From NCBI RefSeq assembly GCF_015670745.1, contig NZ_JADPCH010000003.1:40549-104548 (forward strand): DNA of 64,000 nucleotides, written 5' to 3'. This document shows, in pieces, positions 1 to 64,000 of this stretch (its first letter is position 1; each line of letters begins with the position of its first letter). The translations under genes and the position numbers were made by a program. The DNA is from Collinsella aerofaciens. Lineage in GTDB: Bacteria; Actinomycetota; Coriobacteriia; Coriobacteriales; Coriobacteriaceae. The notes beneath the pieces are model-generated. The model was not told where the DNA came from, did no database searches, and saw only the letters and a list, made by a program, of their open reading frames with translations.

Positions 1-1614
1 AGTGGCATCGGCTGGCAGGGCTGGGACACCCCCTCGGCCTCCGAGGGCGGAACCACCGGCCAGGGGCGCGCCGTCGAGGCCGTGCGCCTGAGGCTCACGG
101 GCTCCCTCGCGAAGGACTACGACGTCTACTACCGCGTCCACGCCTCCAACATCGGCTGGATGGCCTGGGCCAAGGACGGCGGGGAGGCCGGCACCACGGG
201 CTTCGGCAGGAGCGTCGAGGCCGTCCAGGTCAGGCTCGTCAAGAAGGGCGACGCCGCCCCCTCGTCCGACGGCGCCAACGTCGACTACGCCTTCAAGAAG
301 AAGCCCATGTCCCTGACCTACCGCGCCCACGTCTCCAACGTGGGCTGGCAGGGGGCCGTGTCCGACGGCGCGACCGCCGGCACCACCGGCCGCGGCCTCG
401 CCCTCGAGGACCTCAAGCTCTCGCTCGACAGCTCCGACTACTCGGACGGCTCTTCCGTTCAGATCGACGCCCACGTCTCGGGCATCGGCTGGCAGGGCTG
501 GGACACCCCCTCGGCCTCCGAGGGCGGAACCACCGGCCAGGGGCGCGCCGTCGAGGCCGTGCGCCTGAGGCTCACGGGCTCCCTCGCGAAGGACTACGAC
601 GTCTACTACCGCGTCCACGCCTCCAACATCGGCTGGATGGCCTGGGCCAAGGACGGCGAGGAGGCCGGCACCACCGGTATGTCGTGTTCCCTCGAAGCTA
701 TTCAGATTAAGCTCATTAAGAAGGGCGCCTCCCATCCTGATACATCGGGGTATTCCCATCTTGAATTACCTACGGTGACGTATTCCTCTCAGGTGAAAGG
801 TACTTGGCAGAATTCTGTCCCCGCTGGAGAGGTGTCCGGTACAACCGGTCAGGGAATTCCCATCACCGGGTTTTCAGCTAAAACTACTTCATCTGTTGCC
901 GGCGGGATTAATTATCAACTGCATCTTTCGAATGTGGGCTGGACGTCTGGTAAGTCAAACGGAGTGCAGCTTTCGTCTACCGCTGAATCCAATTCGGTTG
1001 AGGCTATTAAAATTTCTCTTTCTGGTGACTTGGCAACCTATTTTGATGTTTGGTACAGGGTCCATGTCGATAACGTCGGCTGGCTTGGTTGGACTAAAAA
1101 TGGCTCCGTTGCCGGTAGTACTGGCTATGGGGCCCATGTCCAAGCTATCCAAGTTCGACTTACGAGGAAGGGCGCCAATGCCCCCGGGAGCACCGTTTCG
1201 CCGTGTTTGCTTGGGGAACCAACCGCGTTTGCAAATCCCATGCAGAAGAAAATTGTAGATCTTGCCCGACAGGTGCCGTCTCCTGGCCCTGGTTTGTGCT
1301 CTGAGTGGATTGCAGACATTTATGAGCGTGCCGGATTTAGGAATGTCCATACAGATGCCTGCGATTACTACTGGGATTACTGTAAATATACCGATTATTC
1401 TCATTTGAAAGTCGGAATGGTCATTGCCGTTCCTTCGCATACGCATACACGCATGGGCAGCATTTACGGTCACGTTTGTCTCTACATCGGTAATAACCAG
1501 GTTATGGATAATGTCGGTCTGATCAGGACGCTCGATATGGCGTACTGGTTGAATTATTATTCCACCTCATATAAGCCAAAATGGGGTTGGTATGACAACG
1601 TGCCGCTTGCATAG
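1..1614 (+). CDS. ChW-repeat surface protein with C-terminal NlpC/P60-like cysteine peptidase domain (5' end missing)
   Basis: The reading frame is open from base 1, so the N-terminus and any signal peptide lie outside the window; 537 codons are visible. About eight ChW-type repeats can be read, with cores such as SNIGWMAW, SNVGWQGA and SGIGWQGW and the trailing GTTG. The last ~140 residues are different: a Cys in GLCSEWIADIYERAG, then YGHVCLYIGNNQVMDN, which fits the Cys/His order of NlpC/P60 or CHAP cell-wall peptidases. The protein is therefore probably a secreted peptidoglycan-active enzyme held on the surface by its repeats. Codon use flips from very GC-rich to AT-richer near base 678. 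It shares its repeat type with the next two genes. Peptidase assignment is moderate, ChW assignment is strong. Confidence 0.75.
   Translation, partial: SGIGWQGWDTPSASEGGTTGQGRAVEAVRLRLTGSLAKDYDVYYRVHASNIGWMAWAKDGGEAGTTGFGRSVEAVQVRLVKKGDAAPSSDGANVDYAFKKKPMSLTYRAHVSNVGWQGAVSDGATAGTTGRGLALEDLKLSLDSSDYSDGSSVQIDAHVSGIGWQGWDTPSASEGGTTGQGRAVEAVRLRLTGSLAKDYDVYYRVHASNIGWMAWAKDGEEAGTTGMSCSLEAIQIKLIKKGASHPDTSGYSHLELPTVTYSSQVKGTWQNSVPAGEVSGTTGQGIPITGFSAKTTSSVAGGINYQLHLSNVGWTSGKSNGVQLSSTAESNSVEAIKISLSGDLATYFDVWYRVHVDNVGWLGWTKNGSVAGSTGYGAHVQAIQVRLTRKGANAPGSTVSPCLLGEPTAFANPMQKKIVDLARQVPSPGPGLCSEWIADIYERAGFRNVHTDACDYYWDYCKYTDYSHLKVGMVIAVPSHTHTRMGSIYGHVCLYIGNNQVMDNVGLIRTLDMAYWLNYYSTSYKPKWGWYDNVPLA
4..181 (+). 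repeat. 178-bp exact direct repeat, copy 1
   Basis: Bases 4-181 are identical to 481-658 (offset 477 bases, or 159 codons). The copy encodes one GIGWQGW and one SNIGWMAW ChW unit. Perfect identity at DNA level, synonymous sites included, points to recent duplication or gene conversion. Confidence 0.95.
481..658 (+). repeat. 178-bp exact direct repeat, copy 2
   Basis: Second copy of the 4-181 repeat, in frame within the same gene. The first difference comes at base 659 (a against g at 182), about 20 bases before the composition change at ~678. Confidence 0.95.
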
Positions 1615-1663
1615 TTGATCGAAGGTCATGTCTTCACACAGGTTCTGGCAGATACTCTGATTA

Positions 1664-1705
1664 AAACGAACGGATCGTTTTGCAACGGTCCGTTCGTTTC
1701 TATTT
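1664..1705 (+). terminator. Rho-independent terminator after the NlpC/P60 ChW gene
   Basis: An 11-bp perfect stem (1664-1674 with 1689-1699, arm AAACGAACGGA) closes a 14-base loop about 50 bases after the stop codon. The 3' arm ends in TTT followed by CTATTTG. Confidence 0.8.
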
Positions 1706-1791
1706 GAGTGCCATTCGCGTTTTCGGTATTTAAGCAATTGCCGAAACGATAAATAATGATGCTAAAGATGGTCGATTGATGGGGGAGTCGA

Positions 1792-3027
1792 ATGAAAAAG
1801 ACGCAACGACTGCTAGCAACGGCAATGACGCCATTACTGATCCTTCAGTGTCTTCTGACGCCCCTTTCCGCCTGGGCTGATTCTTTACCTGTGCAACCGG
1901 AATCCACTGATTATATCGATAGTTCTGCCAGCAGCTTGGAAGACGAGAGCTTTGTCTTAAATGACGAACAGCAGGGGGTTGAAGTCGAGCAGCCGACTGT
2001 GTCAGACAACGATTCTCCCTCATCCGTTTCTAGCGAGCCTGCCTCCAATGCAACTGATTCGGCGAAACCCGAAAATGATGCATCCACTGTGTTTGGCTCT
2101 GTTTCATACCAGACTCATGTACAGGATATTGGCTGGCAAGCTCTCGTTTCAAATGGAATGACGGCGGGCACTACAGGCCGTGCTAAGCGCGTCGAAGCCC
2201 TCAAGATTAATTTGCTTTCACAGGATGGCACCCCGCTGGGGAATGATAGCATTTCGGTCCAATCTCACATTTCCGGGATCGGCTGGGAGTCTCAGCCGGT
2301 GGGTAACGGGCAGACATCTGGAACAGTTGGACAGTCGCGAGCCATCGAGGCGATCAAGCTATCTTTGTCGGGCGGTCTTTCTGATTCGTATGACATTTGG
2401 TATCGCGTTCATTCTGCAAATGTTGGTTGGCTTGGCTGGGCCTCAAATGGTGAGCCTGCTGGAACGCAGGGCTATGCTTGTCAGATCGAAGCTATTCAGA
2501 TTAAGGTGCTTCCAAAAAATGCTCAAGATGCGCCAACGCGAGGCGATGCCTTTAGGGATTATTCTCAGGAACCGCCTACCGTTTCCTATCGATCTCATGT
2601 CTCTAATGTTGGATGGATGGGCGCTGTCGCGGACGGAAAGACATCGGGGGTTATTGACTCAAGAAATGCAATTGAGGCGCTGTCGCTTAGCGTTAATTGG
2701 TATGGCCGCGGAGGCTCCATTTCCTCTCGCGCACATGTGTCTGGTGTCGGTTGGCAAAGCTGGTCTTCAGGTGCTGTTGGCACGACCGGGCAGTCTCGGT
2801 CCATTGAGGCCGTTCAGTTTAAGCTGAACGGCGAGATATCTGCAACTTATGGCATTTGGTACCGTGTGTATGCTTCCAAATTGGGCGGATGGCTGGGCTG
2901 GACGTCTAACGGGTCTCCTGCGGGCTCGGTGGGGAAGGGTGCCGCCATTCAGGGTGTTCAGATTTTATTGGTCGAAAAAAAGCGGCTCTGCTCCCGGCGA
3001 TACGTTGAACCATTTCATTGGAGCTAA
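1792..3027 (+). CDS. ChW-repeat L,D-transpeptidase, N-terminal part (frameshifted)
   Basis: ATG at 1792 follows a good ribosome site (GGGGGAG, 1781-1787). Residues 1-29 form a signal peptide (basic start, hydrophobic core, SAWAD cleavage region), followed by an acidic Ser/Glu-rich linker. Six ChW repeats follow, for example QDIGWQAL, SGIGWESQ, ANVGWLGW and SNVGWMGA. After VEKK the frame runs into an unrelated 15-residue tail and stops at 3027. The normal continuation (SGSAPGDT, like KGGGAPGIT in other repeats) is in the next frame, joined at the A7 run 2975-2981. Read through, the protein would have ~1011 residues with 14 repeats and a YkuD domain. It may be a true mutation, a phase-variable tract, slippage-rescued, or a sequencing error. 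Confidence 0.8.
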   Translation: MKKTQRLLATAMTPLLILQCLLTPLSAWADSLPVQPESTDYIDSSASSLEDESFVLNDEQQGVEVEQPTVSDNDSPSSVSSEPASNATDSAKPENDASTVFGSVSYQTHVQDIGWQALVSNGMTAGTTGRAKRVEALKINLLSQDGTPLGNDSISVQSHISGIGWESQPVGNGQTSGTVGQSRAIEAIKLSLSGGLSDSYDIWYRVHSANVGWLGWASNGEPAGTQGYACQIEAIQIKVLPKNAQDAPTRGDAFRDYSQEPPTVSYRSHVSNVGWMGAVADGKTSGVIDSRNAIEALSLSVNWYGRGGSISSRAHVSGVGWQSWSSGAVGTTGQSRSIEAVQFKLNGEISATYGIWYRVYASKLGGWLGWTSNGSPAGSVGKGAAIQGVQILLVEKKRLCSRRYVEPFHWS

Positions 3028-4828
3028 GGATGTTCTAAGCGGGAGCTCGCTTGGTCTTAACGGTAAAAGCCTGGGCTCCGTACAAGGCAAATCAATCCTA
3101 TTGGGCTCCGAGAACGGCTCTGAACCTTTAACCTCGCTCTCCATTTCGTTTGATAATCAAGAGATTTTAGGCTCAATTGACTATTCCGGCTTTTTTGAAT
3201 TTGGCGGATGGAGCGGTGCTGTTTCTGACGGTGCTGCGCTTAACTCTAAAAACGATGGGCGTGTTCTAAAGGCGGTGAGATTGGCTCTTACTGGAGATTT
3301 GTCTAATGCCTATGACATTTGGTATCGCTGCTTTGACTCCAAAAAAGGATGGCTTGGTTGGGCATGCAATGGCGCGGATGCAGGGGCAACGATATCGGGT
3401 TCATTCCTTAAGACTGTCGAAGTAAGGATTGTCAGTAAAGGCGGCGGCGCTCCCGGAATAACGGACGGAGCATTTGTTTCCGATACTTCCGCCGATTGCG
3501 CTCACGTTGTATATCAGGCTCATTCGGCTAACCGTGGGTGGTCTCCTTCTGTATTTGATGGGCAGGTAACCGGTACAACGGGACAATCGCTTTCTCTTCA
3601 AGCTTTGAATGTGTCGTTGTCCGGTGTGGATGACGATTCTCAAATTGAGGCAAGAGCACATGTTGCCAATATTGGTTGGCAGGAATGGCGATCTTCCGGT
3701 TATATTGGGACCGTTGGACAAGGATTGGCCATTCAGGCTCTTGAGCTGCGCTTAAATGGTTCCCTCGCGAATCAGTATGACATTTACTATCGAGTTCATT
3801 CGGCGGGCTATGGTTGGTTGGGTTGGGCAAAAAACGGCGATTCCGCTGGAACTACCGATCTTAATATCCAGATAGAAGCTGTCCAAATTGAACTTGTTGC
3901 GAAAGGCGGGGATCCAGGCGCGTCGTCTGCGCCCGCGTTTATCACGGCACCAGCCCTAACGCTCCAGGCGCATGTCGCCACGCTTGGTTGGATGAATCCG
4001 GTTGGCAACGGCGATGTTGCGGGCACGACCGGTAGGGCACTTGCGATTGAGGCTCTGAAGCTAAATGTCTCCAGTAGCGTATCGGGCGGTATAGAGTACT
4101 CCGCCCATGTGCAGGATGTCGGTTGGCAAAGCTGGACTTCCAACGGGGATATCGCTGGAACGGTAAGCCGCGCAAAGCGTATCGAGGCTATTAAGATTAG
4201 GCTGACCGGTGGCTTATCGAACTACTTTGATGTCTGGTATCGGGCATATTGCCAAGACTTTGGATGGCTCGATTGGACTTCTAATGGGCAACCTGCGGGC
4301 ACATCCAAGATTGGATATAGGATCGAGTCGGTTCAAGTGACGATTGTGCCTAAGGGTGCTGGAGCTCCCGGTTCAACTGGGCGTCCGTATACCGATCAGC
4401 CTTTGCTGCCTGCCGACATGATGGCCATGCTTAATCGGGCTAATAGATATTCGAGCAATACAAACTGGCTCATTATGGTTGACAGGCAAGCATGCCGCCT
4501 TGGAGTTTTTCGTGGACAGCGCGGGTCGTGGAGTTATGCTCAATACTGGACTTGCTCTGCCGGCGCCCCTAGTACTCCAACGCCTACGGGTGAGTATACC
4601 GTCACCGGCAAGGGCTACTCGTTTGGACATGGGTATACTTGCTACTACTATACGCAGTTTTACGGGGACTACCTGTTCCATTCAATACCGTATTACCAGG
4701 GAACTTTTAATCCCATGGACAGCCGGATGGGAATGCATATTTCACAAGGCTGCGTGCGTTTGCCCATCGATCGCGCTAAATGGATTTGGGATAACGTGCC
4801 TCTTGCTACCAAGGTGGTAATCTACTAG
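2849..4828 (+). CDS. ChW-repeat L,D-transpeptidase (YkuD), C-terminal part (frameshifted)
   Basis: This frame continues the gene that starts at 1792; meaningful sequence begins near 2975, and the ATG at 2849 is only the first in frame. It lacks its own signal peptide and credible start. Eight more ChW repeats are visible (ANRGWSPS, ANIGWQEW, AGYGWLGW, QDVGWQSW and others). The last ~130 residues form a YkuD L,D-transpeptidase domain: WLIMVDRQACRLGVF, a PTPTGEYTV stretch, then FHSIPYYQG and MHISQGCVRL, where Cys (codon 4751-4753) is the expected nucleophile; the usual SHGC reads SQGC. The known family role is 3-3 peptidoglycan cross-linking or protein attachment outside the membrane. Whether the domain is made depends on the A7 junction. 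Confidence 0.8.
   Translation: MAFGTVCMLPNWADGWAGRLTGLLRARWGRVPPFRVFRFYWSKKSGSAPGDTLNHFIGAKDVLSGSSLGLNGKSLGSVQGKSILLGSENGSEPLTSLSISFDNQEILGSIDYSGFFEFGGWSGAVSDGAALNSKNDGRVLKAVRLALTGDLSNAYDIWYRCFDSKKGWLGWACNGADAGATISGSFLKTVEVRIVSKGGGAPGITDGAFVSDTSADCAHVVYQAHSANRGWSPSVFDGQVTGTTGQSLSLQALNVSLSGVDDDSQIEARAHVANIGWQEWRSSGYIGTVGQGLAIQALELRLNGSLANQYDIYYRVHSAGYGWLGWAKNGDSAGTTDLNIQIEAVQIELVAKGGDPGASSAPAFITAPALTLQAHVATLGWMNPVGNGDVAGTTGRALAIEALKLNVSSSVSGGIEYSAHVQDVGWQSWTSNGDIAGTVSRAKRIEAIKIRLTGGLSNYFDVWYRAYCQDFGWLDWTSNGQPAGTSKIGYRIESVQVTIVPKGAGAPGSTGRPYTDQPLLPADMMAMLNRANRYSSNTNWLIMVDRQACRLGVFRGQRGSWSYAQYWTCSAGAPSTPTPTGEYTVTGKGYSFGHGYTCYYYTQFYGDYLFHSIPYYQGTFNPMDSRMGMHISQGCVRLPIDRAKWIWDNVPLATKVVIY
2975..2981 (+). 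other. A7 homopolymer at the frameshift junction
   Basis: Seven A residues in GTCGAAAAAAAGCGG. Losing one A joins the two halves of the ChW/YkuD gene and restores VEKSGSAPGDT. Ribosomal -1 slippage on A AAA AAG would instead enter the third frame and stop within ten codons. Confidence 0.85.
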
Positions 4829-4859
4829 TTATTCCTGTAAACGCCGAGAGTTTGTTAGG

Positions 4860-4910
4860 GGGCCCTTTCCTGTTGCCGTTGACTTGGCAACGGAAAGGGC
4901 CCTTGCCTTT
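4860..4910 (+). terminator. Rho-independent terminator after the YkuD ChW gene
   Basis: An 11-bp GC-rich stem (4860-4870 with 4892-4902, arm GGGCCCTTTCC) encloses an inner GTTGCC/GGCAAC stem. It is followed by TTGCCTTT. Confidence 0.8.
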
Positions 4911-5012
4911 GGATAGGGCTTCTATTTCTCCGTTCACCTAATTGGTGGCCTTAATGAAGCTAACTCATTATAGTAGGGTTATTGACGGCTGTCTATCTAG
5001 GAGGCGATTCTC

Positions 5013-8000
5013 TTGAAAAGGCAATTTAGAGCATTTGTTGTTCTGATTTCCTGCTTCATGTCGATGCTGCTTTTGAGCCCTTTGGCTTGTTGGGCGGATC
5101 AAAATATTGGTGCCAACGAATATGAATCCGTTCCAGAGACACAATCCGACTCCTCGGATCAAACTGCTGCTGCAGCCGATGAAACGGCGCCTTCGATTGA
5201 TGTTGCCGTGGAGCCCAAAGAGGCGGCCCCGGACGTCAGCTATAAATCTCACATTTCAGGCATTGGCTGGGAGTCGACGTTTACATCGAATGGTTCGACC
5301 TCTGGCACAACGGGCCAGTCTCGTAGGCTTGAGGCGCTCAGGGTTACTCTCCCTAATTCAGAAGACCTTGGTATCGAATACCGCTCTCATGTTCAAAATG
5401 AAGGCTGGCAGGATTGGGTTTCTAATGGAGCCGTCTCCGGCACAACGGGAAAGGGCCTTCAGATTGAAGCCGTCGAGCTCAAGCTGACGGGTGAAAGAGC
5501 AACTTCTTATGACCTGTATTATCGCGTTCATGCTTCTAATTTCGGTTGGCTTGGATGGGCCTCAAATGGGTCGACTGCGGGAACCACCGGTTGGTCTTAT
5601 GCCGTTGAAGCAATACAGATCGTCATTGTAAAGAAGGGCGAAGCGGCGCCCGGCGATACTGCTGGAGCCTATGTCCCGTATGTCTTTAATTGCTCTCTTT
5701 CTCAGGTTGGGGAGACGACTAAAGTAACCCTGAATATTCCGCAGGTCGAGGATATAAAACGACTCGGTATTGCCGATTCGGTAAAGGTGTCTGGCTTCAT
5801 GTCGTATGGAGGGAAGGTTACCCGATCTGTTTCCAGCACGATTGCATTCGGAGACCTGGGCTCTAGCTCCAGTGAAATTGACTTTAGCGATTATGGTCCG
5901 TTTGACGTTACGTTGCAGTATTTGAAGAACGGAAACATCGTTCATGAGGACCATCAGTCAATTGGCATTTCTGCGAGCGAGTACAACCTTGCCCCTTTGA
6001 GTGCTTCTTTCCCCGTTGTTCTCTATTCGCTATCTTTCTGGGATATCAGCACCTCTTCTGCTGGAACGACCATTCCGTCGATCGTAATGCTCGATCGTCC
6101 AGGTGCCTATAACTGGAACTCGCTTCCATCCGGGATGTATGGTCTTCCGTATCTGACTCATGAGGAAAATGCTTCTAGTTCGAGCTATCAGGCGTTCGCG
6201 GATTATGTCGCTGCTCTCTATAAAATCAACCCCAAGGCAAAGTTCAATCTGTATATCAATGACATCACCTGTTCGTTGATTCATAGGATGATTTACGCCA
6301 ATAAGATTCCCACTGGCCAATACTCCATTCGGCTGTTGTCGGATGGATCTGCCACGTATGTTTTTACCAACGAGGCTTTCGATGTTAAGGATCCAGATTC
6401 TAAGCAAGCGGAGCTGATTGCTTTATGGAACGCTGCTAAGAATAAGGAATACGAAACCGGTGAAGTCTCAATGTCGTATAGCGATTATCACGATCACTGG
6501 GATTCTATGTATGCCGTGCTGAGTATTGAGCCCGGCACTCAGTGGTGGATGACTCGAACGAATCTGTTTACGAGCGGTGACGATAATGCCTTTGCGAATA
6601 AGATCGCATCCGATCCTAACGTTAAGAAGATGAACGTTTCGAGCATGCTTACGAGCCTGCAGAATAGGGGAGAGTACACGGTCCAAGCGTTTAAGGCTCT
6701 GTACAACTTTAACGATGGTTATTTTGATGCGGCTACTCAGCAGGGCAAAAAGGTAATGATGCTGCTTGGAACGTATGTTACTTACGAGCAGAATTTTGAC
6801 GACTATGCCAACTTGACCGAGGTTATCTATGGCGATGACTATTTGTATTATTACAAGGGGCATCCAAACACGCCGACGGGCATGTATCCCCAAAAGCAGG
6901 AACAGCTTGACCGTCTGAGCATTACCGATGTCGATTCTTCCGTTGCTGCAGAGCTGATTCTCTTCTTTAATCCGGAGATCGGTCTGTCTGGATATGGGTC
7001 TAGTACGTATAACTCGGCCAGCGCCGATGCTGCTGGTGGACTTTGGAATTCAACGAAGGCCGAGGCCTTGAAGCCGGGTGCCGTTATCGATTATTCGATT
7101 ATGGATTGGTTTGCTTCTCCGGTTACCGAAGACACGGATGCTGCAATCAGATCCCTTTGCAAGCAGGGTGACTCTTGCTATCTCGTAGAATTTTCGGATT
7201 CCATCCTTGCTTCGGCAAATTACGACTTTGCTATTTATTCGCACAATAGCGGCGCTCTGACTTATTTCAAGAAGGACGAGTCGGGCTACGACGTCGTCAA
7301 GGTGTCACGAGGCTCGCTTGATGTTTTGGCAACTTCGCATGTTTCGAATGACGGTTGGCAGTCGGCTTCCAAGGGCGGAAATGTTTCTGGCACCGTTGGT
7401 CAGTCCAAAGCTGTCGAGGCTATAACTCTCAATCTGCAGAATGCTCCCTACGATGGCAGCTTGGAGTACAGGACGCATGTTTCCGATTACGGTTGGCAAG
7501 ACTATGTGAAAGAGGGAGAAGTCTCCGGTACTACTGGTCAGAGCAAGTCTGTCCAGGCTATCCAAATTCGACTTACTGGTGAGATGGCCAATCGTTATGA
7601 CGTTTACTATCGCGCTCATGTTCAGGACAAGGGGTGGCTTGGCTGGGCCTGCAATGATCAAGTTGCCGGAACGACTGGGTTTGGCTTGAGGCTCGAGGCA
7701 TACCAGGTCGTTTTGGTTGAAAAGGGTTCGCCTGCACCAGGGGATACGAGTCAGCCCTCTATTCAGAAAACTTTTTCAATAAAGGCTCATGTTTCAAACC
7801 TTGGTTGGCAGGAACCTGTTTATGAGGGCATGACGGCGGGCACAACTGGTCGAAATCTTGCTGTTGAGGCGTTGGCTATTAGCAAGCCCGAACTCGGGTA
7901 TTCCGGTAACATCGAATATCGAGCTCATGTTCAGAATATCGGCTGGCAAAAGTGGGTCAAGAACGGCAAGCTGGCCGGCACCACGGGTAAGTCTCTTTCT

Positions 8001-8177
8001 ATTGAAGCTGTAGAAATTAAGCTTACGGGTGATCTCGCCAAGCATTATGACGTTGTCTATAGGGCGCATGTGCAGGGTAAGGGTTGGCTCGATTGGGTTA
8101 AATCGGGCGAGTGCGCAGGTACAACTGGAGAGGCCCTACATATGGAAGCGATTGAGGTTAAGTTGGTTGATAAATAG
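5013..8177 (+). CDS. Secreted ChW-repeat protein with Ig-like and GT80 sialyltransferase-like domains
   Basis: TTG start at 5013 behind AGGAGG (4999-5004); 1054 residues. Residues 1-29 are a signal peptide ending CWAD. Three ChW repeats (about 75-210) are followed by an Ig-like beta region (about 225-325), then a ~420-residue domain (about 330-750), then six ChW repeats. The middle domain matches my recollection of GT80 sialyltransferases such as Pasteurella PmST1: LLSDGSATYV against LYDDGSMEYV, YYYKGHP against YFKGHP, and GYGSSTY against GVASSLY. His617 and Ser663/664 are kept, but the first Asp of the DDG motif, the presumed base, is Ser443. It may be inactive, altered, or used as a binding module. 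No CMP-sialic acid genes are nearby. The fold call is moderate and the activity is unknown. Confidence 0.7.
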   Translation: MKRQFRAFVVLISCFMSMLLLSPLACWADQNIGANEYESVPETQSDSSDQTAAAADETAPSIDVAVEPKEAAPDVSYKSHISGIGWESTFTSNGSTSGTTGQSRRLEALRVTLPNSEDLGIEYRSHVQNEGWQDWVSNGAVSGTTGKGLQIEAVELKLTGERATSYDLYYRVHASNFGWLGWASNGSTAGTTGWSYAVEAIQIVIVKKGEAAPGDTAGAYVPYVFNCSLSQVGETTKVTLNIPQVEDIKRLGIADSVKVSGFMSYGGKVTRSVSSTIAFGDLGSSSSEIDFSDYGPFDVTLQYLKNGNIVHEDHQSIGISASEYNLAPLSASFPVVLYSLSFWDISTSSAGTTIPSIVMLDRPGAYNWNSLPSGMYGLPYLTHEENASSSSYQAFADYVAALYKINPKAKFNLYINDITCSLIHRMIYANKIPTGQYSIRLLSDGSATYVFTNEAFDVKDPDSKQAELIALWNAAKNKEYETGEVSMSYSDYHDHWDSMYAVLSIEPGTQWWMTRTNLFTSGDDNAFANKIASDPNVKKMNVSSMLTSLQNRGEYTVQAFKALYNFNDGYFDAATQQGKKVMMLLGTYVTYEQNFDDYANLTEVIYGDDYLYYYKGHPNTPTGMYPQKQEQLDRLSITDVDSSVAAELILFFNPEIGLSGYGSSTYNSASADAAGGLWNSTKAEALKPGAVIDYSIMDWFASPVTEDTDAAIRSLCKQGDSCYLVEFSDSILASANYDFAIYSHNSGALTYFKKDESGYDVVKVSRGSLDVLATSHVSNDGWQSASKGGNVSGTVGQSKAVEAITLNLQNAPYDGSLEYRTHVSDYGWQDYVKEGEVSGTTGQSKSVQAIQIRLTGEMANRYDVYYRAHVQDKGWLGWACNDQVAGTTGFGLRLEAYQVVLVEKGSPAPGDTSQPSIQKTFSIKAHVSNLGWQEPVYEGMTAGTTGRNLAVEALAISKPELGYSGNIEYRAHVQNIGWQKWVKNGKLAGTTGKSLSIEAVEIKLTGDLAKHYDVVYRAHVQGKGWLDWVKSGECAGTTGEALHMEAIEVKLVDK

Positions 8178-8254
8178 TAAGTGATGCAAGTCTATCATCT
8201 ATCCGCTATTGCAGTAATTCAGTGGTTTAGTCCAACTGTATTAGTTTAATCTTG

Positions 8255-8290
8255 AAGGAGTTTATGATTTTTCGTAAACTCCTTTAGTTT
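8255..8290 (+). terminator. Probable terminator between the GT80-like gene and the GT-C gene
   Basis: A 10-bp perfect stem (AAGGAGTTTA 8255-8264 with TAAACTCCTT 8275-8284) with a T-rich loop, followed by TAGTTT. Confidence 0.7.
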
Positions 8291-8319
8291 AGCTACTAAT
8301 TAATTATAGGGACTCGTTT

Positions 8320-9945
8320 ATGAATTCATGTGCAAAACGATGCAAGTTTTATGGCGTTTTATTTGCTGTAATATTTGTGGCTGCGTTATTAGTCGCAATT
8401 TATTATTGCAATTTGAAAACAGGGTTTCATGTTGACGAGCTGTGGACTTTCGGTCTCTCGAATAGTTTTTATTTTCCACATATTTTTTGGGAAAACAATA
8501 TGGATGCCAACTGGATGGATCCTACGTTCATTCAGTCTTATTTGACAGTTGATACAGGGCATGTGTTTCGGTTTGATTCGGTTTTATATAATCTGAGTAA
8601 TGACGCACATCCTCCTCTCTATTTTTTCATTATTCATACCGTTTGCTCACTGTTTCCGAATGAATTTAGCAAATGGTTTGGCTTGGTTCCTAATCTATGT
8701 TTCTATTCACTCAGCTTAGTATTTTTATTTAAGCTTTCTTACAAAGTGTTTCAGAGTAAGCCAGTCGCCCTAATTTTAATGGCTCTTTGGGCTTTCTGTC
8801 CCATAGCGTTAAATCTAGTGACCTACATTCGAATGTATCTGTTATTGGTGACACTTGCCCTAGCATTTCTTGATGCGTTATTCGATATGTTTAATGCTTC
8901 CTTCGCCAATCGATCGGTTTATTTCCGCCTATTTGTTATTTCTTTATTGGGGTTTTTAACTCATTTCTATTTCTATATTTATCTCTTTTTTGTTTCCTGT
9001 TTTTTTACTATTTATTTTTGGGCAAGAAAAGGGTGGAGGTTCTCCTTTAAATATGGAGTCACGATTGTCTTATCGGTTTGTCTGTCATTTATCATATTTC
9101 CTCCAGCATTAAGCAACATGTTTGGGAATCACTATGTCGAATCGGCCTCATCGCAATCAGGGGTAATGGTATTACTTAGACGAATTTGGCAATTTCTAGG
9201 GTCGTCGTCCGTTGATTTGTTCTTCGGATCAAGGCTTCTTTTGATTGCCTGCTTCTGTTTGTCAATTGCCCTTTGTTTCTACTTGCTATGGAATAAAAAA
9301 ATTAATCGTGAGCATCCTGAGTCGATTTATATAGTTTTATTATTTAATTCATCCCTTGTTTTTTACGTCACAGCTTGCTATGTATCTCCTTTTACTTCGT
9401 CAAGATACATATGCTTGGCATATCCAGGATTACTGTTATTTGGATTTGGAATGTTCTTGTATCTATTTAGATATTTGCAAATTCGCTATAGAAATAATAC
9501 TGATTTCAATTTTCGGGGCACTATTTTAGTTTCTGTTGTATTTGTTTGCGCAATTATTGCTGCAGATTCTGTTTTCTTTTCTTCCAATGCTTTGTATTTA
9601 TATCCGAAATCTGCTGACAATGAAGCCGCAGTAGAGAAGTACGCGGGTTCAACGGGGCTCTTTGTCTCTTATGATTACTATCAGCTCACTGCGAAGCTAC
9701 TAGAAGTTGCCAAATTGTCTCGCATTCATGCGCTGATTCCTGATCAGAAAGCTATTAGCAGTTTTTGCGATAGAAATTATATTGATTCTGATGATCTGGT
9801 TGTTTACATGAATAATCACGACTGCGAAGAAGAGGTTCTTTCTCAACTGAAAGATGAACTAGGATATAGTGGTTTTAAAAAACTGCCCGGATATACTCAA
9901 ATCGATGATGGAACCTCTTGTTTTGTTTATGTCCTTTATAGATAA
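8320..9945 (+). CDS. Polytopic membrane glycosyltransferase, GT-C type
   Basis: The 541-residue protein is very hydrophobic with about ten or more membrane segments and a low-GC codon use. After the first segment comes a long outside loop with HVDELWTFG (acidic pair) and then NDAHPPLYFFIIHT, the acidic and His-Pro-Pro features of the PMT/ArnT-like GT-C superfamily. Such enzymes take a sugar from a polyprenyl-phosphate carrier on the outer face of the membrane. It is followed at 20 bases by GtrA and then a DPM1-type GT2, which together would make and flip the lipid-linked donor. Sugar and acceptor cannot be read. ATG at 8320 is preceded by AGGGA. Confidence 0.75.
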   Translation: MNSCAKRCKFYGVLFAVIFVAALLVAIYYCNLKTGFHVDELWTFGLSNSFYFPHIFWENNMDANWMDPTFIQSYLTVDTGHVFRFDSVLYNLSNDAHPPLYFFIIHTVCSLFPNEFSKWFGLVPNLCFYSLSLVFLFKLSYKVFQSKPVALILMALWAFCPIALNLVTYIRMYLLLVTLALAFLDALFDMFNASFANRSVYFRLFVISLLGFLTHFYFYIYLFFVSCFFTIYFWARKGWRFSFKYGVTIVLSVCLSFIIFPPALSNMFGNHYVESASSQSGVMVLLRRIWQFLGSSSVDLFFGSRLLLIACFCLSIALCFYLLWNKKINREHPESIYIVLLFNSSLVFYVTACYVSPFTSSRYICLAYPGLLLFGFGMFLYLFRYLQIRYRNNTDFNFRGTILVSVVFVCAIIAADSVFFSSNALYLYPKSADNEAAVEKYAGSTGLFVSYDYYQLTAKLLEVAKLSRIHALIPDQKAISSFCDRNYIDSDDLVVYMNNHDCEEEVLSQLKDELGYSGFKKLPGYTQIDDGTSCFVYVLYR

Positions 9946-9965
9946 CAGTAGGAAAAGGGTCTTTA

Positions 9966-10358
9966 ATGAAACGAGATTCGGTGATTCAATTTCTGAAGTT
10001 TTCGATTGTTGGACTTTCAAATACAATCGTTTCTTACTTAGTTTACGCGGCACTCCTTTTTATTGGAGTGAACTATATTGTCGCCAATATAGTTTCATAT
10101 TTTGCTGGTGTCATCAATTCCTTCTATTGGAACAATAAATATGTTTTTGATAATGAGAGATCGGATTTGAGTTCACTTATTTCAAGTTTTTCCAAGCTAC
10201 TTGCTTCGAGTGCTTTTACTGGATTGATTATCAACAACATCCTTTTGTACTTTTGGGTTAGTGTGCTTGGAATTTCTTCTATTCTTGGTCCACTGCTTAA
10301 CTTGTTTGTAACTTATCCTCTTAATTATATTTTAAGTAAGTATTGGGCATTTAAGTGA
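9966..10358 (+). CDS. GtrA-family membrane protein (putative polyprenyl-phosphate-sugar flippase)
   Basis: The 130-residue protein has four predicted membrane helices and the family pattern FLKFSIVGLSNTIVSYLVY near the start, with SYFAGVINSFYWNNKYVF in the middle. GtrA proteins (PF04138) are thought to move polyprenyl-phosphate sugars across the membrane. A ribosome site AAAAGGG precedes ATG 9966. It sits between the GT-C enzyme and a GtrB-like GT2, the classic three-gene gtr order shuffled. Its stop overlaps the upstream region of the next gene. Confidence 0.85.
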   Translation: MKRDSVIQFLKFSIVGLSNTIVSYLVYAALLFIGVNYIVANIVSYFAGVINSFYWNNKYVFDNERSDLSSLISSFSKLLASSAFTGLIINNILLYFWVSVLGISSILGPLLNLFVTYPLNYILSKYWAFK

Positions 10359-10369
10359 TAGGTGCTTGC

Positions 10370-11350
10370 ATGACAAAGATGGACATATTGCCGATTCTCT
10401 ATCTCGTGGTTCCTTGTTATAACGAGGAGAGCGTTTTGCGGGAAACCTCTAAAAGGCTTTTTGAGAAGTTTTCCACTTTAATAAAATTGTCTCAGATTAA
10501 TGCGAACAGTAAGGTTTTGTTAGTTGACGATGGGTCATCCGATAAGACTTGGGAGATCATCGAAAGTCTTCATCAGTCTAATTCCTTATTCTGTGGACTT
10601 AAGCTCTCTAGGAATTGTGGCCATCAGAAGGCTTTACTTTCTGGGTTACACAAGGCAGCGGAGTTTGCTGATTTAATAGCATCGATGGACGCTGATCTAC
10701 AAGATGATATCAATGCGCTTGATGAAATGGTTTCAAGAGCTCGCGAAGGATATGAAGTTGTATATGGTGTACGAAATGATCGTTCTAGCGATTCCTTTCT
10801 AAAACGTTTTACCGCACAGTCTTTTTATCGCTTACAGTCTTCGTTGGGTGTCGATGCTGTTTATAACCATGCTGACTATAGATTGATGTCCAAGCGTGCT
10901 GTTCTTGCATTGTCTCAATTCCGTGAGGTTAATCTATTTCTTCGTGGTTTGGTTCCTTTAGTTGGTTTCAAATCTTGCTGCGTGTATTATTCGCGAGGGA
11001 AACGGTTTGCCGGCGAATCTAAATATACGCTCGGTAAAATGCTGTCATTTGCTTTTGAAGGTATAACGTCTTTTAGTACTAAACCGATTAGGATAATTAC
11101 TCTCACCGGTTTAATCATTTCTATTTTTAGTTTATTTGCACTTGTATATCTTTTAATTGGTCATTTTATTGGCGATGTACAAGTTGGCTGGACAAGCATT
11201 ATTATGTCAATTTGGTGTCTTGGCGGACTTCAACTTTTGGCTTTGGGTGTCATCGGCGAGTACGTTGGAAAGACTTATATGGAGACGAAGCATCGTCCTC
11301 GCTATTTTATTGAGGAATTTTTGTCCGATAAGGAGGACAAGGATGCCTAA
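10370..11350 (+). CDS. GtrB/DPM1-like GT2 glycosyltransferase with two C-terminal membrane helices
   Basis: The protein has ~326 residues from ATG 10370 (AGGTG just upstream); a GTG at 10355 is in frame but lacks a ribosome site. The GT-A motifs are clear: YLVVPCYNEE, VDDGSSDKTW and SMDADLQDD. The C-terminus has two helices (ITLTGLIISIFSLF and the following QLLALGVIGEYVGK segment), as in GtrB, YfdH and ArnC-like enzymes that load a sugar on undecaprenyl phosphate. With GtrA and the GT-C enzyme upstream it completes a gtr-type glycan decoration module. The sugar is not predictable. The next gene overlaps its end by 8 bases. Confidence 0.85.
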   Translation: MTKMDILPILYLVVPCYNEESVLRETSKRLFEKFSTLIKLSQINANSKVLLVDDGSSDKTWEIIESLHQSNSLFCGLKLSRNCGHQKALLSGLHKAAEFADLIASMDADLQDDINALDEMVSRAREGYEVVYGVRNDRSSDSFLKRFTAQSFYRLQSSLGVDAVYNHADYRLMSKRAVLALSQFREVNLFLRGLVPLVGFKSCCVYYSRGKRFAGESKYTLGKMLSFAFEGITSFSTKPIRIITLTGLIISIFSLFALVYLLIGHFIGDVQVGWTSIIMSIWCLGGLQLLALGVIGEYVGKTYMETKHRPRYFIEEFLSDKEDKDA

Positions 11351-12158
11351 AGTTAGTGTGTTGATGCCTTGTTTTAATGGTGCTAAGTACATTTTGAAGG
11401 CAATTGATTCGGTGTTAAGCCAGTCTTTCCGCGATTTCGAATTATTAATTTTCGATGATCAGTCAACTGATGGAACATTTGAGATTGTTTCCAAGCTAAC
11501 GGATTCTCGAATTAAGGTATTTAGAAACGCCAGTAATCTCGGCCTTGTTGGAAACTGGAATAATGCCATTGAGAAATCTTCTGGCGAGTATATTCATTTC
11601 CTCTTTCAGGATGATATTTTGTTACCCGGGGCTCTTGAGTCTGAGGTTGCAGCACTGGATGCTAATCCAAAGTGCTCCCTCTGCTTCAGCGCTTCATGTG
11701 TTATTGACTCGAATGGTGCCATTACAATGAAGAGGAGACCTTTTAAGCGGAATATGGTTTTAAAAGGCTCTGATTTTGCCCGCAAGACATTTCGAACTCA
11801 TAATATCTATGGAGAGCCTTCTAATGTCATGTTTCGTAGAGATTGCTGGCAAAAGATTGGACCCTTTAATGATTCTTTGTGTTACTCCCCTGATTGGGAG
11901 TATTGGATTCGTCTATCACTTAATAGTGATGTCTGCTATCTAGACTCAATTTATTCCTATTTTAGAGTGTGCAACGAATCTACTACGAACTCACTTTTTA
12001 AGGATAAAAAAGAGCAATTGAAACGCGATGAGTTTGATTTTGTGCGAGCAATCTGTTCACTCGATGGTATCAATATATCGTCGGTTGATTTAACCGCTCG
12101 TAAATTGTCGCTCTCAATCAGGAACATTGCTAAACGGATTTATTTTTCCGTTCACTGA
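11343..12158 (+). CDS. GT2 family glycosyltransferase
   Basis: Start ATG 11343 is set by AGGAGG at 11331-11336; an in-frame extension further upstream would only overlap the previous gene. The ~271-residue product opens with MPKVSVLMPCFNGAKYI, and has FDDQSTDGT and FLFQDDILLPG, the nucleotide-sugar and metal-binding motifs of GT-A family 2 enzymes. WEYWIRLSL fits the downstream acceptor/base region. No membrane helix is visible, so it is likely a cytosolic enzyme extending a lipid-linked glycan. Composition is AT-rich, in sharp contrast to the rmlA gene starting 16 bases later. Confidence 0.85.
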   Translation: MPKVSVLMPCFNGAKYILKAIDSVLSQSFRDFELLIFDDQSTDGTFEIVSKLTDSRIKVFRNASNLGLVGNWNNAIEKSSGEYIHFLFQDDILLPGALESEVAALDANPKCSLCFSASCVIDSNGAITMKRRPFKRNMVLKGSDFARKTFRTHNIYGEPSNVMFRRDCWQKIGPFNDSLCYSPDWEYWIRLSLNSDVCYLDSIYSYFRVCNESTTNSLFKDKKEQLKRDEFDFVRAICSLDGINISSVDLTARKLSLSIRNIAKRIYFSVH

Positions 12159-12174
12159 CTTTGGAAGTGATTGA

Positions 12175-13074
12175 ATGAAAGGCATCATCCTCGCCGGCGG
12201 GTCCGGCACGCGCCTGTACCCGCTCACGCTCGTGACCTCCAAGCAGCTGCTGCCGGTCTACGACAAGCCCATGATCTACTACCCGCTCAGCACACTCATG
12301 CTGGCGGGCATCCGCGACATCCTGGTCATCTCCACGCCGACGGACCTCCCCAACTTCGAGCGCCTGCTCGGGGACGGCTCGTGCTACGGCGTGAACCTCT
12401 CCTACGCCGAGCAGCCGAGCCCCGACGGCCTGGCGCAGGCCTTCACCATCGGCGAGGAGTTCATCGCCGGCGAGCCGTGCGCGCTGGTGCTCGGCGACAA
12501 CATCTTCTACGGCAACGGCCTGTCGCGCCACCTGACGCGCGCCGTCCAGAACGCCGAGTCGGGCCGCGCCACGGTCTTCGGCTACCACGTGGACGACCCC
12601 GAGCGCTTCGGCGTCGTGGAGTTCGACGGCGAGGGCAGGGCCGTCTCCATCGAGGAGAAGCCCGCCGAGCCCAAGAGCTCCTACGCCGTCACCGGCCTGT
12701 ACTTCTACCCGGGCGACGTGGCCGCCAAGGCCCATAGGGTCGAGCCCTCGGCCCGCGGCGAGCTGGAGATCACCGACCTCAACCGGATGTACCTGGAGGA
12801 GGGGACGCTGTCCGTCGTGACCCTCGGCCGCGGCTACGCCTGGCTGGACACCGGCACCATGGAGAGCCTGCACGAGGCCGCCGAGTTCGTCCGCGCCGTG
12901 GAGCACTCCCAGGACCTGCCCGTGTCCGTCCCCGAGGAGATCGCCTGGGAGAACGGCTGGATCGCCACCGAGGGGCTCAAGCAGGCCGCCGAGGCCTACG
13001 GCAAGTCGGTCTACGGCCAGCACCTGAAGAAGGTCGCCGCCGGCGAGATCGTCAACAGCCCGCGCGAGTACTAG
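12175..13074 (+). CDS. rmlA: Glucose-1-phosphate thymidylyltransferase RmlA
   Basis: The 299-residue protein carries the RmlA signature [40 protein letters not shown] and the late WLDTGT motif. It makes dTDP-glucose from glucose-1-phosphate and dTTP, the first step of dTDP-L-rhamnose synthesis. Length matches the family (~290). GGAAGTGA precedes ATG 12175. The GC content jumps to about 70% exactly at this gene, with nearly all third positions G or C, and stays so to the end of rmlCD. rmlB follows at 18 bases. Confidence 0.95.
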
Positions 13075-14115
<1,041 letters not shown>

Positions 14116-14129
14116 GAGGGGAGAGACAG

Positions 14130-15578
14130 ATGGCAGACATCGCATTCGAGAAGGACCTGACCGTCGCCGAGACCGGCATCGGGGGCCTCAAGGTCGTCGA
14201 CCTCGCCGTCCACGGCGACTCGCGCGGCTGGTTCAAGGAGAACTGGCAGCGCGCCAAGATGTGCGCCCTGGGCATCCCGGACCTAAAGGTCGTCCAGAAC
14301 AACGTCTCCTACAACGAGAAGAGGGGCGTCACCCGCGGCATCCACGCCGAGCCCTGGGACAAGTTCATCTCCGTGGCCCGCGGCTCGGTCTTCGGCGCCT
14401 GGGTCGACCTGCGCGAGGGCAGCGCCACCTACGGCAAGGTCTACACGACCGTGCTGGACCCCTCCAAGGCCATCTACGTCCCGCGCGGCGTGGGCAACTC
14501 CTTCCAGGCCCTGGAGGACGGCACCGCCTACACCTACCTGGTGGACGCCCACTGGTCGCTGGAGCTCAAGAGGACCTACACCTTCGTTAACCTCGCCGAC
14601 CCCGAGCTCGCCATCCAGTGGCCCATCCCGCTGGAGGAGGCCACCGTCTCCGAGGCCGACCTCAACCACCCGATGCTCAGGGACGTCGTCCCCATGGCGC
14701 CCAAGAGGACGCTCGTCACCGGCTGCAACGGCCAGCTGGGCCGCGCGGTGCGCGCGCTCGCCGGGGAGCGCGGCGTGGCCAAGGACTTCGACTTCTGTGA
14801 CATCGACACCTTCGACATGTCCGACCCGGACGCCTACTCCAAGTACGACTGGTCGCTCTACGGCACCGTGATCAACTGCGGCGCCTACACGGCCGTGGAT
14901 AGGGCGGAGACCCCCGAGGGCCGCGCGACCGCCTGGAAGGCCAACGCGACCGGCCCGGCCCTGCTCGCCCGCACATGCTCTGATCACGGGATCACCCTCG
15001 TCCACGTGTCCTCCGACTACGTCTTCGACGGCACGGCCGAGGTCCATACCGAGGTCGAGCCCCTCAGCCCGCTTTCCGTCTACGGCCAGACCAAGGCCGC
15101 CGGCGACATCGCCGTGGCCGGGTGCCCGCGCCACTACATCATGCGCTCCAGCTGGGTCATCGGCGAGGGCCACAACTTCGTCAAGACCATGAAGGGGCTG
15201 TCCGACCGCGTCGCCGACCCCGACGACAAACTCACGCAGGTCACGGTCGTCGACGACCAGCTGGGCCGCCTGACCTTCACGCGCGACATGGCCGCCGCCA
15301 TCTTCCACGTGCTGGGGACGCACGCCCCCTACGGCACCTATAACTGCACCGGCTCCGGTGCGGTCAAGTCCTGGGCGGACATCGCCCGCGCCGTCTTCGA
15401 GGCAGCCAACGGCAACGGGGAGAAGGTCGTGCCGGTCAGCACTGCCGACTACTACGCCGGCGCCGTCGGCCCCATCGCCCCGCGCCCGGTCCACTCTGCG
15501 CTCGACCTTTCCAGGCTCGAGTCGGTCGGGTTCCACATGCCCGACTGGGAGGAAGAGCTAAAACTTCATTTTGATTAG
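14130..15578 (+). CDS. rmlCD: RmlC-RmlD fusion: dTDP-4-keto-rhamnose 3,5-epimerase / reductase
   Basis: ATG 14130 follows AGGAGGGGAGAG; 482 residues. Residues 1-~190 are RmlC-like (cupin): DSRGWFKENWQ, VQNNVSYNEKRGVTRGIHAE, and YVPRGVGNSFQ. After a short linker RmlD begins with RTLVTGCNGQLGRAV (Rossmann motif), then HVSSDYVFDGT and SVYGQTKAAGD with the Tyr/Lys pair. One chain would thus carry out the last two steps to dTDP-L-rhamnose. Similar fusions are known in some Actinobacteria such as bifidobacteria. GC-rich composition ends within the last ten codons, where the frame finishes in ELKLHFD. Confidence 0.93.
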   Translation: MADIAFEKDLTVAETGIGGLKVVDLAVHGDSRGWFKENWQRAKMCALGIPDLKVVQNNVSYNEKRGVTRGIHAEPWDKFISVARGSVFGAWVDLREGSATYGKVYTTVLDPSKAIYVPRGVGNSFQALEDGTAYTYLVDAHWSLELKRTYTFVNLADPELAIQWPIPLEEATVSEADLNHPMLRDVVPMAPKRTLVTGCNGQLGRAVRALAGERGVAKDFDFCDIDTFDMSDPDAYSKYDWSLYGTVINCGAYTAVDRAETPEGRATAWKANATGPALLARTCSDHGITLVHVSSDYVFDGTAEVHTEVEPLSPLSVYGQTKAAGDIAVAGCPRHYIMRSSWVIGEGHNFVKTMKGLSDRVADPDDKLTQVTVVDDQLGRLTFTRDMAAAIFHVLGTHAPYGTYNCTGSGAVKSWADIARAVFEAANGNGEKVVPVSTADYYAGAVGPIAPRPVHSALDLSRLESVGFHMPDWEEELKLHFD

Positions 15579-15590
15579 ATGCCTTTAGTA

Positions 15591-15631
15591 CATTGTTTGC
15601 ATTCTTAAAATCAGTGAGAATGCAAACAATG
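15591..15631. repeat. 15-bp perfect inverted repeat after the rml cassette
   Basis: CATTGTTTGCATTCT (15591-15605) is perfectly complementary to 15617-15631 across an 11-base spacer. There is no T-run, so it could be a weak terminator, a protein site or a scar at the edge of the GC-rich cassette. Confidence 0.75.
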
Positions 15632-15689
15632 CCATGGGCATTTATGCCATTTTGCCAAGTTGCACCAGGAATTTTTTGGATGGTTTTCA

Positions 15690-17570
15690 ATGCATTTTAA
15701 ACTTGCAAATTTGATTTTTAACGGATCTGATGCGATGTTGCAGTATCCATTGCTTTGCTATAGGGCAACGGAGGGTCTTGTTATTCCAACTTCGAATGGC
15801 GCTATTGAAATCATGAAATCGACCAATGTTGATTTCACAACATATTTTAATGCGCTATCCATTTATAAGTGGCGAAAATACACTACTGCAAAGGCGTTTT
15901 ATCTTCATATCGAGTATTGCGGCTCCGCCTTAACGCTTCAGCAGACGTATGCAAATAATTATTCTTGGATTCCTTCTACAATTGATGGCTCTGCGGTTAG
16001 TTTGCAACGATCCGATGAATGGAGTACGGCTGAAATCGAACTCTCCCTTTGTGAGGGAGAGATTCTGCACGCTTTTAATATCAGTACTGAAGGCCCTGTT
16101 AATATTCGGAATGCGTATTATTATTGCGATTGTGAAGAACTGGATATTCATCCAGTTGAGCTAGCGCTTGCAACTACTACGTTTAAAAAAGAAGACTATA
16201 TTGTCCGTAACGTATCTCTTTTACAAAAGAACATTATTGATTCTGATGAAGAGATTGCTGATCATTTCCACGTACACATTATTGATAATGGCCGTTCGCT
16301 GAATAGTGCAAACCTGGATTCATCGCGTGTTACTGTTCATCCAAATCCTAATGTCGGCGGGTCTGGTGGTTTTGCTCGGGGGATGATTGAGTCACTTGAG
16401 CAGAATCCTAAAGCGACTCATGTTCTCCTGATGGACGATGATGTCGAGGTTCTTCCCGAGAGTTTTATCCGCACTTTCAACCTGCTCTCTCTTCTCAAAG
16501 AAGAATATGCTGAGGCCTTTTTATCGGGTGCCATGATGAGCTTGGAAGAGCCCAATTTGCGTACCGAGGATTTAGGGTTCTTTACTGCTAAGGGAACTTT
16601 TTCTCCCCTTAAGCCTGCAGGCTATATGACCTCACTTCATGATGTCGTTGAGACCGAGATATATAAGGCCCCGACTGGCCTTTATGAGGACACTGCCCAA
16701 CAGTATGCTGGCTGGTGGTATTGCGTTATACCTACCGCAACGATTGAACGTGAGGGGTTGCCCTTGCCCTTATTTGTTCGTTCTGATGATGCTGAGTATG
16801 CGCTTCGTTGCAAACCCAAGTTCATGTCCATGAATGGTATTTGCGTTTGGCATAATTCCTTTAAGTTTAAGTATAGTGCTGCCGTGGAGCGTTATCAGGT
16901 AAGCCGAAATACGCTAATCAGTCAGGCGACAACTGGCGCTGCGCCTCTCTCTGATTTTCTTTATGAGATTCGTCGTGAAGTTGAGCTCGACTTGAAGAAA
17001 TTTAATTACGATGAAGCTGCTCTTGCCGTAAAAGGTCTTGAAGATTTTTTGAGAGGTCCGGAGTGGATTTCTCATCCTGTCGCTGAATCCCGTTTTATGG
17101 CGGCAAATCGTGAAAGGGAACAATTGATTCCCATCGAGCAGCTCATCCCTCAGGCACAAGAATTGGGTGTCGACTTGACGCAACTGACTTTTGGCAATTT
17201 GAGCCTTGGGGGCGACAGGTCTAGGCTGCAGGCATTTAAGGATTATCTGACCATTAATGGCCACCGTTTTGTTAACGACTCCGCTAAACGTAACGGTAGG
17301 GTTGCTGTTATTGATGCTGCGGGATGGGTTTATCCCGCAGGTAAAATCAGGGATGTTGACACGCTTATTGTGGTAGATATGCCTAATAAAAAGGGTGCCA
17401 TTAGACATATGGATAAGAAGCGATTCAAAGAGGTTTGGAGTCGTTTTCGTAAAGCCGAGAAGGAATTCAAGCGAAACAAAGATAAGATTTATACCGAATA
17501 CGCTTCGTATAGAGATGTCTTTACTTCGATCGATTTCTGGAAACAGTATTTGAAAGAGGCGTCGGAGTAG
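15690..17570 (+). CDS. GlfT2-like galactofuranosyltransferase (copy 1)
   Basis: The start ATG 15690 gives MHFKLANLIF, matching MQFKLANVVL of the paralogue at 18890; an in-frame ATG at 15660 would add ten unmatched residues. Of 626 residues, the first ~160 are a beta-rich N-terminal domain and the middle is GT2: LALATTTFKKEDYIVRN, HIIDNGRSL, NPNVGGSGGFARGM, MDDDVEVLPES, then AGWWYCVIP and CVWHNSFKF. This order and the DDD, WWY and WH motifs fit mycobacterial GlfT2 (637 residues), which polymerises UDP-galactofuranose. glf at 23765 would supply the donor. AT-rich codon use. The acceptor is unknown. Confidence 0.85.
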   Translation: MHFKLANLIFNGSDAMLQYPLLCYRATEGLVIPTSNGAIEIMKSTNVDFTTYFNALSIYKWRKYTTAKAFYLHIEYCGSALTLQQTYANNYSWIPSTIDGSAVSLQRSDEWSTAEIELSLCEGEILHAFNISTEGPVNIRNAYYYCDCEELDIHPVELALATTTFKKEDYIVRNVSLLQKNIIDSDEEIADHFHVHIIDNGRSLNSANLDSSRVTVHPNPNVGGSGGFARGMIESLEQNPKATHVLLMDDDVEVLPESFIRTFNLLSLLKEEYAEAFLSGAMMSLEEPNLRTEDLGFFTAKGTFSPLKPAGYMTSLHDVVETEIYKAPTGLYEDTAQQYAGWWYCVIPTATIEREGLPLPLFVRSDDAEYALRCKPKFMSMNGICVWHNSFKFKYSAAVERYQVSRNTLISQATTGAAPLSDFLYEIRREVELDLKKFNYDEAALAVKGLEDFLRGPEWISHPVAESRFMAANREREQLIPIEQLIPQAQELGVDLTQLTFGNLSLGGDRSRLQAFKDYLTINGHRFVNDSAKRNGRVAVIDAAGWVYPAGKIRDVDTLIVVDMPNKKGAIRHMDKKRFKEVWSRFRKAEKEFKRNKDKIYTEYASYRDVFTSIDFWKQYLKEASE

Positions 17571-17579
17571 TCTTCATGT

Positions 17580-17612
17580 GAGTGGGTTTCAAGGTGGGAC
17601 CCACTCATTCTT
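17580..17612 (+). terminator. Terminator after GlfT2-like copy 1
   Basis: GAGTGGGT (17580-17587) pairs with ACCCACTC (17599-17606), followed by ATTCTTTTG. Confidence 0.75.
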
Positions 17613-17669
17613 TTGTATCATATGAGTAATTGTGCTTCGTTCATTGTTTGTTGTTGCGAAGGTTAAGCC

Positions 17670-18857
17670 ATGTCCTTGCTTTCTACTATTAAAAAGATCC
17701 TCCCTGGCTCATCCCGATCGTTGCATGCTATGCATGAGGATATGGACCGTCGTTTTGACGAGGTTTTCGCCCGTATTGAGCAGGCCGATAACGGTATCAA
17801 TATGAATATCAATTACAAATTCGATACTCGGCTATTTCCAGAAATTGAATTGCTCAAGCAACGCCAACAAAGTCTGTCAGAACAAATGAGGCTTCGCTTT
17901 GAATTGTTAGCGCGACGTGCGTACCCCGATCTCACCCCTTTTGAGCTCCGTTGCAAAATCTTTGATGCATTGCCCGACGCCGAGGGTGATATTCGATTGA
18001 TGCAGCAGGCAAACGCGGCGTTGATGAGTAAGCTAGACGCGATTTGTGCTGCCAATAATATTCAATACTGGCTTTCTTATGGTTCTCTTGTTGGCACCTT
18101 GTCTCGATCGGGTTTTAGTCCTTGGGACGACGATATTGATATCTGCATGCTTAGGTCCGATGTGGATAAGCTCACTGCCGCTTTAAAAGACGACCCTGAA
18201 TATCAAATCACTCTTGTATATGACTGGTTTGTAAAGTGCCGTCAAGTTCGCTTCTGTTCAACTAATTCGCTTATACCTTGTTTTGTGGACATTTCGATTT
18301 ACGACCGTGCGGCCGAGAATTCCAAGCGCGCGAACGATCGACTTAGGCAACTCAGAATTGAGCTTATGGATTTCTTTGACAAAAATGAACATGAGTTTAG
18401 TTTTTGGAAAGATAATCCTTGGATGTTTCATCCCGACAGTGGTCTTAGCGTGCAGTGCGGGGATGTTGACTTGGAAGCTCAGAGAACAGTTGTTTCTTCT
18501 GCGGAGATTGATCTTGTCCAGAGCGTATTCGATTCGTTTAACGAAAAGGCTTATGCACTTGGTTTGTTGACCGATGAGCCTCATGGCGATTTTGCATACG
18601 CGATCGATAACGTTTTTGATGCCCCTAAGCGAAAAATAATTTGGGATCGCAACGATATTCTTCCCGTAAGAAAGCATCCGTTTGGCGGTTTCTCTTTTTC
18701 GGTTCCTGCGAAAGCGGAAAAGGTCGCTGACGCCTGTTATCCTGGATGGCCTTACATGCCTATGGACATCTGCGGGCATGATCATTTTGCAAAGGATGTT
18801 TTGTCTGATCCTGATGTTCGCTCCGCGATGGCAAAGTTTGTCGTCGAATGTAATTAG
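17670..18857 (+). CDS. LicD-family protein (putative phospho-substituent transferase)
   Basis: The 395-residue protein has a helical N-terminus (~100 residues) and then the LicD nucleotidyltransferase-fold signature YWLSYGSLVGTLSRSGFSPW followed by DDDIDICMLRSDVD, with the Gly-Ser and Asp-x-Asp metal-binding residues. LicD proteins (PF04991) transfer phosphocholine or related phospho-groups onto surface glycans. It lies between the two GlfT2-like genes, which suggests it decorates a galactofuranose-containing glycan. No choline kinase or cytidylyltransferase (LicA/LicC) is in the window, so the transferred group cannot be named. GAAGG precedes ATG 17670. Confidence 0.85.
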   Translation: MSLLSTIKKILPGSSRSLHAMHEDMDRRFDEVFARIEQADNGINMNINYKFDTRLFPEIELLKQRQQSLSEQMRLRFELLARRAYPDLTPFELRCKIFDALPDAEGDIRLMQQANAALMSKLDAICAANNIQYWLSYGSLVGTLSRSGFSPWDDDIDICMLRSDVDKLTAALKDDPEYQITLVYDWFVKCRQVRFCSTNSLIPCFVDISIYDRAAENSKRANDRLRQLRIELMDFFDKNEHEFSFWKDNPWMFHPDSGLSVQCGDVDLEAQRTVVSSAEIDLVQSVFDSFNEKAYALGLLTDEPHGDFAYAIDNVFDAPKRKIIWDRNDILPVRKHPFGGFSFSVPAKAEKVADACYPGWPYMPMDICGHDHFAKDVLSDPDVRSAMAKFVVECN

Positions 18858-18889
18858 TAGTTACAACGGCTTTGATTAAGGTATTTGAA

Positions 18890-20731
18890 ATGCAGTTTAA
18901 ACTTGCGAATGTTGTACTTAAAGTTGAAAAGCATGCAAAGGATTTTCCCGAACTCTACTATCGCGTGCTCTCTGGTGATGCTTCGTATGATGACGACATT
19001 CATTCACTTCATATCAATGGAAACGTTGACTTTTTGACGTATGTGAATGGCTTATCTGCTGGCAAATGGCATCAATATGCGTCTGTTGGCGGCGTCGTCT
19101 TGCATATGGCTTTATTTGGCAGGGGCCGGGTTGTCGTTCATGGAGTGAGATCTTGCGAACTGAATCCCGTCGAGCTTAAATCTTATCCTTTTGATGGCGA
19201 TAAAGTTGATCCTTGCGTTCTCGATATCGATATCGATACAACCGGCTACGACTTGATCGGTTTTAGGATTGAGAGTGATGAGAGCTATTCCGTAGACCTC
19301 TTGAACGCCTCTTATCTGACTGATGTTCCTGAGGACTCAATTAACCAGATCAATCTTGCTCTTTCTACTACTACATTTAAGAATGAGCAGTACATTCTTC
19401 CGAATATTGAACTCGTTAAAGCAGGCATCTCCAAAGAGGACGGTCCGATTCGCGACCACTTCCACATGTTTGTCGTCGACAATGGCCAGACGCTCGATTC
19501 TGCATTACTTTCCGATGAGCTAGTCACTGTTCTCCCGAATCCCAACACGGGGGGTTCGGGAGGTTTTGCGCGCGGAATGATGGCGGCCACTGAAATTCCT
19601 GATCAGTTCACCCATATCATCTTGATGGATGACGATGTCTCTATCATGCCCGAGAGTTTGATTCGTACGTACAATCTCCTCTCTCTCGCTAAGGGCAAAT
19701 ATAAGGATGCCTTTATTAACGGCGCCATGCTCTCAATGGAGGACCCTACTCGTCAGTTTGAGGATGTCTCGTATGTGGCGACTACCGGTGCTTATCGTCG
19801 CGTAAAAGATGATCTGAATGTCGGCAAGCTGGCTGACATCCTCGAAAATGAACGCACAAATGTTGAAGTTGATCAGGCCTATGGAGCTTGGTGGTATAGC
19901 TGTATTCCGGTGAAAGCTATCGAAAAGAACGGCCTTCCCATGCCTTTCTTTATCCGCTGCGACGACGTTGAGTTTGGCATACGCAATAAGCCTGTCTATA
20001 TGACCATGAATTGTATTTGCGTGTGGCATGCAAGCTTTGAGGGCCGTTTCCGCGCTTCGGTAGATTGTTACCAGTACTTCCGGAACTTCTTTGCCATGAT
20101 TGCTCTCGATGATTGTGCTGATGAGAAGATGTTTGTCCTTCGTATTCAGCGAGGGGTACGTCAGAACTTGCGCGATATGGATTATCAGGCTGCTGAGTTT
20201 ATCCTTGACGGCTTTGAGGACTATCTGCGCGGCCCTGAGTATCTCCAGAAGCTTGATGGCGCCGCGACGATGATCGGCAAGGGTAAGTTAAACGAAAAGC
20301 TGATTCCTGTTTCCGAAATGGATCCAGAGCTTCTTCGCAAGGCTGGGGTTACGGAACAAGTGCTCGCTAATGTTAATCTGGAATTCCATCCTTCGAAATT
20401 AATGAAGTACTGGAGATCTATTCCTTACGACAAGCACTATCTTCCCGATGCACTGTTGCGCGGAAAGTCCGGCTATGTGGTCAAGAACGGCAGCTGTACG
20501 CTTGAGGGCAACTCGACGCGTTGCATGACGTTGGTCTTTCTGGATCCGACTCGCGAGAAGGGGTCGGTCCGTACGATGGATCGGGCGCGGTTCAAGAGTA
20601 TTCGCCGCCGAGAGCACGAACTGATGACGCGATATCGTAAAGAAGGCAAGAGCGTCAGGGGGGCGTGGAAAGATGCCATGCCGTACATGACTTCGCGAGA
20701 GTTCTGGGAACAGTATTTAGGTCTGAAATAA
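18890..20731 (+). CDS. GlfT2-like galactofuranosyltransferase (copy 2)
   Basis: Start ATG 18890 (MQFKLANVVL) is chosen by homology to copy 1; 613 residues. It keeps the same layout: beta-rich N-terminal domain, LALSTTTFKNEQYILPN, FVVDNGQTL, NPNTGGSGGFARGMM, MDDDVSIMPES, YGAWWYSCIP, FFIRCDDVEFG and CVWHASFEG. The two copies are clearly paralogous but well diverged, suggesting different linkages or steps (as with mycobacterial GlfT1/GlfT2) rather than recent duplication. Its codon use is closer to the chromosome average than copy 1. It ends inside the stem of a strong bidirectional terminator. Confidence 0.85.
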   Translation: MQFKLANVVLKVEKHAKDFPELYYRVLSGDASYDDDIHSLHINGNVDFLTYVNGLSAGKWHQYASVGGVVLHMALFGRGRVVVHGVRSCELNPVELKSYPFDGDKVDPCVLDIDIDTTGYDLIGFRIESDESYSVDLLNASYLTDVPEDSINQINLALSTTTFKNEQYILPNIELVKAGISKEDGPIRDHFHMFVVDNGQTLDSALLSDELVTVLPNPNTGGSGGFARGMMAATEIPDQFTHIILMDDDVSIMPESLIRTYNLLSLAKGKYKDAFINGAMLSMEDPTRQFEDVSYVATTGAYRRVKDDLNVGKLADILENERTNVEVDQAYGAWWYSCIPVKAIEKNGLPMPFFIRCDDVEFGIRNKPVYMTMNCICVWHASFEGRFRASVDCYQYFRNFFAMIALDDCADEKMFVLRIQRGVRQNLRDMDYQAAEFILDGFEDYLRGPEYLQKLDGAATMIGKGKLNEKLIPVSEMDPELLRKAGVTEQVLANVNLEFHPSKLMKYWRSIPYDKHYLPDALLRGKSGYVVKNGSCTLEGNSTRCMTLVFLDPTREKGSVRTMDRARFKSIRRREHELMTRYRKEGKSVRGAWKDAMPYMTSREFWEQYLGLK

Positions 20732-20770
20732 GAAGAGGTCCGGATTAAGTCCGGACCTCTTCTTATTTTG
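20730..20770. terminator. Bidirectional terminator between convergent genes
   Basis: A 14-bp perfect stem (20730-20743 with 20751-20764, arm AAGAAGAGGTCCGG) with a 7-base loop. T-rich sequence follows in both directions. It serves the plus-strand GlfT2-like gene and the minus-strand GT2 gene. Confidence 0.9.
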
Positions 20771-21692
20771 AATAGGTTTTATAGGCTTGTAGCTCCCATT
20801 GTTTTCTTTCGACCTTCGCAACCGAGTCGAGGATTAGTCCCGTTGCTAGGCTCAACCCACACAGGAACATGAATGAGGCCGCAAGTATGGCCGTGGGGAA
20901 GCGGGGGACTAAGCCGGTTTGGAAGTACTCCGCAACAATTGGAATTCCGAGGGCAAGGCCTATGATGGCGAAGATGAGCGCTATAAGGGTAAAGAACTTG
21001 AGCGGACGATAGTCTTTAAAGAGCGTTCCAATCATTGCGATGACCTTGATGCCGTCGCTAACGGTGTTGAGCTTGGACTCGGAGCCTGCGGGCCGATCGC
21101 GATACTCCACCGGCACGTCTTTAATTCGCCAGCGGTGATCGACAGCGTGGATGGAGAGCTCGGTCTCAATCTGGAAGCCCTCGCTCAAAACGGGGAAGGT
21201 CTTGACGAAGGGTCTGCTCATGGCTCGGTAGCCGGTCATCACGTCGTCAAAGCTGTAGCCGTAAATCCACTTGATCATGGCGCGAACAAGATTGTTGCCA
21301 AAGCCGTGGAAGGCCCTCTTGTTCTCTTCGGCATAGGTGCCGTTTGACAGGCGATCGCCAACGGTCATATCGGCTTCGCCGTTAAGGATGGGCTCGCAAA
21401 GCGCCTTTGCCGCCTCGGCGGGGTAAGTGTCGTCTCCATCAACCATTAGATAGCATTCGGCGTCGACATCACGGAACATTTGGCGGCACACGTTGCCTTT
21501 GCCCTGTCTGGGCTCGTGGCGCACCGTGGCACCGTGCTGCTTGGCGATTTGCGAAGTGCCATCAGACGAGTTGTTGTCATATACAAAGACGGTTGCACCG
21601 GGTAACTCTCGATGAAAATCGTCGACAACTTTGCCAATCGTCAGCGCTTCGTTGTAGCAGGGGATTATGACGGCGGTATTCGAATAGTCCAT
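20763..21692 (-). CDS. DPM1-like GT2 glycosyltransferase with C-terminal membrane helices
   Basis: The 309-residue protein has VIIPCYNEALTIGKVVDDF, VYDNNSSDGT and LMVDGDDTYPAEA (GT-A, Asp-Gly-Asp-Asp metal site), then DVMTGYRAMSRPFVK, and two hydrophobic helices near the C-terminus (FFTLIALIFAIIGLALGIPI and AILAASFMFLCGLSL). This is the layout of polyprenyl-phosphate sugar synthases. The ribosome site AGGAGG lies just before the start on the minus strand. It is the only gene of the polysaccharide locus besides glf on this strand, and starts 160 bases from the divergent ABC transporter operon. Confidence 0.85.
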   Translation of the reverse strand: MDYSNTAVIIPCYNEALTIGKVVDDFHRELPGATVFVYDNNSSDGTSQIAKQHGATVRHEPRQGKGNVCRQMFRDVDAECYLMVDGDDTYPAEAAKALCEPILNGEADMTVGDRLSNGTYAEENKRAFHGFGNNLVRAMIKWIYGYSFDDVMTGYRAMSRPFVKTFPVLSEGFQIETELSIHAVDHRWRIKDVPVEYRDRPAGSESKLNTVSDGIKVIAMIGTLFKDYRPLKFFTLIALIFAIIGLALGIPIVAEYFQTGLVPRFPTAILAASFMFLCGLSLATGLILDSVAKVERKQWELQAYKTYSK

Positions 21693-21853
21693 GTAGGACC
21701 TCCTTTAATGAATCAACGGGTCGAAAGTATACCTATCGTCTGCCCCTTTGATTAGATATGGGTTAGTTCTCCAGATTTGTTGCGGTGAGTTATCGTCAAC
21801 GTGGGAGGGCTATACTTTCCACTGTTATGTTTTACGAGACAAGGAGATGGTCC

Positions 21854-22699
21854 GTGGCTGACAACGTAGAGAGTCAGAAAGCGGTGGCTAAACCGGCCTC
21901 TCACGCTAAAAATGATTTTGAAAAGGACAAGTTCATTCTTAAGCAGCTTGTCACCAAAGATTTTAAGATTAAATATCGTCGCAGTGTTCTGGGTGTGGCA
22001 TGGTCCGTGCTTAACCCGCTGCTGATGATGATTGTTATGTCGATCGTGTTTTCGACAATCTTCGCGCAAGGTCGCAATGGTTCTATTACGCCCGAAATGT
22101 ATCCGCTTTACTTGATCGTCGGTAACGTGACGTTCTCTGTCATGTCCGAGTCGACGAACCAAGCGCTTATGTCCATCATTTGGGCTTCCTCTCTGCTTAA
22201 GAAGGTTAAGGTGCACCGTTGGGTCTTTCCGGTGCAGAAGGTGCTGTTCTCGCTCGTTAACTTCGCCTTCTCTTTGGTTGCCGTCGCCTTGGTTATGCTT
22301 TGGTTCCACGTGCTTCCCACCTGGCATTTAATTCTGCTGCCGGTTTGCTTGCTCCTGCTCATGTGTTTCTGCATGGGCTTGGGCATGATGCTGTCTGCGC
22401 TGGCGGTTTTTTTCCGCGATGTTATGCACCTGTGGACCGTTGTTATCACGGCCTGGATGTATCTGACGCCGATTTTCTGGACAACCGACTTCATTAGCAA
22501 AATGGCACATTGGATCCAGGTTCTTGTGGTTGTGAATCCCATGTACAACTACCTCCAGTTTATGCGTGATATCTTCCTGTTTAATACCGTGCCTTCTGCG
22601 CTTACCTTTGGGCTGTGTGTTGTTTGGGCTATTCTTGCTCTTGCTATTGGTTACGCCGTCTTTCACAAGACCGAGCACAAGTTTATCCTCTACATCTAA
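21854..22699 (+). CDS. wzm: ABC-2 type polysaccharide export permease (Wzm/TagG-like)
   Basis: The GTG at 21854 behind AAGGAG (21841-21846) is the best start; an in-frame ATG at 21785 lacks a ribosome site. The ~281-residue product starts with a short cytosolic part, then DFKIKYRRSVLGVAWSVLNP, the conserved ABC-2 entry motif, and six hydrophobic segments. LTPIFWTTDFI and VVNPMYNYLQFMRDIF are typical of O-antigen and teichoic acid exporters. It forms a pair with the ATPase gene 12 bases downstream and would export the glycan made by the surrounding genes. Confidence 0.92.
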   Translation: MADNVESQKAVAKPASHAKNDFEKDKFILKQLVTKDFKIKYRRSVLGVAWSVLNPLLMMIVMSIVFSTIFAQGRNGSITPEMYPLYLIVGNVTFSVMSESTNQALMSIIWASSLLKKVKVHRWVFPVQKVLFSLVNFAFSLVAVALVMLWFHVLPTWHLILLPVCLLLLMCFCMGLGMMLSALAVFFRDVMHLWTVVITAWMYLTPIFWTTDFISKMAHWIQVLVVVNPMYNYLQFMRDIFLFNTVPSALTFGLCVVWAILALAIGYAVFHKTEHKFILYI

Positions 22700-22711
22700 G
22701 GAGTGCTGCTC

Positions 22712-23479
22712 ATGACTGAATCTGCTATTGATTACAGCAAGCAGCCCCTTGCTGTTGAGGTCAAAGACGTCACCATGATCTTTAACATGGCGTCCGAGTC
22801 GCTTACGAACCTCAAAGAGTATTTTATTAAGCTCGCGAAGCATGAGCTGTTCTTTGAGGAATTCCGTGCGCTTAAGCACATTTCATTTGATGTGCATCGT
22901 GGCGAGGTCGTTGGCCTTGTTGGTACTAACGGTTCCGGCAAGTCTACGATGCTCAAGATCATCGCTGGCGTTTTGGAGCCCAGCGAAGGTGAGGTTAAGG
23001 TTCACGGCAATATTGCGCCGCTGATTGAGCTTGGTGCTGGCTTTGACCCGGAGCTTACGGCTCGTGAGAACATCTATCTGAACGGTGCGCTGCTTGGCTA
23101 TACCAAGGAGTTTATCGACGCTAGTTTTGACGAGATTATTGAGTTCGCCGAGCTTAAAGACTTCGTTGACATGCCCTTGAAGAACTTCTCGTCGGGTATG
23201 GTCGCGCGTATCGCCTTTGCTATCGCTACGATTACCGAGCCCGATATTCTCATCGTCGATGAGACGCTTTCTGTTGGCGATGTCTTTTTCCAGCAGAAAT
23301 GCGAGCGCCGTATTCAGCACTTTATTGAGAGTGGCGACGTCACGGTCTTGTTCGTTTCTCACTCCATGGAGCAGGTTGAGCGTATTTGCCAGCGTGCTGT
23401 GTGGATCGAGAAGGGTGATCTGCGCATGGATGGTCCCGTGGACGAGGTCTGCAAGGCGTACCACGACCAGTTCAAGTAG
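22712..23479 (+). CDS. wzt: Polysaccharide export ABC transporter ATP-binding protein (Wzt/TagH-like)
   Basis: Start ATG 22712 is 8 bases after AAGGAG (22698-22703); a GTG at 22703 overlaps that site. The 255-residue protein has Walker A (GLVGTNGSGKSTMLKII), the ABC signature (LKNFSSGMVARIAFA), Walker B (PDILIVDETLSVGD) and the H-loop (LFVSHSM). The insertion LIELGAGFDPELTARENIYL is diagnostic of the O-antigen/teichoic acid exporter subfamily. It lacks the extra C-terminal carbohydrate-binding domain of longer Wzt proteins, so export probably needs no terminal-residue recognition. Confidence 0.93.
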   Translation: MTESAIDYSKQPLAVEVKDVTMIFNMASESLTNLKEYFIKLAKHELFFEEFRALKHISFDVHRGEVVGLVGTNGSGKSTMLKIIAGVLEPSEGEVKVHGNIAPLIELGAGFDPELTARENIYLNGALLGYTKEFIDASFDEIIEFAELKDFVDMPLKNFSSGMVARIAFAIATITEPDILIVDETLSVGDVFFQQKCERRIQHFIESGDVTVLFVSHSMEQVERICQRAVWIEKGDLRMDGPVDEVCKAYHDQFK

Positions 23480-23532
23480 GTTATAATTTATTGGCCGTGT
23501 GAACTTGTACCCGCTTGGACGCCCGGCTTTAT

Positions 23533-23609
23533 GCTCCATTAGCTCAGTTGGATAGAGCAGGGGACTTCTAATCCCAAGGTCGACGGTTCGAATCCGCCAT
23601 GGAGCACCA
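23533..23609 (+). tRNA. tRNA-Arg (anticodon UCU)
   Basis: A complete cloverleaf can be drawn: acceptor GCTCCAT (23533-23539) with ATGGAGC (23599-23605), D-arm AGCTCAGTTGG, anticodon loop CTTCTAA giving UCU, T-loop GGTTCGAAT, and an encoded CCA end (23607-23609). It is followed directly by a terminator. Confidence 0.95.
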
Positions 23610-23631
23610 GAGAGTTTTTGAAGACCCGGTA

Positions 23632-23665
23632 TAATGCCGGGTCTTTGCTTTTTAGGACGCGTGCG
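23632..23665 (+). terminator. Terminator after tRNA-Arg(UCU)
   Basis: AGACCCGG (23632-23639) pairs with CCGGGTCT (23647-23654), followed by TTGCTTTTT. Confidence 0.85.
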
Positions 23666-23684
23666 CGTGCAGTGCTCCCTCAAC

Positions 23685-23721
23685 AATAAGTCCGGTGTAG
23701 CATCGCTGCACCGGGCTTATT
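23685..23721. terminator. Hairpin downstream of glf, possible terminator
   Basis: A 13-bp stem with one wobble (23685-23697 with 23709-23721, starting AATAAGTCCGGTG) lies about 44 bases beyond the glf stop on the minus strand. T-tracts on both sides are weak. Confidence 0.6.
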
Positions 23722-23764
23722 GCTTCTTGCGAATTTGGTTGTCGGTCTCGAGTCGTTGAGCTCC

Positions 23765-24889
23765 CTACGCCTCTGTCGGCTCCACGCCCAGCTCGTTGCG
23801 GACGAGCTCGAAGGCGGCGGCGATGGCCTTGTCCATGTCGTAGTACTTGTAGCCGCCCAGGCGACCGGCGAAGACCACGTCGCCCTCCTGCGCCGCCAGC
23901 TCCTCGTACTGCTTGTAGAGGGCCTCGTTCTTGGCGTCGTTGATGGGGTAGTAGGGCTCGTCGCCGGGCTTCCAATCCGCCGGGTACTCGCGCGTGATGA
24001 CGGTCTTGTCCTGCGTGCCGAACTCGAAGTGCTTGTGCTCGATGATACGCGTAAAGGGAATCTCGCGCTCGGTGTAGTTGACCACGGCCACGCCCTGGTG
24101 GTCGGCCTCGTCGAGCGTCTCAGTCTCGAAGCGCAGGCTGCGGTACTCGAGCGTGCCCAGCTTGAAGTCGTAGAACGCGTCGATGGGGCCGCAGTAGATC
24201 GTCTTGGCGGCGATATCAGGCTCGGCGGCGATGAGCTCCTTGTACTCCACGCCGCAGCGCACCTCGACGCCCTCGAGCATGTTGGCGACCATCTTGGTGT
24301 AGCCGCCCATGGGGATGCCCTGGTAGCGGTCGTTGAAGTAGTTGTTATCGTAGGTGAAGCGGCAGGGGAGGCGCTTGATTATGCTCGCGGGCAGGTCGCG
24401 GCAGTCGCGGCCCCACTGCTTCTCGGTGTAGCCCTTCACGAGCGTCTCGAAGATGTCGCGGCCGACGAGCGACAGCGCCTGCTCCTCGAGGTTTGCCGGC
24501 TCTCCGATGCTCTCGGCGGCAACCTGCTCGGCGATCTTTGCCTTGGCGTCCGCCGGCGTGACGACGCCCGGCCACATCTTGGCGAAGGTGTTCATGTTGA
24601 AGGGCATGTTGTACATGTTGCCGTGGAAGTTGGCGACCGGCGAGTTGACGTAGTTGTTGAACTCGGCGAAGCGGTTGACGTAGTCCCAGACGTCCTTCAT
24701 GGAGGTGTGGAAGATATGCGCACCGTAGCGGTGGACCTGGATGCCCTCGACTTCCTCGGTATAGATGTTGCCGGCGATGTGATCGCGGCGATCGATGACT
24801 AGGACCGACTTGCCGGCGCGCTTGGCGGCATTGGCAAAGACGGCGCCCGAAAGGCCGGCACCGACGACAAGGTAATCGTACTGGGACAT
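23765..24889 (-). CDS. glf: UDP-galactopyranose mutase
   Basis: The start is the ATG of MSQYDYLVVGAGLSGAVFAN, preceded on the minus strand by AAAGGAG; an upstream in-frame start would add 25 unlikely residues. The 374-residue flavoprotein has the FAD GxGxxG motif (GAGLSG), YGAHIFHTS, the ring-contraction region QWGRDCRDLP, and YDNNYFNDRYQGIPMGGYT. Length equals bacterial Glf (~370-385). It isomerises UDP-galactopyranose to UDP-galactofuranose, the donor for the two GlfT2-like enzymes upstream. Composition is GC-rich, unlike those transferases. It ends the polysaccharide locus. Confidence 0.95.
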   Translation of the reverse strand: MSQYDYLVVGAGLSGAVFANAAKRAGKSVLVIDRRDHIAGNIYTEEVEGIQVHRYGAHIFHTSMKDVWDYVNRFAEFNNYVNSPVANFHGNMYNMPFNMNTFAKMWPGVVTPADAKAKIAEQVAAESIGEPANLEEQALSLVGRDIFETLVKGYTEKQWGRDCRDLPASIIKRLPCRFTYDNNYFNDRYQGIPMGGYTKMVANMLEGVEVRCGVEYKELIAAEPDIAAKTIYCGPIDAFYDFKLGTLEYRSLRFETETLDEADHQGVAVVNYTEREIPFTRIIEHKHFEFGTQDKTVITREYPADWKPGDEPYYPINDAKNEALYKQYEELAAQEGDVVFAGRLGGYKYYDMDKAIAAAFELVRNELGVEPTEA

Positions 24890-24967
24890 GGATATGCTCC
24901 TTTGTATGTCAATTGGACAGCTACTTAAGCTTTGGGACAAACAAACCTGATTATTTAGTCCCATGGA

Positions 24968-25405
24968 TTAGTGTAGCAGATACTCTTTCAGCAGCTCCAG
25001 CGCGCGAGCGTAGCCCTGCAGGCCCTCGCCGATGATGGTGGCGAAGCAGGCCAGGCGGGCGTAGCTCACCTGGCGGAAGTCCTCGCGTGTTTCGACGGCG
25101 CTAATGTGGACCTCCACAGCCGGGATGGCGACGGCTTTGAGCGCGTCCAGAATCGCCACGCTCGTGTGCGTATAGGCAGCCGGGTTGATGACGATGCCGT
25201 CGACCTTGCCGTAGGCCTCCTGGATCTTGTCGACGATGCTGCCCTCGTGGTTAGACTGGAAAACCTCGACCTCGTCGAAGCCCTGTGCGGCGCCCGCTTC
25301 CTGGCAGATCTGCACTAAGCGGTCGTAGTTGTCGTTGCCATAGATGCCCGGCTCGCGAATGCCGAGCATGTTGAGGTTGGGGCCGTTGATGACGAGTGCT
25401 TTCAT
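24968..25405 (-). CDS. aroQ: 3-dehydroquinate dehydratase, type II
   Basis: Start ATG 25405 (MKALVINGPNLNMLG) has AAGGAAG upstream on the minus strand; 145 residues, as usual for type II enzymes. INGPNLNMLGIREPGIYG carries the catalytic Arg and Tyr, INPAAYTHTSVAILDAL the substrate-binding Asn/Thr/Ser, and EVHISAVETREDFR the catalytic His. It dehydrates 3-dehydroquinate to 3-dehydroshikimate. It is last in the minus-strand aromatic operon but lies behind a strong hairpin, so it may have its own promoter or lower expression. Confidence 0.95.
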   Translation of the reverse strand: MKALVINGPNLNMLGIREPGIYGNDNYDRLVQICQEAGAAQGFDEVEVFQSNHEGSIVDKIQEAYGKVDGIVINPAAYTHTSVAILDALKAVAIPAVEVHISAVETREDFRQVSYARLACFATIIGEGLQGYARALELLKEYLLH

Positions 25406-25425
25406 GGTTGCTTCCTTTGCGGTTG

Positions 25426-25467
25426 AAAAACCACCACAAAGATGCCTGTCCCCTTTGTGGTGGTTTT
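25426..25467 (-). terminator. Terminator between aroE-aroK and aroQ
   Basis: On the minus strand a 15-bp perfect stem (25453-25467 with 25427-25441, arm AAAACCACCACAAAG) ends in five T residues. It sits just after the aroEK stop and 21 bases before aroQ. Confidence 0.8.
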
Positions 25468-25469
25468 GG

Positions 25470-26720
25470 TTAGAGAGCGGGTGGGAGGGTCTCGAGGACG
25501 GCGCGGGCGGTGTTGGCGGCGCAGTCACGCGAGTCGATGATGCAGCCGGCCCAGGCGCAGTAGCGCGGCATGCGCTGCTCGGCGAGCTTGTCGATGCCAT
25601 CGCGGGCGGTGATGGGGCGGCCCTTGTGGGCGAGTTCGTCGAGCTTGCGGTTGAGCATCACAATCTGGCTGTTCTGGTGCAGCAGCGGATAGTTCTCGTC
25701 ACGCGTGACCACGCCGCCGCCGGTGGAGAGCACCAGGCCGCTGCGCTTGGAGATGTCGGACAGCGCCGCCGTCTCCTGCTCGCGGAAGGCCGCCTCGCCG
25801 CGCTCGACGATAAAGTCGGCACAGGGCATGCCGAGGCGTTCCTCGAGGGCGCGGTCCAGGTCGATGTGCTCGCGACCCGTGAGCAGGGCAATCTGCTCAC
25901 CCACGCGGGTCTTGCCCGAGCCCGGCATGCCGATCAGCGCGATGTTCTGCTCGCGGCGTGACAAACGCTCCGCTACATCCAAGATGCGCTCGCGCGGGGT
26001 GACCTGGCCGGTATAGCGCTCGACGGCCTGTGCCGCTTGGGCCACGAGCATTAGCAGGCCGCCGATGCAGGGGATGCCGCGGCGCTCGGCCTCGAGCATG
26101 AGTCCCGTGCGGGCGGGGTTGTAGACAATGTCGATAACGCCTTCGAGCGCATCGAGCCCTTCGAGCGTGCAAGGCGCGTCGGGGCAATGGGGGAACATGC
26201 CGGCGGGCGTGCAGTTGACGAGTAGGGCGGCGTCGAACTGCTGCGCGATGTTGCCGTAGTTGACCTCGCTCGTGCGGCCCACGGGCACCACGGTGGCGCC
26301 AAGGTCGCCGAGCACCATGCTTGCCGTGGTGCCGGCACCACCGGTAGCGCCAAGCACGAGGACCTTCTTGCCGGTAACCTCAACCCCCAGCTCCTCGACC
26401 AGGCACTGAAAACCAAAGTAGTCGGTGTTGTCGCCGCGCAGGCGCCCGTCGGGCAGGCGCGTGATGGTGTTGACGTTGCCCATGCGCTCGGCGAGCGGGC
26501 TCAGCTCGTCCAGGTAGTTCATGACGGCGCGTTTGTAGGGGATGGTCACGTTGGTGCCTTCCCACTCGTTGCCGGTCATAAAGGCCGCGAGGTCCTCGGG
26601 CTCGCGCTCAAATCGCACGTACTCGAGCCCAGCGAGCTCTTTGTAGATGGTCGGGGTGTAGCTGTGGCCCAGCACGCGGCCCAGTACGCCGTAGGGGCGG
26701 GTTGCGGCGGTATCGGTCAT
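25470..26720 (-). CDS. aroEK: Shikimate dehydrogenase / shikimate kinase fusion
   Basis: The 416-residue protein joins two pathway enzymes. Residues 1-~250 are AroE: VLGHSYTPTIYKELA, NEWEGTNVTIPYKR with the catalytic Lys, GDNTDYFGF and LGATGGAGTTASMVLGDLG. From ~260 comes shikimate kinase: Walker A LIGMPGSGKTRVG, HIDLDRALEERLG, FREQETAAL and LSTGGGVVTR. It would reduce 3-dehydroshikimate and phosphorylate the product on one chain. AroE usually binds shikimate through a SxS motif; here the equivalent region reads HSYTP, so one Ser is changed. It starts directly at the pheA stop with no gap. Confidence 0.93.
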   Translation of the reverse strand: MTDTAATRPYGVLGRVLGHSYTPTIYKELAGLEYVRFEREPEDLAAFMTGNEWEGTNVTIPYKRAVMNYLDELSPLAERMGNVNTITRLPDGRLRGDNTDYFGFQCLVEELGVEVTGKKVLVLGATGGAGTTASMVLGDLGATVVPVGRTSEVNYGNIAQQFDAALLVNCTPAGMFPHCPDAPCTLEGLDALEGVIDIVYNPARTGLMLEAERRGIPCIGGLLMLVAQAAQAVERYTGQVTPRERILDVAERLSRREQNIALIGMPGSGKTRVGEQIALLTGREHIDLDRALEERLGMPCADFIVERGEAAFREQETAALSDISKRSGLVLSTGGGVVTRDENYPLLHQNSQIVMLNRKLDELAHKGRPITARDGIDKLAEQRMPRYCAWAGCIIDSRDCAANTARAVLETLPPAL

Positions 26721-27866
26721 CTAGAGCACCTCCGTGTAGCTGCCAAAGTAGGTGAAGCTCTCACACACGTCGTCGATCGAATCGAGCAGGTCGTCGAGGG
26801 CCTTGCTGCCAAAGGGACAGTCCAGGTCAAAGTAGAACATAAACTCAAAGTCGCGACCGGGGATGGGGCGGCTCTCGAGCTTGATGAGGTTGATGTTGAG
26901 TGCGTAGAAGCGCTCGAGCACGCGATAGAGGGCGCCCGGCTCGTTGGCCGTGGTGATCATGAGCGAGGTACGGTTGGCACCGGGATAGACGCGTGGCTCG
27001 CGGCTGATGACGACAAAGCGCGTGTAGTTGTTGTCCGAGTCCTGGATGTTGGACTCCAGCACCTCCAGGCCATAGAGTGCCGCGCAGCTGCGCGATGCGA
27101 TGGCGGCAACATCGGTGCGGTCGGAATTGGCGACCATCTCGGCCGACATGGCGGTGTTGGGGTACTTGGTGGCGTGCAGGTCGTGGGACTCGATAAAGCC
27201 CGCACACTGGGCAATGGCTTGGCCGTGGCTGTAGACCTCGCGCACGTCGGCGAGCTTGGTGCCGGGCTTGACGAGCATGTTGTGGTCGATCTTGAGGCGA
27301 AGCGAGCGCACGATGTGGAAGTCGAACTGGGCGAGCAGGTCGTAGACGGCGTTGACCGAGCCGGCGGTGGAGTTCTCGATGGGCAGCACGCCAAACTCGC
27401 AGAAGCCGTCGCGCACAGCGCGCATAACGCCTTCGAAGGTCTCGAAAAACGCGATGTCGGGCACGTCGAAGAGTTTGCACGCGGCGATCTGGCTATAGGC
27501 ACCTTCCACGCCCTGGCAGGCGACGGTTGCCGTCTGAGGGAAGGGCGTGTCAAAGGCTGCAGCCGTGGCGTGGGCCTTTTGCGAGACGGTGATGCCCTTG
27601 AGCTCGTTGATGTAGCGCTGCTGCTCGGCCTTGCTCATGCTCATAAGGAGGCGGAACAGGGTGATGGTCTGCGCCTCGTAGCGCTCGGGCGCGCGGCTGG
27701 CGAGGTTGTTGAGTTTTGAGCGCTCGCGGGCGGGGTCAAAGACGGCCTTGCCCATCTCGATCTTGGATTTGGCGACTTCGGTGGCAATATCCATGCGCTC
27801 GACAAAGCTGTTGAGCAGCGTGGTGTCGATGCCATCGATGGCCTGGCGGATGTCAGCAAGGTCCAT
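26721..27866 (-). CDS. pheA: Chorismate mutase / prephenate dehydratase (P-protein)
   Basis: The start is ATG 27866 (MDLADIRQAIDGID) with GAAAGGGG upstream on the minus strand; 381 residues. Residues 1-~90 are an AroQ-type chorismate mutase (helical, with RMDIATEVAKSK). Residues ~105-280 are prephenate dehydratase: VACQGVEGAYSQIAA, VLPIENSTAGSVNAVYDLL and DRTDVAAIASRSCA. The last ~90 form an ACT domain with TTANEPGALYRVLERF and LIKLESRPI (the Phe-binding ESRP motif), so feedback inhibition by phenylalanine is likely. It makes phenylpyruvate from chorismate. Its upstream region holds the 127-bp inverted-repeat element. Confidence 0.95.
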   Translation of the reverse strand: MDLADIRQAIDGIDTTLLNSFVERMDIATEVAKSKIEMGKAVFDPARERSKLNNLASRAPERYEAQTITLFRLLMSMSKAEQQRYINELKGITVSQKAHATAAAFDTPFPQTATVACQGVEGAYSQIAACKLFDVPDIAFFETFEGVMRAVRDGFCEFGVLPIENSTAGSVNAVYDLLAQFDFHIVRSLRLKIDHNMLVKPGTKLADVREVYSHGQAIAQCAGFIESHDLHATKYPNTAMSAEMVANSDRTDVAAIASRSCAALYGLEVLESNIQDSDNNYTRFVVISREPRVYPGANRTSLMITTANEPGALYRVLERFYALNINLIKLESRPIPGRDFEFMFYFDLDCPFGSKALDDLLDSIDDVCESFTYFGSYTEVL

Positions 27867-27894
27867 AGGGACCCCTTTCGTGAATGGTTGCCTG

Positions 27895-28021
27895 GGGTAG
27901 TTAATTTGGGACGGGGCTTTTTTAGCTACCCTTTGACTGTCGACGAATCGATGGGTGCCAGGGCAAATATTAACTGGCATATGGGGGTAGCTAAAATAGC
28001 CCCGTCCCAAATTAACTACCC
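27895..28021. repeat. Inverted-repeat element (127 bp), copy A
   Basis: Two 37-bp arms (27895-27931 and 27985-28021) are inverted copies with one mismatch. Each arm holds TTTGGGACGGGGC and ends in TAGCTACCC. The centre (~53 bp) is unrelated to copy B. It lies inside the aromatic operon between aroC and pheA and could fold into a very long hairpin in the transcript. Confidence 0.9.
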
Positions 28022-28035
28022 TTGGGGTGGGTGGA

Positions 28036-29133
28036 CTAAAGCTGTCCGGCGTCCTCTAGGAGGGCGTCCCAAATCGCGAGGGCAGCTGCTGCTTCGGCTA
28101 CGGGGACGGCTCGGGTGACGATACAGGGATCGTGACGGCCGTGGACCGAGAGCCCGGCATTTTCCATGGCGTCCATGTCCACGGTCTGCTGCTCGCGGCC
28201 AATGGAGGGCGTCGGCTTTACGGCCATACGCCACATGACGGGCGCGCCGGTCGAAATACCGCCCAGGATGCCGCCGGCGTTGTTGGATTCGACCTCGATC
28301 TTTCCGGTCTCGGCGTCGATGCGATACGGATCGTTGTTCTCGCTGCCGCGCATGGCGGCCACGGCAAAACCCATGCCAAACTCCACGCCCTTTACGGCGG
28401 GAATGCCAAACGCGATTTGCGCGATGCGGTTCTCGATACCGTCGAACATGGGGTCGCCGATGCCCGCGGGAAGCCCGTAAATGCCGCACTCCACGATGCC
28501 GCCGATGCTGTCGAGTTCGTCGCGCGCGGCTAGGATCTCCTCGCGCATGCGGCCGGCTGCGGCGGCGTCAATGCACGGCAGATCGTTCGTAAGGATCGCC
28601 TTGCGGTCGGCCTCGCGATAGACCATATCGTCCATCGGCAGGTCGGAGATGCCGCCGATCTGCGCGACGTGCGCCATGACCTGAATGCCGCGGGCCTCGA
28701 GTGCCTGCAGCGCAATGCCGCCGGCGATGCACAGGGGTGCCGTTAGGCGGCCGGAGAAATGCCCGCCACCAGCGACATCGTGCATGTTGTGATACTTCAC
28801 ACGCGCCGGGTAATCGGCATGTCCCGGACGGGGCTTGCGGCGCAGCTCGGAGTAATCCTTGGAGCGCGTGTTGGTGTTCTCGATAATCGCGGCAATGGGC
28901 GCGCCGGTGGTATGTCCATCGACAACACCGGCGATGATGTGGGCGGCGTCGGCCTCGCGGCGTTTGGTCGCGGTCTCGTCGCGGCCGGGGGCGCGACGGT
29001 CGAGGAAGGCCTGCAGCTTCTCCTGGTCCACAGCGATGCCCGCCGGGATGCCATCGAGCGAGCAGCCGATAGCGGGGGAGTGCGATTGGCCGAAGATGCT
29101 TAAGTGCAATACGTTGCCAAAGGTCGAGGACAT
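28036..29133 (-). CDS. aroC: Chorismate synthase
   Basis: The 365-residue enzyme begins MSSTFGNVLHLSIFGQSHSPAIG, the N-terminal signature with the first conserved His, then RRAPGRDETATKRRE, RPGHADYPARVKYHN and SGRLTAPLCIAGGIA. RGSENNDPYR and SNNAGGILGGISTGAPV match the FMN-binding region, and HGRHDPCIVTRAVPVAEA the C-terminal signature. It converts EPSP to chorismate using reduced FMN. GAGGAAT precedes the start on the minus strand, and only one base separates it from the aroA stop. Confidence 0.96.
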   Translation of the reverse strand: MSSTFGNVLHLSIFGQSHSPAIGCSLDGIPAGIAVDQEKLQAFLDRRAPGRDETATKRREADAAHIIAGVVDGHTTGAPIAAIIENTNTRSKDYSELRRKPRPGHADYPARVKYHNMHDVAGGGHFSGRLTAPLCIAGGIALQALEARGIQVMAHVAQIGGISDLPMDDMVYREADRKAILTNDLPCIDAAAAGRMREEILAARDELDSIGGIVECGIYGLPAGIGDPMFDGIENRIAQIAFGIPAVKGVEFGMGFAVAAMRGSENNDPYRIDAETGKIEVESNNAGGILGGISTGAPVMWRMAVKPTPSIGREQQTVDMDAMENAGLSVHGRHDPCIVTRAVPVAEAAAALAIWDALLEDAGQL

Positions 29134-29134
29134 G

Positions 29135-30454
29135 CTATTCCTCCTCGAGTGTGACCTTGCCGCCCAACAGGCGGTAGTGGTCGAAGAAATCGGGATAGGA
29201 CTTGTTGACGGCCTCGGCGCCGTGGATCACGACCTCGCCGGTGGCACGGCTCGCAGCGATGGCGGCCATCATGGCGATGCGGTGGTCGTTGTGCGAATCG
29301 ACCTCGCCGCCGGTGAAGGCATCGACACCCTTGATGATGAGGTCGTCACCGGCGATGCGCACCTGTGCGCCCAGCGCGGTGAGCTCGCGGGTGGTGGTGA
29401 CCAGACGGTCAGATTCCTTGATGCGCAGGCGCGCACAGTCACGGATGAACGTGCGGCCCTGAGCCAGCGAGGCCACGGCCGAGATAACGGGTACCAGGTC
29501 GGGAATGTCGTGGGCGCTCATCTCAAAGCCGGCGAGCTTGTCGGACTGCACGGTGGCGGCGTTGGTGGAGCGCACGATGCGGGCGCCAAAGCGCGAAAGC
29601 GCGGCAAGCACGTTGCGGTCGCCCTGCGCGGAGCTCAGCGACACGCCCTCCACGGTGATGGGGTCGGTGCCGATGGCGCCAGCGCACAACCAAAAGGCGG
29701 CGTTGGACCAGTCGCCCTCGACGGCCACGCTGCCGGGCGTGCGGTACGAGCCACTGCTCACGCGGAAGTTCGTGACCTCGGGCTGACCGTCCTTGGCGGG
29801 AATGCGCTCGACGTTGACCTCAACGCCAAAGGCCTTCATGGCCTGGATCGATAGGTTGATGTAGGGGCGGCTCTCAATGAGGCCGGTCACCTGCACACAT
29901 GAGGGCTGGGCGAGCAACGGGGCCGCCAGCAGCAGGCCCGAGATATACTGCGAGCTCACGTTGCCCGGCAGCACAAAGGTGCCCGGGCGCATGCGGCCGC
30001 TTGTCTTGAGCGGAAAACCGCCCAGACCCTGCAGGTCGCAGCCGGCGGCGATGATCTCGTCCGAGAGCGGGGACAGCGGGCGGGCGCCCAAGCGTCCCTG
30101 ACCCACAAAAGTTGCTTCTGCGCCCAGCGCGCAGGCGACGGGCAACATAAAGCGGAGCGTGGAGCCGCTTTCGCCGCAGTCAAGCGTTCCGCCGGCAAGT
30201 GCCTTGAGCAGGCCAAACTCAATGCTCTTCATAGTGGGGTGGACCTGGAAGCCGTCCTCGACGGTCTCGATGCGAGCACCCAGGGCCGTAAGGCAGCGCA
30301 CCGTGGCCTCGATGTCGGCGCAGGTGGTGTTGCAGGTGACGCGCGTCTCGCCGTTGGCAAGCGCAGCGCAGATGATGAGGCGATGCGCCATCGACTTGGA
30401 CGCGATCGCGGGAACGGTGCCCTTGAGCGGGGAGGGGGTGATGCGGGCTAGCAT
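29135..30454 (-). CDS. aroA: 3-phosphoshikimate 1-carboxyvinyltransferase (EPSP synthase)
   Basis: The 439-residue protein shows the EPSP synthase motifs: SKSMAHRLIICAAL near the N-terminus, LDCGESGSTLRFMLPVA (PEP site), and the second-half RDCARLRIKESDRL and NDHRIAMMAAI. It condenses shikimate-3-phosphate with PEP. The substrate stretch LPGNVSSQYISGLLLAAP is intact. GAAGGGAGAC precedes the start on the minus strand. Its start overlaps the end of aroB by 7 bases, which supports translational coupling. Confidence 0.95.
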   Translation of the reverse strand: MLARITPSPLKGTVPAIASKSMAHRLIICAALANGETRVTCNTTCADIEATVRCLTALGARIETVEDGFQVHPTMKSIEFGLLKALAGGTLDCGESGSTLRFMLPVACALGAEATFVGQGRLGARPLSPLSDEIIAAGCDLQGLGGFPLKTSGRMRPGTFVLPGNVSSQYISGLLLAAPLLAQPSCVQVTGLIESRPYINLSIQAMKAFGVEVNVERIPAKDGQPEVTNFRVSSGSYRTPGSVAVEGDWSNAAFWLCAGAIGTDPITVEGVSLSSAQGDRNVLAALSRFGARIVRSTNAATVQSDKLAGFEMSAHDIPDLVPVISAVASLAQGRTFIRDCARLRIKESDRLVTTTRELTALGAQVRIAGDDLIIKGVDAFTGGEVDSHNDHRIAMMAAIAASRATGEVVIHGAEAVNKSYPDFFDHYRLLGGKVTLEEE

Positions 30455-31554
30455 GCGGATGCGTCTCCCTTCTGGCCGAGGCCCTCGGCAATGAGTTCGT
30501 GGAAAGTGGAAAGCGGCGTGCGGTCGATGCAGCAGCGGCCAATGCCGTGCGGAATCACCAGGTCGATGGTGTCGCCCGCGCGCTTCTTGTCGTGGAGCGC
30601 CTCGGCAAAGACGGCATCGGCATCTAGGTCGCAGCGGGTCTTGAGGCCATGGCGGGCGCAGAGCTCCTCAATACGACCGGGCAGTGCAGCATCGCAAACG
30701 CCGTGCAGGGCCGCGGCGCGCGTGATAATGCCCATGCCGATCGACACGCAGTTGCCGTGTCCGAGCTCAAAGTGCTCGCAAGCCTCGACGGCGTGTCCGG
30801 CGCTGTGTCCAAAGTTGAGGAGCTTGCGCTGGTTGGTTTCGCGCTCGTCGGCGACGACCACGGCGCGCTTGATGTCGATATTGCGGGCGATGATGAGTGC
30901 TACGCGGGCCACATCGCGGTTGAGCAGCTCCAGCGTGAGCGGGGTCTTCTCCAGCTCGGCGAAAAGCTCCGGGTCGGCGATCACGGCGTGCTTGACGACC
31001 TCGCCGCAGCCGTCGGCGAACTGCTCGGGCGTGAGGGTGGCCAGGCACCCCACGTCGGCGATAACCACGCTCGGCTGCCAAAAGGCGCCGGCCAAGTTCT
31101 TGCCGGCAGCCAGGTCGATGGCGGTCTTGCCGCCCACCGACGAATCCACCATGGCGAGCAGGCTCGTCGGGATCTGCACAAACTTGCAGCCGCGCATGTA
31201 GGTCGCGGCCACAAAGCCCGCCACATCGCCCACGACGCCGCCCCCGAGTGCCACGATCACGTCGGAGCGCGAAAGCTCGTGCTCGGCCACAAACTCCAAA
31301 ATGGCAACATAGGTTTCGGCGCGCTTATGGGCCTCGCCGGCCTCGAAGGTGCAGATGCTCACCTCGTAGCCTGATGCCTCCAGGCTCTGCTTAACGGGCA
31401 TCTGGTAGAGCGGGCCTACGTTGGTGTCCGTCACGATGACGGCCTTGGTGCCGCCGGCAGTGGCGCGCACGAGCGGTCCCGCCTGCTCCAGCAAAAACGT
31501 GCCAACATGCACCTGGTAGGGGCGTGCGGTGTCGATATCGATGGTAATCGCCAT
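30448..31554 (-). CDS. aroB: 3-dehydroquinate synthase
   Basis: The 368-residue protein has VIVTDTNVGPLY, FEAGEAHKRAETYVAIL, the NAD-binding VIVALGGGVVGDVAGFVAAT, QIPTSLLAMVDSSVGGKTAID and the metal ligands in CGEVVKHAVI, LNFGHSAGHAVE and GNCVSIGM. It cyclises DAHP to 3-dehydroquinate, the second pathway step. AAAGGA lies upstream of ATG 31554 on the minus strand. It is third in the operon, after aroF and tyrA. Confidence 0.96.
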   Translation of the reverse strand: MAITIDIDTARPYQVHVGTFLLEQAGPLVRATAGGTKAVIVTDTNVGPLYQMPVKQSLEASGYEVSICTFEAGEAHKRAETYVAILEFVAEHELSRSDVIVALGGGVVGDVAGFVAATYMRGCKFVQIPTSLLAMVDSSVGGKTAIDLAAGKNLAGAFWQPSVVIADVGCLATLTPEQFADGCGEVVKHAVIADPELFAELEKTPLTLELLNRDVARVALIIARNIDIKRAVVVADERETNQRKLLNFGHSAGHAVEACEHFELGHGNCVSIGMGIITRAAALHGVCDAALPGRIEELCARHGLKTRCDLDADAVFAEALHDKKRAGDTIDLVIPHGIGRCCIDRTPLSTFHELIAEGLGQKGDASAC

Positions 31555-31590
31555 AAGCTTCGGTCCTTTCGACCTGGCGTGATAGGTGGT

Positions 31591-32505
31591 CTAGTGGGAG
31601 GCCTCGTCGTCGAGTGCGCGCTTAATGCGGTCGCCCTCGGCAAGGAGATTCTCCAGATAGCGCTGGTCGCGGTTCTTGAGCGCACGGCTGTAGGCGCCAA
31701 GCGACTCGATCAGATGGTCGATCTCGAAGGCGAGCGCGTCGGCGTCGTCGATCATGAGCTCGGACCACATTTGCGGGTTGAGGTGCGCCACGCGGGTGAG
31801 ATCGCGGTAGCTACCGGCCGAAAAGCCGTGGTGGACCTGGGCGGTGGGGCTTTTGACGTAGGCGTTGGATACCACGTGCGCAAGCTGGCTCGTGAAGGCG
31901 ATGACGCGGTCGTGCTCGGCGGCGCTGGTCACGCTGAACTTGCCAAACCCTAAGGGACGCACCATCTCGCGCACCTGGCCCAAGAGCTCCAGCTTAAGGG
32001 CATCGTCTACCGCGGGCGGAACGAGCACGAGCGGTGCGTCCTGGAACAGGTCGGCGCGGGAGTGCGCATAGCCCGAGTACTGCATGCCCGCCATGGGGTG
32101 CGCGCCCACAAAGTAAAAGCCGTGCTCGCGGGCAAGCTCAAAGGCGCGCTCGCACACGATGCCCTTGACGCCCACCGTGTCGATCACCACGGGGCCCATG
32201 ATGGCCTCGGTGTCGGTGGCGTCGGCGAGCGCCTGGGCGTGCGCCTCGAGCCACTCGATGCATGCCTCGGGATAGCAGGCAAGGACGATGATGTCGCATT
32301 CGCCGAGTGTCTTGTCGTTGAGCTCTCCGGCGACAGTGCCCATGCTGGCAGCCGTCATGACATCGTCATCGGGGTCCCAGGCCAGCACTCGGACGCCCGC
32401 CTGCGCATAGCCGCGGGCAAAACTGCCGCCGATGAGGCCAAGGCCGACGATGCCGGCACACTTGGGGCCGCCCTGGTTAACGCGCGCGTTTCTCGCCGTA
32501 CCCAT
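31591..32505 (-). CDS. tyrA: Prephenate dehydrogenase
   Basis: The 304-residue protein opens with a nucleotide-binding IVGLGLIGGSFARGYAQAG, followed by CDIIVLACYP, VIDTVGVKGIVCERAFE, the catalytic His in FVGAHPMAGMQYSGYAHS and VTSAAEHDRVIAFTSQLAHV. This is the TyrA pattern for oxidative decarboxylation of prephenate (or arogenate) on the way to tyrosine. No ACT domain is visible, so feedback control may act at aroF or pheA. Its ATG lies 3 bases from the aroF stop, with GGAG supplied by the aroF end. Confidence 0.93.
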   Translation of the reverse strand: MGTARNARVNQGGPKCAGIVGLGLIGGSFARGYAQAGVRVLAWDPDDDVMTAASMGTVAGELNDKTLGECDIIVLACYPEACIEWLEAHAQALADATDTEAIMGPVVIDTVGVKGIVCERAFELAREHGFYFVGAHPMAGMQYSGYAHSRADLFQDAPLVLVPPAVDDALKLELLGQVREMVRPLGFGKFSVTSAAEHDRVIAFTSQLAHVVSNAYVKSPTAQVHHGFSAGSYRDLTRVAHLNPQMWSELMIDDADALAFEIDHLIESLGAYSRALKNRDQRYLENLLAEGDRIKRALDDEASH

Positions 32506-32508
32506 GGG

Positions 32509-33531
32509 CTACTCCATGGTCTCTTGGCAGACAACCTCGCGGATGGCTCGGATGCGGCGCATGGTGTCGTCGAACTGATCGGGGGTGAGGGCCTGGGCGC
32601 CGTCGGACCAGGCGCGGCTCGGCTCGTCGTGGACCTCGATCTCCAGGCCGTTGGCACCACAGGCGGTCGCGGCGAGCGCCATGGGCTCAACGTAGCGGGT
32701 GTAGCCGGTGGCGTGGCTGGGGTCGGCGACGACGGGCAGGTGCGACAGGTGGTGCAGCACCGGCACGGCGTTGAGGTCGAAGGTATTGCGGGTGCGGGTC
32801 TCGAAGGTGCGGATGCCGCGCTCGCACAGGATGACGTTGTCGTTGCCCTCGCTCATGATGTACTCGGCGGCCATGAGCAGCTCATCGATCGTGCCGGACA
32901 TGCCGCGCTTAAGCAAGACCGGAGTCTTGGTCTTGCCGACCTCTTTGAGCAGAGGGAAGTTCTGGGCGTTGCGGGCGCCGATCTGCATGACGTCGATCTT
33001 CTTGTCCAGGAAGACCTGCACGTCGCGTGGGTCCATGATCTCGGTGACGATCGGCATGTCGAGCTCGGCAGACGCCTCGCACAGCAGGTCGAGGCCGGCA
33101 GGGCCCATGCCCTGGTAGGCGTAGGGGGAGGTGCGGGGCTTGTAGGCACCGCCGCGCAGCATCGTGGCGCCGGCGGCCTTTACGCGACGTGCGATGCGGA
33201 TGAGGTTCTCGCCCTCGACGGAGCAGGGACCGGCGATGACCTGGAACTGGTCGCCGCCGATCTTGACGCCGTGGCCGCAGTCGATGACGGAGTCCTCGGG
33301 GTGGAACTTGCGGTTGGCGCGCTTGAACGGCTCGGAGACGCGCTGCACACGCTCGACGACATCCATGGACTCGAGCAGGAACGGGTCGATCTTGGTCGTA
33401 TCGCCCACCAGGCCGATGATCGTCTCGTTCTCGCCGCGCGAGACATCGGTCTTCAGGCCCTTTTTCTCAATCCAGCTGACGATATGGCCGACGGCCTCGT
33501 CGCTGGCGCTCTGCTTTAAAATTGCAATCAT
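32509..33531 (-). CDS. aroF: 3-deoxy-7-phosphoheptulonate synthase (DAHP synthase, AroF/Thermotoga type)
   Basis: The start ATG 33531 (MIAILKQSASDEAVG) has GAGGTGAGAG upstream on the minus strand; 340 residues. Residues 1-~75 form a ferredoxin-like regulatory domain, as in the type I-beta enzymes with N-terminal feedback domains. The barrel follows: VIAGPCSVEG, LRGGAYKPRTSPYAYQG, MQIGARNAQNF, PVLLKRGMSGT and VADPSHATGY. It condenses PEP with erythrose-4-phosphate, the entry step. It is first in the eight-gene aromatic operon, behind a possible attenuator. Confidence 0.95.
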   Translation of the reverse strand: MIAILKQSASDEAVGHIVSWIEKKGLKTDVSRGENETIIGLVGDTTKIDPFLLESMDVVERVQRVSEPFKRANRKFHPEDSVIDCGHGVKIGGDQFQVIAGPCSVEGENLIRIARRVKAAGATMLRGGAYKPRTSPYAYQGMGPAGLDLLCEASAELDMPIVTEIMDPRDVQVFLDKKIDVMQIGARNAQNFPLLKEVGKTKTPVLLKRGMSGTIDELLMAAEYIMSEGNDNVILCERGIRTFETRTRNTFDLNAVPVLHHLSHLPVVADPSHATGYTRYVEPMALAATACGANGLEIEVHDEPSRAWSDGAQALTPDQFDDTMRRIRAIREVVCQETME

Positions 33532-33564
33532 GGTGTGCCTCTCACCTCGATGGATAATCCTTGC

Positions 33565-33589
33565 AAAAACGGCCCGCATCGCGAGCCGT
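33565..33589 (-). terminator. Terminator-like hairpin in the aroF leader (possible attenuator)
   Basis: Reading the minus strand, ACGGCTCGC (33589-33581) pairs with GCGGGCCGT (33577-33569) around a 3-base loop and is followed by TTTTT, some 35 bases before the aroF start. Further upstream, AACGGCCCGC (33652-33643) can pair perfectly with the same 3' arm as an alternative. No leader peptide or T-box was recognised. Confidence 0.5.
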
Positions 33590-33694
33590 GTATATATGGT
33601 GCATGAGAGTTTATACTATCTGACTCGCTTTTGCCTTCTAAAGCGGGCCGTTGCGCCGCGTCTCCCACGTAATTGCAAAGCTTTTTCTTTTATT

Positions 33695-33724
33695 TTGATA
33701 GCCCGTGGTGCACTTGGGTATAAT
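33695..33724 (+). promoter_or_regulatory. Promoter of tRNA-Arg(CCG)
   Basis: TTGATA (33695-33700) and a perfect TATAAT (33719-33724) are 18 bases apart, and the tRNA begins 11 bases downstream. Confidence 0.85.
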
Positions 33725-33734
33725 GCCAAACGTT

Positions 33735-33811
33735 GCCCTATTAGCTCAGGGGATTAGAGCGTCTGCCTCCGGAGCAGAAGGCCGTTGGTTCGAATCCAAC
33801 ATGGGGCACCA
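33735..33811 (+). tRNA. tRNA-Arg (anticodon CCG)
   Basis: Acceptor GCCCTAT (33735-33741) pairs with ATGGGGC (33801-33807, one wobble). The anticodon stem TCTGC/GCAGA encloses CTCCGGA, giving CCG. The T-loop GGTTCGAAT and an encoded CCA (33809-33811) are present. Confidence 0.95.
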
Positions 33812-33822
33812 TCGAACGTAAG

Positions 33823-33857
33823 ACCGTCCGAACCTCGCATGGTCCGGGCGGTTTTCT
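33823..33857 (+). terminator. Terminator after tRNA-Arg(CCG)
   Basis: ACCGTCCGAACC (33823-33834) pairs imperfectly (wobble and one mismatch) with GGTCCGGGCGGT (33841-33852), followed by TTTCTT. Confidence 0.65.
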
Positions 33858-33886
33858 TATACCGACGCGACGTGATGGGACGTGGT

Positions 33887-36610
33887 ATGGCAGCAACGGA
33901 TATCGAGCGCGGACTCTCAACCGCCGAGGTCGAGGAGCGCATCGCCGCCGGTAAGATCAACCGCAACATGGAGCTCAAGACCAAGTCGGTCAAAGAGCTC
34001 ATCATCGAGAACCTCTGCACGCTGTTCAATTTGATCAACGTGATCTTGGCGTTCCTGGTCATTTTGACCGGTTCGTTTAAGAACCTGACGTTCCTGTTTG
34101 TGGTGTTCCTCAATACCGCTATTGGCGTCATTCAATCCATGCGGTCCGAGAAGATGGTCGATAAGCTCACGCTGCTGACCTCTAAGAAGGCCATCGCGGT
34201 GCGCGACGGTGCCGAGGTGGAGCTCGACTTGGACCAGATCGTGCTCGACGACATCATCCGCCTGGGGCGCGGCGACCAGATTCCCGCTGACGCCGTGGTG
34301 GTTTCCGGCGAAGCGCTCGTGAACGAGAGCCTGCTGACGGGCGAGAGCGACCTTATTAAGAAGCAGCCCGGTTCCGAGCTCATGAGCGGCAGTTTTATCG
34401 ACTCGGGCCTGCTGCGCGCTCGCGTGATCCATGTCGGCGCCGACAACTACGTGGCTAAGATCAATAACGAGGCCAAATACGTCAAAAAGGTCAATTCCGA
34501 GATCATGAACGCGCTTAACGCCATCGTGCGCTTTGCGAGCATCATCATGATCCCGCTCGGTTTGGCGTTGTTTGCCTCGAGTGTGAGCGAGCTGTGGGAT
34601 GCCGCGGGAACCCCGGGCGATAGCGCGCTTTCGTGGTGCTTCTCCGAGCTGTTGGCTGGTCATGTGCCTTCGTCGGCGCTGCTGTCCACGGTGGGTGCCC
34701 TGCTGGGCATGATCCCGCAAGGCCTGGTGCTGCTGACCTCGTCGGTGCTCGCCATCGCCACGGTGCGCCTGGCCCGCCGCAAGGTGCTGGCACAGCAGCT
34801 CTACTGCATCGAGACGCTCGCTCGCGTTGACGTGCTGTGCCTGGACAAGACGGGCACCATCACGTCGGGCCGTATGGAGGTCGAGGGCACGTATCCGCTG
34901 CCTGTTGAGGGTGTTGGCTTTGGCGTGGACTCGGACGAGGCGGCTGTTCCCGTCGATACCACAGTGCTCGATTTTGCGCTGGCTAACGTGGCACGTGCGA
35001 CTTCGGCCGATGCCAACGAGACCTGCCAGGCGCTGCTCAACTATTACGCCGATCGCCCGGTCGAGGTGTCCGAGCCGCTGTCGGTCATTCCATTCTCGTC
35101 GTCTAAAAAATGGAGCGGCGCTTCTTTTGCGCAGGGCTCCTACGTAATGGGCGCCGCGCAATTTGTGCTCTCTGATCGTGCGTTTGCCCAGGTCGAGAAC
35201 CGTGTCGCCGAGCTTGCCGATACCTGCCGCGTGCTCGTGGTGGCGCGCGTGGACGGCTTTACGCCCGATGGGGATATGGTGGGCGAGGCCGAGCCCGTGG
35301 GATTTGTGACCATCCGCGACGAGATTCGTACCTCGGCGGCCGAGACCATCGGCTACTTTAACGAGCAGGGCGTGACCCTCAACGTGATCAGCGGCGACGA
35401 CCCACGTACGGTGTCGTCGATCGCGCGCGTGGTGGGCGTGCCGGGGGCGGACGCTTATGTGGACGCCACGACGCTCGATACGCCGGCCAAGCTCGATGCC
35501 GCAGTGGACCGCTACCATGTCTTTGGTCGTGTGACCCCGCAGCAGAAGCGCGAGCTCGTGCAGGCGCTCAAGCGCCGCGAGCACACCGTGGCCATGACGG
35601 GCGACGGCGTCAACGACGTGCTGGCGCTCAAGGAGGCCGACTGCTCCGTCGCCATGGCGGCCGGCTCCGATGCCGCGCGCAACGTGGCCGAGATCGTACT
35701 CGTCGACAACGATTTTGCCTCGATGCCCGCCGTGGTGGCCGAGGGCCGTCGCTCCATCAACAACCTGCAGCGTTCGGCCTCACTGTTCCTGACCAAGACG
35801 CTGTTCTCGATGGGCCTGGCGGCGCTGTGTATCGCGCTGCCGCCGTACCCCCTCGAGCCCATCCAGATGACGCTCATTAACTTCTTCTGCATCGGCGCGC
35901 CGGGCTTTGTGTTGGGCCTGGAGCCCAACAATGCTCGTGTGAAGGGTGCGTTTTTGAGCAACGTACTCAAGCGTGCACTGCCGGCGTCGATTGCGGTCAT
36001 TTTGGCTGCGGCGCTCGATATCTTTGTGGCGCGCGTGTTTGGCTTTAGCCAGCTCACGCTGTCTACGATGTGCCTGCTTACGTCGTGCGCGGCGAGCGTC
36101 AGCCTAATCTGGCGCATCTCGCAGCCTCTCACGCCCTTACGTGTGGTGCTCTTTGTGTTTGTAGTCGCCGGCATCCTGGTGGGCGTTATCGGATTCCCGG
36201 AGCTGCTGTCTATTGCCAACCTGTCGATGGGCCAGATGGTTATCTTGGCTGTTATCGTGGTCTTTACCTGCTCGGTGTTCTTTAAGCTCGCCACGATGAT
36301 GGATTCGCTCAAGCCGCGTCGTCGTCATGCCGCAACTGGTTTTGGCCGCGGTGTGCGCGTCCGCCTGGGTCGCGGTGGCGGCAAGGTGAGCTCGACGGGC
36401 TCGACGGCCGAACGTTTTGCCAAGCGCGTCGCCGCCGACATGGCGCAGCGCCGCGAAGATCGCACCGCTCGCGAGGCCGAGGCCCGCGCACTCGAGGGCG
36501 TGGCCCAGGCCCAGCCCAAGAAAAAGAAGAGTACCGGAGCTAAGCGCTCTCGTGTGACCAAGTCCGCCCAAGGCATCAAAGTCTCGATGCCAAGCAAAAA
36601 GAAGAAGTAG
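33887..36610 (+). CDS. Cation-translocating P-type ATPase
   Basis: ATG 33887 follows GGGA and gives 907 residues; earlier in-frame ATGs overlap the tRNA terminator or lack a ribosome site. Motifs in order: actuator LLTGESD, membrane LGMIPQGLVLLTSSVLA, phosphorylation CLDKTGTIT (Asp320), MTGDGVNDVLALKEAD hinge, and four to six C-terminal helices. The PQGL in place of the common PEGL and the overall pattern resemble the CtpE-like calcium transporter group, but the ion is uncertain. An unusual ~95-residue basic tail follows the last helix, rich in Arg, Ala and Lys, ending KKKK. It is a monocistronic-looking gene after the tRNA. Confidence 0.88.
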   Translation: MAATDIERGLSTAEVEERIAAGKINRNMELKTKSVKELIIENLCTLFNLINVILAFLVILTGSFKNLTFLFVVFLNTAIGVIQSMRSEKMVDKLTLLTSKKAIAVRDGAEVELDLDQIVLDDIIRLGRGDQIPADAVVVSGEALVNESLLTGESDLIKKQPGSELMSGSFIDSGLLRARVIHVGADNYVAKINNEAKYVKKVNSEIMNALNAIVRFASIIMIPLGLALFASSVSELWDAAGTPGDSALSWCFSELLAGHVPSSALLSTVGALLGMIPQGLVLLTSSVLAIATVRLARRKVLAQQLYCIETLARVDVLCLDKTGTITSGRMEVEGTYPLPVEGVGFGVDSDEAAVPVDTTVLDFALANVARATSADANETCQALLNYYADRPVEVSEPLSVIPFSSSKKWSGASFAQGSYVMGAAQFVLSDRAFAQVENRVAELADTCRVLVVARVDGFTPDGDMVGEAEPVGFVTIRDEIRTSAAETIGYFNEQGVTLNVISGDDPRTVSSIARVVGVPGADAYVDATTLDTPAKLDAAVDRYHVFGRVTPQQKRELVQALKRREHTVAMTGDGVNDVLALKEADCSVAMAAGSDAARNVAEIVLVDNDFASMPAVVAEGRRSINNLQRSASLFLTKTLFSMGLAALCIALPPYPLEPIQMTLINFFCIGAPGFVLGLEPNNARVKGAFLSNVLKRALPASIAVILAAALDIFVARVFGFSQLTLSTMCLLTSCAASVSLIWRISQPLTPLRVVLFVFVVAGILVGVIGFPELLSIANLSMGQMVILAVIVVFTCSVFFKLATMMDSLKPRRRHAATGFGRGVRVRLGRGGGKVSSTGSTAERFAKRVAADMAQRREDRTAREAEARALEGVAQAQPKKKKSTGAKRSRVTKSAQGIKVSMPSKKKK

Positions 36611-36641
36611 CTACGCGCCCTGGCGATGTTGAATTGGTGCC

Positions 36642-36670
36642 TTGTTCCTGTGGGGCCGTGGCGATGTTAT
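36642..36670 (+). promoter_or_regulatory. Possible promoter of the zinc-ribbon gene
   Basis: TTGTTC (36642-36647) and TGTTAT (36665-36670) are 17 bases apart in the gap after the ATPase gene. The match is weak. Confidence 0.35.
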
Positions 36671-36713
36671 GCTCTAACCTCGATTGTTTGAATTGCTTCG
36701 AAAAGAGGATGCC

Positions 36714-37856
36714 GTGATCTGCCCGCATTGCCTTAAGACTATCGAGGACGGCGCCTCGTTCTGCCCCTACTGCAACGCCTATGTGGGTCCGGGCGATGGT
36801 CCCGAGCACACCGAGTTCGTGTTCTGTGAGGGCTGCGGTGCCCGTCTTTCTCCGCATGATCGCACGTGCCCAAAATGCGGACGCCCTGCTCCGGGTATCC
36901 TCTCCGAGGACGCGGCCGCATCCGACCTGGCAGCGGGCCGCACGGCGGGCTTTCCGCGCCTAACGCAAGAGCAGATCGATACCGAGGTGCCTCATGCGCC
37001 CGCCTCGGCTGCCGCGGTTCTTTCGGACGCCGCCGATCCTAACGAGACCTGCGTGCTGCCGGCTTTCGATAAGGATTTCGGTATCCCCAAGGTCGATATT
37101 CCCACGCCCGTTTCCCTGCATGACGATGCTCAAAAACCCAAGCGCAAGGTGCATCCCGACGAGGACGCCTATCACAAGCACAAGCGTCATATCCCCAAGC
37201 CGCTCATCGTCATCGCGGTCCTTGCCGTCGTTTGCGGCGGTGCCTATTGGTTCGTGACGGCCGATCCCATGGGTGTCATGCCTGCCTTCTACGACCAGTT
37301 TGGCCAGGCTGCGCAGACGACCTTCCCCACGCGCCAAAAGGGCGAGGCGACTGAGGACGATACCAAGCAGGACGATTCTGCCGAGGTGGTCCAGGAAGAA
37401 ACCGTGCTCACCGATGATCAGCTCTATACCAGACTCGACGGTCTGTATCAGACCATCGTGTCCTACGGTGATGAGGACCAGATCGGCGAGGTCATCGATT
37501 CCTTTAACAACGGCTATCTCCGAACGCCGCTGTCCACCCGCCAGGAGCTGTCGCAGAGTGCCTACGCCCTGCGCGACCAGATCAAAAAGACGCAAGATGA
37601 GCTTAACAACCTTAAGTATCAGGACGATACGGTCTATGCGGACGACATCGCCCACTTAAAGCAGCTTGCCGAGTGGATGTACGAGCGTGTCGACGTGATC
37701 TGCCAGAGCTGGGATATCTCGCTGGCCATTCCTGATGGTGAGTCGATGAGTTCCCACCAAAGCGAGATCCTGGCGCCCATCGCGCAGGGCGGCAACAGCG
37801 CGCTGAACCAGTACGACGCCAATGTGGGCTCCTGGAAGCCGCAGCAGCGTTCCTAA
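36714..37856 (+). CDS. Zinc-ribbon membrane protein of unknown function
   Basis: GTG 36714 is chosen because AAAAGAGG (36701-36708) lies 5 bases upstream; a TTG at 36684 in the same frame has no site. The 380-residue product starts with two zinc-ribbon knuckle pairs: CPHC...CPYC and CEGC...CPKC. A long charged linker leads to one membrane helix (PLIVIAVLAVVCGGAYWFVT, ~residues 163-182). The outer ~190 residues are acidic and then helical, with KKTQDELNNLKYQD suggesting a coiled coil. The function is not recognised; zinc ribbon plus one helix is common in Gram-positive envelope or stress proteins. Confidence 0.7.
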   Translation: MICPHCLKTIEDGASFCPYCNAYVGPGDGPEHTEFVFCEGCGARLSPHDRTCPKCGRPAPGILSEDAAASDLAAGRTAGFPRLTQEQIDTEVPHAPASAAAVLSDAADPNETCVLPAFDKDFGIPKVDIPTPVSLHDDAQKPKRKVHPDEDAYHKHKRHIPKPLIVIAVLAVVCGGAYWFVTADPMGVMPAFYDQFGQAAQTTFPTRQKGEATEDDTKQDDSAEVVQEETVLTDDQLYTRLDGLYQTIVSYGDEDQIGEVIDSFNNGYLRTPLSTRQELSQSAYALRDQIKKTQDELNNLKYQDDTVYADDIAHLKQLAEWMYERVDVICQSWDISLAIPDGESMSSHQSEILAPIAQGGNSALNQYDANVGSWKPQQRS

Positions 37857-37894
37857 AATTAGTTCGCCATAGTCGGCATAACCTACGTGCGCAA

Positions 37895-37924
37895 TTGATG
37901 TAAGCGCATGCTTATTGCTACAAT
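37895..37924 (+). promoter_or_regulatory. Promoter of the cyclophilin-TPR operon
   Basis: TTGATG (37895-37900) and TACAAT (37919-37924), with an 18-base spacer, lie 40 bases before the cyclophilin start. Confidence 0.7.
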
Positions 37925-37963
37925 TCGTACAAATATGCTTTAAACGCACGAGGAAGGAACCAC

Positions 37964-38506
37964 ATGTTTGGTTTTAAGAAAGAGCTCTACACGCCCGAGT
38001 ATCAGCTTGCCGGCGACGAGTGCGCCGTTATCGAGACGTCGAAGGGTACCATCAAGGTCAAGTTTGACGGTGAGGGCGCTCCCATTCATGTCGCGAACTT
38101 CTGCGAGCTTTCCACGATGGGTTTCTATGATGGCCTTAAGTTCCATCGCTATGTGCCCGGCTTTGTCATTCAGGGCGGCGACCCCAATACCCGCGATATG
38201 TCCGGCGCCGACGTCGCTGCCGGTCTTGAGGGCCCTGACGGCATGCCCGGTACCGGTGGTCCCGGCTACTGCATCAAGGGCGAGTTTGCCACCAATCCGC
38301 GCAACAGCCATGTCGATGGTGCCCTTGCCATGGCACGCTCCATGGACCCCGATTCCGCGGGTTCGCAGTTCTACTTCTGCCTGGGTGCCCAGCATAACCT
38401 CGATTCCGGTTACACCGTCTTTGGTACCACGGTCGAGGGTCTCGATGTGATTTCGCAGCTGCGTGCCGGCGACGAGATCGTCCATGTCGAGATCGTTCAC
38501 GAGTAA
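37964..38506 (+). CDS. Peptidyl-prolyl cis-trans isomerase, cyclophilin type
   Basis: The 180-residue protein is a single cyclophilin domain: IETSKGTIKVKFDGEGAP, VANFCELSTMGFYDGLKFHR with the catalytic Arg after FH, VPGFVIQGGDP, GSQFYFCLGAQHNLD and YTVFGTTVEGLDVI. There is no signal peptide, so it likely acts on proline bonds in the cytosol. AGGAAGG precedes ATG 37964. It is followed at 11 bases by the TPR membrane protein gene and probably shares its transcript. Confidence 0.93.
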   Translation: MFGFKKELYTPEYQLAGDECAVIETSKGTIKVKFDGEGAPIHVANFCELSTMGFYDGLKFHRYVPGFVIQGGDPNTRDMSGADVAAGLEGPDGMPGTGGPGYCIKGEFATNPRNSHVDGALAMARSMDPDSAGSQFYFCLGAQHNLDSGYTVFGTTVEGLDVISQLRAGDEIVHVEIVHE

Positions 38507-38517
38507 AGGGGACTTCC

Positions 38518-39822
38518 TTGAATAGCCAGCTGATCCAACAGGGCCGCGCCGCTTACCGCGCGGGTGATTTTTCCGCTGCAGCCCAGATGCTTGGGGCGGC
38601 AAAAACTCCCGATGAGATTATGGGCGAGGCCGATCACCTTCGTGGCAACGCCTTGATGCACCTGGGCATGTATGCCGAGGCCGCCGAGGCCTACGCCGCT
38701 GCCCTCAATGACGGCACCTACGGCAAGCGCGGCGCGCTGCTCACCAACCGCGGCAAGGCACTCGCCGCCGTGGGCGACTACACGACGGCCGCCCAGGCGT
38801 TCTCTGCTGCTACGCAGGATGCTTCCTATGCCACGCCGTTCAAGGCCTATCTGGGCCTGGGTAACGCGCTGTTCCAGTCGGGCGACTATGCCAACGCGGG
38901 TACTGCCTTCCGTCAGGCTGCCATCGACGGCGCCAATCCGGCTCCTGCCGCCGCACTGGGCGAGCTTGGTCGTTGCTTCATTAAGCTCGGCCGTCCGGCG
39001 GATGCCGTGGAGACCTACCGCACGGCTATCGACTTTGCCGGCCCCCGCGACGACACGCGTGCGCTCAACGCCGGCATGGGTCAGGCGCTTTCTGCCGCCG
39101 GCCGTCCCTCCGACGCACTCGACGCCTTTAACGCCGCTACTGCAGATGGCATCTACCAGCTCACCTCCGAGCAGGCCGATGAGCTTGCCCGCGTGCACGA
39201 TTCGCTTGCCGCGATGTCTGCCCAGACGGCTATGGCCACGGCTCCGACGCCCGCGATGGACGCTCCTGCCGTCGATCCGCTCGATCCTACGGGCGCGACC
39301 GGTCAGTTTATGCCCGATCCCTCGGACACCGGCTTCTTTACGCTGTCCGAGTCCGAGATGGTCCAGCAGGACCGTCAGGATCGTAAGCAGGCCAAGGTCC
39401 GTCGTCGCCATCGCCACACGGGTCTCAAAGTCTTCATCGTGCTGCTTCTGCTCATTTTGATCGCCGCGGGCGGTCTGGGCTTTGCCTACACGCGCGGCTT
39501 TGGCTTCCCGTCTCAGGAGTCTGTCGTTTCCGATCTGTTCCAGGCTGCCGGGGACGGTGACACCGCAAAGGCCGAGTCTTGCCTGGCCTCGAGTCTGTCC
39601 GAGGACGCCAAGTCGATGATCATCTCTTCGATTCCGCAGGGCGCCACCGTGTCCGTCGAGGGCATGGATCAGTCCATGACCGAGACGACCGCTAAGGTGA
39701 AGGCATCGCTGTCCAAGGGCGGCGAGCAGGAGTACACCGTCAAATTCGTGCGCTCCGACAACCATATCGGCTGGGCCGTTTCCTCGCTCGATATGGATTT
39801 CTCGGCTGCTGACAACCAGTAG
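38518..39822 (+). CDS. TPR-repeat membrane protein
   Basis: The TTG at 38518 follows AAAGGGG; 434 residues. Residues 1-~240 are Ala-rich helical pairs with TPR character (GRAAYRAGDFSAAAQMLG, GNALMHLGMYAEAAEAYAAA, GLGNALFQSGDYANAGTAF). A charged stretch leads into a membrane helix (KVFIVLLLLILIAAGGLGFAY region). The ~110 residues outside resemble a small secreted domain with EQEYTVKFVRSDNHIGWAV near the end. No enzymatic motif is seen; a scaffold role at the envelope is plausible. A hairpin follows before mreB. Confidence 0.75.
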   Translation: MNSQLIQQGRAAYRAGDFSAAAQMLGAAKTPDEIMGEADHLRGNALMHLGMYAEAAEAYAAALNDGTYGKRGALLTNRGKALAAVGDYTTAAQAFSAATQDASYATPFKAYLGLGNALFQSGDYANAGTAFRQAAIDGANPAPAAALGELGRCFIKLGRPADAVETYRTAIDFAGPRDDTRALNAGMGQALSAAGRPSDALDAFNAATADGIYQLTSEQADELARVHDSLAAMSAQTAMATAPTPAMDAPAVDPLDPTGATGQFMPDPSDTGFFTLSESEMVQQDRQDRKQAKVRRRHRHTGLKVFIVLLLLILIAAGGLGFAYTRGFGFPSQESVVSDLFQAAGDGDTAKAESCLASSLSEDAKSMIISSIPQGATVSVEGMDQSMTETTAKVKASLSKGGEQEYTVKFVRSDNHIGWAVSSLDMDFSAADNQ

Positions 39823-39844
39823 TGACCTTATGGGATTTAGCTTT

Positions 39845-39877
39845 GCCCGGCGCTTCACCGCAAGTGAGGTGCCGGGC
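39845..39877 (+). terminator. Hairpin between the TPR gene and mreB
   Basis: A 14-bp stem with wobbles (39845-39858 with 39864-39877) around the loop CGCAA, followed only by TTGCGC. Termination is likely partial. Confidence 0.55.
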
Positions 39878-39937
39878 TTGCGCTAGTATGATGAGCTAGT
39901 AGTTTTCCAGCAATCATCCAACACATCAGGAGTTGCG

Positions 39938-40981
39938 TTGTTTTCTTTGATGGATATGTTCTTCGGTAGCTATGCGGGCGATCTTGCCATCGACCTCGGC
40001 ACCGCAAATACGCTTGTCTCCGTGCGCGGCAAGGGCATCGTCATTCGTGAGCCCTCCGTCGTCGCCATCGACAAGAACGACGAGCGCATCCTGGCGGTCG
40101 GTATCGAGGCAAAGCGCATGCTTGGCCGTACGCCCGGCAACATCGTGGCCGTTCGTCCCCTGAAGGACGGCGTCATCGCCGACTTCGATGTTACCGAAGC
40201 CATGCTTCGCTACTTTATCGACAAGGCTTCCGAGAAGCGCTATCCGTGGACCCCGCGTCCGCGCGTTGTCGTCTGCGTTCCCTCCGGCGTCACGTCGGTC
40301 GAGAAGCGTGCCGTCTTTGAGGCCACGATCCAGGCCGGCGCTCGCCAGGCCTATCTGATCGAAGAGCCTATGGCCGCCGCTATCGGCGCCGATCTGCCCG
40401 TCGAGGAACCCACCGGCTCCATGGTCATCGACATCGGTGGCGGTACCACCGAGGTTGCCGTTATCGCTATGGGTGGCATCGTCGTCTCGCAGTCCATCCG
40501 TATTGCCGGCGACGAGTTCGATCAGGCCATCCTCACGCACGTTCGTGATGCCTACAACTTGGCCATCGGCGAGCGTACGGCAGAGGACATCAAGATCAAG
40601 GTCGGCTCCGCCGTGCCGCTCAAGGACGAGCTCGACGTCGAGGTCAACGGCCGCGACGTGATCACCGGTCTGCCCAAGACCGTGCGCATCGAGAGCGAGG
40701 AGATTCGTCGCGCGCTCAACAAGCCGCTCGACGAGATGGCCAAGGCCGTCAAGGACGCACTCGACGCTACGCCTCCCGATCTTGCCTCGGACCTTATGTA
40801 CTACGGTATTTTGCTGACTGGTGGCGGCGCGCTGCTGCGCGGTCTCGACGTGCGCCTGCGCGATGAGACCGGTGTTTCGGTCAACGTCAGCCCCACGGCG
40901 CTCGATAACGTCGTTAACGGCTGTGCCCGCGTGCTCGAGGCCAATGCGTTTGATGGCGGCTTCGTCCAGACCAATGCTTAA
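39938..40981 (+). CDS. mreB: Rod-shape actin MreB
   Basis: The TTG at 39938 is 5-6 bases after AGGAG (39928-39932); 347 residues. Actin-fold motifs are clear: DLAIDLGTANTLVSVRGKGI (phosphate 1), IEEPMAAAIGADLPV, MVIDIGGGTTEVAVIAMGGI (phosphate 2) and ILLTGGGALLRGLD (adenosine). MreB filaments guide the cell-wall elongation machinery under the membrane. It heads mreB-mreC-mreD-pbp2-rodA, a full elongasome operon with short gaps. Collinsella cells are short rods or cocci, so its presence is consistent with a rod programme. Confidence 0.96.
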   Translation: MFSLMDMFFGSYAGDLAIDLGTANTLVSVRGKGIVIREPSVVAIDKNDERILAVGIEAKRMLGRTPGNIVAVRPLKDGVIADFDVTEAMLRYFIDKASEKRYPWTPRPRVVVCVPSGVTSVEKRAVFEATIQAGARQAYLIEEPMAAAIGADLPVEEPTGSMVIDIGGGTTEVAVIAMGGIVVSQSIRIAGDEFDQAILTHVRDAYNLAIGERTAEDIKIKVGSAVPLKDELDVEVNGRDVITGLPKTVRIESEEIRRALNKPLDEMAKAVKDALDATPPDLASDLMYYGILLTGGGALLRGLDVRLRDETGVSVNVSPTALDNVVNGCARVLEANAFDGGFVQTNA

Positions 40982-41002
40982 TTTCCAAAAGGTGGATTCC
41001 AT

Positions 41003-42001
41003 TTGGCACGATCTTCGGGTTTCTCCACAAATCTGAATACCAAGCGACAATCAACGGGTATGCGCCCGTTGATTGTTTTCAGCCTGATTTCGGTGTTGCT
41101 GCTCACGTTTTACATCCGCGAGGGCGAGGCAGGACCGATTCATGCCGTGCGTTCGGGCGTGACGACGATTACCTCGCCGGTGCGCTTTGTGGGCTCGGCT
41201 GTGGCGGCCCCCTTCAATGCGATCGGCAACGTGTTCTCTAACCTTACGGCGTCGCAGGACACGCTTGACGAGCTTAAGAAGCAAAACGAGGAGCTGACCT
41301 CTAAGGTTGCTGAGCTCTCCGAGGCTCAAAAGACCGCCGAGCGTCTGGAGGGGCTGGTCGGCCTGCAGTCGACCTACAACCTCAAATCGACCGCTGCTCG
41401 TATCGTTGGTGCCTCGGGCGATGCCTGGACCTCGACCGTAACCATCGACAAGGGCTCTGCCGACGGCCTTACCATCAACATGCCCGTGACGAGTTCTGCC
41501 GGTGTTATCGGTCAGATTATCGAGGTATCGGCCAAGACCTCTACCGTGCGCCTTATTGGCGACGAGAACTCGGGTGTGTCCGCCATGGTACAGGACACGC
41601 GCGCCCAGGGCATGCTGCAGGGTCAGGCTGACGGCACGCTGCGTCTTGAGTACGTGAGCGTCGACTCCGATGTTAAGGTTGGCGACATCATCGTGACCTC
41701 GGGCATTGGCGGTGTATTCCCCAAGGGTCTACCGCTCGGCACCGTCTCGTCGGTTGAGAAGTCGGCAAACGACGTGTACTACACCATTGTGGTGCGCGCT
41801 CAGACCACGGCCGAGAACAACGAGGAAGTGCTGGTCATCACCTCGCTGACCGACGAACAGTCGGCTTCGGATGAGGACGTGAGCACCGCTAATAGCACGC
41901 CGCAGGGAACGTCGCGCGACGCTGCGACCAAGACGAAGGACGAGAGTTCGGATGACAGTTCCGACGCGTCCGAGACGACCGATTCCGGCTCGAGCGAATA
42001 G
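41003..42001 (+). CDS. mreC: Rod-shape determining protein MreC
   Basis: TTG 41003 after AAAAGGTGG; 332 residues. One N-terminal membrane helix (RPLIVFSLISVLLLTFYI) is followed by a coiled coil (SQDTLDELKKQNEELTSKV, ~residues 87-115) and the beta-barrel MreC domain with ARIVGASGDAWTSTVTIDKG and VIVTSGIGGVFPKGLPLGTV-like sequence. The last ~50 residues are a low-complexity Ser/Asp/Thr tail. MreC links MreB to PBP2 on the outer membrane face. The next gene starts 5 bases later. Confidence 0.93.
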   Translation: MARSSGFSTNLNTKRQSTGMRPLIVFSLISVLLLTFYIREGEAGPIHAVRSGVTTITSPVRFVGSAVAAPFNAIGNVFSNLTASQDTLDELKKQNEELTSKVAELSEAQKTAERLEGLVGLQSTYNLKSTAARIVGASGDAWTSTVTIDKGSADGLTINMPVTSSAGVIGQIIEVSAKTSTVRLIGDENSGVSAMVQDTRAQGMLQGQADGTLRLEYVSVDSDVKVGDIIVTSGIGGVFPKGLPLGTVSSVEKSANDVYYTIVVRAQTTAENNEEVLVITSLTDEQSASDEDVSTANSTPQGTSRDAATKTKDESSDDSSDASETTDSGSSE

Positions 42002-42006
42002 GGGGC

Positions 42007-42579
42007 ATGTCCATGGATCTACACGAGCAGGGGATGAGCTCCCGTACGTTTGTAATCGCCGCCATCGTGTGCGTGCTGCTGCAGGCAGGCCTGGCACCGC
42101 AGATCTCCATTGCGGGCGGTCGCGTCAACTTCATGATTATCCTGGTGTGCCTAAGCGTGTTCTCGGGCGACCCGACCCGTGCCGTCGTGTGCGGTTTTTG
42201 CAGCGGCTTGTTCTATGACCTGTCCGCTGCCGTGCCGGTGGGCATTATGTCGCTCCTGCTGACCGTGGGTTCTTTTGCCCTGGTGCACAGCGCCGTCGGT
42301 CAGACGGGCGGTACCCCAAGTGCGCGCGGCGTCACTGTGGGCGCCTTCGCGCTCGTCATTAATGTGATCTACAGCATCATCTTGCTGTTTATGGGTTTGG
42401 AGACGAGCTTTGTCGTGGCGATCTTCGGCCATGCGCTGCCGTCCTCGATCCTGACGGGTCTGGTTGCCATTCCGTTTTTGATGTCCGGCGTCGTGCCACA
42501 GTCCGGCTATGGATTCTCCGCACGTGGCGGACGCCAGACGGGTATGCGCTTTAAGCCCAAGACCCGCAAGCTCAAATAG
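42007..42579 (+). CDS. mreD: Rod-shape determining protein MreD
   Basis: The 190-residue hydrophobic protein has about five membrane helices, starting FVIAAIVCVLLQAGLAPQI. GDPTRAVVCGFCSGLFYDLSA matches the MreD family pattern (small G/D-rich loop before FYDL). The C-terminus is basic. It sits between mreC and the PBP2 gene, as in most elongasome operons. TAGGGGG precedes ATG 42007. Confidence 0.9.
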   Translation: MSMDLHEQGMSSRTFVIAAIVCVLLQAGLAPQISIAGGRVNFMIILVCLSVFSGDPTRAVVCGFCSGLFYDLSAAVPVGIMSLLLTVGSFALVHSAVGQTGGTPSARGVTVGAFALVINVIYSIILLFMGLETSFVVAIFGHALPSSILTGLVAIPFLMSGVVPQSGYGFSARGGRQTGMRFKPKTRKLK

Positions 42580-42592
42580 GGGAGGCCCGTAG

Positions 42593-44662
42593 ATGTCTTC
42601 CCAGTTGACGGTTATTATCGCCGGTATCGTGCTAGTTGTGGCCATCGTGGTCGCACTGGTCATCATGCGTCGCGGCGATTCCCGTTTTACCTACGATACG
42701 CAGCATGGAACGACCCCGCGCGCCACCGAGGGCGAGGGCAATACCGCGGTGACCGCCTTTAAGGGCCGCTTTTCCATCCTCACCACGGGTGTGGGCGCGA
42801 TGTTTGCGGCGCTCGCCGTCAAGCTGTGGGGCATGCAGATGGTCTCGTCGGACTATTACGAGAAGCAGGCCAATAGTAATCAGACTCGCACCGTTACCAC
42901 TCCTGCTGTGCGCGGCCGCATCCTCGACCGCAATGGCGTGGCGCTTGTCCAGAACCGTCCCTCACTTGCTGTCGTGGCCTACCGCGACCTTGCCGAGGAT
43001 GAGGTCCTGGTTCGCCATCTTGCCAACGTGCTTGGAATGCCTTACGTGGCGGTCCTTCGCAATATTCAGGACAATACAGAGGGCGCTCAGAGCCTGCATA
43101 CCATCGCGACGGACGTCCGTCGCTCCACGGTTGCCTATATTCAGGAGCATGCCGGCGAGTTCCCGGGCGTCAAGATTGCCGAGCGTACCGAGCGCCAGTA
43201 TCCATATGGCGAGACGGCATGCCATATCTTGGGCTATACCGGCACCATTACCTCCGAGCAGCTCGAGGCTCAGAATAAGAAAACCTCTGGCGATGATGAT
43301 GCTTCTGCTGGCAAGATTACGTACCAGTCGGGCGATATCGTGGGCCAGGCGGGCGTTGAGAGCTACTACGAAAACCTGCTGCAGGGTATTCGTGGCGAGC
43401 AGACCGTCAAGGTCGATGCCTCGGGCAATGTGACCGGTCAGGCCGGTGCCGTGCCCGCGAAGGCCGGCTCCGACATTAAGCTCACGCTCGACCTTAAGAT
43501 CCAACAGGCCTGTGAGACGGCGCTGGCGAGCGCTATCGAGCTTGCCAAGACCACTGGTTACAGTAATGCCGGCAACGGCGCCGTGGTGTGTCTCGATCCC
43601 AACAATGGCGAGATCCTGGGCATGGCGAGCCGGCCCAAGTTCGATCCGTCTGTCTTTATCGGTGGTGTCTCAAATGACGTGTGGACCGAGCTCAATGATG
43701 ACAAGGGTTCGCACCCGCTGCTCAACCGCGCCATTAGCGGACAGTACATGTCGGCCTCGACCATCAAGCCGCTCTCGGCACTGGCCGGTCTTGAGTTTGG
43801 AACCTACACTTCAACGCAGACAACCAACTGCACGGGCTATTGGACGGGCCTGGGCAAGGCTTGGGGCAAGCGCTGCTGGCTGACGTCTGGCCACGGCACC
43901 ATGACGCTGCAGTCGGGTATCGCCAACTCGTGCGACCCCGTCTTCTATGACATGGGCAAGGCGTTCTTTTATGACGAGCAACATTCCGAGGGCCTGCAGG
44001 AGGTCTTTCGTCGCTGGGGCCTAGGCAAGACCTGCGGTATCGATCTGCCGAGTGAGGGCGCGGGCCGTATTCCCGATGCCGAGTGGAAAGAGTCGTACTT
44101 CACCGACGCATCTGCCGAGGACCGCAAGTGGAATGCCGGCGATATGACTAACATTGCTATCGGCCAGGGCGACATCCTGGTGACGCCCCTGCAGATGGCG
44201 TGCGCCTATATGGGTCTTGCCAACGGCGGCAAACAGTACGTGCCTCACGTGTTTTTGTCTGCCGTGTCGCGCGATGGCGACGGTGATGCCTATAAGTACA
44301 ACGGCAAGGGCAAGAAGAAGCGCCTGGAGGCCAAGATCAACAGTGATTCGGATTTGGCTCTTGTTCGCAACGGCATGCATGACGTGATTTACACGGCATC
44401 GACGTCCCTGGCGGCTCACTTTGGCACCCTGACGCCGCAGGTATACGGCAAGTCGGGCACGGGCGAGAAAAGTGGCGAGGACGAATACGCGTGGTTCTGC
44501 GCCTATGCACCGGCCGATGATCCCAAGTATGTCATCGCTACCGTCCTGGAGCAGGGCGGCGGCGGCTCAGATACCGCGATGCATGTCGTGCGCGACGTGC
44601 TCGGCGTGATTTATGACGAGCCCGATACCTCTTCGGCCTCGGGCGATTCTTCGGTTCGATAG
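42593..44662 (+). CDS. mrdA: Penicillin-binding protein 2 (elongasome transpeptidase)
   Basis: The 689-residue class B PBP starts with a membrane helix (QLTVIIAGIVLVVAIVVAL) and a second hydrophobic stretch near residue 70. The dimerisation domain has RGRILDRNGVALVQNRPSL. The transpeptidase domain carries the active-site STIK (Ser389), SxN in SGIANSCD, and KSGTG (Lys620). It cross-links peptidoglycan during side-wall growth with RodA, whose gene follows at 9 bases. The length is slightly above the family's ~600-650 because of the extra N-terminal segment. Confidence 0.93.
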   Translation: MSSQLTVIIAGIVLVVAIVVALVIMRRGDSRFTYDTQHGTTPRATEGEGNTAVTAFKGRFSILTTGVGAMFAALAVKLWGMQMVSSDYYEKQANSNQTRTVTTPAVRGRILDRNGVALVQNRPSLAVVAYRDLAEDEVLVRHLANVLGMPYVAVLRNIQDNTEGAQSLHTIATDVRRSTVAYIQEHAGEFPGVKIAERTERQYPYGETACHILGYTGTITSEQLEAQNKKTSGDDDASAGKITYQSGDIVGQAGVESYYENLLQGIRGEQTVKVDASGNVTGQAGAVPAKAGSDIKLTLDLKIQQACETALASAIELAKTTGYSNAGNGAVVCLDPNNGEILGMASRPKFDPSVFIGGVSNDVWTELNDDKGSHPLLNRAISGQYMSASTIKPLSALAGLEFGTYTSTQTTNCTGYWTGLGKAWGKRCWLTSGHGTMTLQSGIANSCDPVFYDMGKAFFYDEQHSEGLQEVFRRWGLGKTCGIDLPSEGAGRIPDAEWKESYFTDASAEDRKWNAGDMTNIAIGQGDILVTPLQMACAYMGLANGGKQYVPHVFLSAVSRDGDGDAYKYNGKGKKKRLEAKINSDSDLALVRNGMHDVIYTASTSLAAHFGTLTPQVYGKSGTGEKSGEDEYAWFCAYAPADDPKYVIATVLEQGGGGSDTAMHVVRDVLGVIYDEPDTSSASGDSSVR

Positions 44663-44671
44663 GAGGTTGCG

Positions 44672-45898
44672 ATGGATTTTTCTCCGGCGGATCTGTTCCG
44701 TTCAACCAAGACCGGCTCTCGCAGCAGCCTGGACCGCGTCAACAAGCAACTTTCGGCCTCGCGCGGCACGTTTCGCCAAAAGGTGCATATCGGTGTGCTC
44801 GTGGCCACTGTGGCGCTCGTCGCCTACGGTGCCATCATCATCTGGTCGGCTTCGCAGTTTAAGGCCGATGCTTCGTTCTCACGCCATCTGCTGGGAATCG
44901 GCATCGGAGCGGTGCTGGCGGTGTTGGTCTGGCGTACCGACCTGCGCGGTATTTCCAATTTCTCGACGGCGTTGCTCGTCATCGACCTGATCGTGATCTT
45001 CTCGCCCAAGATTCCGGGCCTGTCCTATACGGGCGGTCTGGGCATGACGGGCTGGATCAAGATTCCCGGTATCGGTTTGACGTTCCAGCCGGTTGAGCTT
45101 GCCAAGCTCATCACCATCTTCTTTATTGCTACGCTTGGCTCGCAGTATAACGGTCGCATCGATACCGTTCGCGACTACGTCAAGCTCTGCGGCATGCTGT
45201 CCATTCCGTTTTTGGCCGTCGTTGCCATGGGCGACCTGGGCTCGGGCCTGGTTGTGTTGGTTTCGGGCGCCATCGTCATTTGTATGAGCGGCGCACGCCG
45301 CGAATGGGTGCTGTCGACCCTGGCCCTGCTCGTGGGCCTGGTGGCCCTCGTTCTGGCGCTCGATTCGGTTTTTGATTCGTTGCTCGGCCACGATGTGCTC
45401 ATCAAGCAGTATCAGATGAACCGTCTGACGGTCTTTATCGACCCCGATAATGCCGATTCGGACGATGCCTACAACCTGCAGCAGTCGCTTATCGCCGTTG
45501 GCTCGGGCGGCTTCTTTGGTAAGGGTTTGGGCCATGCGACGCAGTCGGCCGGCGGCTTTCTGCCTGAGTTCCACACCGACTTCGTCTTCGCCTTCCTGTC
45601 CGAGACCTTTGGCTTTTGCGGTTCCTTTTTGCTCCTGTGCCTCTACGTGCTGCTGATCTTTTCGACGATTCGCGTCGCCTTTAAGTGTGAGTCGCTGTTT
45701 TTGCGTCTTTCGTGTGTGGGCATCGTTGGCATGTGGGCGTTTCAGACTTTCGAAAACATCGGCATGTGCATCGGCATGATGCCGATTACCGGTATTCCGC
45801 TACCGTTTATTAGCTTCGGTTCGTCTTCGATGATGATTCAGCTGCTGACGGTGGGTATCGTACAATCCATATGGCGGCATCGTTCGGGCGCCGCGTAA
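44672..45898 (+). CDS. rodA: Peptidoglycan polymerase RodA (SEDS family)
   Basis: The 408-residue protein has about ten membrane segments. The SEDS motifs are visible: WIKIPGIGLTFQPVELAKL, MGDLGSGLVVLVSGAIV, QSLIAVGSGGFFGKGLGHAT, FLPEFHTDFVFAFLSETFG and PITGIPLPFISFGSSSMM. It polymerises lipid II together with PBP2. AGGAGG is just before ATG 44672. It is the last recognisable elongasome gene of the operon; a protein of unknown function follows at 18 bases. Confidence 0.94.
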   Translation: MDFSPADLFRSTKTGSRSSLDRVNKQLSASRGTFRQKVHIGVLVATVALVAYGAIIIWSASQFKADASFSRHLLGIGIGAVLAVLVWRTDLRGISNFSTALLVIDLIVIFSPKIPGLSYTGGLGMTGWIKIPGIGLTFQPVELAKLITIFFIATLGSQYNGRIDTVRDYVKLCGMLSIPFLAVVAMGDLGSGLVVLVSGAIVICMSGARREWVLSTLALLVGLVALVLALDSVFDSLLGHDVLIKQYQMNRLTVFIDPDNADSDDAYNLQQSLIAVGSGGFFGKGLGHATQSAGGFLPEFHTDFVFAFLSETFGFCGSFLLLCLYVLLIFSTIRVAFKCESLFLRLSCVGIVGMWAFQTFENIGMCIGMMPITGIPLPFISFGSSSMMIQLLTVGIVQSIWRHRSGAA

Positions 45899-45916
45899 CC
45901 GCTGGAGGGGTTTGCT

Positions 45917-46846
45917 ATGAAAATTCCCGTAGATAAGCTGACCCGCGCTTTTAAGATGGGCGCGTCCGTTAAGAAGGATTCCGATACGCCGGTGCGCGTC
46001 TCGGTCTATCTGGATTCGTCCGCCTCGCGCTTTCTGGCCGAGACGGTGCGTGACGCCTTTGTGCCGCAGACGACCTCGGGCATTGTGCGCGTCGAGCGTC
46101 TCGGGGAGGAGCGAATTGCTCCAAAGACCGATACCGATGTGGTGCTGGTGCTCTCGTGTGGTTCCGACCGCTTGGAGAGTGCCGTGCAGGAGCTCGTGAT
46201 CGCCGGCGCGCCCGTGTGCGTGCTTGCCGAGTCTGCTGTGGAGGTGCCGTTTATCGAGGAGTCCACGCCCATGCTCGGCGTGGTAGCGGCAACCGATAAG
46301 ACGTATCTGCTCGAGACGCTTGCCCGCTGGATTCTCGATCGCACCGACAAGGAAACGGCTTTTGCGGCGAACTTTGCCTTCATGCGCATCGCGGCCGCCA
46401 ATCGTATCATCACCTCGTGCGCGCTCACCAATATGGCGACCGGCGCGCTGGTGTTTTTGCCGGGCGCCGATTATCCCGTTATGGCGCTGGCGCAGGTGGG
46501 CATGCTCTTTGAGCTCGCTGCCGTCTTTGGACGCGGCATTAAGCCCGAGCGCGGCTACGAGGTCGCGGGCGTGCTTGCCGGCGGTCTTGTGATCCGCGCG
46601 GTCACCCGCGCGCTCGTCAAGCAGACGCCGCATATTGGGTTTGCCGTCAAGGCGCTCACTGCTGCCGCGGGCACCTATGGCATGGGCCGTGCGCTCGTTT
46701 CGCTCTACGAGCGCGATGTCGACTACAGCCGTGCCAACGAGGTGGTCACTGCCACGTTCTCCCGCGTTCGCGATCTGGTGACCACGGTCGCGGGCGCTAC
46801 CCGTCCTATGGCGTCCTATCAGGACGCATCAGATCTCGCTGCTTAG
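45917..46846 (+). CDS. DUF697-like protein of unknown function
   Basis: ATG 45917 follows TGGAGGGG; 309 residues. The N-terminal ~125 residues have a Rossmann-like alternation (VRVSVYLDSSAS, DVVLVLSCGSD, APVCVLAES) but no Walker A, so they may be a degenerate GTPase domain. The C-terminal ~150 residues are hydrophobic and start with AANRIITSCALTNMATGALV, followed by FLPGADYPVMALAQVGMLFE, which resembles DUF697 of GTPase-linked membrane proteins. It sits between rodA and the radical SAM gene and probably belongs to the same transcript. A role near cell-wall growth is only guilt by association. Confidence 0.65.
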   Translation: MKIPVDKLTRAFKMGASVKKDSDTPVRVSVYLDSSASRFLAETVRDAFVPQTTSGIVRVERLGEERIAPKTDTDVVLVLSCGSDRLESAVQELVIAGAPVCVLAESAVEVPFIEESTPMLGVVAATDKTYLLETLARWILDRTDKETAFAANFAFMRIAAANRIITSCALTNMATGALVFLPGADYPVMALAQVGMLFELAAVFGRGIKPERGYEVAGVLAGGLVIRAVTRALVKQTPHIGFAVKALTAAAGTYGMGRALVSLYERDVDYSRANEVVTATFSRVRDLVTTVAGATRPMASYQDASDLAA

Positions 46847-46856
46847 GGGTTTTCCG

Positions 46857-48734
46857 TTGCGCGTTGCATACCAAGATTGTTTTCATTTAATTGAGCCGTT
46901 GCTCGCCAAGGTCGAGAAGCCGAGTCGCTATATCGATCACGAGTGGGGTACGCTTTCCAAGGCCGATGCCGACTACCGTTGCTGCCTGATCTATCCGGAT
47001 GTGTACGAGGTCGGTCTGCCCAACCAGGGTATCGCCATCCTCTACAACATCCTTAACCAGGCTGAGGGCATCTCCTGCGAGCGTGGCTATGTGCCGTGGC
47101 CCGATATGGGTGACGCCATGCGCGAGGCGGGCATTCCGCTGCTCTCGCTCGAGGGAGCAGCGCCGGTCGCTTCGTTTGATATCGTCGGTCTGCATGTGCC
47201 GCACGAGATGGCGGTGACGAACTTTCTCGAGGCACTCGACCTCGCTGGTATTCCGCTGTTAGCGGCTGACCGCACCGAGGACGACCCCATTATCATCGCC
47301 GGCGGCCCCTCGGTGTACAACCCCGAGCCGTACGCGGCCTTCTTCGATGCCATCCTCATCGGTGAGGGCGAGGAATCGCTGCTCGAGACCTGCCAGCTGC
47401 ATCGCCGCCTGCGTGACGAAGGGGTCCCGCGCGTGCAGATTGTCGAGCAGCTTGCATCCATTGCCGGCAACTACGTGCCGTCGCTCTATGAGGTTCGTCA
47501 CGACGAGCCCTGCTCGCCGCATGGCTACACCGTGCCGCGTGAGGGCAAGGATGCGCCGACCGTGGTCTACAAGCGCGTCGTCGAGGATTTCGGCGCCACG
47601 AATCCGCTGTCGCAGTCGTGCGTGCCCTATGCACAGCTGGTTCACGACCGCCTGTCTATCGAGATCCTGCGCGGCTGCGCCCGCGGCTGTCGTTTTTGTC
47701 AGGCCGGTATGACGTATCGCCCGGTGCGCGAGCGCTCGGCCGACCAGATCGTCTCGTCGGTGATTCAGGGTCTGGAAAAGACCGGCTATGACGAGGTGTC
47801 GCTGACCTCGCTTTCGACCACCGATCACTCCTGCATCCGCGATGTACTCGGTCGCCTGAACCGCCGTCTGGAAGATACGGGCATTCGCGTGTCCATTCCC
47901 TCGCAGCGCCTGGATTCGTTTGGCGTGGATATGGCCGAGTCGGTCGCCGGCGAAAAGAAGGGCGGACTGACGTTCGCGCCCGAGGCCGGCAGCCAGCGCA
48001 TGCGCGACATCATTAACAAGAACGTGACCGAAGAGGACCTGGACCGTGCGGCCAAGGCGGCCTTCGAGGCCGGCTGGAACCGCATGAAGCTCTACTTTAT
48101 GATGGGCCTTCCCGGCGAGCGCGACGAGGACATCGTGGCCATCGCCAATCTGGCCGATCACGTGCTGGAGCTCGGTCGTTCCGTGGTGCCCAAGGCTCGT
48201 CGCGGCTCGATCTCGGTGTCCATCTCGGTTTCGGTCTTTATCCCCAAGGCTGCCACGCCGTTCCAGTGGTGCCCGCAGCTCGACTACGACGACGTCAAGC
48301 GTCGCCAGAAGCTGCTCATCACGAGCGTTCGCAACCGTGCCGTCCGCGTGCATTACCACGATGCCGAGACCTCGCTCATCGAGGCCGCGCTTTCCCGCGC
48401 CGGTCGTGACATGATGCCCGTCATCATTGATGCTTGGCGCTCGGGCTCTCGCTTTGACGCCTGGGTAGAGCATTTCTCGCTCGATAACTGGAAGGAAGCT
48501 GCTGCCAAAAACGGCATCGACCTCAATGAGCTCGTGCACCTGCCCTACGAGTTGGACTGGCGCCTGCCGTGGGAGCACGTGAGCCCCGGCTGCACGCGCG
48601 GCTTCCTCGAGCGCGAGTACCGTCGCTCGCTCGAGGGCGTCACGACTCCCGACTGTACCCGCACGTCGTGCACCGGCTGCGGGATCTGCCCCACGCTCCA
48701 CGCCAAGAATGTATTGATGGGTGATCGCGCATGA
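46857..48734 (+). CDS. B12-binding-type radical SAM protein (TIGR03960-like)
   Basis: TTG 46857 is behind TAGGGGTTTTCC; 625 residues. The N-terminal part has YPDVYEVGLPNQGIAILYNI and a B12-binding-like region with IIIAGGPSVYNPEPYAAFFD. The radical SAM site is RGCARGCRFCQAG (Cys274, 278, 281), followed by EVSLTSLSTTDHSCIRDVL. The C-terminus has CTGCGICPTLH, probably another Fe-S ligand set. This family is normally paired with the DUF2344 protein, as here (4-base overlap), next to rplU-rpmA. A role in tRNA or ribosome modification has been suggested for the family but the substrate is unknown. Confidence 0.88.
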   Translation: MRVAYQDCFHLIEPLLAKVEKPSRYIDHEWGTLSKADADYRCCLIYPDVYEVGLPNQGIAILYNILNQAEGISCERGYVPWPDMGDAMREAGIPLLSLEGAAPVASFDIVGLHVPHEMAVTNFLEALDLAGIPLLAADRTEDDPIIIAGGPSVYNPEPYAAFFDAILIGEGEESLLETCQLHRRLRDEGVPRVQIVEQLASIAGNYVPSLYEVRHDEPCSPHGYTVPREGKDAPTVVYKRVVEDFGATNPLSQSCVPYAQLVHDRLSIEILRGCARGCRFCQAGMTYRPVRERSADQIVSSVIQGLEKTGYDEVSLTSLSTTDHSCIRDVLGRLNRRLEDTGIRVSIPSQRLDSFGVDMAESVAGEKKGGLTFAPEAGSQRMRDIINKNVTEEDLDRAAKAAFEAGWNRMKLYFMMGLPGERDEDIVAIANLADHVLELGRSVVPKARRGSISVSISVSVFIPKAATPFQWCPQLDYDDVKRRQKLLITSVRNRAVRVHYHDAETSLIEAALSRAGRDMMPVIIDAWRSGSRFDAWVEHFSLDNWKEAAAKNGIDLNELVHLPYELDWRLPWEHVSPGCTRGFLEREYRRSLEGVTTPDCTRTSCTGCGICPTLHAKNVLMGDRA

Positions 48735-49543
48735 GTGAACGCCTGACCGACAACCCCTCGCTCTTTAGGCTTCGTGTTCGTTATGGCAAGCGCGATCGCC
48801 TTAAGTACCTGGGCCATCTCGAAGTAATCCATACCATTGAGCGCATCGTGCGCCGTGCGGGACTTCCCTATGCCGTCACGCAGGGCTTCTCTCCGCACAT
48901 GCGCGTGGGCTTCTCTTCGGCGCTGCCGGTGGGTACGTCGTCGACCTGCGAGTGGTATGACCTGTTTATGACCGAGTTCGTGGCGCTCGACGAGGCGTTT
49001 GGGCGCCTGGCTGCGGCGTCTCCGGCCGATCTGGCGCCCATCGAGGCGGCGTACATCGACGTGCGCACGCCGGCGTTGACGGCGCAGCTCACGCGCCTGT
49101 CGTATCGCATCGACCTGCACTTGGATCCCGAGACGCCCGTAAGCGCCGACGAGGTGCGTCGTGCGATCGACACGCTGCGCGCGGGCCACGGCATCGACTA
49201 CGCGCGCGGCAAAAAGAGCAAGCGCTTGGATTTGGATCACACGCTCGTGGGCTATGAGCTCACGGCGGGGGAGCGCCCAGACCATTTGGTGCTCATGCTC
49301 GACACCCATGCCGACAACGAGGGCTCCATGCGTCCGGAAATTTTGCTTTCTGCTGCTGATGTTTTGTTGCAGGGCTTGACCCCGGGCGTGGATGCACCTA
49401 TTGTTTCCACCGGTATGCAAGACCTCGTGACCATCTGCTCCTACGATGTCGAGCGTCAGAATCAAGCATGCGAGGACGACGAGGGCCGACTCGTCAGCCC
49501 CATACCTGTGCGAACTTGTGGATTTGCTCCACATACTCGTTGA
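48731..49543 (+). CDS. DUF2344 / TIGR03936 family protein
   Basis: ATG 48731 overlaps the radical SAM stop (ATGA). The 270-residue product starts FRLRVRYGKRDRLKYLGHLE, the DUF2344 hallmark, then ERIVRRAGLPYAVTQGFSPH and MRVGFSSALPVGTSSTCEWY. In many bacteria the two proteins are fused or adjacent, so they likely work as one enzyme system. No catalytic residues are known to me. Its last codons overlap the -35 box of the rplU promoter. In Firmicutes an RNase G gene often follows; none is present here. Confidence 0.87.
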   Translation: MSERLTDNPSLFRLRVRYGKRDRLKYLGHLEVIHTIERIVRRAGLPYAVTQGFSPHMRVGFSSALPVGTSSTCEWYDLFMTEFVALDEAFGRLAAASPADLAPIEAAYIDVRTPALTAQLTRLSYRIDLHLDPETPVSADEVRRAIDTLRAGHGIDYARGKKSKRLDLDHTLVGYELTAGERPDHLVLMLDTHADNEGSMRPEILLSAADVLLQGLTPGVDAPIVSTGMQDLVTICSYDVERQNQACEDDEGRLVSPIPVRTCGFAPHTR

Positions 49544-49568
49544 CGGGGGTATTTTCGCCTGCTACTAT
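49540..49568 (+). promoter_or_regulatory. Promoter of rplU-rpmA
   Basis: TTGACG (49540-49545) and TACTAT (49563-49568) are separated by exactly 17 bases, about 43 bases before the rplU start. This is the strongest-looking sigma-70-type promoter in the window along with that of tRNA-Arg(CCG). Confidence 0.85.
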
Positions 49569-49610
49569 ATTCGGCTGTTGCACTAACTGATGCATGAAGG
49601 GCAAGTAAAC

Positions 49611-49985
49611 ATGTACGCAATCGTTAACACGGGCGGCAAGCAGTACAAGGTCGCCACCGACGATGTCATCACCGTCGAGAAGATCGAGGGCAATGAGGGC
49701 GACAAGGTCACCCTGCCGGTTATCTTCCTCAACGATGGTAAGAAGATCGTCACCGATCCCGACAAGCTGGCCAAGGCCAAGGTTACCGCTCAGATCGTTG
49801 AGCAGTTCAAGGGCGAGAAGCAGCTGGTCTTCAAGTTCCACAAGCGCAAGCGCTATCGTCGTCTGAAGGGTCACCGTCAGCAGCTCACCAAGCTGAAGAT
49901 CGTGAAGGTCCAGGCTACGTCCCGCGCCAAGAAGGCTGTCAAGGCAGAGGCCGAGGCTGTTGCCGAGGCTCCCGTCGCCGAGTAG
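49611..49985 (+). CDS. rplU: 50S ribosomal protein L21
   Basis: The start is ATG 49611 (MYAIVNTGGKQYKV), with AAGGG upstream; an ATG at 49590 would add seven unusual residues. The family core runs over ~102 residues: GGKQYKVATDDVITVEKIEG and KFHKRKRYRRLKGHRQ (rRNA binding). The final ~22 residues are an Ala/Glu/Val-rich tail beyond the usual end. L21 binds 23S rRNA domain VI near L20. It is co-transcribed with rpmA 33 bases downstream. Confidence 0.97.
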   Translation: MYAIVNTGGKQYKVATDDVITVEKIEGNEGDKVTLPVIFLNDGKKIVTDPDKLAKAKVTAQIVEQFKGEKQLVFKFHKRKRYRRLKGHRQQLTKLKIVKVQATSRAKKAVKAEAEAVAEAPVAE

Positions 49986-50018
49986 ATTACACTCGTAACG
50001 AAAGAGTAGGTATACACA

Positions 50019-50276
50019 ATGGCACACAAAAAAGGACTCGGTTCCTCCCGTAATGGCCGTGACTCCCGCGGTCAGCGCCTTGGCACGAAGCGCTATGCCG
50101 GCCAGACGGTAACCACGGGCACGATTCTCGTCCGTCAGCACGGCACGCACATCCACCCGGGTGAGAACGTTGGCCGTGGTAAGGACGACACGCTGTTCGC
50201 GCTGGTCGACGGTACCGTTGAGTTCCACAAGGGTATCAAGCACAGGGTCAGCGTACGCCCGCTCGCGAACGCGTAA
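50019..50276 (+). CDS. rpmA: 50S ribosomal protein L27
   Basis: The 85-residue protein starts directly [16 protein letters not shown], so there is no cleavable N-terminal extension of the Firmicutes type. [20 protein letters not shown] and [12 protein letters not shown] are the core signature. The N-terminal tail reaches the peptidyl transferase centre. It fits that no Prp protease gene lies between rplU and rpmA. A strong terminator follows. Confidence 0.98.
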
Positions 50277-50301
50277 TTCACCCTTCATAGAGCACATATG
50301 T

Positions 50302-50347
50302 GGGAGGCACTTGAGTTTTAGGATTCAAGGGTCTCCCTCTTTTTTGT
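50302..50347 (+). terminator. Terminator of rplU-rpmA
   Basis: GGGAG and CTTGA of the 5' arm pair with TCAAG and CTCCC of the 3' arm (50302-50337), followed by TCTTTTTTG. Confidence 0.85.
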
Positions 50348-50349
50348 AG

Positions 50350-51828
<1,479 letters not shown>

Positions 51829-51831
51829 GCC

Positions 51832-52509
51832 ATGTCGCTGCGCGGTGGAATCGGTCTGCCCGAGCTTCCTCTAGAGGACGGGCAGGAGTTTAGGCTCGGC
51901 ATTATGGGTGGCACCTTTGATCCCATCCATTACGGGCACCTGGTGACTGCCGAGCAGGCGCGCGAGTCGCTCGACTTGGACGCTGTGCTCTTTATGCCGG
52001 CGGGCTCTCCTGCTTTTAAGCTTGACAAGCCGGTGACGCCTGCCGAGGACCGTTATGCCATGACGGTCCTCGCCACCGCCGCGAACCCGGCTTTTTTGGC
52101 GAGCCGGTTCGAGATCGACCGCCCGGGCGTAACCTATACGGCCGATACGCTTCATGCCCTTCGCGACTTTTACCCGCCGCAGGTAAAGCTCTACTTTATT
52201 ACGGGCGCCGACGCGATTATCGATATTGTGACCTGGCATGATGCCGAACGAATCGCTGAGCTTGCTACCTTTATTGCGGCGACACGACCGGGCTTTGATA
52301 TCGATACGGCGCGTGCCCGAATCAAAGAGTCGGGGCTGCCGTTCGACGTGCGCTATATTCAGATTCCAGCGTTGGCGATCAGCTCGACGAACATTCGTAA
52401 GCGAGTTGCCCGCGGTATGAGCGTGCGCTATCTTACGAGCGAGTCCGTGCTCGGCTACATTCGCAAACGCAGGCTATATGCCGATTTGGGCCAAGAAGAT
52501 TTTGAGTGA
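51832..52509 (+). CDS. nadD: Nicotinate-nucleotide adenylyltransferase
   Basis: The 225-residue protein has ~20 extra N-terminal residues and then LGIMGGTFDPIHYGHLVTAE with the HxGH nucleotidyl-transfer motif. FITGADAIIDIVTWH and the late ISSTNIRKRVARG signature complete the family pattern. It adenylylates nicotinate mononucleotide to give deamido-NAD. The genes nadD-yqeK-rsfS after obg form a widespread cluster. ATG 51832 lies 3 bases after the obg stop, so translation is probably coupled. Confidence 0.95.
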   Translation: MSLRGGIGLPELPLEDGQEFRLGIMGGTFDPIHYGHLVTAEQARESLDLDAVLFMPAGSPAFKLDKPVTPAEDRYAMTVLATAANPAFLASRFEIDRPGVTYTADTLHALRDFYPPQVKLYFITGADAIIDIVTWHDAERIAELATFIAATRPGFDIDTARARIKESGLPFDVRYIQIPALAISSTNIRKRVARGMSVRYLTSESVLGYIRKRRLYADLGQEDFE

Positions 52510-52521
52510 TGGGGGTCTACG

Positions 52522-53130
52522 TTGTCGGTAGAGGATCAGTTTGAGGGCGATGAGCGCGCGCTGCTCAAGCGCATTCAAGAGCTGCTCGATGTTCGCATGA
52601 AGGATAAGCGCAAGCGCTATGTGCATTCGCTGGGTGTTGCCGAGACCGCACTTCATCTGGCCGAGGTCTACGGCGTTGACCGCTTTGATGCCGCTGCCGC
52701 CGGCCTGATCCATGACTGGGACAAAGTGCTCTCCGACGACGAGCTGGTCACGCGCGCTCTGCACTACGGCATTAAGATTGCCGGCTCTCCTTCCGCCGCG
52801 ACGCCGCTTTTGCATGGCCCTGTTGCCGCCTATGAGCTTCCGCAGCTTTTCCCCGAGTTGTCGTTGGCCGTTTTCCAGGCTGTCGACCGTCACACCGTGG
52901 GTGCCTGCGACATGACGCCGCTCGATATGGTGGTCTTTGTGGCCGATGCCATCGAGCCCAACCGCCACGGCGACTATGCCCATGCGTTGCGTAAGATGGT
53001 GGGGGAGTCGACGCTCGACGAGTTGTTCTTCTCCTGTTTTGCGCAGGGTTTGGTCTATGTGATTCAGTCCGGGCGCTATCTTTATCCCACGGCTATTTCG
53101 ATTTACAACCATTACGCCCAGCTGCGCTAG
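52522..53130 (+). CDS. yqeK: YqeK-family HD-domain phosphohydrolase
   Basis: TTG 52522 has GGGGGTCT upstream; 202 residues. HSLGVAETALHLAEVYGVD supplies the first metal His, GLIHDWDKV the HD pair, and LLHGPVAAYEL and DRHTVGACDMTPLD the later ligands. VFVADAIEPNR is typical of YqeK. Known members cleave symmetric diadenosine tetraphosphate. It keeps the standard place between nadD and rsfS. About 30 residues at the N-terminus are an acidic helical extension. Confidence 0.9.
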   Translation: MSVEDQFEGDERALLKRIQELLDVRMKDKRKRYVHSLGVAETALHLAEVYGVDRFDAAAAGLIHDWDKVLSDDELVTRALHYGIKIAGSPSAATPLLHGPVAAYELPQLFPELSLAVFQAVDRHTVGACDMTPLDMVVFVADAIEPNRHGDYAHALRKMVGESTLDELFFSCFAQGLVYVIQSGRYLYPTAISIYNHYAQLR

Positions 53131-53157
53131 CTCGGGCTGTCTAGAAAGAGGTATTCC

Positions 53158-53613
53158 ATGGCCGACGAGACCATGACCGACGAGCAGATTCTTGAAGGTG
53201 TGGAGCACAAGAGCTTCGTCGCCACGTCCGACCGCACTGCCGCCTCGCTGTCTGCGAGCGGTGTCGCCGCCGAGGATGTCGCCCGCGCCGCCGCGCAGGC
53301 CGCCTACGACAAGAAGGGCGAGGACGTTCAGGTGCTCGACCTGACCGAGCTTTCCGACGTATGCGACTACTTTGTGCTTGCCACCGGTACCAACAACCGC
53401 CAGGTCGATTCTATCGTCGACGAGATCGAGGAGAAGGTCGCCGAGGCTTGCGGCGAGCACCCGTTCTCCATCGAGGGTCGCGAGCAGAAGACCTGGATGC
53501 TCATGGACTACGGTTCGGTTGTCGTCCACGTCTTCACTCCCGAAGCCCGCGACTTCTACCGCCTCGAGAAACTCTGGGGAGACGCCCCCCAGCTCCCCCT
53601 CAACCTCCTCTAG
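53158..53613 (+). CDS. rsfS: Ribosomal silencing factor RsfS
   Basis: The 151-residue protein has a non-conserved ~40-residue N-terminal extension and then the RsfS domain: YDKKGEDVQVLDLTELSDVC, DYFVLATGTNNRQVDSI and WMLMDYGSVVVHVFTPEARD. It binds L14 and blocks subunit joining in starvation. AGAAAGAGG precedes ATG 53158. It closes the obg-nadD-yqeK-rsfS run, and a half-copy of the inverted-repeat element and a terminator follow. Confidence 0.94.
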   Translation: MADETMTDEQILEGVEHKSFVATSDRTAASLSASGVAAEDVARAAAQAAYDKKGEDVQVLDLTELSDVCDYFVLATGTNNRQVDSIVDEIEEKVAEACGEHPFSIEGREQKTWMLMDYGSVVVHVFTPEARDFYRLEKLWGDAPQLPLNLL

Positions 53614-53643
53614 TAGCTCATTTGAGACGGGGTTAGCTACCCT
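53612..53643. repeat. Degenerate single arm of the inverted-repeat element
   Basis: AGTAGCTCATTTGAGACGGG followed by GTTAGCTACCC resembles one arm of copies A and B with several changes and a deletion. No second arm is seen nearby. Confidence 0.5.
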
Positions 53644-53653
53644 CACGCATATC

Positions 53654-53697
53654 GCCGGGCAGTTGCGGTTTTCCGCACCTGCCCGGCTTTCTTTTTG
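53654..53697. terminator. Terminator between rsfS and convergent dinB
   Basis: GCCGGGCAG (53654-53662) pairs with CTGCCCGGC (53679-53687), with an inner TGCGG/CCGCA stem, followed by TTTCTTTTTG on the plus strand. Confidence 0.85.
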
Positions 53698-53708
53698 CCC
53701 AAAGGCGG

Positions 53709-54962
53709 TTAATCGTTGAAGCGGGATTGGCGGCCGAAGGATAGGGCGGTGTCGCCGAACTTGTCTCGGACGGCGTCGATGGCGACGGAGAGGTCGCGGC
53801 GGTCGCTGGATTGGGCTCCGCGGTCATCGATCTCGCAGAACAGGTCGGTCTGGATGCCGCCTTGGTGGTCGAAGTCGCTCATGCCGATGCCCGCTAAGCG
53901 AACATGCATGCCTTCCTGCCAGATGTTGTCGAGCAGTTCGAGTGCAACCGCCACGAAGATGTTCTCATCGTCGGTCGGATGAGGCAGCCGGCGCTGTGCC
54001 GTACGCCCGTTGCCATACGAATACTTAAGCTTGAGCGTTACCGTGGCACCCGTCAGCCCCTGACGGCGCAGGCGGCGTCCCACTGACTCTCCCAACAGCG
54101 CAATTGCCGCCTCAATATCCCCACGCTCAGTCAGATCTTTAGCAAAGGTGCGTTCATTGCTGACCGACTTGACCTCTCGCTCTTCATCGAGGCTCGTGAC
54201 TTCGGAGATTTCGAGTCCCAGCGCACGCTGGCGCATGCGTTCGCCGTTGACGCCAAAAATAGAGGCCAGTGTGGACTCAGGCGCGCGCGAAAGCTCGCCG
54301 AGGGTGTAGATGCGCATGCGGCGCAGTCGCTCCTCGGCCGAGCGCCCGATGCCACTCATGGCAGATACCGGCAGCGCGGCCAAAAAGCGCTGCTCGGTTC
54401 CGGGGCGCACGATGGTCAGCCCAAACGGCTTATCCCGCTCGCTTGCGATTTTTGCGACCGTCTTGTTGCAGCCCACGCCAATGGAGCAGGTCACTCCCAG
54501 CCCTGCCACGCGGTCGCTTATACGCCGCGCAACCAGCAGCGGGTCTTCGGGCGCAAAGCGACCCGGTGTGATATCGATAAAGGCTTCGTCGATGGATACG
54601 CGCTCGACGCGCGGGGTCTCGTCGGCGAGAATCGCCATGACCTGCGCGCTCACCTCGCGGTAGCGATCAAAGTGCCCGTGCGTCCAAATGGCTTGCGGGC
54701 ACAAGCGCCGCGCTTCGGCCGAGGCCATGGCAGAGTGCACGCCAAAGCGACGTGCCTCATACGAACACGTGGACACGACGCCACGCGAATCGGCGTCTCC
54801 GCCCACGATGAGCGGCTTGCCGCGCCATTCGGGATGATCGAGCATCTCCACGCTCGCAAAAAACGCATCGAGGTCCATCAGGCCCACCGCCGGACCCGTC
54901 CAGGGAGGCGGCGTGACGCCCGTGGCATCCTCATAACCGTATGTATGTTCGCGTCTTTCCAT
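53709..54962 (-). CDS. dinB: DNA polymerase IV (Y family)
   Basis: The 417-residue protein has the Y-family catalytic motifs GLMDLDAFFASVEMLDHPEW and VERVSIDEAFIDITPG, VSTCSYEARRFGVHSAM, and GIGCNKTVAK-like sequence (CSIGVGCNKTVAKIASERDK). The helix-hairpin-helix (SAMSGIGRSAEERLRRM) and a little-finger domain follow. It is an error-prone polymerase for lesion bypass. A C-terminal beta-clamp box is not obvious. It lies alone on the minus strand between two housekeeping runs. The first ~28 residues are a non-conserved extension, so an internal start is possible. Confidence 0.93.
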   Translation of the reverse strand: MERREHTYGYEDATGVTPPPWTGPAVGLMDLDAFFASVEMLDHPEWRGKPLIVGGDADSRGVVSTCSYEARRFGVHSAMASAEARRLCPQAIWTHGHFDRYREVSAQVMAILADETPRVERVSIDEAFIDITPGRFAPEDPLLVARRISDRVAGLGVTCSIGVGCNKTVAKIASERDKPFGLTIVRPGTEQRFLAALPVSAMSGIGRSAEERLRRMRIYTLGELSRAPESTLASIFGVNGERMRQRALGLEISEVTSLDEEREVKSVSNERTFAKDLTERGDIEAAIALLGESVGRRLRRQGLTGATVTLKLKYSYGNGRTAQRRLPHPTDDENIFVAVALELLDNIWQEGMHVRLAGIGMSDFDHQGGIQTDLFCEIDDRGAQSSDRRDLSVAIDAVRDKFGDTALSFGRQSRFND

Positions 54963-55006
54963 GTCATGAGTATACCGCGCAGCTCATGTGGGGTGCGTGT
55001 ATGTGC

Positions 55007-55034
55007 TTGCAAATCCCGAATTCTTGTCTAAGAT
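55007..55034 (+). promoter_or_regulatory. Candidate promoter of the rpsP operon
   Basis: TTGCAA (55007-55012) and TAAGAT (55029-55034) are 16 bases apart, leaving an untranslated leader of about 120 bases before rpsP. Confidence 0.5.
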
Positions 55035-55163
55035 ATGGATTTGCCCTCGACTACACCGAAGAAGTTGGTCTCACGGACTTCACCTGCCCGCGTCGATGGC
55101 GTATTATGTTCAACTGTTTGTTTGTAGTTGCAGCCTAAAGCTGCTTGGTTGGAGGAGTTTCCT

Positions 55164-55505
55164 TTGGCAGTCAAGATTCGCCTTGCTCGTCACGGCGCTA
55201 AGAAGCGTCCGTACTACCGTGTCGTCGTCGCCGATTCCCGCGCCCCGCGTGACGGTCGTATCATCGAGGAGGTTGGCCGCTACAACCCGATGACCGCCCC
55301 CAAGACCATCAACCTCGACCTCGAGAAGATCGCCGACTGGCAGTCCAAGGGCGCTCAGCTCACCGACGCCGTCGCCGCTCTGGTCAAGGCCGCCAACGAG
55401 GGCGAGAAGACCGAGACCGTCGTCAAGAAGTCCAAGAAGCAGCTCGCCAAAGAGGCCGAGGCCGCTAAGGCTGCCGCTGAGGCCGCTGAGGGCGCCGAGG
55501 AGTAA
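55164..55505 (+). CDS. rpsP: 30S ribosomal protein S16
   Basis: TTG 55164 ([20 protein letters not shown]) is preceded by TTGGAGGAG; 113 residues. [20 protein letters not shown] and [16 protein letters not shown] finish the S16 core. The last ~35 residues are a Lys/Glu/Ala-rich extension ([20 protein letters not shown]). S16 binds 16S rRNA helices in the 5' domain. It heads the rpsP-khpA-rimM-trmD group. rplS, which often follows trmD, is replaced here by lepB. Confidence 0.96.
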
Positions 55506-55508
55506 ATC

Positions 55509-55793
55509 GTGCCTGAGGTTGACGCTGCACAGCTCGAGGGTGAGGCAATGCTCTCAGATCGCATCGCCGATCTCGTCGAATATCTCGTTGTTCAGATCGT
55601 CGACGACCCGGATTCCGTGAGCCTTGAGGTCATCGATGGTGACGACGCCTCTACGATTGAGGTTTCGGTCGCCGAGGATGACGTCGCTAAGGTCATCGGC
55701 CGTCGTGGCCGTACCATCAAGGCCATTCGCACGCTCGCCCGTGCACTGGCCGCTCGCCTCGACACTGCTGTCGAGGTAGAGGTTCTGGGCTAG
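55509..55793 (+). CDS. khpA: KH-domain RNA-binding protein KhpA
   Basis: The GTG at 55509 is 3 bases after the rpsP stop; 94 residues, with an ATG at 55548 as an alternative start. The single KH domain shows VAEDDVAKVIGRRGRTIKAI with the GxxG loop (GRRG), then RTLARALAARLDTAVEVEVLG. KhpA, usually with KhpB, binds RNA and influences cell elongation and division in Gram-positive bacteria. It sits in its standard place between rpsP and rimM. Confidence 0.93.
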   Translation: MPEVDAAQLEGEAMLSDRIADLVEYLVVQIVDDPDSVSLEVIDGDDASTIEVSVAEDDVAKVIGRRGRTIKAIRTLARALAARLDTAVEVEVLG

Positions 55794-55797
55794 GACC

Positions 55798-56319
55798 TTG
55801 AGGTCCCAGTACAAAAACATCGCCCGTGTGGTCAAGCCGCACGGAAGGAAGGGGGAGGTCCTCGCGCAGCCGCTGCGGGGGCTTCCTTCTGTATTAGAGC
55901 CGGGTATGCGCGTCGCCCTGACGCCGCCGGCGCTCAAGCGCGACCGCTTTTGCACGGTCGTGTCCGTCACCGATACGGGCGATGGCGATCTGGTCTCGTT
56001 TGAGGGCATTGACGACTTGACGGCCGCCGAGGGTATCACGGGATGCTACGTGCTGGCAAATCGTGACGATTTTGAGCTCGATTCGCTCGACGCTGCCTAT
56101 ACCGACCTGATGGGTCGCGAGGTGGTCGACGAGCGCTTCGGTTCGCTCGGCACGATTGTCGAGATCATGTCGACGCCCGCTAACGATGTTTGGGTTGTCG
56201 AGGGTGATCGGTACGGCGAGGTACTGATTCCCGTGATCGAGCAGGTCGTGCTCGATCTTCCCGATGCAGGAACAATTTCCGTCCACGTGATGGACGGCCT
56301 GATCGATATGGACAAGTAG
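55798..56319 (+). CDS. rimM: 16S rRNA processing protein RimM
   Basis: TTG 55798 gives 173 residues starting MRSQYKNIARVVKPHGRKGEVLAQPL, the RimM N-terminal barrel. The PRC-barrel half follows with DLMGREVVDERFGSLGTIVEI and VLIPVIEQVVLDLPDAG. It helps mature the 30S head and 16S 3' region. It starts 5 bases after khpA and is followed by trmD at 11 bases. The ribosome site (CTAGGA) is modest, so translation coupling to khpA is likely. Confidence 0.93.
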   Translation: MRSQYKNIARVVKPHGRKGEVLAQPLRGLPSVLEPGMRVALTPPALKRDRFCTVVSVTDTGDGDLVSFEGIDDLTAAEGITGCYVLANRDDFELDSLDAAYTDLMGREVVDERFGSLGTIVEIMSTPANDVWVVEGDRYGEVLIPVIEQVVLDLPDAGTISVHVMDGLIDMDK

Positions 56320-56329
56320 GGAGGACAAC

Positions 56330-57088
56330 ATGCTGATTGAGACCCTTTCGGTCTTTCCCGAGATGTTTGAGCCCGTCATGTCCACATCGATTTTGGGCCG
56401 CGCCCGCAAGGCCGGCCTTTTTGATTTTAAGGCGTATAACCTGCGCGACTGGACGCACGACCGCCATCGTACCGTCGATGACGAGCCGTACGGCGGCGGG
56501 CAGGGCATGCTCATGAAGGTCGAGCCTATCGCAGAGGCCATCGAGGCCATTAGCGCAGAGGGTCCCAAGCCCACGGTTGTGTTCTTCACCCCCTGTGGCG
56601 AGCCCTTTACGCAGCATGTGGCCGAGCGCCTGCTCAAAAGTGAGTGCCTGCTGTTTGTGTGCAGTCGCTACGAGGGCGTCGACGAGCGCGCGTATGCGTA
56701 TGCCGATGAGCGTCTGTCGATCGGCGACTACGTGCTTACGGGCGGCGAGCTTCCCGCTATGGTCGTTGCCGATGCCGTCGTACGCCTGATTCCCGGCGCC
56801 CTGGGCGACGAGATGAGCAACGTGGACGAGTCGTTCTCGACCGCCGAGGATGGAGGCCTGCTCGAGTACGCGCAGTACACCCGTCCTGCCGAGTTCAACG
56901 GCGAGGGCGTGCCTCCGGTGCTTGTGAGCGGCGATCATGCTAAGGTCGATGCGTGGCGTCGTAAGAACGCCATCGAGCGCACCTGTCGTTGGCGTCCCGA
57001 TCTGATTGAGACGGCGCGGCTCACGCCCGAGGAGCGCGCTTACGCGCAGGAGATTCTGGACGCTTCGTATTCGCAGAGCGAGGAGTGA
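56330..57088 (+). CDS. trmD: tRNA (guanine-N1)-methyltransferase TrmD
   Basis: The 252-residue SPOUT enzyme has IETLSVFPEMFEPVMSTSIL, NLRDWTHDRHRTVDDEPYGG, GQGMLMKVEPI and the knotted AdoMet site SRYEGVDERAYAYADERLSI and GDYVLTGGELPAMVV. It methylates G37 in tRNAs reading CNN codons, preventing frameshifts. AGGGAGGACAAC precedes ATG 56330. Its stop overlaps the ribosome site of lepB. Confidence 0.97.
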   Translation: MLIETLSVFPEMFEPVMSTSILGRARKAGLFDFKAYNLRDWTHDRHRTVDDEPYGGGQGMLMKVEPIAEAIEAISAEGPKPTVVFFTPCGEPFTQHVAERLLKSECLLFVCSRYEGVDERAYAYADERLSIGDYVLTGGELPAMVVADAVVRLIPGALGDEMSNVDESFSTAEDGGLLEYAQYTRPAEFNGEGVPPVLVSGDHAKVDAWRRKNAIERTCRWRPDLIETARLTPEERAYAQEILDASYSQSEE

Positions 57089-57090
57089 GG

Positions 57091-57654
57091 ATGGTTCCAT
57101 CGCAGCATTCCGTGCTAAAGGGTGCGTTTGAGTGGATCGTGGTCGTCGCGATCGCACTGGTCGCTACCTTCTTGATTCGCTCGTTTGTGGTCGAACCCTT
57201 TGTGGTACCCACCGGTTCCATGGAGTCCACGATCGAGATTGGCGACCAGATCCTGGCACAAAAGGTGAGCCTCGAGCTCGGTCAGCCCGTCAAGCAGGGC
57301 GATATCGTGGTGTTTCACAACCCCGATGGCACCTCCGAGCATGATGTTCTTGTCAAGCGTGTTATTGCCACGGCCGGGCAGACGGTCGACCTGCAGGATG
57401 GCAAGGTGGTCGTTGACGGCCAAGCGCTCGACGAGGACTATACGACGGGCATGAGCTGGCCACTTTCGGTCCAAGCGCCCGGCGCTCAGGTAAGCTATCC
57501 CTACACCGTTCCCGACGGGTGCGTGTGGGTGATGGGCGACAACCGCGAGAACTCTGCTGACTCCCGCTACTTTGGCCCGGTCGACCGCTCCGAATTGATC
57601 GCCGTGGCGCTCGTGCGTTACTGGCCGCTCAACCGTCTGGGCGCTATCGACTAA
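57091..57654 (+). CDS. lepB: Signal peptidase I
   Basis: ATG 57091 lies after AGGAG; 187 residues. One N-terminal membrane helix (WIVVVAIALVATFLIRSFVV) precedes the catalytic PTGSMESTI (Ser43). The Lys base is in DVLVKRVIATAGQ (Lys89), and GCVWVMGDNRENSADSRYFG is the conserved C-terminal box. It removes signal peptides, including those of the ChW proteins at the start of the window. It overlaps the trmD end and replaces the rplS gene usual here. Confidence 0.95.
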   Translation: MVPSQHSVLKGAFEWIVVVAIALVATFLIRSFVVEPFVVPTGSMESTIEIGDQILAQKVSLELGQPVKQGDIVVFHNPDGTSEHDVLVKRVIATAGQTVDLQDGKVVVDGQALDEDYTTGMSWPLSVQAPGAQVSYPYTVPDGCVWVMGDNRENSADSRYFGPVDRSELIAVALVRYWPLNRLGAID

Positions 57655-57713
57655 AAACCGCTATAGTACAGTACCTAACCGTGTAATCGTTTCGACGAGG
57701 GGATATTAGAGGC

Positions 57714-58625
57714 ATGAACGCTTCATCGCTTTCCTTCCAAGACATCATCCTGCGCCTCCAGCAGTACTGGGGCGAGCAGGGCTGCGTCATCATGCAGCCC
57801 TATGACTCCGAGGTCGGTGCCGGTACCTTCCATACCGCGACCACGCTGCGCTCGCTCGGTCCCGCCGAGTGGCGCACCTGCTATGCACAGCCCTGCCGCC
57901 GTCCCGCCGACGGCCGCTACGGCGAGAACCCCAACCGCATGCAGCACTACTATCAGTTCCAGGTGCTCATCAAGCCCTCGCCGGTCAACGCCCAGGAGCT
58001 CTACCTGGGGTCTCTTGCCGCCATTGGCCTGGACCCCAACGACCATGACGTCCGCTTTGTCGAGGACGACTGGGAGAGCCCGACCCTTGGCGCCTGGGGC
58101 CTTGGCTGGGAGGTCTGGCTCAATGGCATGGAGGTCACGCAGTTTACGTACTTCCAGCAGGTGGGCGGCATCGAGGTCGACCCCGTGCCCGTCGAGATCA
58201 CCTATGGCCTGGAGCGTATCGCCATGTATGCGCAGGGCGTCAACTCCGTCTACGACCTGGTGTGGAGCTACCTGCCCGACGGCACGCCCATGACTTACGG
58301 CGACGTGTTCCTCGAGAACGAGCGCGAGTTCAGCGCTTACAACTTTGAGGTCGCCAACGTCGAGATGATGCGTCAGAAGTTTGATGACTACGAGGCCGAG
58401 TGCCACTCCTGCCTGGAGCGTAAGCTTCCGCTGCCGGCGTACGACTGCGTCATGAAGTGCAGCCACGCTTTCAACCTGCTCGATGCCCGCGGTGCGCTGT
58501 CCGCGGTCGAGCGTGCCAACTACATCCTGCGCGTCCGCGCCGTCGCCAAGGCGTGCTGCGAGGCCTACATGGCCGAGGTCGCCGGAGTCAACGAGAATGC
58601 CGACCAGGAAGGCGAGGTGGCGTAA
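57714..58625 (+). CDS. glyQ: Glycyl-tRNA synthetase alpha subunit
   Basis: The 303-residue class II catalytic subunit begins with [60 protein letters not shown] and [20 protein letters not shown]. It activates glycine and works as a tetramer with GlyS. GAGGGG precedes ATG 57714. glyS follows at 3 bases. No T-box leader is visible in the 59 bases upstream. Confidence 0.97.
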
Positions 58626-58628
58626 GCC

Positions 58629-60725
58629 ATGGCAGACGCTAAAGATTTCCTGTTTGAGATCGGTACGGAGGAAATGCCCTCTGCACCGCTGATCAATGCC
58701 GTCAAGCAGCTTGGCGCCATGATCGCCAAGGGTCTCGACGAGGCCGGTCTGGCCCACGGCGAGGTCCGCGTGATCTCGAGCCCGCGTCGCCTGGCTGCAC
58801 TCGTTGCCGACGTTGCCACCGCGACCGATGAGGTTCACGAGGTCAAGCGTGGCCCCGCGGCCAACATCGCCTTCGATGCCGACGGCAACGCCACTAAGGC
58901 CGCCCAGGGCTTTGCCCGCAAGTGCGGTGTGGCTGCCGAGGACCTGGTCCGCCGCGAGGACACCGACGGTCGCGAGTATGTCTTTGCCGAGAAGAACATT
59001 CCTTCCGCCCCGGCCACCCCGATCCTGACGGCCCTGTGCGAGAAGACCATCGCCGGCCTGCAGTGGCCCAACTACCGTAGTCAGCGCTGGGGCCACGAGC
59101 ACGCCACGTTCGTGCGTCCGGTCCGTTGGATCTGCTGCCTTCTGGGCGAGGACGTTGTGCCCGTGTCTTTTGCCGACGTGACGAGTGGCAACACCACGCG
59201 TGGTCATCGCGTACTTGGCCCCGGTGACCATGTGGTCGCCAGCCCCGCCGTCTACGAGCAGGTGCTCGAGGATGCCGGCGTGCTTTCTGCCGAGCGTCGT
59301 CGTGAGACCATCCTCGCCGGTATCGCCGAGGTCGAGGCTGCCCGTCCCGGCTGCCATGTCGATACGCCCAAGAAGGTCTTTGAGGAGGTCATTAACCTCT
59401 GCGAGTGGCCGACGGTGCTCGTCGGTACCTTCGATGAGGAGTTCCTTAAGGTCCCGCACGAGATCATCTGCGAGTCCATGCTCACCAATCAGCGCTACTT
59501 CCCGATCTATGACGGCGAGGGCAAGCTCACGCGTGAATTCGTGGTCGTCTCCAACAGCAAGCCCGAGAACGCCGAGCGCGTGATCGACGGCAACGAGCGC
59601 GTCGTGCGCGCCCGTCTGGACGACGCAAAGTTCTTCTACGAGGAGGACCTGAAGATCTCCCTCGACGAGTTCCGTGAGCGTCTGGCCAAGGTTGCCTTCC
59701 AGGAGAAGCTCGGTAGCGTGCTCGCTAAGTCCGAGCGCATCGAGCAGCTCGCGCTCGCTATTGCCCGCGAGGCACACCTGGGTGCTCATCTGGCAGCCGA
59801 CGCCGGCCGTGCCGCGCACCTGTGCAAGGCCGACCTGGTGTCCAACGCCGTCGTCGAGTTCACGAGCCAGCAGGGCGTGATGGGCGGTTATTACGCGACC
59901 GCGATGGGGGAGAACGACGAGGTCGCCCACGCCATTCGCGATCACTATCGTCCCCGCTTTGCCGGTGACGAGCTGCCCGAGGGCACCGCTGGCTGCATCG
60001 TGGCCTGTGCCGACAAGCTCGATACCATCGCCGGTATCTTTGCCATCGGCGAGCCCCCGACCGGCTCTTCGGACCCCTATGCGCTGCGTCGTGCCGCTAT
60101 CGGCATCATCAACATCCTGCGCGACCGCCTGCCGATCGACCCCACGTCGCTCATCGACTTTGCTCTCGAGCTCTACAGTGAGCAAGGCATTGAGTTCGAC
60201 GCCGCCGAGGTCGCCCAGCAGGTTCGCGACTTCTTCCATGGCCGCCTGGTGAGCATGGCCCGCGACGAAAAGATCCCGGCCGATACCGTTGCCGCCGTCT
60301 CCGCGGTGCACATCATCGCCCCGTCCGTCTTCTTCGCCCGCTGCGCCGCCCTCGACGAGGCCCGCAAGAACGACGCCGAGACGTTCGACAACCTTGCGAC
60401 CGCCTATGCTCGCGCTGCGCATATCTCCAAGCCCGAGCTGGGCGTGGAGTACGACCGCAGCCTGATGGGCGAGGCCGAGCTCGCGCTTGCCGATGCTTCC
60501 GAGGCTGCTCAGACTGCTGTCGATGCTGCCCTTGCTGCCGAGGACTACCCGGCCGCATTTGCCGCCCTCGCCGCCCTGCGCGCGCCCATCGACCGTTTCT
60601 TCGATGAGGTCATGGTCATGGACAAGGACGAGCAGCTCCGCGATAATCGCCTTAAGCTGCTCAACCGCTTCGAGGCCGTTTTCTCCGGCATCGCAAACAT
60701 CGGTGAGCTTGCTCGCAAAAAGTAA
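58629..60725 (+). CDS. glyS: Glycyl-tRNA synthetase beta subunit
   Basis: The 698-residue subunit starts DFLFEIGTEEMPSAPLINAV, the GlyS signature, with VISSPRRLAALVADV, NYRSQRWGHEHATFVRPVRW, TNQRYFPIYDGEGKL, ARLDDAKFFYEEDLKI, and the HD-like GVMGGYYATAMGENDEVAHA. The C-terminus has the DALR-like anticodon-binding helices and FFDEVMVMDKDEQLRDNRL. It recognises tRNA-Gly for GlyQ. It starts 3 bases after glyQ. Confidence 0.97.
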   Translation: MADAKDFLFEIGTEEMPSAPLINAVKQLGAMIAKGLDEAGLAHGEVRVISSPRRLAALVADVATATDEVHEVKRGPAANIAFDADGNATKAAQGFARKCGVAAEDLVRREDTDGREYVFAEKNIPSAPATPILTALCEKTIAGLQWPNYRSQRWGHEHATFVRPVRWICCLLGEDVVPVSFADVTSGNTTRGHRVLGPGDHVVASPAVYEQVLEDAGVLSAERRRETILAGIAEVEAARPGCHVDTPKKVFEEVINLCEWPTVLVGTFDEEFLKVPHEIICESMLTNQRYFPIYDGEGKLTREFVVVSNSKPENAERVIDGNERVVRARLDDAKFFYEEDLKISLDEFRERLAKVAFQEKLGSVLAKSERIEQLALAIAREAHLGAHLAADAGRAAHLCKADLVSNAVVEFTSQQGVMGGYYATAMGENDEVAHAIRDHYRPRFAGDELPEGTAGCIVACADKLDTIAGIFAIGEPPTGSSDPYALRRAAIGIINILRDRLPIDPTSLIDFALELYSEQGIEFDAAEVAQQVRDFFHGRLVSMARDEKIPADTVAAVSAVHIIAPSVFFARCAALDEARKNDAETFDNLATAYARAAHISKPELGVEYDRSLMGEAELALADASEAAQTAVDAALAAEDYPAAFAALAALRAPIDRFFDEVMVMDKDEQLRDNRLKLLNRFEAVFSGIANIGELARKK

Positions 60726-60759
60726 GCTAGCCTGCGCATAAGCGCAAAAGGAGCCCCGC

Positions 60760-61635
60760 ATGGATTGCCCGGTCACCGCTCGTCCCACCGTTATCGTTAT
60801 CTCCGACTCGCTCGGCGATACCGCTTGTGAGGTGGTGCTTGCGGCGTCCGGGCAATTTGATGAAGGGGCTTTTCGCGTTTTACGTCTGCCCAAGGTGACT
60901 TCCGTGGAGCAGGTCAAGTCGTTTGTGGGTCCGCGCGTCGATGCCGATCATCGCGATATTGCCGTGTTCCACACCATTGTCGATCCGGCGCTTCGCGCCC
61001 GTGTGCTCGATTACCTGGGCATGCTGCATATCCGTTCGGTCGACCTGATCGGCCCGACGCTCGCCGTGCTGTCGTCGCTCATCGGTGTGCCGCCCAAGGG
61101 CGTTGCGGGCGTGATTCACAAGACCGATGACCGCTATTTCCATCGTATCGAGGCCATGGAGTATTTCGTTGAGCACGATGACGGGCGCGGCTGCGACGAT
61201 CTGTCGGGTGCCGATATCGTGCTGCTGGGCGTATCGCGCACGTCCAAGACGCCGCTGTCGATGTATTTGGCCTATCAGGGCTACAAGGTCGCCAATGTCC
61301 CACTGGCGCATGGCATAGAGCCGCCCAAGTCGATTTACGAGGTCGACCCGATGCGCCTGTTCGGCCTGATTTCGACCGTCGATGTGATTTCCGAAATTCG
61401 CGATAGCCGCTTGGGCGATGACTACGCTCGTGCCGTTGCCGGCTCCTATGCCGAGCCCGAGAGCGTGCACAGCGAGCTCGAGGAAGCCCGTGCGCTCATG
61501 AAGCGCCTAGGCTGCTTTGTGGTGCGTACCGACGGCAAGGCGATCGAGGAGAGTGCCTCCGAGATCATTGCTCACCTCGAAGAGATTCAAGAGGCAAGAG
61601 CCCGCCGCGCCGCCCGCCGCACCCGACAAAAGTAG
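60760..61635 (+). CDS. ppsR: Pyruvate, phosphate dikinase regulatory protein (bifunctional kinase/phosphorylase)
   Basis: The 291-residue DUF299 protein has IVISDSLGDTACEVVLAA near the start and a P-loop-like GVSRTSKTPLSMYLAYQGYK around residue 155. IEAMEYFVEHDDG and IRDSRLGDDYARAVAGSYAE complete the family pattern. It phosphorylates a Thr next to the catalytic His of PPDK to switch it off with ADP and reverses this with phosphate. Its target gene ppdK lies 342 bases downstream with the matching TSH motif. AAAAGGAG precedes ATG 60760. Confidence 0.93.
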   Translation: MDCPVTARPTVIVISDSLGDTACEVVLAASGQFDEGAFRVLRLPKVTSVEQVKSFVGPRVDADHRDIAVFHTIVDPALRARVLDYLGMLHIRSVDLIGPTLAVLSSLIGVPPKGVAGVIHKTDDRYFHRIEAMEYFVEHDDGRGCDDLSGADIVLLGVSRTSKTPLSMYLAYQGYKVANVPLAHGIEPPKSIYEVDPMRLFGLISTVDVISEIRDSRLGDDYARAVAGSYAEPESVHSELEEARALMKRLGCFVVRTDGKAIEESASEIIAHLEEIQEARARRAARRTRQK

Positions 61636-61739
61636 CTAATTTGGGACGGGGCTTTTTTAGCTACCCCGGCTGAGGTCGCGAGCTTTTTGGCCGATTGCCG
61701 ACGGGGGCAGCTAAAAAGCCCCGTCCCAAATTTGCTACT
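61631..61739. repeat. Inverted-repeat element (109 bp), copy B
   Basis: Two ~37-bp arms (61631-61667 and 61703-61739) are inverted with a few mismatches and share TTTGGGACGGGGCTTTTTAG-type sequence with copy A at 27895-28021. The short centre differs. The left arm overlaps the ppsR stop codon. On the transcript it would form a long hairpin after ppsR and may act as its terminator. Confidence 0.9.
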
Positions 61740-61742
61740 TGT

Positions 61743-61940
61743 GGTAAAGCGATTTAGCAAATTACTTGCGTTTGACCTGCGAGTTTCTTGTAGTGGTAAC
61801 TTCATAAGGTAATCACCTTTACCTACCGTTTACCGCCAGTTTTAGCACGTTTACCAAACCTCGTATCCTCTGCTCAAGCCCGCTCAAAACCCGCCGTATA
61901 GTTCCCTCACGGCCCGCATCCGGCGGGTCGATTCGTTACC
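61743..61940 (+). promoter_or_regulatory. Cluster of GGTAA/TTACC motifs upstream of ppdK (possible operator)
   Basis: GGTAAA at 61743, GGTAAC at 61795, GGTAA at 61808, TTTACC at 61818, 61829 and 61850, and GTTACC at 61935. Three same-strand copies are 11 and 21 bases apart, on one face of the helix, and AGGTAA-6-TTACCT (61807-61824) is a perfect palindrome. No clear -35/-10 pair was found. This fills the otherwise empty gap between ppsR and ppdK. Confidence 0.5.
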
Positions 61941-61977
61941 ACGGTCGTGTGCGAGAGCGCACGGAAGGGGAAGTATC

Positions 61978-64000
<2,023 letters not shown>

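What the first reader, a model, noticed from the sequence alone, without database searches (positions are those of the whole stretch)
5680..7270. GT80 sialyltransferase-like domain inside a secreted ChW-repeat protein, with the catalytic Asp replaced
Residues ~330-750 align by eye with Pasteurella PmST1-type GT80 enzymes: LLSDGSATYV vs LYDDGSMEYV, YYYKGHP vs YFKGHP, GYGSSTY vs GVASSLY, and FNDGYF / FNDEV with a following LLGT / FTGT. An Ig-like region precedes it, as in some Photobacterium GT80 enzymes. Here it has a signal peptide and is sandwiched between cell-wall ChW repeats in an actinobacterial-type genome. The first Asp of DDG is Ser443, while His617 and Ser663/664 are kept. No CMP-sialate genes are nearby. 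It could be an inactive glycan-binding module, an enzyme with changed chemistry, or a new extracellular transferase.
Basis: partly seen in the sequence, partly recalled or inferred. Interest (0 to 1): 0.82.

Follow-up and report, generated by a model that had tools for sequence, protein, structure and literature searches.

The report
Secreted sialyltransferase-like surface protein in Collinsella
A gut bacterium exports a wall-attached protein whose core carries the catalytic-site motifs of bacterial enzymes that add sialic acid, although it makes no sialic acid itself; the supposedly missing catalytic acid is in fact present.

Summary
The protein is real: window 5013-8174, 1054 aa, with a signal peptide, 9 ChW repeats, an Ig-like stretch and a ~450-aa core of no curated family. 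The core is conserved in 21 of 398 Coriobacteriia genomes, down to 34% identity. The sialyltransferase lead gets independent but modest support. Nine of 18 homologues match Pfam polysialyltransferase and four match PM0188/GT80, all below cut-off. A composite motif taken from the published active sites is in 18/18 homologues and in none of 572 unrelated ORFs.

The headline claim is off by one residue. The catalytic base is the second acid of D/E-D/E-G (PmST1 D141, MhPST E153). Here it is D444, invariant in 18/18; Ser443 sits at the non-base first position. K615, H617, E647 and S/T664-665 are also kept, so "catalytic Asp replaced" is wrong.

What remains odd is the location. Every complete homologue appears exported, most carrying ChW, choline-binding or ricin-type modules, and 20 of 21 carriers lack a true NeuB/NeuA. 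Best reading: an active, wall-tethered transferase using a scavenged CMP-type donor. Donor and acceptor are inferred. The fold could not be tested (AlphaFold pLDDT 50-57), and profile-profile comparison is weak.

The parts
5013..8177 (+). whole gene: secreted ChW / Ig-like / sialyltransferase-like protein, 1054 aa (stop included)
   Evidence: SD AGGAGG at about 4999-5004
5013..5099 (+). signal peptide MKRQFRAFVVLISCFMSMLLLSPLACWA (cleavage site inferred from sequence)
   Evidence: sequence; no signal-peptide predictor was run
5235..5642 (+). N-terminal block of ChW repeats (about residues 75-210)
   Evidence: PF07538; block limits read from the sequence
5673..5966 (+). Ig-like beta domain (about residues 221-318)
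   Evidence: AlphaFold pLDDT about 75-85 over this stretch; Foldseek's GH2 hits with TM 0.12 are not a usable identification
5985..7337 (+). sialyltransferase-like core (about residues 325-775)
   Evidence: conserved family A1; PF07388/PF11477 sub-threshold matches in homologues
6339..6350 (+). S443-D444-G445-S446 = D/E-D/E-G-S/T motif; D444 is the predicted catalytic base (= MhPST E153, PmST1 D141)
6855..6866 (+). K615-G-H617-P618 = KxHP motif, predicted cytidine/phosphate site and acid (= MhPST K289/H291)
6951..6953 (+). E647, predicted ribose ligand (= MhPST E323, PmST1 E338)
7002..7007 (+). S664-T665, predicted phosphate ligands (= MhPST S339/T340, PmST1 S355/S356)
7341..8174 (+). C-terminal block of ChW repeats (about residues 777-1054)
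   Evidence: PF07538; block limits read from the sequence

Best explanation
An exported, cell-wall-tethered glycosyltransferase related to the bacterial GT-B sialyltransferases (GT38/GT52/GT80 type), with its catalytic set intact. ChW repeats (in relatives, choline-binding repeats or ricin-type lectin modules) hold it on surface glycans. The core would bind a cytidine-activated donor through K615/H617/E647/S664/T665, and D444 would deprotonate an acceptor hydroxyl. Since nearly all carriers lack NeuA/NeuB, the donor would be scavenged (host or community CMP-sialate), or CMP would act as a recycled cofactor so that sialic acid is moved from host glycans to the bacterial surface, as in the reverse and trans-sialidase reactions of PmST1. 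Shown: protein, conservation, motif positions, purifying selection, absence of own CMP-sialate genes. Inferred: export, GT-B fold, activity, donor, acceptor, direction.
For: Catalytic-site mapping from MhPST/PmST1 with all key positions invariant or nearly so in 18 homologues at 34-97% identity. Composite motif 18/18, none in 572 unrelated ORFs. PF07388 (best E 3e-4, 9 members) and PF11477 (best 0.0045, 4 members) matches. D444-H617 = 173, H617-E647 = 30, E647-S664 = 17 residues, against 170, 27, 17 in PmST1 by its published residue numbers. Purifying selection, dN/dS 0.062 between close relatives. Signal-peptide-like N-termini by eye in the complete homologues, with surface-binding modules in most. 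In several loci the gene lies beside surface-polysaccharide genes: rhamnose, Galf, LicD, flippase. GT80 enzymes catalyse the back reaction and trans-sialidation (PMC12797295). Scavenged CMP-sialate is used by gonococcus (PMC11078009).
Against: Pfam scores are below curated cut-offs, and the window's own protein has no PF07388/PF11477 hit. hhalign probability is at most 9%. HMM searches between the two families do not separate them cleanly from decoys, though some decoys had been picked for weak matches. AlphaFold models are poor and Foldseek finds no GT. The first acid of the motif is lost; E152A in MhPST is 300-fold slower. No PF13088 sialidase was found in this genome, and no extracellular CMP donor is known for this niche. 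Wall-anchored nucleotide-sugar transferases are not an established kind of enzyme in Gram-positives (own knowledge).
Confidence: 0.45

Rival explanations
1. A pseudo-enzyme: a GT-B sialyltransferase-derived domain that now only binds glycan or nucleotide on the surface, acting as an adhesin or lectin between wall- and glycan-binding modules.
For: Extracellular place without an evident donor; 20 of 21 carriers lack a true NeuB/NeuA; first acid of the motif replaced by Ser/Thr in all 18; combined with lectin and wall modules.
Against: The base, acid, ribose- and phosphate-binding positions are invariant or nearly so over 18 divergent sequences, which binding alone would not easily demand. In actinobacterial PF07388 proteins the first acid is also often absent (YADGL), so its loss is not a mark of death.
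Confidence: 0.25
2. An active enzyme on a different donor or chemistry: a CDP-alditol or other nucleotide donor, or a lipid- or polymer-linked donor, modifying the wall polysaccharide made by the neighbouring genes.
For: The gene lies beside dTDP-rhamnose, Galf-transferase, LicD and ABC-exporter genes in the window and in G154 beside two LicD genes and a CTP_transf_like gene. KxHP-type motifs also occur in other cytidine-nucleotide GT-B enzymes (own knowledge).
Against: Only sialyltransferase families are hit in the GT-B clan. No close homologue of the G154 cytidylyltransferase in the window's own genome. Cytosolic nucleotide donors are not available outside the cell.
Confidence: 0.2
3. No relation to sialyltransferases: an unrelated secreted fold in which SDG and KGHP are coincidental.
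For: Sub-threshold Pfam scores, weak hhalign, no structural hit.
Against: Motif order and spacing match in all 18 members and in none of 572 unrelated ORFs; two sialyltransferase families are hit; the local profile-profile hits fall exactly on SDGSATY/EEGTGTY and KGHP...AE.
Confidence: 0.1

Closest known systems
GT80 (PmST1 / Photobacterium sialyltransferases, Pfam PF11477)
   Different: SDG in place of DDG; Pfam score below cut-off; wall-binding repeats; Gram-positive export; no sialic acid synthesis in nearly all carriers.
GT38 polysialyltransferases (MhPST/NeuS, Pfam PF07388)
   Same: LVEEGTGTY vs LLSDGSATY; KLHP vs KGHP; E and ST follow at similar spacing; best Pfam match (3e-4).
   Different: Those act on cytoplasmic capsule precursors next to neuB/neuC genes (own knowledge; UTI89 locus); this one appears exported and stands apart from such genes.
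Neisseria Lst (GT52) using scavenged CMP-NANA
   Same: A sialyltransferase in an organism that cannot make its donor and takes it from the host (PMC11078009).
PF07388/GT52-like proteins of other Coriobacteriia (L045, L046, L048)
   Same: Short [ED]-[ED]-G and [KR]xHP motifs.
   Different: Shorter (374-399-aa frames), no signal peptide visible by eye, acid at the first motif position.

Membership tests
GT80 / PF11477 | Pfam score over the gathering threshold (25 bits) | tested here: not met
   No hit for the window protein; 4 homologues hit, best E 0.0045, below cut-off
GT80 / PF11477 | D/E-D/E-G with the base as second acid | tested here: inconclusive
   Base D444 kept in 18/18, first acid is S/T in 18/18 (position from PMC5517516)
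GT80 / PF11477 | HP motif His, ribose Glu, two phosphate Ser/Thr in order | tested here: met
   H617, E647, S664, T665; E, H and T in 18/18, S664 in 17/18 (T in one)
GT80 / PF11477 | GT-B fold | tested here: inconclusive
   Models with pLDDT 57 and 50; Foldseek uninformative
GT80 / PF11477 | CMP-sialate-dependent transfer | not testable with these tools
   needs enzyme assay
GT38 / PF07388 | Pfam score over the gathering threshold (23.3 bits) | tested here: not met
   9 of 18 members hit, best 20.9 bits
GT38 / PF07388 | sialic-acid biosynthesis and capsule genes nearby | tested here: not met
   no true NeuB or NeuA in 20 of 21 carriers; the one positive (G152) has them over 400 kb from the gene
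ChW wall-associated proteins (PF07538) | multiple ChW repeats plus signal peptide | tested here: met
   9 repeats; signal peptide by eye

The most novel reading that the evidence does not exclude
A wall-tethered bacterial sialyltransferase working outside the cell: it uses host-derived CMP-sialic acid, or CMP as a recycled cofactor, to move host sialic acid onto the surface of a common human gut bacterium that cannot make sialic acid.
Probability: 0.15. Interest if true: 0.88.

Novelty: new variant of a known kind. Interest (0 to 1): 0.58.

Why it matters
If active, it would be glycosyl transfer done outside a Gram-positive cell by a nucleotide-sugar-type enzyme, and a possible route for gut Actinobacteria to coat themselves with host-like sialic acid. 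A one-residue test (D444A) on a well-defined domain can settle it.

Tried and rejected
PDB sequence searches with the window domain, the 18-row profile and two homologues: none relevant. NCBIfam: nothing meaningful. Two AlphaFold jobs, limited by tool rule to 7 close sequences, gave poor models; their Foldseek hits (GH2 enzymes, alpha/beta hydrolases) are disregarded. Viral contigs, plasmids and phages: no relatives. A profile search of 396 Actinomycetota genomes found full-length matches only in the family f1; the remaining hits were short chance matches. The NeuB-family hit near the window was rejected as DAHP synthase. HMM comparison with polysialyltransferases against decoys did not separate them. 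The Neisseria surface-exposed Lst precedent was dropped because a later paper relocates it. The first composite motif missed NeuS because its lower spacing bound was too tight, so the bound was widened after seeing that and the motif re-tested.

Full report
What is there. Window 5013-8177 (+) encodes a 1054-aa protein that starts at TTG behind AGGAGG. It has a clear signal peptide, ChW repeats before and after a central region (nine stretches, PF07538 E 1.6e-133), an Ig-like stretch and a core of about 450 aa with no Pfam or NCBIfam name. The genome is a Collinsella: the nearest relative in the public collection, C. aerofaciens MCC370, has an identical core.

The core is a real conserved family. 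A search of 398 Coriobacteriia genomes found it in 21; alignment A1 holds 18 sequences at 34-97% identity to the window. Between the window and the 97%-identical homologue dN/dS is 0.062, so it is under purifying selection. Its C-terminal company varies: ChW in the window's clade, choline-binding repeats in Senegalimassilia (L004) and one Collinsella (L021), ricin-type lectin domains in a third clade (Pfam for L020 and L025, by eye for the rest), none in two (L027, L028). Every complete homologue has a signal-peptide-like N-terminus by eye; no predictor was available, and L019 is cut by its contig end.

The sialyltransferase lead. Single-sequence Pfam scans hit PF07388 (alpha-2,8-polysialyltransferase) in 9 of 18 members (best E 3e-4; spanning 92-351 of L004) and PF11477 (PM0188, the GT80 family) in 4 (best 0.0045), all below gathering cut-offs. 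Members are related, so these are not independent tests. Profile-profile comparison is weak (9% and 7% probability) but its local alignments fall exactly on KGHP...AE against KPHP...AE and SDGSATY against EEGTGTY. A rank test against decoys does not separate the families. Sequence alone therefore suggests but does not prove kinship.

The catalytic residues. The M. haemolytica polysialyltransferase paper (PMC5517516) names E153 as the catalytic base, equivalent to PmST1 D141, with E152 beside it and T155 equivalent to PmST1 S143. It also names K289, H291, E323, S339 and T340 as donor-site residues. Counting on the PDB chain printed places EEGT at 152-155, KLHP at 289-292, E at 323 and ST at 339-340. 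The base is thus the second acid of the motif. In the window protein that is D444; S443 is the first position. D444, G445, K615, H617, P618, E647 and T665 are identical in all 18 sequences; S664 is S in 17 and T in one; the first position is S in 16 and T in 2. Actinobacterial PF07388 proteins often read A-D-G at the same place. The first acid is still missed: E152A is 300-fold slower in MhPST, so an effect on rate is possible.

Chance. The pattern [DE]G[ST]-x(100-200)-KxHP-x(22-36)-E-x(15-18)-[ST][ST] is met by all 18 members, NeuS and MhPST. Among 573 other ORFs of at least 250 aa in the fetched DNA one matches, a 413-aa ORF in L066 that I take to be NeuS itself. A slightly tighter version (spacing from 120) gave 0 of 5400 shuffles of the members. 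The lower bound was widened from 120 to 100 after NeuS failed the first version. The spacings were chosen with the known enzymes in view, so this measures specificity rather than giving a clean P-value.

Donor supply. In this genome the only NeuB-family hit is the DAHP synthase at 32509-33579. CTP_transf_3 hits are GlmU (L052) and a short 28.7-bit hit in a 254-aa frame that I did not identify; a true NeuA (97 bits in G152) scores far higher. No PF13088 sialidase was found. Among the 21 carriers one, G152 (Senegalimassilia), has a true NeuB (286 bits) with a NeuA next to it, over 400 kb from the gene; it also shows that the search would see them. A transferase here must take its donor from outside, use something else, or be inactive.

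Surroundings. Upstream lie secreted ChW proteins with an NlpC/P60-like end (82-1614; Pfam sub-threshold) and an L,D-transpeptidase. Downstream, read by eye from the sequences, lie glycosyltransferases, dTDP-rhamnose genes, two Galf-transferase-like proteins, LicD, an ABC exporter and UDP-galactopyranose mutase. Similar surface-polysaccharide genes lie within about 10 kb in several other carriers, including two LicD genes and a CTP_transf_like gene in G154.

Mechanism. Best reading (0.45): a wall-tethered extracellular transferase with scavenged CMP-type donor, or CMP-cofactor trans-sialylation; PmST1 is known for a back reaction and trans-sialidation (PMC12797295). Outside bacteria, released ST6GAL1 sialylates surfaces extracellularly (abstracts of PMC6713473 and PMC9663294). 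Rivals: glycan-binding pseudo-enzyme (0.25), other donor or chemistry (0.2), unrelated fold (0.1). The fold was not established: with the 7 sequences allowed, AlphaFold gave pLDDT 57 and 50 and Foldseek results are not usable.

Verdict. A new variant of a known kind if kinship holds: sialyltransferase-type motifs moved to the outside of gut Actinobacteria. Interest 0.58, mainly for the location and the missing donor pathway, not for the claimed loss of the catalytic Asp.

Noticed in passing
window 1792-4828: Two ORFs (ChW, then ChW + L,D-transpeptidase) are one gene in three related C. aerofaciens strains by alignment; the window has one extra base in an A-run near 2976 that breaks the frame (real or assembly error).
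   Followed up: yes
L067 5684-7967: In a Collinsella relative (G154) the homologue lies beside two LicD genes and a CTP_transf_like (cytidylyltransferase) gene.
   Followed up: partly
L004/L076 (G152, Senegalimassilia): Only carrier of the 21 with true NeuB (L088) and NeuA (L092) genes, far from the homologue; a natural test strain for self-made CMP-nonulosonate.
   Followed up: no
window 82-1614: ChW protein with a C-terminal NlpC/P60-like domain scoring below Pfam cut-off.
   Followed up: no
A1 tree: Slackia (Eggerthellaceae) and Senegalimassilia sequences nest with the C. aerofaciens ones, and G154's Collinsella copy is far off, suggesting transfer between families.
   Followed up: partly
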